DNA of 39,140 nt from Eubacterium sp. (GTDB taxonomy: Bacteria > Bacillota > Clostridia > Lachnospirales > Lachnospiraceae). This document shows, in pieces, positions 1-39,140 of this stretch; within the stretch, counting starts at the first letter, position 1, and every line of letters begins with the position of its first letter. The translations under genes and the position numbers were made by a program. Under the pieces are notes generated by a model that worked only from the letters and a program-made list of their open reading frames with translations, searched no databases and was not told the origin of the DNA. The stretch is from positions 1-39,140 of the forward strand of contig JAAVZE010000130.1 of assembly GCA_022791495.1 (NCBI GenBank). Direction: 5' to 3'.

Positions 1-2
1 AC

Positions 3-1541
3 AGGCGGTATGCAGGGAATGAGGAAATCGTGCTAATATATGCGAACGGTTTGTTTAATCTTGCAGCGAAGCAGGAAGCAAAGGAAGCAGAGGCTACAGT
101 GGAAAAGCTGGAGAGTCTGGCGGGAGACAGGCGGTATGCAGGGAATGAGGAAATCGTGCTACTGTATGCGAATGGTCTGTTTAATCTTGCGGTGGATCAG
201 GAAGCAAAGGAAGCAGAGGTTACAGTGAAAAAGCTGGAGAGTCTGGCAGGAGACAGCCGATATGCAGAGAATGAAAATATCGTGCTACTGTATGCGAATG
301 GTCTGTTTAATCTTGCGGTGGATCAGGAGGAAAAGGAAGCAGAGGCTACGGTGAAAAAGCTGGAGAGTCTGGCAGGAGACAGTCGGTATGCAGGGAATGG
401 GGAAATCGTGCTAGAGTATGCGAAAGGCCTGGTTAATCTTGTGTTAAAGCAGGAAGTAAAGGAAGCAGGGCTTACAGTGGAAAAGCTGGAGAAGCTGGCA
501 GGAGACAGCCGGTATGCAGGGAACGGGGAAATCGTGTCAGTGTATGCGAAAGGTCTGTTTAATCTTGCAGCGGATCAGAAGGTAAAGGAAGCAGGGCTTA
601 CAGTGAAAAAGCTGGAGAAGCTGGCAGGAGACAGCCGGTATGCAGGGAACAGGGAAATCGTGTTAGAGTGTGCGAAAGGTCTGTTTAATCTTGCAATGGA
701 TCAGAAGGTAAAGGAAGCAGAACTTACAGTGGAAAAGCTGGAGAAGCTGGCAGGAGACCGCCGATATGCGAACAATGAAGAAATCGTGCTACTGTATGCG
801 AAAGGTCTGTTTAATCTTGCAACGGATCAGAAGGTAAAGGAAGCAGAGCTTACAGTGGAAAAGCTGGAGAAGCTGGCAGGAGACCGCCGATATGCGAACA
901 ATGAAGAAATCGTGCTTAGGTATGCGGAAGGTTTGTTTATCCTTGTTTCTAAACAGGAGGTAAAGGAAGCAGAGCTTACAGTGAAAAAGCTGGAGGTTTT
1001 GGCAGGAGACAGCCGGTATGCAGAGAATGAAGAAATCGTGTTACTGTATGCGAAAGGTCTGGCATGTCTTGGTTTTATTTACTACTCACAACATGATTTT
1101 TATCAAGCAGAAGAAAATTTTGCCCAGGCACATCAACTGCGCTGTCCCAATGGAAGTACAAATTTATGTTATATGATCCGCCGCCGTGAGACAAAAACTT
1201 ATTCATTGGATGAGTTTAAGGAAATACTGCTGTCCGTATGGAAAGATAAGGATGCTTTCGCGGTCATGAATATGGCGCTGTACCTTGCGGAATTTGAAGA
1301 TGACTGGCAGGGTGCGGACGATCTTATTTCCAGTCTTGCGGAGGCGGAAGATTTCAGCGGGGTTATAGACTGGTGGTCACATCTGAAAGAGCCGGAAGGT
1401 CATTTGGTAATGATCTGGCTGGAACGTAGCAGAATATGTGATCCTCGTTATATACTAGAGGGTGAAAATATACTGAAATCACTTCGTGAAAAATATCCAG
1501 GTATTCCAGACTGGATCATGGAGATCAAGAAAGAAGAATAG
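3..1541 (+). CDS. TPR-like 42-residue repeat protein, 5' truncated by window edge
   Basis: The frame is open from the first complete codon, so the true start lies upstream of the window; the GTG at 30 is internal. The visible part is eight nearly identical 42-residue units beginning YA(N/K)GLFNLA, each predicted to form helix-turn-helix pairs rich in Lys and Glu, followed by a more diverged TPR-like unit (Y-Q-A-E-E-N-F-A) and a unique C-terminal region of about 150 residues with several Trp. TPR-type solenoids bind proteins or sense ligands. In Lachnospiraceae such repeats often form the C-terminus of STAND/NLR-like ATPases, but no ATPase domain is visible here. A Walker A fragment of that kind does occur at 7664-7889. 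No signal peptide can be judged. The role is unknown. Confidence 0.8.
   Translation, partial: RRYAGNEEIVLIYANGLFNLAAKQEAKEAEATVEKLESLAGDRRYAGNEEIVLLYANGLFNLAVDQEAKEAEVTVKKLESLAGDSRYAENENIVLLYANGLFNLAVDQEEKEAEATVKKLESLAGDSRYAGNGEIVLEYAKGLVNLVLKQEVKEAGLTVEKLEKLAGDSRYAGNGEIVSVYAKGLFNLAADQKVKEAGLTVKKLEKLAGDSRYAGNREIVLECAKGLFNLAMDQKVKEAELTVEKLEKLAGDRRYANNEEIVLLYAKGLFNLATDQKVKEAELTVEKLEKLAGDRRYANNEEIVLRYAEGLFILVSKQEVKEAELTVKKLEVLAGDSRYAENEEIVLLYAKGLACLGFIYYSQHDFYQAEENFAQAHQLRCPNGSTNLCYMIRRRETKTYSLDEFKEILLSVWKDKDAFAVMNMALYLAEFEDDWQGADDLISSLAEAEDFSGVIDWWSHLKEPEGHLVMIWLERSRICDPRYILEGENILKSLREKYPGIPDWIMEIKKEE
39..1046 (+). repeat. Eight in-frame 126-bp tandem repeats
   Basis: Units begin at 39, 165, 291, 417, 543, 669, 795 and 921, exactly 126 bp apart, with no indels. 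Each encodes 42 residues. Neighbouring units are highly similar at DNA level (for example the units at 669 and 795), which points to recent expansion or homogenisation. The repeat continues off the left edge. Confidence 0.9.
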
Positions 1542-1579
1542 TTGGAATGGATTTGGCACGTCAATTATGGGGCTTTTGC

Positions 1580-1608
1580 TTGACTGAAATTGGAATATAG
1601 GTTAGTAT
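1580..1608 (+). promoter_or_regulatory. Predicted sigma-A promoter of the DJ-1/PfpI-like gene
   Basis: TTGACT at 1580-1585, a 17-bp spacer, and TAGTAT at 1603-1608, about 25 bp before the start codon at 1633. It lies after the stop of the repeat protein, so the next two genes can be transcribed on their own. Confidence 0.5.
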
Positions 1609-1632
1609 GGAGTGATAGGGAGGTAACAGAAT

Positions 1633-2232
1633 ATGAAAAAAGTCATTTTATTTGTTCTTTTACAGCAGTATGCCGATTGGGAAGCAGCCTATATTTCATC
1701 GGCCATCGCTATGTTAGGGCAGGGGCAGTATGATATTAAGACGGTATCGTTATCAAAGGATTGTGTACAATCCATAGGCGGTTTTCGGGTGGTACCGGAT
1801 TATGATATAGCGTCTGTTCCAAAGGACTACGAAGCCCTTATTCTGATTGGCGGCATGACATGGAGAAACGAAGATGCACGGCAGGTGGAAGCACTGGTAA
1901 AGGATTGTTATAAAAAAGGCAAGGTATTAGGCGGTATCTGCGATGCTTCTGGTTTTTTGGGGACAACTGGTATTTTGAATGAAGTCCTTCATACAGGCAA
2001 TGATCTGAATGACATGAAGCAATGGGCAGGATCTGCTTACACGGGAGAAGCCGGATATATTTCTAAGCAGGCAGTGAGGGATAGAAATGTTATTACAGCC
2101 AATGGCACAGCGCCTTTGGAGTTTGCAAAAGAGATTCTGCTTGCTTTAAATGCTGCAGGTGAAGATAAGATAACAGAATGGTATAATTTTCATAAATTAG
2201 GCGTTTATACGGCAGCCATGCCTAAAATGTAA
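1633..2232 (+). CDS. DJ-1/PfpI family protein (glutamine amidotransferase-like)
   Basis: A 199-residue cytosolic protein with the DJ-1/PfpI fold. It starts with a beta-strand (KKVILFVLLQQYADWE) whose Glu sits where DJ-1 proteins keep the acidic residue that activates the cysteine. The nucleophile elbow is GGICDAS, near residue 100, instead of the common AICHG, so the usual His after Cys is replaced by Asp. The family includes deglycases, proteases, chaperones and uncharacterised hydrolases, so the substrate cannot be assigned. The start is supported by a GGGAGG ribosome site 8 nt upstream. The next small gene follows after 21 bp with its own ribosome site, so the two probably share a transcript. 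Confidence 0.85.
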   Translation: MKKVILFVLLQQYADWEAAYISSAIAMLGQGQYDIKTVSLSKDCVQSIGGFRVVPDYDIASVPKDYEALILIGGMTWRNEDARQVEALVKDCYKKGKVLGGICDASGFLGTTGILNEVLHTGNDLNDMKQWAGSAYTGEAGYISKQAVRDRNVITANGTAPLEFAKEILLALNAAGEDKITEWYNFHKLGVYTAAMPKM

Positions 2233-2253
2233 TATTGCAGAAGGAGAAAGCCA

Positions 2254-2469
2254 ATGAGTAAATATAATACCTTATGGGAATATGTACAGAGACAGGGATC
2301 TCAATCATTTAAACTTACTTTCGATGAAATACAAAATATCACCGGCCTCCCCATTGACCATTCCTTTTTAAACTACAAAAAAGAACTGATGGAATATGGT
2401 TATCAGGTGGGAAAAATATCCATGAAGGATCAGACCGTTATGTTTGAAAAGATGGAAGAGAAAAGGTGA
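2254..2469 (+). CDS. Small conserved protein, DUF7662-like
   Basis: A 71-residue protein with the pattern SKY-x-x-LWEYV, then LTFDEI-x-x-ITG-PIDHSFL and KKEL-EYGY-VGKIS. This resembles a family of small uncharacterised bacterial proteins (DUF7662-like) that look like short winged-helix or nucleic-acid-associated proteins. The family name is from memory and no function is known. AGGAGA lies 8 nt before the ATG. It follows the DJ-1-like gene by 21 bp and is probably co-transcribed with it. There is no signal peptide or membrane segment. Confidence 0.75.
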   Translation: MSKYNTLWEYVQRQGSQSFKLTFDEIQNITGLPIDHSFLNYKKELMEYGYQVGKISMKDQTVMFEKMEEKR

Positions 2470-2505
2470 GAGTGATAAGGAAAGGGGAATTTTGGAAATG
2501 GTAAA

Positions 2506-3069
2506 TTACCCCACTATTCTCCTTATGATATCTTCACCGTTTTCTTTTAGCCAGATCTTACTATTCTCATAGTCTGACATGATTTTTGCCACTTCTGACC
2601 AGAATCTGGGGGAGTGGTTCATTTCTTTCCGGTGGCATAATTCGTGAACTACCACATAATTCTGGACCGCTTCTGGCGTCAGCATCAACAGGCAGTTAAA
2701 ATTGAGGTTTCCCTTCCCGCTGCAACTTCCCCACCTGGTTTTCTGGCAGCGGATGGTGATCCGTCCGTAATCCACACCGATCTTTTCAGCATAAAAACGA
2801 ACTTTGTCTGGAATTACCTGCATTGCCTGATCTGCCAGAGCGCGGATGTCTTGCTGGCTAAGCCGTTGAACCGGGGGTTCCTGCGCCTTCTTTTGCTGTC
2901 TCTCTTTCATCCGGGCTCTGTGTTTGGTGATCCAGTCAGATTTCTTTTTTAGAAAATCTGCGATTTCTGCATTCGTCATGGAATAAGGGGCGCGCACCTG
3001 GATGTGTCCGTCCCTGCATATTTTAAGTTCTATCGTTCTGCGGTTACTCTTTATGATTTCTGGATTCAT
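2506..3069 (-). CDS. YgjP-like (M48-type) zinc metallopeptidase
   Basis: A 187-residue cytosolic protein of the YgjP / DUF45 metal-dependent hydrolase family. The zinc site VVHELCHRKEMNHSPRFW contains HELCH and the downstream NHSPRFW that is typical of this family. Before it comes the usual RWGSCS-GKGNLNFN segment. The N-terminal half, with basic helices (KKKSDWITKHRARMKERQ), is also family-typical. Its substrate is unknown in bacteria; the fold is related to SprT and M48 peptidases. It starts 14 bp after the end of the upstream lipoprotein gene on the same strand, and no clear ribosome site is visible, so it may be translationally coupled to that gene. Confidence 0.88.
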   Translation of the reverse strand: MNPEIIKSNRRTIELKICRDGHIQVRAPYSMTNAEIADFLKKKSDWITKHRARMKERQQKKAQEPPVQRLSQQDIRALADQAMQVIPDKVRFYAEKIGVDYGRITIRCQKTRWGSCSGKGNLNFNCLLMLTPEAVQNYVVVHELCHRKEMNHSPRFWSEVAKIMSDYENSKIWLKENGEDIIRRIVG

Positions 3070-3083
3070 TGCATTTTTAGTAG

Positions 3084-4009
3084 TTATTCAGTCCATTGAA
3101 TCGAAGTGACTCTGCCGTTTTCAAAATAAATATATCTGTAAATGGAATATACCCACTGTTCTCTTGTTCCCCATGGATATTCAGTTATATTCTTTCTAAC
3201 CGGTTTGCCCCAGGAGGAGGCCTCCACTTCGCTAGCCGTCATGCCGATTTGAGGGTTGGGCTTTTCTATGCTTTCTTGAAAACTTTCTTCTTCTTGAGAA
3301 CTTTTTTCCTCTTCTTTCTCTTTTTCTAAATTTTCTTTATATTTTTTCACAGCTTCTTTATAATCTGCTAAACCTTGTTTGCTAAATAAGTTTACGTCTT
3401 CACTTTCATGTGCATCATAAACTTCATAGGATAATTCTCCGTAGAATAGGGTGTCACTACCGTTACTGGCTGAAAGAATATAATCTACTTTACCGTTATG
3501 AACAATAGCAATCTTGTTTGTTGTACATCGTTTCTTACTTATCTTTCCAGTATAATTTGCAACTTTGTCTTTCCAGTTTTTTGAAGTATAATGTAATTTA
3601 ACTTTGACTGTATTACCTGATACTATAATTCGATCTTTGTCTTCGTCATCAGTCCATTTTTTCTGTTTTTTTAATTCAGATAATAAAACTTTTTTAATTA
3701 GGCTGAATAAATCAGGAAATTTGTTTACATGAGCACATAGTGATTTTAATATATCATAAGCTTCATTATACTGCTGTTTTTAATTAACTCTTTTGCTGTA
3801 TCATACTTTAGTTTCCGTATTTCAGCAGGATCCCTGCTGATCTCTTTAGAAGTGGCCTTATTTGATGGCTCCGCTTTTGTGCCCCGTTCGTCATTGGTTT
3901 GAATACTAACTGCGCTGTTTGTAACTGGCGCTGTATGTTCGGGTTCTTTCTCCGTACATCCGATCAGTAAAATCGAACACAAAGTGCATATCAAAATAAT
4001 TTTTCTCAT
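3084..4009 (-). pseudogene. Lipoprotein gene with a single frameshift
   Basis: The N-terminal part (from ATG at 4009, GGAGG 5 nt upstream) encodes a lipoprotein signal MRKIILICTLCSILLIGC with lipobox Cys, then a Thr/Ser/Lys-rich stalk. That frame stops at 3746. The shifted frame is open from about 3780 down to 3084 with no start codon in its first 430 bp, and it reads as normal coding sequence: after AKELIK it continues QQYNEAYDILKSL and later has a basic, Tyr-rich domain, a Lys/Glu-rich helix and a C-terminal SmpA/BamE-like end with Trp residues (WGTREQWVY). One extra A in the five-A run near 3781-3785 would restore a protein of about 310 residues. So this is a recent 1-nt loss or a sequencing error. 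The intact protein would be a surface lipoprotein of unknown function. Confidence 0.75.
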
Positions 4010-4160
4010 AATTTCCTCCAATTTTTCATTTGTAAAGGATATTTACTGCTGTTTTTTTCTTTTATTAAACTATATCATAACCTTATATGCAATACAACAA
4101 TAATTGTGGATCTGGTCATACTCCACTTTTCAGTAACACATTTCCAGAAAATAATATACC

Positions 4161-4210
4161 TTGACAAACATACCGTTAGTATGATAACATAGATACATAC
4201 TAACAGTATG
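4161..4210 (+). promoter_or_regulatory. tetR-MFS promoter with two 15-bp TetR-type operators
   Basis: TTGACA at 4161-4166 and TAACAT at 4185-4190 (18-bp spacer) form the promoter. Operator 1 is CATACCGTTAGTATG (4169-4183), filling the spacer; operator 2 is CATACTAACAGTATG (4196-4210), just past the start of transcription. Operator 2 is a perfect 6-3-6 inverted repeat, and operator 1 matches its reverse complement at 14 of 15 positions. A TetR dimer bound at either site would block polymerase, so autorepression is expected. Confidence 0.8.
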
Positions 4211-4231
4211 TAAAAGCGAGGTGAAGAAACA

Positions 4232-4885
4232 GTGGCAAGAAATAAGCATCCAGAAGAAACGGTTCAATTGATACTGGACGTCGCCTATCGTCTATTTATG
4301 GAGAAGGGCTATGAACGCACGTCGATTCAAGATATTATTGATCAATTAGGCGGGCTTAGCAAAGGCGCTATTTATCATCATTTTAAGTCCAAAGAAGACA
4401 TTTTGATTGCTGTTACCGACAGAATGACGGCAGAATCCAACCAAATGCTCGCCGTCATCCGTGATCGTACTGACCTTTGTGGAAAAGATAAGCTGAAGAC
4501 GATCTTTAAAGAATCCATCAACCGGCCTGTGCAGAATGATATTTTTACTGTGGTTCCGAATTTTCATAATAATCCCAGGCTTCTTTTCAGCCTGCTGCAT
4601 GAAACGGTAGAAGAGGTGGCGCCAAACTATCTTCTGCCTATTATCAGACAGGGCATTTCAGATGGTTCTATTGAGACGGATTATCCAGAACAGCTGGCAG
4701 AGATGATTTTATTTGTGGCAAATGTCTGGATGAATCCAATGATATTTGATGATACAGAGGAAGAATCTTATCGTAAGATCATGGTATTCAGCCAGATGAT
4801 GCAGAGCTTTGGACTAGATATTGTAGACGAAGAAATGTCAGATCGGCTGCAGGAGCTGACAGCTATCTACCAGAAGAACAAATAA
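4232..4885 (+). CDS. TetR/AcrR family transcriptional regulator
   Basis: A 217-residue DNA-binding repressor. The N-terminal helix-turn-helix is typical: ILDVAYRLFMEKGYERTS, then IQDIIDQLGGLSKGAIYHHF and KSKEDIL. The C-terminal 150 residues are all-helical, as expected for the ligand-binding and dimer domain. The start is GTG at 4232, with GAGGTG 8 nt upstream. It is followed 19 bp later by an MFS exporter, so the likely role is local repressor of that exporter and of itself through the two operators just upstream. A remnant of its 3' end (4831-4873) is repeated at 15811-15853. Confidence 0.93.
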   Translation: MARNKHPEETVQLILDVAYRLFMEKGYERTSIQDIIDQLGGLSKGAIYHHFKSKEDILIAVTDRMTAESNQMLAVIRDRTDLCGKDKLKTIFKESINRPVQNDIFTVVPNFHNNPRLLFSLLHETVEEVAPNYLLPIIRQGISDGSIETDYPEQLAEMILFVANVWMNPMIFDDTEEESYRKIMVFSQMMQSFGLDIVDEEMSDRLQELTAIYQKNK

Positions 4886-4904
4886 ACAACAGGGGGATTT
4901 ATGT

Positions 4905-6152
4905 ATGAATCAAAAACTTTTTTCAAAAGATTTCACACTCGTTCTTATCGGGCAGATCATTTCACTATTTGGCAACGCTGCATTAAGATTTGCGCTGCCT
5001 CTGTACCTGCTGAATCTGACCGGTTCCTCAGCGCTCTACGGAACGGTTACGGCGTGTGCTTTTATTCCTGCTATTTTACTGTCACCCATCGGGGGGATTA
5101 TTGCGGACAGGGTAAATAAGAGAAATGTAATGGTGATCCTGGATTTCTTTACGGCAGCAGTTATTTTGGCATGTTCTCTGCTTATGGACGGAGTAAATAT
5201 CGTTGTTTTGCTGACGGTTACGCTGATGCTTCTATACGGCATAGCCAGTGCGTATCAGCCTTCCGTGCAGGCAAGCATACCAGCATTGGTAACCCAGGAT
5301 CATTTTATGGTGGCAAATTCCTTGATCAATACCATAACCTCTTTTGCTTCTTTGCTCGGTCCTGTTCTGGGAGGCATCTTGTACAGTGCATATGGATTGA
5401 AGCCTGTATTGTGGGTATGCATGGTATGTTTTGCCCTTTCCGCAGTGATGGAACTTTTTATTAAGATACCATACCAAAAACAGGCTCTGGATGGAACCAT
5501 ATGGAAAACAGTCAAAAATGATTTTGGTCAAAGTGTCCGGTTCATCCGGAGAGATAAGCCCGTGATCGGACAGTGCCTTTTGGTAATCTGTGGCATCAAT
5601 CTGTTTTTGTCCGCTATGATGATTGTGGCGTTACCCTATCTTGTAACAGAGGTATTGGATTTAGAGGTGGTACAGGCAAACAGACTGTATGGCTTTGCCC
5701 AGGGGGCGCTGGGAGCGGGAGGACTGGCAGGAGGAATCTGTGCAGGTATTTTTGCAAAGAAACTATCCATTCAAAAATCCGGTAATCTCATCATGGTATG
5801 TGCTTTATGCGTGTTTCCCATTGGATCTGCATTGATTCTGTCTGCTTCCGGCATCGTGAACTATGTTGTGATTACTTTATGCTGTTTTGGCATTATGGTA
5901 TGTTCCACAATCCTGACGGTGCAGATGATGTCTTTTATCCAGGCAGAAACCCCGCAAAATTTAATCGGAAAGGTGATTGCTGTCATCCTTACCGTTTCTA
6001 TGTGTGCCCAGCCCCTGGGGAATGCATTCTATGGTGTCCTGTTTCAGATCTGCAGAGGATTTGAGTATGCGGTGGTTTTGTTTTCCGGTGCGGTGTCCCT
6101 AATGATCGCCATGGGTGCCAGGAAGATTTTTGGAAGAATAGAGCAGGAGTAA
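4905..6152 (+). CDS. MFS drug-efflux-type transporter
   Basis: A 415-residue major facilitator protein with about 12 predicted membrane segments. Family signs are the start FTLVLIGQIISLFGNAALRF, the TM2-TM3 loop GGIIADRVNKRNVMVILD (the classic G-x-x-x-D-R-x-x-R/K-R motif A), and an acidic/basic central loop before TM7. Its length and pattern fit the MFS_3 / macrolide-efflux-like exporters, but the substrate cannot be inferred. ATG at 4905 is chosen over the out-of-frame ATG at 4901; AGGGGG lies 9 nt upstream. It is second in a tetR-MFS-SHOCT gene row and is presumably induced when TetR binds a ligand. Heavily deleted remnants of a second copy lie at 15854-16059. Confidence 0.9.
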   Translation: MNQKLFSKDFTLVLIGQIISLFGNAALRFALPLYLLNLTGSSALYGTVTACAFIPAILLSPIGGIIADRVNKRNVMVILDFFTAAVILACSLLMDGVNIVVLLTVTLMLLYGIASAYQPSVQASIPALVTQDHFMVANSLINTITSFASLLGPVLGGILYSAYGLKPVLWVCMVCFALSAVMELFIKIPYQKQALDGTIWKTVKNDFGQSVRFIRRDKPVIGQCLLVICGINLFLSAMMIVALPYLVTEVLDLEVVQANRLYGFAQGALGAGGLAGGICAGIFAKKLSIQKSGNLIMVCALCVFPIGSALILSASGIVNYVVITLCCFGIMVCSTILTVQMMSFIQAETPQNLIGKVIAVILTVSMCAQPLGNAFYGVLFQICRGFEYAVVLFSGAVSLMIAMGARKIFGRIEQE

Positions 6153-6212
6153 AAAGCAGGTATATTCCCTGATATTATCTGAAGCCAAATAATATTTTAA
6201 AGGAGAAGAGCA

Positions 6213-7352
6213 ATGGAGAGAATAACAAAAAATTATAAAGGATCCAGGTTTAGTAGTTACAACATAGAAGTCACAGAGTTTTATAATTTTAGGATTTTTA
6301 TGAGAGGATTTATTAATAACGAATATGCAACAACTTGTTTTGAAGCCGATGATATTTTTCAGATTGAACTTTCAGAGTATAAAAAAACTAAGGCGGTAGT
6401 TGTTTTAGGGAAAGATGAGGAAAATAATCAAATTTCGATTTATCTTCCCGAATTTGATGTTGCCGAAGTACAGGAATATGTTGACAGGGTAAAGAAAGAG
6501 AAAGAAAAAGATGAAGAGGAGAAAATAACAAGAGCACAAAAAAGAAAAGAAGAAGCGATTGAGTATCAAAAAAGAGAAGAGGAAATACTGTTATTTGTAA
6601 AAGAGCAGTATCATGATATAAAGGACAGTGAGCCGGTCTATATATTTGAAGAAAATGACGATTATGTCACTTTTATGTATATAGATAAAGCAAAGAGTAT
6701 AACAATAAAATCAGTAAATAAATTAAAAAAAGAGATGGTTGCCTCTACAGTTAAATATGAACATATCCATTATTACGAAAAAGCAGGAGCGATACATTAT
6801 GTTACAGATTTTAATGTTGAATACCAAACACAGCTATTAGCCGGAAGTTTTGTGCCAGGTAAGCTGAAACTTACGCCGGCAGTTGTAGGTGGCTTGATTT
6901 TCGGACCGATGGGGATGGCTGTAGGTGCAATGATGGGATATGAGTCCTCCCATTTTGATATATTAGATAGCCCGCAGCGGACAGAAATAAATTCAAAAAT
7001 AAATAAAATTGATGATAGAAGTATTATTTTAAATTATTATTCAGAAAAGCATAAACAGTATATGGATATTGAACTTCCACAGGAAACATATAATTTACTG
7101 CAGACGCATCTGGCGGAAAAAAAATATGATATTGTACTAGAAGCGGAAAAGAGAAAATATGTTTCTGATATGAATCGTGATCCATCTGTGCAAAGGATAG
7201 AAGAAGCGCCTAAAACACGGATTGAGGATAAAAAAATGTCCTTGGAAGAATTTGAAGTCGCAGCAAAGAAACTTAAAATTATGTTTGAGAATAATCTGAT
7301 CTCAGAAGAGGAGTTTACAACTCAAAAAATGAAACTTTTTGATCATATTTGA
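6213..7352 (+). CDS. SHOCT-domain protein of unknown function
   Basis: A 379-residue protein. Residues 1-90 form a beta-rich domain. Residues about 90-125 are a highly charged Lys/Glu coiled coil. Residues about 223-247 are a Gly-rich hydrophobic hairpin (VVGGLIFGPMGMAVGAMMGY) of the kind seen in glycine-zipper membrane segments. The last 35 residues match the SHOCT pattern: SLEEFEVAAKKLKIMFENNL, then ISEEEFTTQKMKLF. SHOCT domains are short C-terminal helical pairs found on many bacterial proteins, often membrane-associated. GGAGAAG lies 6 nt before the ATG. It lies 60 bp after the MFS gene. Copy B has lost this gene completely. AT content is higher than in the MFS gene. The molecular role is unknown. 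Confidence 0.8.
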   Translation: MERITKNYKGSRFSSYNIEVTEFYNFRIFMRGFINNEYATTCFEADDIFQIELSEYKKTKAVVVLGKDEENNQISIYLPEFDVAEVQEYVDRVKKEKEKDEEEKITRAQKRKEEAIEYQKREEEILLFVKEQYHDIKDSEPVYIFEENDDYVTFMYIDKAKSITIKSVNKLKKEMVASTVKYEHIHYYEKAGAIHYVTDFNVEYQTQLLAGSFVPGKLKLTPAVVGGLIFGPMGMAVGAMMGYESSHFDILDSPQRTEINSKINKIDDRSIILNYYSEKHKQYMDIELPQETYNLLQTHLAEKKYDIVLEAEKRKYVSDMNRDPSVQRIEEAPKTRIEDKKMSLEEFEVAAKKLKIMFENNLISEEEFTTQKMKLFDHI

Positions 7353-7371
7353 AGCATCTCAGTATCCGTTA

Positions 7372-7400
7372 TTGTTAATGAAATCCTTCCTTGTTATAAT
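7372..7400 (+). promoter_or_regulatory. Copy-A GH43 promoter (TTGTTA-17-TATAAT)
   Basis: TTGTTA 7372-7377 and TATAAT 7395-7400 with a 17-bp spacer. The same promoter and about 100 bp of leader are repeated at 16125-16259 before the intact GH43 gene, so this is the orphaned promoter of the broken copy. Confidence 0.65.
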
Positions 7401-7499
7401 AGTATTAATCATTTACTGTAAAAGTAAAGCATGGAGCAGTCGATGGTTACGAATGGTGCTACTAAAAGCAGCAAGTCAGCTTAGGCAGAGGGAGGTAAT

Positions 7500-7889
7500 G
7501 TGAATAAAAAGTACTTTAAAAGAATACTGGTGGTTTCCCTTGCTGTGTGCATAGGCACGTTGTATGGAAAGAGATGCAGTTTGCCGGAGAGCATAAATGT
7601 GAAAGCAGAAAATCCCATTGTGCAGACAATGTATACGGCGGATCCTTCGCCCATCGTAGTCGTATTTTTAGATCGTGGGGATCCTGTGTTTTTTACCGCT
7701 GTCAATGGTCCTGCGGGTGCAGGAAAAAGTAAATTTCTATACGAGTATGTGAAAGGATTGTCTGCCAATCCAAACTGGAAATGCCTGTTTATCCAGAACA
7801 GAAAAGCCCTGGAGATATTTGCAGGTCTTTGTGAGTGGAAATATCCGGTCAATCTGCTATGGGACCAGCTTATGTCTTTGAGGTACTAA
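7500..7889 (+). pseudogene. Chimeric gene remnant: GH43 signal region joined to a P-loop ATPase fragment
   Basis: Residues 1-54 are the duplicate of the start of the GH43 protein at 16260: a signal peptide and the propeller start QTMYTADPSPIV. Homology ends at 7662. The frame then continues in unrelated sequence with GDPVFFTAVNGPAGAGKS, a Walker A motif (G-x4-GKS), followed by KFLYEYVKGL and a strand-helix pattern like the start of a STAND/NLR-type NTPase. It ends at TAA 7889, about 68 residues after the P-loop begins. Translation is possible (GGAGG, then GTG 7500), but a secreted fragment of an ATPase makes no sense, so this is a rearrangement scar. The copy-A leader carries a 12-nt insertion relative to copy B and a 27-nt stretch identical to the GH32 gene. 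Confidence 0.75.
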
Positions 7890-7919
7890 TTGACTAAGCC
7901 AGTTATAAAAAATTATTAT

Positions 7920-8945
7920 TTAATTCGTTGTTTCTCGCCGCATAAGGATCGGAGTGATTTTTTTATGGATGATTCCATCATTAGGTTTGGGGCGGCGTTT
8001 CTTTCTCTCATTCATCTGTTCCACTAAAAGGGCCACCGCTTCATAGGCGATTTTATCAATCTGCTGTCCAACGGTACTGATGGGAATGATGGCCTCCTCT
8101 GCTATGGGGGAGTCATCAAAGCCCATGATGCGGTATTCATCTGGAAGTGTTCCAAATTCACGAAAAATCAAATTTAACATGATATTGGCATGGGTATCAT
8201 TTGACATAAAAAGTCCTTTGCTTTTATCAGGGTATTTGTTTTTAATATAATCAAAAGTCTGCCGCATACAGTCTACGGTTTCACGATAGGAATTTCCAAG
8301 ATTTCGCAGAATAAGCTCATGTTCCATATTGTATTCCCTGCAAATATCCAGAAATCCCGAAATACGTCCATAGGAAGGTGTGGCTTCTGGAACGTCAGAA
8401 TTGATATGAAGCAGAACATCACAGTCGCTTTTTGCCAAAATGCTTGTAGCTTGTACTGCCCCCATATAGTTGTCTGTGTTTACACTGTTTACGTACTTGT
8501 CTTCGCGCTCAATGGTAACGATGGGGATATTGCTGGCAGCCAGTTCTTTTGACGGAATCGTATGGCTTAAAATAATCATGCCCTCAATTTTGTATGCCAG
8601 TAACTCCTGAATGTATTTCCGTTCCATCTCTTCATGATCTGTACTGACGAAAACCAGAAATTTATAGCCGAAGGTTTCATAGGTTTTTAAAATCTGGTTC
8701 AACATCTCAGCATAATAATGGAGAAAGAGGTTTGGGATGATCACACCAATAAATTCACTCTTCCCGTTGGCAAGAACCTTTGCCAGCTTATTTTCCTGAT
8801 AATCTAAATCTACAAGGGCCTGGGCGATGATTTCCTGATTTTTTACTGTCAGGGAGTCTGGGTTATTGAAATATCTTGATATGGTCGTTTTGGAAAAATT
8901 AGTATATTTTGCAATGTCATCAAATGTCACCTTTTTCTTGCTCAT
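7920..8945 (-). CDS. LacI family transcriptional repressor of the fructoside operon
   Basis: A 341-residue LacI/GalR regulator. The N-terminal HTH is clear: VTFDDIAKYTNFSKTTISRY, then FNNPDSLT and a hinge helix LAKVLANGKS. The rest is the periplasmic-binding-like sugar-sensing domain: IGVIIPNLF, IVTIEREDKYVNSVNTDN, and RIMGFDDSPIAEEAIIP, which is the family-typical GFDD motif. ATG at 8945 has GGAGG 9 nt upstream. It is divergent from the ABC-GH32-fructokinase operon and the shared 255-bp gap holds several near-palindromic operators, so it most likely represses both directions and is released by fructose, sucrose or a phosphorylated product. The exact inducer is not readable. Confidence 0.93.
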   Translation of the reverse strand: MSKKKVTFDDIAKYTNFSKTTISRYFNNPDSLTVKNQEIIAQALVDLDYQENKLAKVLANGKSEFIGVIIPNLFLHYYAEMLNQILKTYETFGYKFLVFVSTDHEEMERKYIQELLAYKIEGMIILSHTIPSKELAASNIPIVTIEREDKYVNSVNTDNYMGAVQATSILAKSDCDVLLHINSDVPEATPSYGRISGFLDICREYNMEHELILRNLGNSYRETVDCMRQTFDYIKNKYPDKSKGLFMSNDTHANIMLNLIFREFGTLPDEYRIMGFDDSPIAEEAIIPISTVGQQIDKIAYEAVALLVEQMNERKKRRPKPNDGIIHKKITPILMRRETTN

Positions 8946-8980
8946 TGGGCAGTTACCTCCTTGTTTATGTCCTAATATTT

Positions 8981-9009
8981 AGTATAGCAAGGATTAAAGG
9001 AAAAATCAA
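8981..9009 (-). promoter_or_regulatory. lacI-type regulator promoter
   Basis: On the minus strand TTGATT (9009-9004), a 17-bp spacer, and TATACT (8986-8981), about 35 bp before the regulator ATG. The operator at 9022-9035 lies just upstream of the -35 box. Confidence 0.6.
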
Positions 9010-9021
9010 TAAAAAAATAAC

Positions 9022-9132
9022 CGGTTACGTAACCGATAACTTTTTGGAGAAAATCCTTGACAGATGAAAATGAGAGTGTTAAGATTATTACATAAAGTAA
9101 CCGGTTACTTAATCGGTTACGTAACCGGTTAT
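9022..9132 (+). promoter_or_regulatory. Operator cluster and promoter of the fructoside operon
   Basis: Two perfect 14-bp palindromes CGGTTACGTAACCG sit at 9022-9035 and 9114-9127, 92 bp centre to centre, with the central CG typical of LacI-family operators. A third palindrome GTAACCGGTTAC lies at 9097-9108, and a further half-overlapping copy at 9121-9132. The promoter TTGACA 9058-9063 with TAAGAT 9080-9085 (16-bp spacer) lies between the outer operators, so repression by DNA looping is plausible. GTGTATACAC at 9139-9148 is another small palindrome. Confidence 0.8.
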
Positions 9133-9200
9133 AAGAAAGTGTATACACTTACGTGAGGTTTAGAAACAGATTATTTGTAAAGAAGGAAGGAGAAGTAAGG

Positions 9201-10526
9201 ATGAGAAGATTACCTTTAGCCATTTTGGTTACCGTGCTGCTTATCGGTTCGCTGACAGGCTGTCAGGGGAAGAAGCCGGATCCGGGCGATATTGCCGGCT
9301 ACGATGCGGGAGAGCAGTATCTTTCCATCTGGGTACATTCCATCGAGGATACCGACGAAGGGAAATGCTACCGGGAATCCGTAGACGCATTTAATGAGAA
9401 GTATAACGGCGTCTATTTCGCGGATATTGAGTTTATACCGAGAAATGACAGCGGCGGCGGTTATTCCGATAAGATTAACGCATCCGTTATGTCTGGGGAT
9501 TTGCCGGATGTGCTGACTGTGGACGGACCGAATGTAGCGGCGTACGCCTCCAACGGAATTATCCAGCCATTAACGGAACTTACAGAAGAAGAAAAGAGCG
9601 TTTATCTGGAGTCCATTATCGAGCAGGGAACCTATGATAACAAATTGTATGCTCTCGGCGCCATGGAATCAAGTGTGGGACTGTACTATAATAAAGATAT
9701 TCTGGAAAAAGCCGGCGTGGAGATCCCGTCTGCGGAGCATCCGTGGACGTATTCCGAATTTCTTGCTATTCTGGAAAAAGTAAAGCCGGTGGTGGAACAG
9801 AAAAAGGGATATGCACTGGATATGACATTTCCGGTAGGTGAATCGACAATTTATTACTATGCACCGTTTTTCTGGTCAAATGGCGGAAATCTGGTGGATG
9901 ATACCGGGCTAAATGTGGACGGCGTATTCAATACGAAAGAAAACATTGAAACGATCAAGTATTTTAAGAAGCTCCTGGATGACGGCTATATGTCAAAGGT
10001 TCCGGTTGAAAACCTGTTTGAGAGCGGCCGTGCCGCCTTCAAATTTGACGGAGCGTGGGAGGTAAACACCATTTACACCAGTTATCCGGACATCCAGTTA
10101 GGAGTCGCCCCCTATGTGGTAGGAGACAACTGGGATGGCGGACGCTATACACCAACCGGCTCGTGGGCTTATGCGGCGTCCACCGGAACGGAGAATATTG
10201 AGGGCGCAACGGAGCTGGTAAAATGGATGAGCGGTGTGGAGAGCGGGAAAAAGCTTTGGGAAAAGGCAAAATGCTTTCCTTCCACATACGAGGCTTTTGA
10301 TTCCATCGACATTTTTAAGACAGATGAAAATTACCGGGCACTGTATAACCAGCTTAGCAACTACGGGCATCCGAGACCGAAAACGCCTGTCTATCCACAG
10401 GTGAGCACATCCTTCCAGCAGGTTATGGAAAATTGCGTGCTGACCGGAAACGAACCGGAAACTGAACTGAATAAAGCAATAGAAAGGATTAACGCCAAGT
10501 TAAAGCGTTATAAGGTGAATGAATGA
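9201..10526 (+). CDS. ABC transporter sugar-binding lipoprotein (MsmE-like)
   Basis: A 441-residue family-1 extracellular solute-binding protein. The start is ATG 9201, with AAGGAGA upstream, rather than the earlier in-frame GTG at 9153. The signal LAILVTVLLIGSLTGC ends in a lipobox Cys, so the protein is tethered to the outer face of the membrane. The body has the usual pattern: ADIEFIPRND, SGDLPDVLTVDGPNVAAYAS, LGAMESSVGLYYNKDIL and a GRAAFKFDGAWE segment found in carbohydrate-binding members. With GH32 and fructokinase in the same operon, the likely ligand is sucrose, raffinose-type sugar or short fructo-oligosaccharides. The stop overlaps the next start by 4 bp. Confidence 0.92.
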   Translation: MRRLPLAILVTVLLIGSLTGCQGKKPDPGDIAGYDAGEQYLSIWVHSIEDTDEGKCYRESVDAFNEKYNGVYFADIEFIPRNDSGGGYSDKINASVMSGDLPDVLTVDGPNVAAYASNGIIQPLTELTEEEKSVYLESIIEQGTYDNKLYALGAMESSVGLYYNKDILEKAGVEIPSAEHPWTYSEFLAILEKVKPVVEQKKGYALDMTFPVGESTIYYYAPFFWSNGGNLVDDTGLNVDGVFNTKENIETIKYFKKLLDDGYMSKVPVENLFESGRAAFKFDGAWEVNTIYTSYPDIQLGVAPYVVGDNWDGGRYTPTGSWAYAASTGTENIEGATELVKWMSGVESGKKLWEKAKCFPSTYEAFDSIDIFKTDENYRALYNQLSNYGHPRPKTPVYPQVSTSFQQVMENCVLTGNEPETELNKAIERINAKLKRYKVNE

Positions 10527-11425
10527 TGAGAAAAAAATCACAATCTCTTTTAGGCATGGCATTTTTCGGACCGGCGTTAGTATTGCTTACCGTATTTTTA
10601 TTCCTGCCTATGATACTTACCCTGATATTCAGTTTTACTGATTTCTTTGCCCTGAACCCAAGTCTGACTCATTTTGTGGGATTTGAAAATTTCCTTCAGA
10701 TCTTTAAGGATGAGGAATTCCGTCAGGCGTTTATCAATACTGTATGCTTTGTACTTATTATCGTACCCTTACAGGGGCTCGGCTCACTGGGACTGGCGCT
10801 GCTCATCAACAAGGTCACGCATTGTAAAAAATATTTTAAGGTGGCGTTTTTCCTTCCGGTTGTTATGTCGCTGGCGGTTGTATCTACCCTGTGGATACAG
10901 ATCTACAGCCCGGAAGGCATCCTGAATTCCATTCTGGACAATTTCGGGATTTCAGCACAACCCTTTATCAACAGCGCGTCACAGGCCTTGCCCTCCATTG
11001 CTATTATGAGTGCATGGCAAGGTGTAGGGTATCAGATGATTATTTTCCTCGGCGGCCTGCAGGCGATCAATCCGGCGCTTTATGAGGCGGCAGATATGGA
11101 TCATGCAACCTCCTGGCAGAAGTTTAAGGATATTACCCTGCCGGAATTAAAACCGCTCTGCATCTTTGTATTTATTACTATAACCATCGGGGCATTCCGG
11201 ATGCTTGTGCAGCCAATGGTAATGACAGGCGGCGGACCATCCCACTCCACCTATACGATGGTTTATGACATTTATGAAACCGGTACAGTCAACTGGGAAA
11301 TCGGTCTGGCATCGACAATGGCGATCATCTTTGCGGTATTCGTTATGATACTTACTGTGATCCAGACCATTGCGACCAGAGATAAGGAGGAAAAACATGT
11401 TAACAAAAAAGCAAAAAAGAAATAA
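10523..11425 (+). CDS. ABC sugar permease, MalF/MsmF type
   Basis: A 300-residue inner-membrane permease with six predicted helices. The coupling-loop motif is visible near residue 190: EAADMDHATSWQKFKDITLP (EAA-x3-D-G-A consensus, with DHA here), which contacts the ATPase. The start overlaps the binding-protein stop (ATGATG). It pairs with the next permease to form the channel. The start ATG at 10523 is supported by the overlap; GGTGAATGA upstream gives a weak ribosome site. Confidence 0.93.
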   Translation: MMRKKSQSLLGMAFFGPALVLLTVFLFLPMILTLIFSFTDFFALNPSLTHFVGFENFLQIFKDEEFRQAFINTVCFVLIIVPLQGLGSLGLALLINKVTHCKKYFKVAFFLPVVMSLAVVSTLWIQIYSPEGILNSILDNFGISAQPFINSASQALPSIAIMSAWQGVGYQMIIFLGGLQAINPALYEAADMDHATSWQKFKDITLPELKPLCIFVFITITIGAFRMLVQPMVMTGGGPSHSTYTMVYDIYETGTVNWEIGLASTMAIIFAVFVMILTVIQTIATRDKEEKHVNKKAKKK

Positions 11426-12248
11426 TTGGATTTTGGTTGTTATTATGATTGCAGCGTCCCTGTTCTTCCTGTTTCCGGTTATCTGGATGCTGGCAAATTC
11501 TTTTAAACCGGACGCCGCGATCACGGATGACATGAACTCATTCCGGGCGTTTGTCCCGCCTGCTCTGAATGGAAACTTCTTTGACAACTATATAAAGATC
11601 CTGACAGACACTTCGTTTGTAAGATATATGTTAAATACGCTGTTTTACGCGGCAGTACTCATTGTACTCGGCATTATCGTAAATGGGCTTGCCGGATACG
11701 CACTGGCAAAAATAAAGTTTCCCTTCCGGGAACGCTGGCTGATGATCATTATGCTGTTAATGATCGTGCCGATGGAAACAATTATCACAATCCATTTTTT
11801 GTTTATCGCCAAACTCGCGCTGTTAAATACGGTAATCGGATACATCCTTCCGATGATTGTAAATCCCTTTAATATCTTTTTATTCCGTCAGGTGTTTGTC
11901 AGCCTTCCGGATGATGTATACGAGGCGGCTCAGCTTGACCATTGCAAACCGATTAAGTATTTCTTTACGATGGTTCTGCCAATGTCAAAGAGTGTGGTTG
12001 CGACAGTCAGCGTATTTACATTTTTGAATGTCTGGAATGACTATCTGTGGCCGTCGCTGGTATTTACATCCGGAGACCTGCTGACCGCACAGATTGGACT
12101 AAATGCAATTACGTCAAATGATAATACCACGATGGGGCAGAAACTGGCAGTGATTACAATGATTACCATACCAGTAATCATCATATATTCACTGTTTTCC
12201 AAGCAGATTGTAGAAGGTGTTGTATCCACCGGTTCAAAGGAGGGCTAA
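11397..12248 (+). CDS. ABC sugar permease, MalG/MsmG type
   Basis: A 283-residue partner permease. ATG 11397 is chosen over the upstream GTG at 11370 because AAGGAGG sits 6 nt before it; the gene then overlaps the previous one by 29 bp. There are six predicted helices, and the EAA loop reads YEAAQLDHCKPIKYFFTMVL. The C-terminus KQIVEGVVSTGSKEG is the classic MalG-type end. It acts with the MalF-like subunit and the following ATPase. Confidence 0.93.
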   Translation: MLTKKQKRNNWILVVIMIAASLFFLFPVIWMLANSFKPDAAITDDMNSFRAFVPPALNGNFFDNYIKILTDTSFVRYMLNTLFYAAVLIVLGIIVNGLAGYALAKIKFPFRERWLMIIMLLMIVPMETIITIHFLFIAKLALLNTVIGYILPMIVNPFNIFLFRQVFVSLPDDVYEAAQLDHCKPIKYFFTMVLPMSKSVVATVSVFTFLNVWNDYLWPSLVFTSGDLLTAQIGLNAITSNDNTTMGQKLAVITMITIPVIIIYSLFSKQIVEGVVSTGSKEG

Positions 12249-12250
12249 TT

Positions 12251-13366
12251 ATGAGTTTTATTGAATTAAAGAATGTATGCAAAAAATACGATAAGACAGA
12301 TAAAAACGCAGTGACGGATTTCAACCTGGCGATTGAGGAAAAGGAGTTTATTGCCTTTGTTGGACCATCCGGATGTGGAAAGTCAACAACGCTTCGGATG
12401 ATTGCCGGCTTTGAGGAAATCAGCAGCGGGGAACTGTATATTGATGGAAAGAAAATGAATGAGGTTGCGCCGATGGACCGGGGAATTTCTATGGTGTTCC
12501 AGAATTATGCGCTGTATCCCCATATGACAGTAGAGAAAAATATTTCCTATGGGTTAAAAAATATGAAGGTGCCGGCAGATGAGATTAAGAAAAAGGTGGA
12601 CTGGGCAGTCGAAGTACTTGGTTTGGAGGAATACCGTTACCGAAAACCAAAGAATTTGTCCGGCGGTCAGAGACAGAGAGTTGCTCTTGGGCGGGCGATC
12701 GTGAAGAATCAGAAAGTATTTCTGATGGATGAGCCATTGTCAAATCTGGATGCAAAACTGCGTGTCAGTATGAGAAATGAGATAAGCAAGCTGCACCGTG
12801 AATTGGGCAGCACGACCATTTATGTGACACATGATCAGGTGGAAGCAATGACGATGGCAGACCGAATTGTTATTATGAGAGATGGTATTGTGCAGCAGAC
12901 GGGAAAGCCAATGGAGTTGTATGAACATCCATGTAATAAATTTGTGGCAGGTTTTATCGGTTCACCACAGATGAATTTCTATGATATCCGGGTAGAGAGA
13001 AATGGCATTACGTTTTCCGATGGAAAGTATATTACGCTGCCTGATGCTGTAGTGACAAAACTGCAGGGCTTTGATCGTATGATTATGGGAATCCGTGGCG
13101 AGGACATTAAATTTGACGACCAGAATCTGGATGTATATAAAAACATAAGGCAGCAGGCGGTCATTGACAATACGGAGATTATGGGGAATGAGAATAATCT
13201 GTATTTTGAGTTTGGCGGGATTACGTCTGTGGCAAGGGTTTCAAAATATGAGGTAAGCAAAATTGGTGATACCATAGAGTTTGTAATGATGCCACATAAA
13301 ATGCATTTTTTTGATCCGGAAACGGAAGAGGCAATTACTGTGAGAGATGAAGGAGGCTTGAAATGA
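12251..13366 (+). CDS. Sugar ABC transporter ATPase, MsmK/UgpC type
   Basis: A 371-residue nucleotide-binding subunit. Walker A GPSGCGKSTT, Q-loop MVFQNYALYPHMTVEKN, signature LSGGQRQRVALGRAI, Walker B VFLMDEPLSNLDAKLR and the switch VTHDQVEAMTMADR are all intact. The C-terminal 130 residues form the regulatory OB-type domain of the MalK group (FIGSPQMNFYDI onward). Many Firmicutes use one shared MsmK for several importers, so a dedicated copy inside this operon is notable. It starts 2 bp after the permease stop, and its stop overlaps the GH32 start by 4 bp. Confidence 0.94.
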   Translation: MSFIELKNVCKKYDKTDKNAVTDFNLAIEEKEFIAFVGPSGCGKSTTLRMIAGFEEISSGELYIDGKKMNEVAPMDRGISMVFQNYALYPHMTVEKNISYGLKNMKVPADEIKKKVDWAVEVLGLEEYRYRKPKNLSGGQRQRVALGRAIVKNQKVFLMDEPLSNLDAKLRVSMRNEISKLHRELGSTTIYVTHDQVEAMTMADRIVIMRDGIVQQTGKPMELYEHPCNKFVAGFIGSPQMNFYDIRVERNGITFSDGKYITLPDAVVTKLQGFDRMIMGIRGEDIKFDDQNLDVYKNIRQQAVIDNTEIMGNENNLYFEFGGITSVARVSKYEVSKIGDTIEFVMMPHKMHFFDPETEEAITVRDEGGLK

Positions 13367-14856
13367 ATGATTTGGAAAGAGCAAATAAGTATCAGGAAGA
13401 GAATCGGATTGATCTGTGCGGGAAACCGGTATTTCATGTAACCCCGCCGGTAGGGTGGATGAACGATCCCAACGGATTTTCCGTCTTTCAGGGAACAATT
13501 CATTTATTCTACCAGTATCATCCATATCGTGATTCCTGGGGACCGATGCACTGGGGACACTGTATTTCAAAAGACTTTGTAAAATGGAAAGAGCTGCCAG
13601 TAGCTTTGGCGCCGGATATGGACTATGACGCTGCCGGATGTTTTTCTGGCAGTGCCATAGAGACAGAAAAAGGTCATGCCTTGTTGTATACTGGAGTGAT
13701 GGAAAAGGAGAGGGAGGATGGCACAATAGAGGTTGTCCAGCAGCAGTGCCTGGCAATAGGAGATGGCATATACTACAAAAAAGTAAGTGGAAACCCGGTT
13801 ATTACAGCGGGGCAGCTTCCGAAGGGATTTTCCACACAGGATTTCAGGGATCCCAAAGTCTGGAGGGAAAGGGATACCTATTATCTGGCAGTGGGCAATA
13901 AAAATGAAAAACAGAATGGTCAGGTGGTTTTGTTTGAGTCAGGGGATTTGGAAGAATGGCGGTATCTGTCAGTGCTGGCGGATAATCAGGGGAAATATGG
14001 TAAAATGTGGGAATGCCCAGACTTTTTTCCATTAGGACAGAAACATATTTTAGTTGTCTCTCCGCAGGATATGCAGGCAGACGGAGCAGAATTTCACAAT
14101 GGGAATCAGTCAGCTGCTTTAATCGGGGAATATGACAGGAAACAATACCGCTTGCTGGAAGAACAGGTAGTTTCTCTTGATTATGGAACAGACTTTTATG
14201 CACCGCAGACACTGGAAACGGAGGATGGACGGCGGATTATGATTGCATGGATGCAGTCATGGGATATGAATATTAAGCCGGCAGAGCAGAAATGGAATGG
14301 GATGATGACGATTCCGAGACAGCTTACGCTGCGGAACAATCAATTGTATCAGCAGCCGGTAAAGGAACTGGAACATTATCGTACAGAGCCGGTGATATAT
14401 ACGGACAAAGAGATATGTGGAAAATGCCAGTTGCCAGAACTTCGGGGACGGGTACTGGATTTAACAATGGAATTACAGGAGGGAGACTATCAGGAGTTTA
14501 CTGTTTCTTTTGCGGTAAATGAGAAATATCATACCAGTTTCCGCTACATCTGTGCCACACAAACCATTGAATTTGACCGGACCTATTCCGGCATGGAAAG
14601 AGATGCAGTTTGCCGGAGAAGCATGAAAATAAAAAAGACGGAGAAAACTTTGAAACTTCGTTTCCTTTTAGATCGTTTTTCTGTGGAACTGTTTGTAAAT
14701 GATGGGATTCAGACATTTACCTCTACTTTTTACACTCCCCTTGGGGCAGAGGACATTATACTGGAGTGTGACAAAAAAGCAGTTATAAGCATAGAAAAGT
14801 ATACCATCTCTTTGGATGAAAATGGGAAAGAGGGTGACCAGTTTGAAAAAATATGA
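13363..14856 (+). CDS. GH32 beta-fructosidase (sucrose / fructo-oligosaccharide hydrolase)
   Basis: A 497-residue intracellular glycoside hydrolase family 32 enzyme with no signal peptide. The three catalytic motifs are present: WMNDPNG (nucleophile Asp35), FRDPKVW (transition-state Asp163) and WECPDFF (acid/base Glu217). The five-blade propeller is followed by a beta-sandwich from about residue 350 with the family end FVNDGIQTFTSTFY. Because the neighbouring importer is an ABC type, its substrate arrives unphosphorylated; it should release fructose from sucrose, kestose or similar. The start overlaps the ATPase stop. It shares a 27-nt exact match (14593-14619) with the chimeric remnant at 7564. 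Confidence 0.94.
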   Translation: MNDLERANKYQEENRIDLCGKPVFHVTPPVGWMNDPNGFSVFQGTIHLFYQYHPYRDSWGPMHWGHCISKDFVKWKELPVALAPDMDYDAAGCFSGSAIETEKGHALLYTGVMEKEREDGTIEVVQQQCLAIGDGIYYKKVSGNPVITAGQLPKGFSTQDFRDPKVWRERDTYYLAVGNKNEKQNGQVVLFESGDLEEWRYLSVLADNQGKYGKMWECPDFFPLGQKHILVVSPQDMQADGAEFHNGNQSAALIGEYDRKQYRLLEEQVVSLDYGTDFYAPQTLETEDGRRIMIAWMQSWDMNIKPAEQKWNGMMTIPRQLTLRNNQLYQQPVKELEHYRTEPVIYTDKEICGKCQLPELRGRVLDLTMELQEGDYQEFTVSFAVNEKYHTSFRYICATQTIEFDRTYSGMERDAVCRRSMKIKKTEKTLKLRFLLDRFSVELFVNDGIQTFTSTFYTPLGAEDIILECDKKAVISIEKYTISLDENGKEGDQFEKI

Positions 14857-15811
14857 TGTAGTTGCTTTGGGAGAATTACTAGTAGATTTTACAGAAAATG
14901 GAATAAGTGCCCAGAGGAATCCGATACTTGAAGCAAATCCGGGAGGTGCCCCCTGCAATGTTCTGTCTATGCTGCAGAAACTTGGTGCTAAAACAGCATT
15001 TATTGGAAAAGTGGGGAAGGATTCTTTTGGAATAATGCTGCGAGATGCCCTGGCAGAGCAGGGGATTGATACCAAAAATCTGATCATGGATGAGGAAGTG
15101 CTGACAACGCTGGCATTTGTACAAACAGCACCAGATGGAGACCGGAGTTTTTCTTTCTACCGGAATCCGGGGGCAGATATGATGTTGAGAAAAACGGATG
15201 TGGATGTTTCCTTATTGCAAAATACTCGTCTCTTTCATTTCGGAAGCCTGTCCATGACAGCGCAGGGGATAGAAGCAGCAACGAAAATGGCAGTCGAGAC
15301 GGCAAAGGGTGCCGGAGCTCTCATTTCCTTTGATCCCAATCTTCGTCCTCCTCTGTGGGATCGTCTGGATGTTGCAAAGGAAAAGATTGCATACGGAATC
15401 AGCCAGTGCCATATTTTAAAAATCTCGGATGATGAAATAGCTTTTTTTACCGGGAGTATGGATGTTGATGACGGAGTATCAAAGATACAGAAACAGTACC
15501 GTACACCGCTCATTTTTGCCACGATGGGTAAAAAGGGGAGCCGGGTCTATTATGCAGGAAATAAAGTAGAGTGTGAGCCTTTTTTGAATGAAGATACAAT
15601 AGAAACAACAGGTGCAGGGGATACCTTTTTGGCATGTGTGCTGCGTGGAATTTTGGAATATGGACTGGAGGGGTTGGATACAAATAAATTGTATAATATG
15701 TTGGAGTTTGCCAATGCGGCATCTTCTATCATCACAACGAGAAAAGGGGCATTGAAGGTTATGCCGGAAGAAAGGGAGGTGTGGAATTTCATACGGGATA
15801 GAAAGAGGTGA
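14843..15811 (+). CDS. PfkB-family fructokinase
   Basis: A ribokinase-family sugar kinase of about 322 residues. Family signs are VVALGELLVDFTENG, NPGGAPCNVLSMLQKLG, GKVGKDSFG, SFDPNLRPPLWD and the catalytic GAGDTF near the C-terminus with its general-base Asp. It phosphorylates the fructose released by GH32 to fructose-6-phosphate. Start choice is uncertain: TTG 14843 has GAGGGTGA at good spacing, GTG 14834 is an alternative, and ATG 14816 lies deeper in the GH32 gene. All overlap the GH32 3' end, showing translational coupling. The stop at 15811 coincides with the left end of duplicated segment copy B. Confidence 0.9.
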   Translation: MKKYDVVALGELLVDFTENGISAQRNPILEANPGGAPCNVLSMLQKLGAKTAFIGKVGKDSFGIMLRDALAEQGIDTKNLIMDEEVLTTLAFVQTAPDGDRSFSFYRNPGADMMLRKTDVDVSLLQNTRLFHFGSLSMTAQGIEAATKMAVETAKGAGALISFDPNLRPPLWDRLDVAKEKIAYGISQCHILKISDDEIAFFTGSMDVDDGVSKIQKQYRTPLIFATMGKKGSRVYYAGNKVECEPFLNEDTIETTGAGDTFLACVLRGILEYGLEGLDTNKLYNMLEFANAASSIITTRKGALKVMPEEREVWNFIRDRKR

Positions 15812-16069
15812 GAAATGTCAGAACGGCTGCAGGAGCTGACAGCTATCTACCAGACCTGCTGAATCTGTCCGGCTCCTCGGCACTTTACGGAACGGTTACG
15901 CTGATGCTTCTATATGGCGGCCCCTGGGTAATGCATTCTATGGTGTCCTGTTTCAGATCTGCAGAGGATTTGAGTATGCGGTAGTTCTGTTTTCCGGTGG
16001 GGTTCCCTTATGATCGCTGTGGGTGCCAGGAAGATTTTTGGAAGAATAGAGCAAGGGTAAAAAGCAGGA
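15812..16069 (+). pseudogene. Collapsed remnant of tetR 3' end and MFS exporter
   Basis: About 260 bp without an open gene. It is a string of four blocks matching the TetR C-terminus and MFS residues near 34-49, 107-112 and 370-415, ending in the MFS terminal residues (FGRIEQ-like) with the same stop context as at 6152. The frame is broken and there is no start. Single-base differences from copy A are spread along the blocks, for example near 15993-16012, where small indels appear. The SHOCT gene that follows in copy A is missing. Confidence 0.85.
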
Positions 16070-16124
16070 TTGATCATATCTGAAGCATCTTAGTATCCGT
16101 CACTATTTTGGAGTGTATCGGTCA

Positions 16125-16153
16125 TTGTTCATAAAATCCTTCCTTGTTATAAT
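16125..16153 (+). promoter_or_regulatory. Promoter of the intact GH43 gene
   Basis: TTGTTC 16125-16130 and TATAAT 16148-16153 with a 17-bp spacer. The leader of about 100 nt holds a small stem (GCTGCT-GAA-AGCAGC) before the ribosome site AAGGAGG; in copy A this stem is degraded. Confidence 0.7.
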
Positions 16154-16259
16154 AGTATTAATCATTTATTGTAAAAGTAAAGCATGGAGCAGTCGACTTT
16201 TACGAATGGCGATGCTGCTGAAAGCAGCAAGCCAGTTTTGGCAGAAGGAGGTAATGTGA

Positions 16260-18521
16260 ATGAAAAGGTACTTTAAAAGAATACTGGCGGTTTCCCTTGC
16301 TGTGTGCATCGGCACGTTGTGCAGCATGCCTGACAGCATAAATGTGAAGGCGGAAAACCCTATTGTGCAGACAATGTATACGGCGGATCCTTCGCCCATT
16401 GTAGTCGGGGATACACTGTACGTATACACCACAAGAGATGAGCGGCGGGAAACTGCGTCTACGGAATGGAGCCTTATGAATGAATGGCGCTGCTTTTCAA
16501 CGAAAGATATGGTGAACTGGACCGATCTTGGGCAGATCGCTCATGCGGAGACTTTTAACGGAACAAAAAACTGGCGCGCCTGGGCACAGCATGTTGTGAC
16601 AAAACCTGTTTTTGAGGATGGGGAGTGGAAGAATAAGTATTATCTTTTTGCCCCCTTCAATGGCACGAAGATCGATGTGGCTGTGTCGGATAACCCCTGG
16701 GGCCCCTTTGAAGATGCGACCCCTGGCAAATATCTCATCGACGGCGGCTGGGGAGGGGGAAATATTGATCCCACCGTGCTGGTAGAGGATCATGGGAACC
16801 CGGAAGATGTAGAAAATTATGATTACTATTTATATTGGGGCAATCCCTATCTGCGCTACTGTAAGCTTACCGATGACCTGCTGGATGTAGATCCGGATAC
16901 GGATGGAGATGGTGTGATATCGGAGGAAGAAAATACCATAGACCCCCGCTTCAGCAAGGAAGATAATACCATTCTTGGGAAAGTGCGTCCGGGGCTTCAC
17001 AGTTTTCAGACCTATGGAGACGAAGGCTATGCTTCCTTTGGGGAGCCTACCCAGGGCAAAGAAAAGACGGGAAAATTCCCGACGGAACCCAGTGGCAGCG
17101 AACAGAAACGATCGGCATTTGAAGAAGGCCCCTGGGTCATCAAGCACGATGACGGCAAGGAAGGTACAGACGATTATTTCATGTTTTTCGTGGGAGGACG
17201 TACTCCGGGTGAAACAGTAGAATACTCCACTGGACCTTCCCCCCTTGGTCCATGGACCTACCGGGGGCTGGTGATGGACCGAGAGTTTGGTTATTCCTGT
17301 ATTCATCCGGGTGTGATAGAATTTAAAGGCCGTAATTATTTATTTTATCTGAATGAAATGCTGGTGGGCGGAACCGGTTCAGACCGTTCTGTCTGTGTTA
17401 AAGAATTTTCTTATGATGAAAATAACCTGATCGTTAAGGAGACAGGAGATAATGTGGCGGCTCTTCTTGAACAGGGGATCAAAGACACCACAAAAGGAAC
17501 GCCATTTTTCAGTGTAGATCCTGTCGGCACTCTGAATCCTTATGAACTGAACCAGGCAGAGACGATCTGCTGGGCATCCAATCTGGATGGTGTGACCGGT
17601 GGGTTTAACGGTACGGGAAAAGGCGTAAAGACGAAAGCGAAGGCTGCCTGTACAGATATTGACCCGGTTACCGGAAAAGAAGCGTTCTGGAAGTCAGCAG
17701 CCCTGTTTGGCGTCGCCGTATGTGACATCGATAACAATGACTATATTAAGGTGGCGAATGTAGATTTTGGCGATACCAGAGCAGAGACTTTCAAGGTATC
17801 CGCCGCCTGCGGCGAGGGGCTTCCGGCCACGGATCTCACCGAGGACAACAAAGGAAACGTAATATTCAATCCGGATTGTGACACGGTTTCCGGAAGCATT
17901 GAGCTGTGGCTCGACTATGGCACTGAGAATGAGAGGCAGATTGGCACAGTGGAGATTACTGATACCGGAAGTACGAATACCTATGAGGACTTTACAACAG
18001 AGCTGAGCGAGGAGGTCACCGGGGTTCATGACCTGTACTTTATATTCCGGGGTGAAGAAAATGCGAAGCTGTTTAACCTGGATACCTGGCAGTTTACGAG
18101 AAAGGAAGTTCTACAGCCAGAAAATCCAGAGCCGGCACCACCGGTTCAGAGCCCGTTGCCATCTGTGACACCAGCGCCATCTGTTCCTGTCCCGACACCG
18201 TCGGTACCTGATGAAAGTATAAAACCTTCTGTGGTAAAACCTGGAAAAGCAAAGATAGCCAGTGTGAAGAAGAAGGGGAAAAACAACTGCCTTGTTAAGT
18301 TGAAAAAAGTGAAAGGTGCAGCTGGTTATCAGATCCAATGTGCGACGGATAAGTCATTCAAGAAAAATGTGAAGAAGATCACGACAAAGAAATTAACCTG
18401 CACGATCAAGAAGCTTCGTAAGGGAAAAAAATATTATTTCCGTGCGAGAGCCTTTGTGAAATCTTCAGGGAAAACTATTTATGGGACTTACAGCAGTAAG
18501 AAGACAAAAAAAATAGGGTAA
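16260..18521 (+). CDS. Secreted GH43 glycosidase with CBM6 and FN3-like C-terminus
   Basis: A 753-residue exported protein. Residues 1-31 are a signal peptide ending near VKA. Residues about 32-410 are a GH43 five-blade propeller: TADPSPIVVGDTLYVYTT carries the catalytic-base Asp, and IHPGVIEFKGRNYLFYLNE is a late family blade. Residues about 422-610 match CBM6 (NPYELNQAETI, DYIKVANVDFG, SIELWLDYG, GVHDLYFIFRG, LFNLDTWQF). A Pro-rich linker (about 617-660) leads to a Lys-rich FN3-like domain (PGKAKIASVKKKGKNN onward) seen on many Lachnospiraceae surface enzymes. Likely substrate is arabinoxylan or a related pentose polymer, not proven. ATG 16260 has AAGGAGG upstream. The promoter and signal region are duplicated at 7372-7662. 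It is monocistronic, with a terminator at 18627. Confidence 0.9.
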   Translation: MKRYFKRILAVSLAVCIGTLCSMPDSINVKAENPIVQTMYTADPSPIVVGDTLYVYTTRDERRETASTEWSLMNEWRCFSTKDMVNWTDLGQIAHAETFNGTKNWRAWAQHVVTKPVFEDGEWKNKYYLFAPFNGTKIDVAVSDNPWGPFEDATPGKYLIDGGWGGGNIDPTVLVEDHGNPEDVENYDYYLYWGNPYLRYCKLTDDLLDVDPDTDGDGVISEEENTIDPRFSKEDNTILGKVRPGLHSFQTYGDEGYASFGEPTQGKEKTGKFPTEPSGSEQKRSAFEEGPWVIKHDDGKEGTDDYFMFFVGGRTPGETVEYSTGPSPLGPWTYRGLVMDREFGYSCIHPGVIEFKGRNYLFYLNEMLVGGTGSDRSVCVKEFSYDENNLIVKETGDNVAALLEQGIKDTTKGTPFFSVDPVGTLNPYELNQAETICWASNLDGVTGGFNGTGKGVKTKAKAACTDIDPVTGKEAFWKSAALFGVAVCDIDNNDYIKVANVDFGDTRAETFKVSAACGEGLPATDLTEDNKGNVIFNPDCDTVSGSIELWLDYGTENERQIGTVEITDTGSTNTYEDFTTELSEEVTGVHDLYFIFRGEENAKLFNLDTWQFTRKEVLQPENPEPAPPVQSPLPSVTPAPSVPVPTPSVPDESIKPSVVKPGKAKIASVKKKGKNNCLVKLKKVKGAAGYQIQCATDKSFKKNVKKITTKKLTCTIKKLRKGKKYYFRARAFVKSSGKTIYGTYSSKKTKKIG

Positions 18522-18548
18522 CTGAACATATTAATATTTTGGGCGCAG

Positions 18549-18588
18549 CTCAATCTCATGGGTAAAAACCAGGAGAAAGGGCTGCGCC
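18549..18588. other. Long-loop hairpin after the GH43 gene
   Basis: GGCGCAGC and GCTGCGCC flank about 30 nt. There is no adjoining T-run, so it is not a clear terminator; it may protect the mRNA 3' end. Confidence 0.3.
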
Positions 18589-18626
18589 TAAAGTGTATTT
18601 AGTGGGAAAGTTTTCAATTTGCGGAG

Positions 18627-18653
18627 AAAGTGCGAGTTTCTCAGCACTTTTTT
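18627..18653 (+). terminator. Rho-independent terminator of the GH43 gene
   Basis: AAAGTGC at 18627-18633 pairs with GCACTTT at 18644-18650, followed by T residues to 18653. It overlaps the stop of the convergent aminotransferase gene. Confidence 0.65.
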
Positions 18654-20115
18654 ACTGCCGGTATCCGCTGAGAAAATCGGCAATTTTTTTGGAAGCCTGC
18701 TCTAAGACTTCTATCCGGGGAAGATAGACAACACGGAAATGATCCGGCTGTTTCCAGTTAAAGCCTCCACCGTGAATGATTAAAATATGTTTTTCACGTA
18801 ACAGGTCCAGTGCAAATTTTTCGTCATCCATGATATTGAACTTTTTGATATCCAATTTTGGAAAGATATAAAATGCCGCTTTGGGTTTCACCGCGGTGAT
18901 GCCAGGGATATCGGTCAGAGCCTTGTAAATGTACTCTCTTTGCTCGTAAATCCGTCCCCCGGGTATGATATAATCCTTTACGCTCTGATGTCCTCCTAAG
19001 GCTGTCTGGACGATGGACTGAGCTGGGACATTGGAACAGAGCCTCATATTGGAGAGCATATTGATTCCCTCTATATAGTCCGCTGCCATCGTCTTGTTGC
19101 CGCTGAGGACCATCCAGCCGATGCGGAAACCGGCGATCATGTGGGACTTTGACAATCCGCTGAAAGTGACACAGAACAGGTCCGGCGCCAGGGAGGCGAT
19201 GGAGACATGTTCTTCTTCATCCATAACCAGGCGGTCATAGATCTCATCCGAGAAAATGATCAGCTGGTGTTTTCTTGCGATCTCCACGATCTGCTGCAAT
19301 ATTTCCCTGGGGTACAGAGCTCCTGTTGGATTATTTGGATTAATGATAACGATGGCTTTTGTCCGGCTGTTGATTTTCTTCTTTATGTCCTCCAGATCCG
19401 GATACCAGTCCGATTGTTCGTCACAGACATAGTGTACGACCTTTCCGCCGGCAAGGGTGGCACATGCCGTCCACAGCGGATAGTCCGGGGAGGGGATCAG
19501 GATCTCATCTCCATTGTCCAGCAGGGCGGACATACACAGGTTGATCAATTCACTGACACCATTTCCAGTATACACATCTTCGATGGATACATTGGGGATC
19601 TGCTTGAGCTGTGCATACTGCATGATGGCCTTTCTGGCTGAAAAAGAACCTTTGGCCGTGGAGTATCCCTCGCACTCTGTCAGCTGCTGGCGCATATCGT
19701 AGATAATCTCGTCAGGAGTACGGAAACCAAAGGGGGCGGGATTTCCAATGTTTAGTTTTAATACGTTTGTTCCCGTGTTTCCCATCCGGGTGGCTTCCTC
19801 AACCACCGGACCTCTGACATCATATAATACATGGTCTAATTTAGATGATTTTTTAAATTCGCGCATATCTGTTTCTCCTTCCGTCTCCTGCTCGGGAGTG
19901 ATTCCATTAAGCCAGTCTGGATCCACCTGAAGCGCCCCGGCCAGAAAATGAACCATATCGGCTCTGGGAACCGTTTTCCCGCTTACGTACTGGCTGATAT
20001 GGCTTTTGCCGAGCTTTACACCTTGTTCCTGGGCATATCGGATCAGATCCACCTGTTTGATCCCACGTTCATTCATTGCCTTTTTCAATCTATCTGCAAA
20101 AGATTCTCTTGCCAT
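18652..20115 (-). CDS. XRE helix-turn-helix fused to a PLP aminotransferase
   Basis: A 487-residue fusion. Residues about 5-65 are an XRE-type HTH: FADRLKKAMNERGIKQVDLI, then GVKLGKSHISQYVSGKTVPR. After a linker, residues about 95-487 are a fold-type I aminotransferase of the AlaA/AspC group: NIGNPAPFGF, YTGNGVSELINL, INPNNPTGALYP, FSDEIYDRLV and SGLSKSH with PLP Lys323, plus a final Arg region FRVVYLPR. It likely transaminates alanine or aspartate/glutamate and may sense its substrate for gene control; the regulatory role is inference. ATG 20115 has GAGGGGGG upstream and is preferred over the in-frame start at 20163. The promoter contains TTGAACTT repeats that could be its own operator. Unlike MocR proteins, the HTH is XRE, not GntR. 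Confidence 0.9.
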   Translation of the reverse strand: MARESFADRLKKAMNERGIKQVDLIRYAQEQGVKLGKSHISQYVSGKTVPRADMVHFLAGALQVDPDWLNGITPEQETEGETDMREFKKSSKLDHVLYDVRGPVVEEATRMGNTGTNVLKLNIGNPAPFGFRTPDEIIYDMRQQLTECEGYSTAKGSFSARKAIMQYAQLKQIPNVSIEDVYTGNGVSELINLCMSALLDNGDEILIPSPDYPLWTACATLAGGKVVHYVCDEQSDWYPDLEDIKKKINSRTKAIVIINPNNPTGALYPREILQQIVEIARKHQLIIFSDEIYDRLVMDEEEHVSIASLAPDLFCVTFSGLSKSHMIAGFRIGWMVLSGNKTMAADYIEGINMLSNMRLCSNVPAQSIVQTALGGHQSVKDYIIPGGRIYEQREYIYKALTDIPGITAVKPKAAFYIFPKLDIKKFNIMDDEKFALDLLREKHILIIHGGGFNWKQPDHFRVVYLPRIEVLEQASKKIADFLSGYRQ

Positions 20116-20137
20116 ATTCTGCTTGTCCCCCCCTCTG

Positions 20138-20209
20138 AAGTTCAATTTATGACATTGGTTCAAAGATGATCATAGCATGTTTTATAAAAAAGTTCAACTA
20201 AAAGTTCAA
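20138..20209 (-). promoter_or_regulatory. Promoter and repeat operator of the XRE-aminotransferase gene
   Basis: Minus-strand TTGAAC (20197-20192), 17-bp spacer, TATGAT (20174-20169). The octamer TTGAACTT occurs at 20209-20202, 20197-20190 and 20145-20138; the first two are 12 bp apart and one overlaps the -35 box. A looser copy (TTTGAACC) is at 20163-20156. Repeats placed this way suggest autoregulation by the XRE domain. Confidence 0.55.
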
Positions 20210-20230
20210 AATTTGGTTTTGTTCCAAAGA

Positions 20231-20274
20231 AATAAAAACCCTCTACATCCTGGCAGATGCAAAGGGTTTTTATT
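20231..20274 (-). terminator. Terminator after the Cys-rich gene
   Basis: AATAAAAACCCT (20231-20242) pairs with AGGGTTTTTATT (20263-20274) around a 20-nt loop. It lies 37 bp past the minus-strand gene ending at 20311 and separates it from the aminotransferase promoter. Confidence 0.65.
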
Positions 20275-20310
20275 GTTGTTTTTCCTAATATCATCGAGCT
20301 AGGAAAAGAT

Positions 20311-20631
20311 TTAGCAGCAGGGGTCGTCATCTCCGCAGGAAATCTGCTCTTCCCCTACACAGGCGATCACATTGAATTCTACAGGAATCTTAATGAGAAT
20401 TTTCTGGGTGACAGTGATCTCGCAGGAGTTTCCGGTATAATTTTCTTTACAGTACACCGAAGGTTCACCGCAGCACTCGGATTCAATACAGCCGATGGTT
20501 GCGTTTGGCTTCAGTTCAATGGGAACGCTGATATCGGCATACTGATAGCCGATCTTTTTGCATACTTCTTTGCATGGTGGGTCAAAGGATTCACTAAGGA
20601 TTTCTGGTGAGCTTTCATGATTTTCAGGCAT
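20311..20631 (-). CDS. Small Cys-rich protein, possibly SPOCS/DUF3794-like
   Basis: A 106-residue protein with ten Cys, several as CC pairs or spaced pairs, and a central segment ISVPIELKPNATIG, then CEITVTQKILIKIPVEFNV. This pattern of alternating hydrophobic strands resembles SPOCS/DUF3794-type modules and small spore-coat or surface proteins of Clostridia; I recognise it only loosely. The C-terminus ends GDDDPCC. A GGGGG ribosome site lies before the ATG at 20631. There is no signal peptide, which fits a protein assembled in the mother cell, but a sporulation role is inference. It is flanked by its own terminator. Confidence 0.65.
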   Translation of the reverse strand: MPENHESSPEILSESFDPPCKEVCKKIGYQYADISVPIELKPNATIGCIESECCGEPSVYCKENYTGNSCEITVTQKILIKIPVEFNVIACVGEEQISCGDDDPCC

Positions 20632-20729
20632 AATTAAAAATCCCCCTTTTTATAATTGTTTTCTGGTGTTTTAATATAACATATGCACAGCGGGATAAAA
20701 GGTTCCTGGTGGGAAATGCGGAAGGAAGA

Positions 20730-20848
20730 GATAAAAAAGGTGCGGCTGAAAGACGCACACCTCTGAAGAATCACAAGTGATTCTTGGCTCAGCACTTCGA
20801 GAACTTTCCTAGTAGGATAAAAAAGGTGCAGCCCGTGGCGGGCTGCAC
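20730..20848 (-). terminator. Tandem hairpins after the GH43 pseudogene, with dispersed motif
   Basis: A perfect 10-bp stem GTGCAGCCCG-TGG-CGGGCTGCAC (20826-20848) is followed on the minus strand by CTTTTTTATCC, a strong terminator for the GH43 gene ending at 20888. A second, imperfect hairpin (GTGCG/CGCAC, 20740-20758) also runs into a T6 tract on the minus strand. Both start with GATAAAAAAGGTGC on the plus strand (20730, 20816). Between them lie a 9-bp stem AAGAATCAC/GTGATTCTT (20766-20785) and the motif GAGAACTTTCCTA (20800-20812), also present near 24497. Confidence 0.65.
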
Positions 20849-20887
20849 GCAGTTTTATAATGTGAATTTGAGACATCCTATATGGGA

Positions 20888-22972
20888 TCAGTCATAGATT
20901 TTATAATAATCAAAGTCTACATATCCGCCTGCTTCTTTTGTTGCATAGTTGAACAGCCAGGTTCTTGTTCCCATAAATGTAGTACTTGTAGAAAAGCCTA
21001 ATTTCTGTTCTGAGCCCAGTTTGGTCCAGCTGGTGCCATCCAGGCTGTAGAAGAAGTTTGCCTTGTCATTGTTAGCATTTGTGGAGAAACTGTACTCAAT
21101 TTTCAGGTACACTTCGGCGTCGTCTGAAAGTTTTTCTTCCGCCTGACCATTTATTGTGGTCTCAGTTCCAGTGCCTGTTGGGAATGGCGAGGATGCCTGG
21201 GTGATGTATTTGTCACCGTTCTCATCGCACATTACGCCGATCATAGCCGGTTTATCCGATACAGAAGCCAGACCTGCAAAATCCCCCGGTTTCATCTGAC
21301 CGATGGAGATCTTGGTCTCGGATTTGCAGGAAGGACCGTAGGTACGCTGTGTCAATGAGTTGTGGGCAAACATAATGTTGTCTACCACTCTATCCGTCGT
21401 CAGACGAAGATATCAAGGATTGTCAGTTACGGACCAGAAATCGTTCTGTGGGTTGTGGTTCCACTGCCATACCAGTTTCAGTTTGTCACCTTCTGCGTAA
21501 GTAAAGTCGTCATCATCTACAAAGTAATTTTCGAGGCCGCTGTCATTCAGATTGATCTGAACAGAATCCTCTGCCTTGCTCGGTGTAAAGTTTCCGTCCG
21601 CATCGTAGGTGCCCATCATTGGCCAGTCCTCATAGCTGTTACCGTCGCTGTCGGTATAATTCCAGTTTACGGATACAATCGATGGAATACGTCCTACGCC
21701 GCCGTGATCCTGGAAGAGGAAACCATACCAGTCTCCGTACTGGGTATCAACGATTCCACCCTGGGCGAGACCGGCGCCGTTGCCGCCGCAGCCACCCTGA
21801 TAGATGATCTGTTCTTCCCAGTCGCCGGCTTCCAGCGTCTTGGAACGGTAACATACTTCGGTGCGCATCCACCCACTCTGTGGAGAAGCAATGATAAACA
21901 GATAATAGTATTCCCCAACCTTGTAGGCATGTGCTCCTTCCCAGAGACTCCATTTGGAATCGTCTTTGGTAAAGAGTTTTACGGAGCTTCCCACTGGCTT
22001 GACAGCATTGCTGGAATCATCCAGTTCAAGCTGCTGCAGTGTGCTTCCGGAGAAGACATACATCTTACCTTCATCGAAAAACAGCGCCGGATCATGGTAT
22101 TTGTTTTTCGTGGAGTATTTTGTCCAGGTTCCTTTTTCGATATCTGTGGTGGTATATATGTAAAATCCGTGGTCGTTGCTGTTGAATGCGACATAGTATT
22201 TGCCCTCTGCTTCGTTGTATTTGAGAGAAGCCGCCCAGGAACCATGTTTATACATGTTTTTACCATTGTTCAGGTTTGCAAAGTCATCATTCTCAAATGT
22301 ATCATACACATAATTTACGATCTGCCAGTGGGCCAGGTCAGTAGACTTCATAATAGGTACTCCCGGACACATATTCATCGTTGTGCTTACCATATAATAG
22401 GCGTCTCCCTGGCGGATGATGTCAAGGTCCGGAATATCGGAATACAGTGTAGGATAATTTACTGTAGCCAGATTGTTCGGATCCAGGGTAGGCATCGGAG
22501 TTGGCCCCTCTGGTGTGGATACCGGGGGATTAGTGTCTGGTGTCTGGCCGCCTGGTGCCTGTGATGGTGCCGGCGGGTTGGTTATGTTCGGTGTAGGTGC
22601 CGGCGGTGCTGCGGACACGGCTGGAGTTGGAACCGGAGTCGTTTTGGATGTTACTGTTACGGAAACGGTGCCCAGTTTCTTTTTGGCCGCTTTTCCTTTT
22701 TTGTAGTAAACAACAACTTTAGTACTTCCCTTTTTCACTCCGGTTACTTTTCCTTTGGAAGAGACCTTTGCAATTTTTTTGTTTTTGGATTGGAAGGAGA
22801 TCTTAAATTTCCCCTTTTTTGTAATTTTGATGGTTTTGCTCTTCTTAACCAAGATAGAAATCTTCTTTGTTTTCAGTTTTGGCTTTGCCGCTGCGTCTGC
22901 TGTTCCGCCAGATGCGAGGGCGGACAGTGCGACAGCTGCGGAAAGGCAGACTGCTATGATTTTTCGCCTCAT
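20888..22972 (-). pseudogene. Secreted GH43 beta-xylosidase-type gene with one internal TGA
   Basis: The frame runs from ATG 22972 (AGGAGG 9 nt upstream) to 20888, 694 codons, interrupted only by TGA at 21415-21413 (codon 520). Sequence around it reads WSVTDNP-stop-YLRLTTDRVV; relatives have NPGYLRL there, so a GGA to TGA change is the simplest cause. Order: signal peptide (to about residue 31), Lys-rich Ig-like Big_2 domain (about 32-110), Pro-rich linker (about 112-160), GH43 propeller (SDIPDLDIIRQGDAYYMVST, CPGVPIMKSTDLAHW), then a C-terminal ConA-like beta-sandwich, which the stop removes. A truncated propeller could still be secreted. Substrate is probably xylan or arabinoxylan. A restart within the distal frame (21388) would lack a signal. 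Confidence 0.85.
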
Positions 22973-23011
22973 AAAAAATACCTCCTGTGAATAAAATTTA
23001 CAACTAAATCC

Positions 23012-23040
23012 ATTATACCCGTTATTTCGTAAAAAATCAA
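23012..23040 (-). promoter_or_regulatory. Promoter of the interrupted GH43 gene
   Basis: Minus-strand TTGATT (23040-23035), 17-bp spacer, TATAAT (23017-23012), 40 bp before the start at 22972. This places the true start downstream of the long open frame that begins at 23155. Confidence 0.7.
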
Positions 23041-23252
23041 GGTGTTTTACAAATCGGGATTTAAAGCGGACAGAAGAAGAGGGGCTGTTCTTTTGGTATT
23101 TTATAGGTGTTTGGAAAAAACAGACGGGAAGTATGCGTGTTCTTGAATAAATCAATTTTGTTCCTGATAAATCAAAAGAAAAAAATTTGAGTTTCCGTAA
23201 TCTGTCGCCACAAGTTACTGGAATATAGAAGAGAAGTGAAAATTCATCCCAC
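23041..23252. other. Intergenic stretch between divergent promoters
   Basis: The whole gap from 22973 to 23307 holds only the two divergent promoters (GH43 at 23012-23040 and the small gene at 23253-23281). The stretch between them is AT-rich. I see no gene, clear operator or repeat in it. Confidence 0.5.
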
Positions 23253-23281
23253 TTGACGATTTGAAAAATAGAGAGTATGAT
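23253..23281 (+). promoter_or_regulatory. Promoter of the 114-residue-class hypothetical gene
   Basis: TTGACG 23253-23258, 17-bp spacer, TATGAT 23276-23281, about 27 bp before the start codon. Confidence 0.6.
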
Positions 23282-23307
23282 TAAAAATATAAGAAGGAGA
23301 GATGCAT

Positions 23308-23649
23308 ATGAATAGCAGACAATTAGCTTTTTCGGTTATTTCTTCTCTGCAGAAAGAAATAATCGGAGCAAACATTATGTATCTTGACGGTGGAAATGCA
23401 TATACCCGGACACAGGCAAGAGCACATGATATTATTCATGATTATCTTACCCTCGTAAAATGTGATTCTGTTGATGCTTTAATCACCGCCAAGAAATTTG
23501 TTAATTCAGAGTACTCTGAATTAATCGTCATAGACTCAATTTATGAATCAGGTCTTTCTAAGAACATGAGCAGTAATGAAATATCCGATTTCTTAAAAAG
23601 TATTCTGAAGGATGCCAAGAAGTCAAAGGTTGCAGTATTGATCATTTAG
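23308..23649 (+). CDS. Small protein of unknown function
   Basis: A 113-residue soluble protein beginning MNSRQLAFSVISSLQKEI. I do not recognise a family. It is mostly helical with a hydrophobic end (KKSKVAVLII) and no signal peptide. ATG 23308 is preferred over 23302 because AAGGAGA would be only 1-2 nt from the latter and 7 nt from the former. A matching sigma-A promoter precedes it. Its codon use and AT content look ordinary for the window. Confidence 0.6.
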   Translation: MNSRQLAFSVISSLQKEIIGANIMYLDGGNAYTRTQARAHDIIHDYLTLVKCDSVDALITAKKFVNSEYSELIVIDSIYESGLSKNMSSNEISDFLKSILKDAKKSKVAVLII

Positions 23650-23697
23650 CCTGGCGGCGTGAATTTGTTGATGCCCTGAATTCAAGTGGAAATAGGA

Positions 23698-23726
23698 TTG
23701 TATCATTTATCATTTTATGGTACAAT
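23698..23726 (+). promoter_or_regulatory. Promoter of the YbjQ operon
   Basis: TTGTAT 23698-23703, 17-bp spacer, TACAAT 23721-23726, about 90 bp before the first small gene. Confidence 0.55.
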
Positions 23727-23814
23727 GGAAATAATTTATGATGCCAGGTACAGAATACCTTTTGTTTCTGGTGTCGATTCTTTAAGTATGTTTCAGATGG
23801 AAGGCAGGTGTTAG

Positions 23815-23940
23815 ATGATGGGAATTCTTACAGGCGGTGTGGCAATCGTTATCATTGCGGTGGTCGTAGTCGTGGCAGCTGTCACAGCGGTCGTGGCTGG
23901 TGTGAAGGATACGTTAAAGGATGAGGGGATGGATGTGTAA
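23815..23940 (+). CDS. 41-residue single-span membrane peptide
   Basis: Too short for most gene finders, but well supported by context. It encodes MMGILTGGVAIVIIAVVVVV followed by AAVTAVVAG and a charged tail KDTLKDEGMDV. The Val/Ala-rich stretch of about 22 residues is a single membrane span. A GGAAGG/GCAGG site lies upstream, and the stop TAA directly abuts the next ATG, so the genes are translationally coupled. Function unknown. It belongs to a three-gene row ending with a YbjQ-family protein. Confidence 0.65.
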   Translation: MMGILTGGVAIVIIAVVVVVAAVTAVVAGVKDTLKDEGMDV

Positions 23941-24171
23941 ATGAACCTTCACGGAAGGAAAATGGTCGCCCCGGTAGTGATCGCAGTTTTATTTGTGATT
24001 TATTATACTGGCCTGGCGGTAGTGCTGGCGTTGATCAGCAGCATTTCGGTTCTGGTAAAGGGGCTTCTTATCTTTGTGCCCCTTGCCCTGGCGGGAGTGA
24101 TGATCGGCGTAACTGTGAGCAGAATAAAAGAAATAAGGAGCGGAGAAGAAGATGATCTTAGTCAATACTGA
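23941..24171 (+). CDS. Small two-span membrane protein
   Basis: A 76-residue protein with two hydrophobic segments: APVVIAVLFVIYYTGLAVVL with following LALISSI, then LLIFVPLALAGVMIGVTV. The tail is charged (RIKEIRSGEEDDLSQ). The family is unknown to me. Its ATG immediately follows the previous stop, with GAGGGG within the upstream gene as ribosome site. It overlaps the YbjQ gene by 20 bp. Probably a partner that keeps the YbjQ protein near the membrane, but this is inference from gene order only. Confidence 0.75.
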   Translation: MNLHGRKMVAPVVIAVLFVIYYTGLAVVLALISSISVLVKGLLIFVPLALAGVMIGVTVSRIKEIRSGEEDDLSQY

Positions 24172-24463
24172 AACAATCAGTGGAAAAGAGCTGGAGATGC
24201 TTGGACTGGTAAAGGGAAGTACGATCCAGTCAAAAAATGTAGGACGGGATATTACCCAGAGTTTTAAAACCCTTGTGGGAGGAGAGCTGAAAGCATATAC
24301 CGATATGATGAATGAGGCAAGAGCTCTTGCCACGAAGAGAATGGTAGCAGAAGCGGAGAGCCTGGGTGCGGATGCGATCGTGAATGTCAGGTATGCCTCA
24401 GCGGCTGTTATGCAGGGAGCAGCAGAAGTTATGGCATATGGAACCGCCGTAAAGTTTAAGTAG
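24152..24463 (+). CDS. YbjQ / UPF0145 family protein
   Basis: A 103-residue protein matching the YbjQ family over its full length: MILVNTETISGKELEMLGLV, then VKGSTIQSKNVGRD, the family-typical GGELKAYTDMMNEAR helix, EAESLGADAIVNVRY and a final VMAYGTAVKF. YbjQ proteins form pentameric heavy-metal-binding-like folds (PF01906); their role is unknown. The start overlaps the upstream membrane gene by 20 bp, with GGAG upstream. A strong terminator follows. Confidence 0.93.
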   Translation: MILVNTETISGKELEMLGLVKGSTIQSKNVGRDITQSFKTLVGGELKAYTDMMNEARALATKRMVAEAESLGADAIVNVRYASAAVMQGAAEVMAYGTAVKFK

Positions 24464-24517
24464 GCGGCGACGTGAAGTCAGTTCAATAGTGCTCTTGAGA
24501 ACTTTCCTATTCAGATA

Positions 24518-24549
24518 AAAAAAGGCAGAACCTCTGTTCTGCCTTTTTT
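24518..24549. terminator. Bidirectional terminator shared by the ybjQ operon and tRNA-Pro
   Basis: A-run plus GGCAGAAC (24518-24531), a 4-nt loop, and GTTCTGCC plus T6 (24536-24549). It ends transcription from the left, and because it is symmetric it also ends the minus-strand tRNA transcript coming from the right. Confidence 0.85.
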
Positions 24550-24553
24550 CTTA

Positions 24554-24628
24554 TCGGGGTAACAGGATTTGAACCTGCGGCCTCATCGTCCCGAACGATG
24601 CGCTCTAGCCAAACTGAGCCATACCCCG
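24554..24628 (-). tRNA. tRNA-Pro (anticodon CGG)
   Basis: On the minus strand the cloverleaf is complete: acceptor CGGGGTA (5') with TACCCCG (3'), anticodon stem CATCG/CGATG, loop TTCGGGA with anticodon CGG, and T-arm CGCAGGTTCAAATCCTGT-like with GTTCAAAT. The discriminator base is A. No CCA is encoded, so it must be added after transcription. The neighbouring genes on both sides read on the plus strand, making it a single-gene unit with the terminator at 24518. Confidence 0.95.
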
Positions 24629-24718
24629 GAAAAACTTCCGACAATTATAATATCATGTCAGGCTGAGAAAATCAAGTCTTTTTTTCAGAATATTTCCTCT
24701 GTTTCTTTTCTCAAGTCC

Positions 24719-24747
24719 TTGACGCTTTTATATGCAAGTGTTATACT
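24719..24747 (+). promoter_or_regulatory. Promoter of pnuC
   Basis: TTGACG 24719-24724, 17-bp spacer, TATACT 24742-24747. The leader of about 125 nt shows no riboswitch fold that I can recognise. Confidence 0.65.
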
Positions 24748-24880
24748 GATAGAAAATTTCAATATAGAAAACTGCCACCGGGTAGTAGAAATGCAGAAGC
24801 ATTCGTAGATGTATCGTTAGGTCATTGTAGATATGTCATGGATGCTTTTTCTTTGGTTTTGGCTGGATAAGGAGGATAAG

Positions 24881-25564
24881 ATGATCGAGTCAGTGAAAAA
24901 ATTAAATACATTTGAGAAGGTTCTCTGGATAGTTTCCGTAATCCTGGTAGCAGGGGCTTTTATTCTGTCGGGGAATGGCGCATGGCTGACACTGGCGGCC
25001 TCTCTCGTCGGTGTTACGGCATTGATCTTTGTGGCGAAGGGGGATGTGCTGGGGCAGATTCTTACTATCGGATTCAGCATTTTATACGCACTTATTTCCT
25101 TTCAGTTCCGATACTGGGGGGAGATGATCACATATCTTGGAATGACAGCGCCCATCGCGCTGCTGTCGGTGGCCACCTGGCTGAAAAATCCCTATGACGA
25201 TAAGGAGGTAAAGGTAGAACATCTGAAACCAGGGAGCTGGCTGGTTTTAAGTGTTGCCACGGTTTTCGTGACAATCTTGTTTTATTTTGTATTGGATTGG
25301 TTTGAGACGCCTAATATATTCTTTAGTACCATTTCCATTGCCACCAGTTTTCTGGCCTCCAGCCTGATGCTGCTGAGAAGTCCCTGGTATGCTGTGGCTT
25401 ATGGGGCAAATGATGTGGTTCTGATTATTTTATGGGTGATGGCAGCCATGTCGGAATTGAAATATATGCCGATGATCCTTTGTTTCGTTATATTTCTGGT
25501 CAATGACGCCTATGGTTTCTATAGCTGGAAAAGGAGAAAAAAGAAGCAGAGCGGTCTTGTTTAA
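24881..25564 (+). CDS. pnuC: PnuC-type nicotinamide riboside transporter
   Basis: A 227-residue membrane protein with about seven predicted helices. It carries PnuC family marks: an early helix GNGAWLTLAASLVGVTALIF, the pocket-lining pattern SPWYAVAYGANDVVLIILW, and the end FLVNDAYGFYSWKRR. PnuC proteins move nicotinamide riboside (PnuN/PnuT relatives move nucleosides or thiamine) by facilitated diffusion driven by phosphorylation inside the cell; the ligand here is not fixed by sequence. ATG 24881 has AAGGAGG 7 nt upstream and is preferred to the longer frame at 24833. No NAD kinase gene is adjacent. Confidence 0.88.
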   Translation: MIESVKKLNTFEKVLWIVSVILVAGAFILSGNGAWLTLAASLVGVTALIFVAKGDVLGQILTIGFSILYALISFQFRYWGEMITYLGMTAPIALLSVATWLKNPYDDKEVKVEHLKPGSWLVLSVATVFVTILFYFVLDWFETPNIFFSTISIATSFLASSLMLLRSPWYAVAYGANDVVLIILWVMAAMSELKYMPMILCFVIFLVNDAYGFYSWKRRKKKQSGLV

Positions 25565-25631
25565 TTGTTTTGTTTGTTGTAAGATAGAGACAAAGATTTG
25601 ACTTTTGAAAGGAAAAGGTATAAGTTAGAAG

Positions 25632-26330
25632 ATGATGACAAAGAAAGAATGGTGTAGGATTTTTACAGTGACGGCAGTTGTCTTTACGACAACGCTGGTG
25701 TGGATGGCAAAGCCCTGTATTGCAGGGGGCGGAAAATATACTTATAAAAAAGGATTTACCTCCCAAAAGATTGACCAGGAGATAAAAAGACGGATTCAGG
25801 GCAGATCTTATAAAAAAGGCGCTAAAATTTCCCTGAACACTCTGCGCTATCTGCAGATCCGTTATATTGACTTTGATGGAAATATGCAGGAAGGTGAAAT
25901 GATCGTAAATAAAAAGATTGCCCGGCGGACACTGAAGGTGTTCTACCAGCTTTATAAACTCAAATATCCCATTGAAAAGATGAAGCTGGTGGATGAATAC
26001 GGAGCAGAGGATGAGGCGTCGATGGCAGATAACAATACATCGGCATTTAATTACCGTAAGGTGGCAAATTCCAATAAACTGTCCAAGCACAGCCTGGGTC
26101 TTGCCATAGACATCAATCCCAGGATCAATCCCTATATTACCTCTTATGGGATCGCGCCGGCAAACAGCAGGGCATATAAAGTCCGGGAGATTTCCAAATG
26201 TAAAGGAAAGTACAAGGATTATATGATCCACCGGGGGGATAAGGTATATAAAATCTTTAAAAAATATGGTTTTTCCTGGGGAGGAGACTGGAAGTATTCC
26301 AAGGATTATCAGCATTTTGAAGCGGTGTGA
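25632..26330 (+). CDS. M15 family peptidoglycan peptidase, membrane-anchored or secreted
   Basis: A 232-residue exported peptidase. The N-terminal hydrophobic segment (about residues 8-30, ending near CIAG) is a signal peptide or anchor. The zinc site of M15 VanY/LytH-like enzymes is complete: SKHSLGLAIDINP gives His153 and Asp160, and YQHFEAV gives His228, with W-G-G-D-W before it. Such enzymes cut D-Ala-D-Ala or L-Ala-D-Glu bonds in cell-wall peptides. The M15C-like end WGGDWKYSKDYQHFE suggests an endopeptidase-type member. It lies 67 bp after pnuC; a weak TTGACT/TATAAG pair with a 15-bp spacer precedes it. Confidence 0.88.
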   Translation: MMTKKEWCRIFTVTAVVFTTTLVWMAKPCIAGGGKYTYKKGFTSQKIDQEIKRRIQGRSYKKGAKISLNTLRYLQIRYIDFDGNMQEGEMIVNKKIARRTLKVFYQLYKLKYPIEKMKLVDEYGAEDEASMADNNTSAFNYRKVANSNKLSKHSLGLAIDINPRINPYITSYGIAPANSRAYKVREISKCKGKYKDYMIHRGDKVYKIFKKYGFSWGGDWKYSKDYQHFEAV

Positions 26331-26424
26331 ACTGGTGCTGAAAGAATTTGAGGTGAAATTAGCGCCGACGGACTGATACACCGGGTGAAATAGATTTATG
26401 AATGAAAAAAGGAGAAAAGGAAAG

Positions 26425-27564
26425 ATGACAAAGATTGACATTATTTCCGGCTTTTTGGGAGCCGGCAAAACAACTTTGATTAAAAAACTGATCAAGGAGG
26501 CATTTGAGGGAGAGAAGCTGGTTCTGATCGAAAATGAATTTGGTGAGATCGGTATTGACGGCGGTTTTTTGAAAGATTCAGGTATTAATATCACGGAGAT
26601 GAACTCCGGTTGTATCTGTTGTTCTCTTGTGGGAGATTTTGGGACTGCTCTGGGTGAGGTACTGGAGAAATATTCCCCTGACCGCATTATCATTGAGCCC
26701 TCTGGGGTGGGTAAGCTGTCGGACGTGATCAAGGCGGTTCTTGGTGTGAAGGAAAAGCTGCCGCAGGAGGCAGTAAAGCTCAATAGTTCTGTGACGGTGG
26801 CAGATGCTGCCAAATGTAAAATGTATATGAAAAATTTTGGTGAGTTTTATAATAATCAGATCGAACATGCCGGCACCATCGTGCTCAGCCGTACTGGAGC
26901 GATGAAAGAAGACAAACTCCAGACATGTCTGGAGCTGCTCCGGGAGCATAACGCAGAAGCGCCAGTCATCACAACGCCGTGGGAGGAGATTGATGGAAAA
27001 CAGATCCTGGCGGCTATGGAAAAGGAAAACAGTCTTGAAAAGGAACTTCTGCAGGAGGCAGAAGTTTGTCCGGAGTGCGGACATGTTCATCATCATGAGG
27101 ACCATGATCACGAAGAGCATGGGCATCACCATCATCATCACGACGGAGAATGCTGTCACGACCATCATCATGAGGACCACGACCACAAAGAGCACGAGCA
27201 TCACCACCATCATCACGACGGAGAAGAGTGTAGCTGTGGGTGCGGGCATGACCATGATCACGACCATCATCACCATCATGCCGATGATGTATTTACCAGC
27301 ATCGGCATGGAGACCGCCCACAAATATTCAGAGGCGGAGCTGAAAGATATTTTGGAGAAGATTGCGGACGAAGAGGTGAAGCTGGGGACGATCCTTCGGG
27401 CAAAGGGAATTGTCCCGGCGGAGGAAGGCGAGTGGTTCCACTTTGATCTGGTGCCGGGGGAATATGAGATCCGCCGGGGAAGTGCAGATTATACAGGAAG
27501 AATCTGTGTGATCGGCGCCGGGCTGGAGGAAGCCGGTCTGAGGGAGCTGTTTATCGGAAAGTAA
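26425..27564 (+). CDS. COG0523 (CobW/ZNG1-type) GTPase with long His-rich loop
   Basis: A 379-residue G3E GTPase. Walker A is GFLGAGKTT; the Glu-rich Walker B-like segment is VLIENEFGEIGIDGGFL; the metal motif CICC (NSGCICCSL) is intact. Residues about 213-293 are a metal-binding insert with more than 35 His plus Cys pairs (CPECGHVHHHED, CSCGCGHDHDHD). A CobW C-terminal domain follows. COG0523 proteins use GTP to load zinc, cobalt or nickel into clients. The His-rich loop would bind zinc or nickel. ATG 26425 has AAGGA upstream and is preferred to 26398. It is followed 34 bp later by a second, divergent member. Confidence 0.93.
   Translation: MTKIDIISGFLGAGKTTLIKKLIKEAFEGEKLVLIENEFGEIGIDGGFLKDSGINITEMNSGCICCSLVGDFGTALGEVLEKYSPDRIIIEPSGVGKLSDVIKAVLGVKEKLPQEAVKLNSSVTVADAAKCKMYMKNFGEFYNNQIEHAGTIVLSRTGAMKEDKLQTCLELLREHNAEAPVITTPWEEIDGKQILAAMEKENSLEKELLQEAEVCPECGHVHHHEDHDHEEHGHHHHHHDGECCHDHHHEDHDHKEHEHHHHHHDGEECSCGCGHDHDHDHHHHHADDVFTSIGMETAHKYSEAELKDILEKIADEEVKLGTILRAKGIVPAEEGEWFHFDLVPGEYEIRRGSADYTGRICVIGAGLEEAGLRELFIGK
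27082..27288 (+). repeat. His-rich coding repeat inside the COG0523 gene
   Basis: Two similar units, HHHEDHDHEEHGHHHHHH-D-GE and HHHEDHDHKEHEHHHHHH-D-GE, are followed by a shorter HDHDHDHHHHH run. The DNA repeats (CATCACCATCATCAT-type) are likely unstable in length. Confidence 0.85.
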
Positions 27565-27598
27565 TGGGGATCAAAGATTCAGAAAGGCGGAAAGGTTC

Positions 27599-28552
27599 AT
27601 GTTTGGAAATAAAGAAATACCGGTTTATCTGTTTACCGGGTTTTTGGAAAGTGGAAAGACCACCTGTATTCAGGAAGTGATCGAGGAGGGAAATTTCTCC
27701 GATGGTTCCAAAACTCTGCTGATCCTCTGTGAAGAGGGAGAGCATGAGATCGAGGCGGAACTGCTTATGCAGAACCGCATTTCCTGTGTCGTCATCGAAG
27801 AAGAAGAGGAGTTTACAGAAGAAACCTGCAGGAAACTCCAGGAAAAATACAAGCCGAACCGGGTGGTTATCGAATACAATGGAATGTGGGATATGGAGCG
27901 GCTTTTTGGGGAGGTTCTGCCCGAAAACTGGATTGTGGTGCAGACTTTCACGACGGTAAATGCTCTTACCTATGAAGTGTACAGCAGCAATATGAAACCA
28001 CTTCTGATGGCGCATTTTCAGATGTCAGATCTGGTGATCTTCAACCGCTGTACCGACGCTATGAATAAACCCACAGCCAGGAGAAGTGTAAAGGCGATCA
28101 ACCGGAGGGCACAGGTGCTCTTTGAGGCAGAGGATGGCACGGTGGAGAGCAATATTGCAGAGGAGCTTCCCTATGACATCAACCAGGATTTTATTGTGCT
28201 GGAGGATGATGATTTTGGCCTCTGGTATCTGGATATCAGTGAGCATCCAGAAAAATATGCAGGTAAGACCATCCGGTTCAAAGGGCAGGTTTATCGGAAC
28301 CGTTCCTTTCCTAAGGATGCCTTTGTGCCTTCCAGACAGGCGATGACCTGCTGTGAGGATGACATTGCAAAAATTGGTTTTATGTGCCATTTTCCTGAGG
28401 CTTCCGAACTTGCTGGCAATTCGTGGGTGACAGTGACGGTAAAGGTAAAGACCCAGAAGAGCCGAAAGCATGATATGGATTTCCCGGTGCTGTACGCAGA
28501 CAAGGTGGAGCCGGCAGAAGCGCCGGAAGAGGAATTGGTTTACTTTGGGTAA
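27599..28552 (+). CDS. COG0523-like GTPase with DUF1980/TIGR03943-type C-terminus
   Basis: A 317-residue protein. Residues 1-190 are a G3E-type P-loop domain (YLFTGFLESGKTTCIQEV; later VVIEYNGMWDME), but the CxCC metal motif of its neighbour is absent. Residues about 215-317 do not look like the usual CobW_C domain; they match the C-terminal domain of TIGR03943/DUF1980 proteins: GKTIRFKGQVYRN, AFVPSRQAMTCCEDDIAKIG, and SWVTVTVKV ending near EELVYFG. In the TIGR03943 family that Cys-Cys-x-x-D motif sits on a partner of a predicted permease. So this is a fusion of GTPase and putative metal-handling domain. It lies 34 bp after the His-rich GTPase, with AGGCGG before ATG, so the two form an operon. 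Confidence 0.85.
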   Translation: MFGNKEIPVYLFTGFLESGKTTCIQEVIEEGNFSDGSKTLLILCEEGEHEIEAELLMQNRISCVVIEEEEEFTEETCRKLQEKYKPNRVVIEYNGMWDMERLFGEVLPENWIVVQTFTTVNALTYEVYSSNMKPLLMAHFQMSDLVIFNRCTDAMNKPTARRSVKAINRRAQVLFEAEDGTVESNIAEELPYDINQDFIVLEDDDFGLWYLDISEHPEKYAGKTIRFKGQVYRNRSFPKDAFVPSRQAMTCCEDDIAKIGFMCHFPEASELAGNSWVTVTVKVKTQKSRKHDMDFPVLYADKVEPAEAPEEELVYFG

Positions 28553-28596
28553 CCTGCCGTCGAGCTGGTATGTTAGGAAACCGGAAGAAATTCCCA

Positions 28597-28625
28597 TTGA
28601 AAACAGAATATATGTTCGATATAAT
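28597..28625 (+). promoter_or_regulatory. Promoter of the 104-residue gene
   Basis: TTGAAA 28597-28602, 17-bp spacer, TATAAT 28620-28625, 40 bp before the GTG start at 28665. Confidence 0.7.
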
Positions 28626-28664
28626 AAAGACACAACAGCCTATACTAAAAAAGAGGTGATTGCT

Positions 28665-28979
28665 GTGTCTTTTTTTGAAACAGAAAAAGAATGGGTGAAT
28701 GAGGAACTGAATAATGAACGGCAGACAGTGATTCCGGCCATCGCCAGTTTTTCTACCGGAGGTGTTGTGCTGCCAGTCTATGTGCGTCTGGGAGATCTTA
28801 AATTAAAGATTGAGAAAGTAAAGTGGCACAAGCCGGTAAGCGTGTTTGGCGAGCGGTATTATTGCCTCGTGTCCTCCAGTGGTGTAGAATTTGAGATCGT
28901 GCTGACATATCATACAAAGGAGCAGATCTGGACCATTGATAATAAACAGATTGATATCCGGAAACTTACTTTTACATGA
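28665..28979 (+). CDS. Small conserved-looking protein of unknown function
   Basis: A 104-residue soluble protein starting SFFETEKEWVNEELNNERQT. The second half is beta-rich: VVLPVYVRLGDLKLKIEKVK, then HKPVSVFGERYYCLVSSSGV and a QIWTIDN end, like small RNA- or ligand-binding barrels. I do not recognise the family. GTG 28665 has AGAGGTGA at good spacing, and a consensus promoter lies just upstream; the longer frame from 28470 overlaps the GTPase and is not used. The next gene is convergent. Confidence 0.7.
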   Translation: MSFFETEKEWVNEELNNERQTVIPAIASFSTGGVVLPVYVRLGDLKLKIEKVKWHKPVSVFGERYYCLVSSSGVEFEIVLTYHTKEQIWTIDNKQIDIRKLTFT

Positions 28980-29013
28980 AGGAGAGAATACACCATGAAG
29001 CAGACTGTTTCTT

Positions 29014-29796
29014 CTAATCCCCTAAAAATACCTGTACCTGATAATTCCATTGTAATATGCCGGATACGACAATCTGCTGTATAGTAAACCTGGGTTCGAC
29101 ATGATATTTTTCTTTTGCTGTCTGCAGCAGGCTTTTTAGTTTATTATTTTTGTCTTTTCCGGTGCAGCCTGCACACAGATAGTTTCCTTCTGGTAAAGTT
29201 TTTAGTCCTTCTGTTTTTTCATATTGAGTACATACAGCAAACATTTTTGATACGCCATTCTCCGTATAAATGCCCGCTAAATCTTCAAAAGCAAACATGT
29301 CCCTGTGCGGCGGGTCAATCATATCATAGAAATGGCTGAGATAATTCCATAAATTATCAAGTGTTGGTGTTTCCATTGTATCAGAAAGTAAGATAGTGCG
29401 TTGTGGAAAATGTTTTATAAGCAGCTGCTCCATTGTTTGCTGCTCGTAGAGTTTCTTTTTATAGTCCTGTTTTGCCGACTGTATTTTTGTCTTGCTGTAT
29501 AGTAGAGAAGCAATCTTTTTATCAGCCTTTTTTTCTGCTTCCTCCATAAAATCAATAATTTTCTGCAGGTCATCATACTCTAAAACTTCTTTTATTTTTT
29601 TGAGGGGCAGATCCATCTGCTGTAAAGCGTGGACTGTATGAAGCAATACAATATCCTGCTCCGTATAATAGCGGTAATTTGTCCATTTGTCTTTTTGGCT
29701 CGGTTTTACTAAACCGATCCGGTCATAATGGCGTAATGTCTCTCTAGTCATATTAACAGTTTTTGCAGCTTCTCCAATAGAAAAATAATTTTTCAC
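29014..29796 (-). CDS. MerR family regulator with GyrI-like effector domain
   Basis: A 260-residue regulator. Residues about 3-72 form the MerR winged HTH: FSIGEAAKTVNMTRETLRHY, DRIGLVKPSQK, then YYTEQDIVLLHTVHALQQM. A coiled-coil helix follows (about 75-125). Residues about 140-260 are a beta-alpha effector domain of the GyrI/BmrR type, with TYPE motifs such as MFAVCTQYEKTEGLKTLPEG. BmrR-like members bind lipophilic drugs. GTG 29796 is chosen because GAGGGAT sits upstream and because it leaves the operator-bearing promoter of the divergent gene outside the coding region. It diverges from a DUF4097 lipoprotein whose promoter has the stretched 19-bp MerR spacer. Confidence 0.9.
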   Translation of the reverse strand: MKNYFSIGEAAKTVNMTRETLRHYDRIGLVKPSQKDKWTNYRYYTEQDIVLLHTVHALQQMDLPLKKIKEVLEYDDLQKIIDFMEEAEKKADKKIASLLYSKTKIQSAKQDYKKKLYEQQTMEQLLIKHFPQRTILLSDTMETPTLDNLWNYLSHFYDMIDPPHRDMFAFEDLAGIYTENGVSKMFAVCTQYEKTEGLKTLPEGNYLCAGCTGKDKNNKLKSLLQTAKEKYHVEPRFTIQQIVVSGILQWNYQVQVFLGD

Positions 29797-29814
29797 TCTT
29801 ATCCCTCTTTGCTC

Positions 29815-29845
29815 TTGACATTTGTGTAACACAAAGGTTTATACT
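29815..29845 (+). promoter_or_regulatory. MerR-type promoter with 19-bp spacer and operator
   Basis: TTGACA 29815-29820 and TATACT 29840-29845 are 19 bp apart instead of 17. The spacer contains the perfect 7-1-7 inverted repeat TTTGTGT-A-ACACAAA (29821-29835). This is the defining layout of MerR-activated promoters: the regulator untwists the long spacer when its ligand binds. It points toward the lipoprotein gene at 29911. Confidence 0.88.
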
Positions 29846-29846
29846 C

Positions 29847-29875
29847 ATCATATCACAGAAAAACTTAAAAGACAA
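29847..29875 (-). promoter_or_regulatory. merR-type regulator promoter
   Basis: Minus-strand TTGTCT (29875-29870), 17-bp spacer, TATGAT (29852-29847). The start of transcription would fall at or next to the operator at 29821-29835, so the regulator probably represses its own gene. Confidence 0.6.
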
Positions 29876-29910
29876 TAGACTTGTCTAAAACAAAAGGAGA
29901 TGATTTTTTT

Positions 29911-30582
29911 ATGAAAAAGATGATTTTACTTACCTTGTGTCTGTTATCAGGCATCTTTATTTTAACAGGTTGTTCCAGTGATGCGGCCCCTTTTACGAAA
30001 AAAGATTACACCGTTGATGGACAAGAGGTAACGGGGATCTGCATTGATGTGAGAGACAGAGAAATTGAAGTTTCTCTTTCTGCTGATGACCAGATCCATA
30101 TGGAGTATTTTGAAAACAATAAGGAGTGTTACGACATTTCTGTTTCCAATGATAAGGTGCTGGCGATGAATGCAAAAAATAACAAAGACTGGACAGATTA
30201 TATAGGTGGAAAAACTTCTGAAGACTTCCGTATTATCTCGCTGCAAATTCCAGAAGTCCTTTTGTCCGTGCTGAATCTTTCAACTACCAATGGGGATATT
30301 TTGCTTCCTCCGATAACCGTAGCAGATCAGGTGGTGCTTTCCTCAAATGGCGGCAACATCATTTTTGACAAATTGGCAGCGGGCAGGGCCGTATCGGTAA
30401 GCAACAAAAATGGAGATATTTTTGGCTCAATCGCGGGGAGCTATGAAGATTATAATATTTCATGTGATATTAAGAAAGGCAGGAGTAATTTGCCGGACAG
30501 GAAGAATAGCGGGGAGAAAACACTAGACCTACTGAATAATAACGGAGATATAGGTATTGAGTTTTTAGGGAACAGAGATTAG
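29911..30582 (+). CDS. DUF4097-type beta-helix lipoprotein
   Basis: A 223-residue lipoprotein. Signal MKKMILLTLCLLSGIFILTG ends with lipobox Cys (TGC-SSD). The rest is a right-handed beta-helix-like domain: LNLSTTNGDILLPPI, VVLSSNGGNIIFDKLAAG, AVSVSNKNGDIFGSI, and LLNNNGDIGIEFLG, with repeated N-G-D-I turns. DUF4097 proteins are often targets of envelope-stress or drug regulators; their role is unknown. ATG 29911 has AAGGAGATGA upstream. It is driven by the MerR-type promoter and is probably induced by whatever the MerR protein binds. Confidence 0.85.
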   Translation: MKKMILLTLCLLSGIFILTGCSSDAAPFTKKDYTVDGQEVTGICIDVRDREIEVSLSADDQIHMEYFENNKECYDISVSNDKVLAMNAKNNKDWTDYIGGKTSEDFRIISLQIPEVLLSVLNLSTTNGDILLPPITVADQVVLSSNGGNIIFDKLAAGRAVSVSNKNGDIFGSIAGSYEDYNISCDIKKGRSNLPDRKNSGEKTLDLLNNNGDIGIEFLGNRD

Positions 30583-30678
30583 AATCAATGAATATCTGCT
30601 GCATACATAATATAAAAAACAATAGCTTTTTCCTCTGTTTTGTATTACAATATAAAAAAAGAAAGGCAGGGGATACCT

Positions 30679-30969
30679 ATGAAATGCAGAAGGATTGAGA
30701 TGGAAGCCGATGTGGTAAAATACGAACCAGACAAAGGGCTTGAAGACGGTTTTGAACTGTGGGCGGATGTGGTCACGAAAGTCTGGATCGTCACAGATAC
30801 CCTGGTTAAGGTAAAGAATGAAGACGGTTTTTTCGTATGTCCATATATTACGCACCGGAGAGGACGCACTTTTATCCACGAGAACGATTACATAATTATA
30901 GATGCAGATGGAACGAAACATGTATGCGGTGAAGATAAAGTGTTTGAGCGGTATGAAAAGATCGAATAA
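30679..30969 (+). CDS. Small phage-type protein (PGDYG-like fold pattern)
   Basis: A 96-residue protein starting MKCRRIEMEADVVKYEPDKG. The end pattern PYITHRRGRTFIHENDYIII then DGTKHVCGEDKVFERYE follows the layout of small proteins common in phages of Firmicutes (eVEAvqY ... T-eG-x-x-x-GDYII-x-G-x-GE-x-Y-x-C-x-x-x-IFE-x-x-Y), so a prophage or phage-exchange origin is plausible. Function unknown. A GGCAGGGG ribosome site lies 8 nt before ATG 30679. Followed 15 bp later by the ankyrin gene. Confidence 0.65.
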   Translation: MKCRRIEMEADVVKYEPDKGLEDGFELWADVVTKVWIVTDTLVKVKNEDGFFVCPYITHRRGRTFIHENDYIIIDADGTKHVCGEDKVFERYEKIE

Positions 30970-30984
30970 AAAGGTGAAGAGCAG

Positions 30985-31356
30985 ATGGACCGGTATGGGC
31001 GAGATAAAATTTTTTATGCTATAAGTGGCAAAAAGGATAACGCATTAGAGCTGTTGAATAATCTTGAAAATGTTGATTTTCAAGATAAAGCGGGCTATTC
31101 TTATCTTCATATAGCCGTTCAATCAAATTTTCTTGAAGCAGTCAATAAACTGTTAAAATTAAACTGCCGCATTGATATAAAGGACCAGTACGGCAGAACG
31201 CCACTTATGATTGCGTTTTCTTCATGGAATGGAGAAGAAGATGATGTGATACAGGTATTATTGGCGGCAGGAGCTAATATCAATGAAACGGCTGATTCAG
31301 GTGTATCTTGTCTGGAACTGGCCAAAATGAAAGGATATTCGGGGTTAGTACTCTGA
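30985..31356 (+). CDS. Ankyrin-repeat protein
   Basis: A 123-residue soluble protein made of about three ankyrin repeats. The second and third are clear: DKAGYSYLHIAVQSNFLEAV then NKLLKLNCRIDIKDQYGRTPLMIA, with the G-x-T-P-L-x-x-A signature, and a last unit DSGVSCLELAKMKGYSGL. Ankyrin stacks bind proteins. Small stand-alone copies like this are frequent as immunity proteins in Gram-positive toxin loci, but no toxin gene is visible beside it. GGTGAAGAG precedes the ATG. Its last codons form the left arm of the terminator at 31330-31367. Confidence 0.85.
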   Translation: MDRYGRDKIFYAISGKKDNALELLNNLENVDFQDKAGYSYLHIAVQSNFLEAVNKLLKLNCRIDIKDQYGRTPLMIAFSSWNGEEDDVIQVLLAAGANINETADSGVSCLELAKMKGYSGLVL

Positions 31357-31367
31357 TATCCTTTTTT
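31330..31367 (+). terminator. Terminator overlapping the ankyrin gene end
   Basis: AAAGGATAT (31330-31338) pairs with ATATCCTTT (31356-31364), followed by T residues. The left arm lies within the last codons of the gene. Confidence 0.7.
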
Positions 31368-31413
31368 CTGTTATATAATAGAAACTAATAGTATTTTTAA
31401 GGTTTATTTAAAG

Positions 31414-33155
31414 TTGGTGTATAAAACATCAGGAGCGTATAAGAAAAGTAAAGTCATTAAAAGTGGGAAAAGTAAGACCTTCAAAGTTAAAAAAACGACA
31501 GTTCTGTCGCTTTGTGCCGTAAAAAAATCAGAAAAGGTCACAAACCAGAAATTGAATAAACAATTTAAACAGAAGAAAAAGGCATATTATGCAAATTATA
31601 AATATACGATTTCCAGAAATGCCAATACGGCAGCTCCGACGGGGGAAGCCAGTACCGATGCTGTGGCGGGGGTGACGTCATCCCCGGCTCCTATAGCTGG
31701 GTCTGTACCGGAGGGGACGCCACCGGAAGGAGTAGTGCCGCCAACTGGAAGTATGCCTCCGGAAAATCCTCCATCCACCGGAACGGCTACTGCTGATCCG
31801 GAAGGGAAAAGAGTGGCAAAGGAGAAGTTGGATGCTGCGGAGAGCCTGCTTGCGGTCAGTATTGACGCACCGGTTACCAAAACACCTTCTTTGATAGGAG
31901 ATGGTACACCTGTTATCACTTTGACAGCAGATGGTATGAACGCTGAAAACTTAGGTGAGGGCGCAGCGGTGTATTCCCAGGAGGGAAATTTGAGAACTCT
32001 TACGATCAATAAGGCAGGAACTTATGTGCTGACGGGGGGAACGGTCTTGGAACCTGTGACAAATACGGAGATCATTGTGGCTGGAAATATCCTGGAAGAG
32101 GTAAATCTGATCTGGGATCATCTTGTTATAGATAACCGTGCATTGGGGAAAGAAGCTGGGGAGGATGTTCCTGTATTTCACATCAATAAATCCACTTCGG
32201 ATGTCCATGTGACATTGAAGGGAAGTTCTGTTTTGACAGGAAACGGTGCATACACAGAAAGTCCGGCGGCAGTGATCTGTGCAGATGATACAGAAACCAT
32301 GCTGACGTTTTCTGCATATGAGGGAGATGGCACAGCAAGTCTGACAGTTGTGGACGGAATGGATGCAGACATGGATTTTGGAGAGAATGATCCGTCAGTG
32401 AACCTGTGATCCGGATATATTCAGATGATGACGGCGTCAATGCTGCCTCCAAGTCCAAAGTAAATTATGTATATGAAGATGAATCCGAAGAAAAATACAC
32501 CAAAACACAGACGGCATCCAGTGATAATACGCTACAAGTGTTAAGTGGTTATCTGAATGTCATGATAGGAGATGATGAAACCCACAGTTTCTCGTTGTCT
32601 AACGCAGATGGAACAAAGACAACCGGCAGTTATACGTCGGATGGCGACGGGATCGACTGCAACGGAACCTTTTATGCTTATGGAGGTACCATTATAGTGT
32701 ATGGACCTGATTCGGATGGAAATTCAGCGGTGGATACGGATGACGGGTATTATATTGGTAACGGGGTGACGTTGCTGGCAGTTGGGAGAAGCGGCATGGC
32801 GGAATCTCCTTCCAGCAAAGAACAGCCCTTGGTAGTATATGGCGGTTCCACGGGCGGTTTTGGGGGCATGAGACCTGGACCGGGTGGTAATTCGGGAGGC
32901 GGTTCCTCAATCAGTGCTGGTACAGCATTTGCCATTATGAAGGATCAGGATATGCTCCTTGCCATCAAGCCGACAAAGAATTATAATTATGTTCTGTATA
33001 CGTCACCAGAGCTGGAAGCGGGTTCCACCTACACGATCTATCGTGGCGGCAGTGTCGGAGGTTCTCTGGTTCAGGCGGACAGCAGTGCTTATGACTACCG
33101 CTATACGGAATATGATGCTTCCGGGGCAGCGGTATTAAGTACGGTGACAGCATAA
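31414..33155 (+). pseudogene. Cthe_2159-type beta-helix carbohydrate-binding surface protein, decayed
   Basis: Two open frames in different registers belong to one former gene. The first (to 32409) has no signal peptide or ribosome site at its TTG, a Lys-rich N-terminal remnant, a Pro/Thr-rich linker, then GTPVITLTADGMNAENLGEG, LTINKAGTYVLTGGT and VHVTLKGSSVLTGNGA, which match the Cthe_2159 (DUF4353) carbohydrate-binding beta-helix. It stops right after SLTVVDGMDADMDF. The second (from about 32406) resumes at RIYSDDDGVNAASKSK and runs through GDGIDCNGTFYAYGGTI, a Gly-rich loop and a C-terminal FAIMKDQDMLLAIKP to TAA 33155. The middle of the helix seems deleted at the joint, and the 5' end with the export signal is lost. 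Confidence 0.75.
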
Positions 33156-33156
33156 A

Positions 33157-33513
33157 AATAAGGAACTTTCAAAAGCACTAGTGGCAATATTAAAACACAA
33201 TCATTTTTCCGTGGATGCAGTTTATGATGGAGAAGAGGCGCTGGTGTATCTGGAAGGGGAAAATTATGACGGTGTGATTCTGGATATCATGATGCCTAAG
33301 ATGGATGGGATTGCTGTGTTGAAAAAAATAAGACAGCAGGGAAGCCTGGTACCGGTTCTGATGCTCACGGCGAAATCGGAGATTGATGACCGGGTGCTGG
33401 GATTGGACAGCGGGGCGGATGATTATCTCAGTAAACCTTTTGATACAAAAGAACTGCTGGCGAGGATCCGCTCCATTACCAGGAGGAAAATGGTACCATT
33501 CGGGTGTCGTTGA
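33157..33513 (+). pseudogene. Response regulator receiver fragment (OmpR type)
   Basis: Encodes a receiver domain missing its first strand and acidic pair: it enters at KELSKALVAILKHNH, then YDGEEALVYL, VILDIMMPKMDG (phospho-Asp kept), VPVLMLTAKSEIDDRVLGLD, SGADDYLSKPFDTKELL. It stops after about 110 residues, before any DNA-binding domain. No ribosome site or proper start exists. It directly follows the broken beta-helix gene and runs into a kinase fragment, so both are leftovers of one two-component pair. Confidence 0.85.
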
Positions 33514-33752
33514 TGCGAAAGGGAAAACGAATACATTTTGAGGTGTATAATGAAACGGAAACGGTTCCAAAGGGAAACCTGGATATATTATTTGAACGAT
33601 TCTATCGTTTAGATGTTTCCCGAAATTCAGAAACAGGCGGTTCTGGAATTGGTCTCTCCGTAGCCCATGCGATCGTAAACGCGTATCATGGAAAGATCAG
33701 GGCGAAGAGCGACGATGGGAAAAGTATATGTGTCATTGTAGAATTATACTGA
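33486..33752 (+). pseudogene. Histidine kinase ATPase-domain fragment
   Basis: The last 88 residues of a HisKA-type kinase: ENGTIRVSLMRKGKRIHFEV, then NLDILFERFYRLDVSRN and the G2 box GGSGIGLSVAHAIVNAYHGK, ending in VELY. The frame enters in the middle of the ATPase domain from within the receiver fragment; everything from the receiver C-terminus to the kinase N box is gone. The lost piece is about 1.3-1.5 kb if the pair had normal length. Confidence 0.85.
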
Positions 33753-33847
33753 TTCATTGAAGCGGGAACAGGTGTTTATCGATGAAGTCTATGCTGCCAT
33801 AATATGTCGGTTACTTTTGCCAATCATGTTGTTGCATTTTCTTATAC

Positions 33848-35131
33848 TTAATTGGAAATCAGCACCCGCAGCTTGAACCACTCCCCGCTCATGTCATAAT
33901 CCACCAGAGCGTGGTATTTCTCCGCAAAGGCCAGGATGCTCTGGGTTCCGTAGCCGTGATCTTTTTCCGTGGAGATGGGAACGCCGGATTCATCCAGACG
34001 GATGTCTTCCGCATAGGTGTTTGCTACCTCAAGGACAAACTGTGGGCTGTCAAAGCAGGTGATGCGGATTTTTCGTTTTGAAAAGTCGGGTATTTTCTGG
34101 CAGGCATGGATTGCATTCTCGATTGCGTTGGCGAACACCATGCAAAGCTCCATATCCTTTACAGGCAGGGCAGAAGAAAGTTGAAACTTGGCCTGCACGC
34201 TACAGTCTGCTTCCTTTGCAAGACCGAGATAGAATGTCAGGATCGAATTGAGCGCAGTGCTTTCACAGTAGCGGACAGTCTCATCCACGGGCACGATTTC
34301 GGTGGCATTATCGATGAAATCCAGGATGTCCTTCCTGCTTCCAGACTGCGCAAGGGAGAAGAGTCCGTTTTGGTAATGCTTCAGGTCGTGGCGGATAATG
34401 CGAAGCTTTTTCTCATTCTGCTCCAGCGTTTTGATCGTGTTTTCAAAGGAATGAAGCTGTATGGTCATTAACTTTTCCGTCTGCTCATGGCGGATGATGT
34501 TCTGCTGGGTGGCAATCGTCCGGAAAATAACGACAAAGGTCAGAATCATGGCGGCAATGTATGCGGTGTAGAGGGGAAAATCGGCAGGGCGGTCCTTGAT
34601 GGGCGTGGGATTGGTGCCCGAATATACCAATATGATATAAAAAAGTGCGGAGATGACGGCAATCAGCCACCACCCGCTGTGATCTTTCTCTGACACGATC
34701 TGGTAGAAACTCCGCATGAATTTCAGAATCAGAAATTCCGCAACAGGCGCAAGCAGAAGCCTCCCCAAAAAGAGAACCCAGATATTCCCACCGCACAGGG
34801 TGGAAAGCATACCGCAGCCGGTGCCGATGATAAGCATGACCATATCCCCGAAGCAGAAGGCGAAGATGACCTTTCCGTTTCGGTATTTGGAAACGAGGAA
34901 AAAGTAGAGGAAGCCGGGAAGGGCAAGCGTGACCAGCATTTTGTTGTTGGCGGGCACAATGCCGTTTACAAACATATCTATCGCATAAGGCAGGACGACC
35001 GCAGTCGCCACGACGGTACTGAGCAGGACATATATTTTCATATTTATGCGGGGGACGATAAGCGTCAAGCATATGATAAGCGTAAAAAATATTGTTGTGG
35101 CATTTGAAATGATCAGTAATGTATTTTCCAT
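33848..35131 (-). CDS. AgrC-like GHKL sensor histidine kinase
   Basis: A 427-residue membrane sensor kinase. Residues about 5-210 contain six or seven helices. A coiled-coil helix leads to the phospho-acceptor segment IIRHDLKHYQNGLF, with the His typical of HPK10 (LytTR-partner) kinases. The GHKL ATPase has N box VFANAIENAIHAC and G box GYGTQSI. Such kinases usually pair with a LytTR response regulator, often sensing peptides. Here the only LytTR remnant is the tail of the upstream gene, ending 5 bp before this start. GGAGAT lies 9 nt before ATG 35131. GC is clearly higher than in the main BlaR1 region (57 of 120 in 34861-34980). Confidence 0.92.
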   Translation of the reverse strand: MENTLLIISNATTIFFTLIICLTLIVPRINMKIYVLLSTVVATAVVLPYAIDMFVNGIVPANNKMLVTLALPGFLYFFLVSKYRNGKVIFAFCFGDMVMLIIGTGCGMLSTLCGGNIWVLFLGRLLLAPVAEFLILKFMRSFYQIVSEKDHSGWWLIAVISALFYIILVYSGTNPTPIKDRPADFPLYTAYIAAMILTFVVIFRTIATQQNIIRHEQTEKLMTIQLHSFENTIKTLEQNEKKLRIIRHDLKHYQNGLFSLAQSGSRKDILDFIDNATEIVPVDETVRYCESTALNSILTFYLGLAKEADCSVQAKFQLSSALPVKDMELCMVFANAIENAIHACQKIPDFSKRKIRITCFDSPQFVLEVANTYAEDIRLDESGVPISTEKDHGYGTQSILAFAEKYHALVDYDMSGEWFKLRVLISN

Positions 35132-35136
35132 ATAAT

Positions 35137-37155
35137 CTATTTATCTCCTATGATAAAATCAAGGTATTTTTTCTTTGCATCTGAGAACCGCCTCGTTATT
35201 TTGTAGACAGAGCCGTCGTCCATGATGAAGGCATCGCCGTCCACGCTCCTTATATGGCCGGCGTTTATGATGTGGCTTGCCGAGACTTTTAAAAAGCGGC
35301 CGCTTTTCATAAATTCCGACACGGAAACATCAAACGCTTCCCTCTGCTGGAAACTGATTTTGTCATTATTGGATAAGACCGCAGAGAAGTTGTTTTTATT
35401 ATCTGCCTGAGCTTTTGTTATCCATTCCTGCTTTTCATTTTTTGTCATATAAGGAACAATAACAGTAAAGAATGAAATATTGTTTGCTGCATAACATTTT
35501 TCTGCATATTGATTCAGTTCATCTGATTGTGTACTGCCTATATAGCCTATAATGACAGAAAAGAAATTCACTCTTTGGTCTTGGCTTGATTTATCCGCAT
35601 ACATCATAACTAAATCTCTATTCATGTACGGTATGATTGACGAAAAGAAAGCAATTTTATTATCATCATATATCTTTTGGCAATATCCCTTTTGAAGTTC
35701 CGTATCTAATGCAGTGAAAATTGCTGAAAATCCAGTCAAATTTTCATTTTCAAAATATCCTTCTGCAAGTGTTGATAAATCATTTTCGCTCACATAAGTA
35801 ATATTTGTAATCAGCGGCATATCTATCATTGGATAATCTTGCATATCTTTATTTTTCAAAGAATAAATCAACTTGCCGATTGCAGAAATAGCGTTACTTT
35901 CGTTCAGATAATCTATTGCATTTTCATCAAAAAATACTTTTATTGTGGAGTTATCTTCTAAGGTTATTTCCTTGCTGTTTACATATTCTTTGCTTAATGT
36001 TTCGCTTAAATTCCAGCCCATTTCAATGATGTAGGAATCGGAATAGTAACCGCGCTGAACAAACGTATAATTGCTGTTGCTACCAGTATTCGGGGTAGCA
36101 TTTAACACTTTTTCTCTATTATCAGCAGAAGGTGCGGCATATGCGCCCGTTACAAAAAAGCAGATACATACTGCAACAGTGAAAATAGTAGTAATAACAA
36201 TGGCTCCTTTTGACATTTTCTTGAATTTCATAATAGCACCTAACCTTTCTTTTAATTGTTCCGCTCCCTCCGTTAAAGTGACGGAAGCCAAAGAGCTTTT
36301 ATAGAGATTATTTGACTTCAAAAAAGAAATCAGCGTGTCCCCATACTCACATCTTGCCTTATCATCAAGTACAGATAAGACTTTTTCATCACATGACAGT
36401 TCGCAAGATTTATTTACTTCCCTTTCCATCAGATATACAAAAGGATTAAACCAATGGACGCATACGACAATCTGTATCAGCCATTTATAAAACATATCCC
36501 TTTGTTTATAGTGGATTAACTCATGCGTAAAAATATAGGACAGTTCTTTATTGCTCAACTCATGAGTTGGTAAAACGATTCTTGGACGAAAGAAGCCAAT
36601 CATAATAGGGGAAGTAATCAGCGGGTTATTGGATACCTCCACTCTTGTTTTGATATTCAGTTTTTCCTCACAATCAGATAATAAGTTTAAGGTTTTAATA
36701 TCCGATACTTCTGTATTACCAGCTTTGATGTATTGGATAAAACCTTGATAGACCGTTATCTTACGGACAAATAAAATCAATGCCAACACTAACCAGATAA
36801 AAAACAGGCAGACGTATATATTTAACGGCTCATGCGCGACAACTGGGGATATATCCCGGTTTGTCTGTGTTAGTTCTGTTTCATTGTTATCCTCATTTAT
36901 GGAAACAGGTACATTAGGGATTGTTGGAGTTTCATTTGTTATCGTTGCTGTATCAAACTTTTCAAACAGGCTTCCGACAATCGTAGTATCGGGAGTAAAA
37001 GGAAGCAGAAAACGCAACGCCACAATTAGCCAAATATAATACTGCCAACGCTTGCTGAATCCGTTTTTATATAATGGTTTCAATCCCCAAATGATAAGTA
37101 ATAACAATGCGCCGGAAACAGACAGCGACAATAGTATTTTCATAAATTCATTCAT
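35137..37155 (-). CDS. BlaR1-like M56 peptidase fused to a LytTR half-domain
   Basis: A 672-residue fusion. Residues 1-330 are the BlaR1/MecR1 N-terminus: several membrane helices and the zinc site FTHELIHYKQRDM (H211-E-L-I-H215), then RCEYGDTLISFL. Residues about 331-600 are an extracellular, repetitive sensor region rich in F-F-S-x-I-I-P-Y-M and Y-A-x-K units. From about residue 600 (near nt 35360) the sequence becomes a LytTR DNA-binding half: DKISFQQREAFDVSVSEFM, then SGRFLKVSASHIINAGHIRS and DDGSVYKITRRFSDAKKKYL. GC changes at the same point: 36 of 120 in 35401-35520 versus 60 of 120 in 35161-35280. The start overlaps blaI by 8 bp; the AgrC-like kinase follows after 5 bp. The membrane topology would leave the LytTR part outside the cell if there is no extra span. 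Confidence 0.85.
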   Translation of the reverse strand: MNEFMKILLSLSVSGALLLLIIWGLKPLYKNGFSKRWQYYIWLIVALRFLLPFTPDTTIVGSLFEKFDTATITNETPTIPNVPVSINEDNNETELTQTNRDISPVVAHEPLNIYVCLFFIWLVLALILFVRKITVYQGFIQYIKAGNTEVSDIKTLNLLSDCEEKLNIKTRVEVSNNPLITSPIMIGFFRPRIVLPTHELSNKELSYIFTHELIHYKQRDMFYKWLIQIVVCVHWFNPFVYLMEREVNKSCELSCDEKVLSVLDDKARCEYGDTLISFLKSNNLYKSSLASVTLTEGAEQLKERLGAIMKFKKMSKGAIVITTIFTVAVCICFFVTGAYAAPSADNREKVLNATPNTGSNSNYTFVQRGYYSDSYIIEMGWNLSETLSKEYVNSKEITLEDNSTIKVFFDENAIDYLNESNAISAIGKLIYSLKNKDMQDYPMIDMPLITNITYVSENDLSTLAEGYFENENLTGFSAIFTALDTELQKGYCQKIYDDNKIAFFSSIIPYMNRDLVMMYADKSSQDQRVNFFSVIIGYIGSTQSDELNQYAEKCYAANNISFFTVIVPYMTKNEKQEWITKAQADNKNNFSAVLSNNDKISFQQREAFDVSVSEFMKSGRFLKVSASHIINAGHIRSVDGDAFIMDDGSVYKITRRFSDAKKKYLDFIIGDK

Positions 37156-37522
37156 TTTCTTTTCTCCAAAATGATTCTATCTCTTTCAATTCGTCTGCCA
37201 AAAGAATATCCTGCCGCAACAAGGTTGACACTAAATTTTTCACATTCCCGCTGTAGACTTTATCAAGAAAGCGGTGGGTCTGCATGTTCTGGTATTCTGC
37301 TTCTGTTAACGTAGCCACATACTCATTCTTCCTGCCTATTTTTTTGACTTTCAAGAACTTTTTTTCTCCTAATCGGGAAAGCAGCGTGAGTACGGTGTTG
37401 TTCTTCCATTCGTTTTTGTCTTTTTCCAATTCCTCTATGATGAGGGAGTATAAAGCTGTCCCTCCTTTCTTCCAAATAATTTTCATGAGTACCAATTCGG
37501 ATTCAGAAATTTGCTGTGCCAT
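37148..37522 (-). CDS. BlaI/MecI family repressor
   Basis: A 124-residue winged-helix repressor matching BlaI/MecI over its length: ISESELVLMKIIWKKGGTAL, then NNTVLTLLSRLGEKKFLKVK and the C-terminal dimer helices. BlaI dimers repress until the BlaR1 partner triggers their cleavage. The expected cleavage region around the winged-helix/dimer joint is present. GGAGG lies 6 nt before ATG. It leads an operon with the M56 fusion and the GHKL kinase. Two 21-bp direct repeats in its promoter are the likely operators. Confidence 0.93.
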   Translation of the reverse strand: MAQQISESELVLMKIIWKKGGTALYSLIIEELEKDKNEWKNNTVLTLLSRLGEKKFLKVKKIGRKNEYVATLTEAEYQNMQTHRFLDKVYSGNVKNLVSTLLRQDILLADELKEIESFWRKENE

Positions 37523-37534
37523 TTTGTCCTCCTT

Positions 37535-37592
37535 TTATCTCAACACTTTGTGGGTATATAATTATCTTAACACTTTGTAGGTGATAATGCAA
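37535..37592 (-). promoter_or_regulatory. blaI promoter with two 21-bp operator repeats
   Basis: Minus-strand TTGCAT (37592-37587), 17-bp spacer, TAAGAT (37569-37564). Direct repeats at 37562-37582 and 37535-37555 match at 19 of 21 positions and are 27 bp apart. Each contains the BlaI-like half-site pair ACA-AAG-TGT; one lies in the spacer and the other just past the start of transcription. Confidence 0.7.
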
Positions 37593-37679
37593 TACTCTAA
37601 AGGAAATTTAAGAATTTATAAAAAGGCAGGCAGAGTGCATCAGGCAAGGCAGAAAGATAAAGGGGCGAGGTAACAGAGA

Positions 37680-37757
37680 ATGGACATAGGTTATCGTAAG
37701 TTTTTTAGAGTGAAGAAAAATGTTCTCAAACAGCAGCGAAATAGGAAACGAAGATAA
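37680..37757 (+). CDS. Possible 25-residue basic peptide
   Basis: An open frame MDIGYRKFFRVKKNVLKQQR then NRKRR, with GAGGTAACAG before the ATG. It is highly basic and does not look like a pheromone precursor. A still shorter frame (37790-37825, MLGNKCKSYRK, with GGAGG upstream) follows. Either may be chance or decayed sequence; there is no other gene between blaI and the next kinase. Confidence 0.25.
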   Translation: MDIGYRKFFRVKKNVLKQQRNRKRR

Positions 37758-37826
37758 TCTGCTGCTTTGGATTGCGGATGGAGGTACGAATGTTGGGAAA
37801 TAAATGTAAAAGCTATAGGAAGTGAA

Positions 37827-37858
37827 AACAGGGATTATGGTTTTTCATAATCCCTGTT
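37827..37858 (-). terminator. Strong hairpin at the end of the second GHKL kinase gene
   Basis: A perfect 13-bp stem AACAGGGATTATG / CATAATCCCTGTT around a 6-nt loop. On the minus strand the stem is followed by TTTTC. Its first arm overlaps the last codons and the TGA of the kinase gene (37845). Confidence 0.75.
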
Positions 37859-39140
37859 GCTTTAAAGTAATGATTGCATGGAACGTCAATGTATCGGAAT
37901 TGTAGTATATCTGCATATTTCCATTGTACTTGGCGACAATTTTGCGGATGCTTTTAAGTCCGAAACCATGCTTATGGCTGCGGGGTATACTTATAGTTGG
38001 ACTACCATTTTTTGTTATGAAAGGATCTGTCCGGCAGGAATTTATGACCGTCAAAACTGTAAATGGAGTTTTTACTTTTTTGTTTGTACTAATTTCAATA
38101 AATGATTCTGGAATGTATTCAGCCGCTTTCACAGCATTGTCGAGAAGATTGCAGAACAATGAGGTAAGGTCATTGTCAGCAATAAAATCTGTCGTTCCGC
38201 TTCGTATATCAGCGTGAAAAGCTATGTGGTTGTCAGTACACTGCTGCATATAGCGACATAGAATGGAGTTTAGCATTTCATGATCACATAGCCGGGAAGA
38301 TTCTTTTAAGTCTGAGGAAAGCACCAATTGTCGGATGTAGGCGCTTATTTTATCATATTCCTTTTGTTCATTCAGCATATCAATAGACTGCAGGTGTTTT
38401 TTTATGTCATGGATTAAAATACGTTGGTTTTCATTCTGTACATTCAGCATTTTATAGTATTGTGCCGAATCAGCCTCTTTTTGAAGCAATAATTGCATTT
38501 CTGTAAATTCCATGTTTTTTTTCTGATGATACTGATTGATTTCAAACATGAGCAGATTTGCTGTCAGCAAAAAAACAGCACCCACAACAACCATCCAATC
38601 AAGTGATGACGGGAGTGAAACAGATTCACCAATACTTATAAAAGTAAACATAATAAAGATTGAGGTTAAGGGAATGAAAACAAGAAGAAAAACAGATTTA
38701 TCATATTTTTCTGTGTTCTTCTTTGGGTTTTGCATTAGGTGCATTAGTATATAAGTAACAACAAAGAATATGAGCTTACTAAAGACCGAAAAAAATAAAA
38801 GATGATAAAATTCTCTGTCATTATCAAGGAAGTGAGGGGAAAATCGCTTGATAATTCCATAAACAATTAATTCACTCATTGCCATAACAGCCGTCAGAAT
38901 AGAAGAATGAAATATTGCTGTATACCAATTTAGATAACATTGTGTCATAAAAAAAATGAAATTCAACAAAAAATATAAAATGATATTAAGCCATATAAAT
39001 TCAGACAGTGACACGCAAAACAGGATAAAATATAAACTGCATAGTACGACTAACTTTCTCTGAGAGGAGTGTTTTGTGGGAAATAAATGGGAGGAGTATT
39101 GCCAAAGTATAATTGCTTCTACAAGGAAACTGAAAAAATA
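37845..39140 (-). CDS. GHKL sensor histidine kinase, 5' end beyond the window
   Basis: The frame stays open to the right edge; the GTG at 39014 is internal, because upstream codons continue as membrane sequence (FSFLVEAIILWQYSSHLF). At least 431 residues are visible. Several N-terminal helices are followed by a coiled coil and the phospho-acceptor segment ILIHDIKKHLQSIDML. The ATPase has an N box LFCNLLDNAVKAAEYI and a G box HGFGLKSIRKIVAKYNGNM. This is a HPK10-type kinase that normally works with a LytTR regulator, which would lie off the window. It is followed by a strong terminator, so it is separate from the blaI operon. Confidence 0.9.
   Translation of the reverse strand, partial: YFFSFLVEAIILWQYSSHLFPTKHSSQRKLVVLCSLYFILFCVSLSEFIWLNIILYFLLNFIFFMTQCYLNWYTAIFHSSILTAVMAMSELIVYGIIKRFSPHFLDNDREFYHLLFFSVFSKLIFFVVTYILMHLMQNPKKNTEKYDKSVFLLVFIPLTSIFIMFTFISIGESVSLPSSLDWMVVVGAVFLLTANLLMFEINQYHQKKNMEFTEMQLLLQKEADSAQYYKMLNVQNENQRILIHDIKKHLQSIDMLNEQKEYDKISAYIRQLVLSSDLKESSRLCDHEMLNSILCRYMQQCTDNHIAFHADIRSGTTDFIADNDLTSLFCNLLDNAVKAAEYIPESFIEISTNKKVKTPFTVLTVINSCRTDPFITKNGSPTISIPRSHKHGFGLKSIRKIVAKYNGNMQIYYNSDTLTFHAIITLKQQGL

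Follow-up and report, generated by a model that had tools for sequence, protein, structure and literature searches.

The window, by which we mean the whole stretch of DNA analyzed, is the complete 39,140 bp contig C49 of G000, a 2.9 Mb draft genome that comprises 201 contigs and is 83% complete. On the minus strand we identified, in order, a blaI-like gene, an ORF of 672 amino acids (35137-37155) and an AgrC-like GHKL kinase gene. Within the 672-aa ORF, an M56/BlaR1-like receptor is continued in frame by a tail from the end of a LytTR regulator. The features are:

37537..37581, minus strand: two copies of CC(T/C)ACAAAGTGTT(A/G)AGAT (motif matches), probable BlaI operators that overlap the blaI promoter
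37148..37522, minus strand: blaI-like repressor, 124 aa, Pfam Penicillinase_R E-value 7e-28
35365..37155, minus strand: BlaR1-like M56 receptor, retaining residues 1-597 of its original 600, with HEXXH at 211-215 and a helical sensor to about residue 596
35137..35364, minus strand: appended tail of 75 residues (598-672) plus stop codon, C-terminal part of an AgrA-type LytTR regulator
33848..35131, minus strand: intact AgrC-like GHKL histidine kinase, 427 aa, Pfam HATPase_c_5 E-value 3e-17
30976..33752, plus strand: decay zone beyond the kinase, with six net losses of 72-1331 bp relative to same-genus genomes

The stop codon of the fused ORF ends at 35137 and the kinase ATG lies at 35131, which leaves a gap of 5 bp. 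No complete regulator now adjoins this kinase. The operator motif has two matches at ≤3 mismatches, against 0.07 expected by chance, and similar sites occur upstream of blaI in the aligned related loci. The role of operator is probable from the position of the repeats and their ACA-N3-TGT symmetry, which we take to be BlaI-like. Upstream of blaI, a second GHKL kinase of low GC content (0.34; 37845-39140) runs off the contig end; it has a 68% DNA match over about 820 bp in genome G060. The genome also holds a second blaI copy, as another contig ends inside a blaI that is 90% identical over 211 bp.

The receptor part matches Pfam Peptidase_M56 over residues 7-308 of the ORF (E-value 4e-72), and H211, E212, H215 and E252 are invariant in all 17 aligned receptor sequences. 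We take E252 to be a zinc ligand. As in BlaR1/MecR1 systems, a BlaI-family repressor adjoins the receptor gene. The initial annotation had described the protein as starting like a normal BlaR1. This description fits the M56 core with its HEXXH motif and the BlaI neighbor, but not the sensor, for which Pfam gave no transpeptidase (penicillin-binding) match at an E-value ≤1. The NCBIfam model blaR1_generic likewise covers residues 9-331 only, at 182 bits against a cutoff of 400. Because the sensor has no penicillin-binding domain match, we classify the N-terminal part, on its sequence, as BlaR1-like rather than as a full BlaR1. The nearest relative found, at locus L029, has 600 residues and shares 89% identity over residues 1-597. 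The joint therefore exchanges no more than the final three residues and the stop codon for foreign sequence, so that the receptor is complete and the tail an appendage. Relative to L029, dN/dS is 0.17 for BlaR1, with no frameshift, and 0.07 for BlaI; these values describe the lineage and give no date for the fusion.

The assignment of the tail to a LytTR regulator needed more care. Alone, the tail matches positions 44-96 of 98 in the LytTR profile at an E-value of 0.027 and 15.1 bits, below the curated cutoff of 22.6; the complete LytTR domain of a related regulator, at locus L134, scores only 27.4 bits. In direct phmmer comparisons, residues 598-672 matched LytTR regulators with best E-values of 2.9e-15, for a regulator of genome G112 that is truncated by a contig end, and 3.1e-10, for a complete one of G053, and none of 50 shuffled tails matched at an E-value ≤1e-3 in the same 5347 ORFs. 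Thus, the profile search proposed as a check stayed below threshold and the direct matches carried it: at the sequence level the homology is clear, and the ORF does combine a BlaR1-like start with a LytTR-regulator end, as first annotated. A PDB search with a profile from alignment A2 (99 sequences) has little bearing on the tail, as its best 60 matches were mostly to receiver domains, which the tail does not contain.

In 247-aa regulators encoded ahead of kinases of this type, only the last 75-80 or so residues align with the tail. The part retained starts at about residue 169 of 247, inside the LytTR domain (142-231 in the L134 regulator), so that the first part of this domain is gone, and Pfam gave no Response_reg match anywhere in the fused ORF. 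The two best tail matches outside the window, in G112 and G053, are regulators encoded directly 5′ of AgrC-like kinases, as is a complete regulator in G015, and the kinases of these three genomes are among the four best relatives of the window kinase outside its own genome. This regulator-kinase order, together with the 5 bp gap, bears out the earlier description of the downstream gene as the usual partner of such a regulator. The genome holds no second copy of the tail at an E-value ≤0.001 (the single match is the window itself), and no clear orphan regulator half was seen among its 56 receiver-domain matches, judged by open-frame lengths only.

On the receptor side the joint is sharp. DNA similarity to L029 is still 95% in the final 101 bp but is lost at about 35365, where the sequence departs abruptly from both L029 and a further related locus, L043. 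GC content changes from 0.308 (35401-35520) to 0.492 (35161-35280), the jump noted at the outset. The regulator/kinase DNA has no close relative in 39 genomes of the genus. At the protein level, the top relatives of the kinase in 195 genomes reach only about 31-32% identity. Because these relatives are so distant, the break point on the regulator side is not visible. A distant-mode search of 35100-35450 against plasmids gave no match. Simple insertion of a blaI-blaR1 cassette into a regulator gene was considered and rejected, as the upstream stretch 37626-39140 holds another kinase and not the missing regulator half.

Receptor residues 6-377 align with residues 3-375 of Staphylococcus aureus BlaR1. 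In that protein, the sensor that follows the last helix lies outside the cell and is released through cleavage by signal peptidase (PMC9834060). By this homology, the tail should be extracytoplasmic. The last hydrophobic segment of the window receptor (317-335) is preceded by the basic residues of KFKKMSK and followed by TGAYAAPSA, which by eye is a possible signal-peptidase site. Since the tail lies beyond the last membrane helix and contains neither a receiver nor the start of the LytTR domain, it is very unlikely to bind DNA. An AlphaFold model (mean pLDDT 50.7, global pTM 0.38) is usable only for the sensor: blocks of residues 371-590 are mostly at pLDDT 72-90 and those past 600 at 26-52, so that a helical sensor is modeled with good confidence to about residue 596 and nothing confident lies beyond, where the tail had no relatives in the alignment. 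The M56 part was modeled poorly, and the model is no test of topology. Foldseek comparison of the model with the PDB gave no match at an E-value ≤0.001.

We scanned 84,980 species genomes (GTDB 220) and recovered 68 related loci, none of which holds a second fusion. Among 99 genomes, including the window's own, 20 (again including it) have a tail match at an E-value ≤0.001; the 20 matches outside the window lie in open frames of 244-283 aa, the normal size of a regulator. In 299 genomes of the family, 49 (own genome included) have a tail match, and the open frames outside the window range from 111 to 426 aa. The two extremes were examined: the 111-aa frame of G112 is cut by a contig end, and the 426-aa frame of G375 has no BlaR1 profile match and consists of a regulator whose frame stays open further upstream. 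No second fusion was thus found among the listed LytTR matches of either set. BlaR1 and regulator profile matches occur together in six ORFs of 161 loci, all of them overlapping copies of the window itself, and the 23-mer spanning the joint has no occurrence in IMG/VR. Within the genomes searched, then, the fusion is a singleton. Within our literature searches on BlaR1/LytTR and on BlaI/BlaR1/Lachnospiraceae, we saw no printed case of an M56-LytTR fusion.

The BlaR1 matches are mostly from Lachnospiraceae and other Clostridia, and several names, such as muris, suggest the mouse gut. Per locus, the long DNA match to the window has a median identity of 85% (at least 83% in 58 of the 68 loci). 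It starts at exactly 37625 in 39 of the 68 and in most loci ends at 36.1-36.2 kb, after the M56 core. The core (36118-37625) is conserved across L029-L096 and is joined to very different sensors. Single-linkage BLAST placed the protein ends after residue 345 in seven groups (66 proteins, window included, with L094-L096 dropped as incomplete), although single linkage lumps sensors that share one module. Relative to L029, dS is 0.53 for the core and 0.15 for the sensor, which suggests sensor exchange by recombination; the comparison with L043 (0.29 and 0.25) has no such difference. Some of these loci lie in ICE/IME-like surroundings. In L160 (2028-6974; contig G024:C92, same genus), the blaI-blaR1 pair follows a CD1115-type VirD4 gene and a truncated Maff2 ORF, whose match stops at position 43 of the 70 in the profile, as though cargo had inserted into Maff2; this locus also has a sigma-70 region 4 gene. 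L030 has a NikA-like gene and a relaxase gene.

Beyond the kinase, the window from 30.6 to 33.75 kb can be compared with same-genus genomes. Relative to G001 it has net losses of 244, 72, 943, 77 and 1331 bp at 31.42, 31.69, 32.40, 33.17 and 33.49 kb, and relative to G017 one of 622 bp at 30.98 kb. Most of the six break genes: the G001 counterparts are a 983-aa Cthe_2159-type protein with a carbohydrate-binding domain, a 225-aa OmpR-type regulator and a 467-aa kinase, all present in the window as fragments. The Cthe_2159-type gene (31414-33155) is broken by losses at its start, inside and at its end. The 72 bp difference falls in a proline-rich stretch of this gene and may be either a loss or a gain. 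A 9/10-base repeat marks the ends of the 77 bp loss, and no comparable end repeats were seen at the other losses of the zone. At 33163-33752, the 1331 bp net loss has brought the start of the OmpR-type regulator up against the final part of a kinase ATPase domain; on its sequence, this is a second deletion-made junction, a product of the same kind as the fusion. The nearest loss lies 1.9 kb from the joint, with the intact kinase between, so the zone is tied to the joint by neighborhood and kind, which is not proof.

G017 likewise has only a kinase end at the spot of the decay zone, and G001 and G017 carry different agr-type pairs at the corresponding spot, so that turnover at this site seems to be high. 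G017 has its regulator-kinase pair about 0.9 kb downstream of a BlaI-BlaR1 pair and on the same strand; this BlaR1 is only distantly related to the window receptor (profile E-value 1.6e-14). The G017 locus (L145, 1046-9448 of contig G017:C1) comprises the BlaI-BlaR1 pair, the LytTR regulator, the GHKL kinase and, in addition, a radical SAM gene, and may be a cluster for peptide maturation.

We consider it likely that the fusion is the scar of a deletion or other illegitimate rearrangement in a decaying region of high turnover. Such an event would have taken out the sequence downstream of blaR1 and the first two thirds of a LytTR regulator gene, so that blaR1 codon 597 now reads in frame into the last 75 codons of the regulator. 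The promoter and operators would still drive blaI-blaR1, and BlaR1 would still fold and could signal to BlaI via its cytosolic M56 domain. The added residues would follow the sensor outside the cell as a presumably inert tail that does not bind DNA, and the kinase would be co-transcribed from the blaI promoter as an orphan that has lost its own regulator. Consistent with this origin, the joint lies at residue 597 where the L029 protein ends at 600, six losses lie nearby, and the tail is truncated. Against it, the reading frames of BlaR1 and of the kinase are undamaged, which sets them apart from the pseudogenes nearby. The shared block from 37625 to 35365 also stops close to the boundaries of the operon at either end, and random decay would not necessarily produce this. 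The proposal in the initial annotation that a blaI-blaR1 operon and an agr-type operon were fused by an in-frame deletion is thus kept as to the in-frame joining and to deletion as the most likely cause; a single deletion between formerly adjacent operons is no more than a possibility, as we found no relative with both flanks of the joint intact.

It is unlikely that the joint is an assembly or library artifact, a chimera of a mobile-element blaR1 and a regulator-kinase fragment formed in silico or in vitro, although the genome is a fragmented and incomplete draft, blaI-blaR1 is repeated in it, with one copy cut by a contig end, and the joint was found in no other genome. Graph errors need about k shared bases, whereas the blaR1 side departs abruptly from L029 and L043; this is not proof, and it speaks only to graph errors, since a library chimera could be just as abrupt. 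The kinase also keeps its 5 bp distance from the regulator end, as in a native operon. It is improbable that capture of the operon was a useful outcome, with the kinase placed under BlaI/BlaR1 control and acting on another LytTR regulator. The short intergenic gap, the probable operators and 15 LytTR matches elsewhere in the genome would suit such a circuit, but we found no conserved example and no sign of cross-talk, and the G017 parallel has a distant BlaR1 and a wide gap. Slightly less probable again is a picture in which neighboring DNA repeatedly supplies new or additional extracellular ends to a conserved, mobile BlaI-BlaR1 core. The fusion would then be a snapshot of this process, with the captured LytTR end and a kinase under BlaI control forming a hybrid receptor-kinase circuit, and would illustrate one step in how such receptors acquire new ends. 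We give hardly any credence to a functional fusion in which the tail lends the receptor a new role, for example in kinase contact or in binding outside the cell: the frame is open through both partners and the kinase follows closely, but the domain is truncated and predicted to lie outside the membrane, no confident fold was modeled past the joint, and the genomes searched held no second instance. The suggestion of a new arrangement uniting a protease receptor with a DNA-binding end is not supported, given a complete receptor, a truncated tail that is extracytoplasmic by homology, the lack of a second case and the nearby deletion scars.

As a protein architecture, the chimeric ORF probably matters little, being most likely a product of decay. 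For scans of domain fusions the case is cautionary: convincing two-domain proteins can result from in-frame deletions in draft genomes. The widespread BlaI-BlaR1 core with its varied sensor ends raises the question of what the non-beta-lactam sensors detect.

Like S. aureus BlaR1/BlaI (PDB 8exp), the window system has an M56 metalloprotease membrane core and a blaI-like gene directly upstream, but its receptor has a helical sensor with no penicillin-binding match and a foreign tail of 75 residues. Compared with AgrA-type LytTR regulators and their AgrC-like GHKL kinases, the homology extends to the last 75 or so residues, with the kinase directly downstream, whereas the receiver and the first LytTR part are missing. 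A third likeness is to the BlaI-BlaR1-like pairs of Lachnospiraceae and other Clostridia (L029, L030 and L160, some of them ICE/IME-like), which share 84-89% DNA identity with the window over 35365-37625 but differ in their flanks, which are absent from the window.
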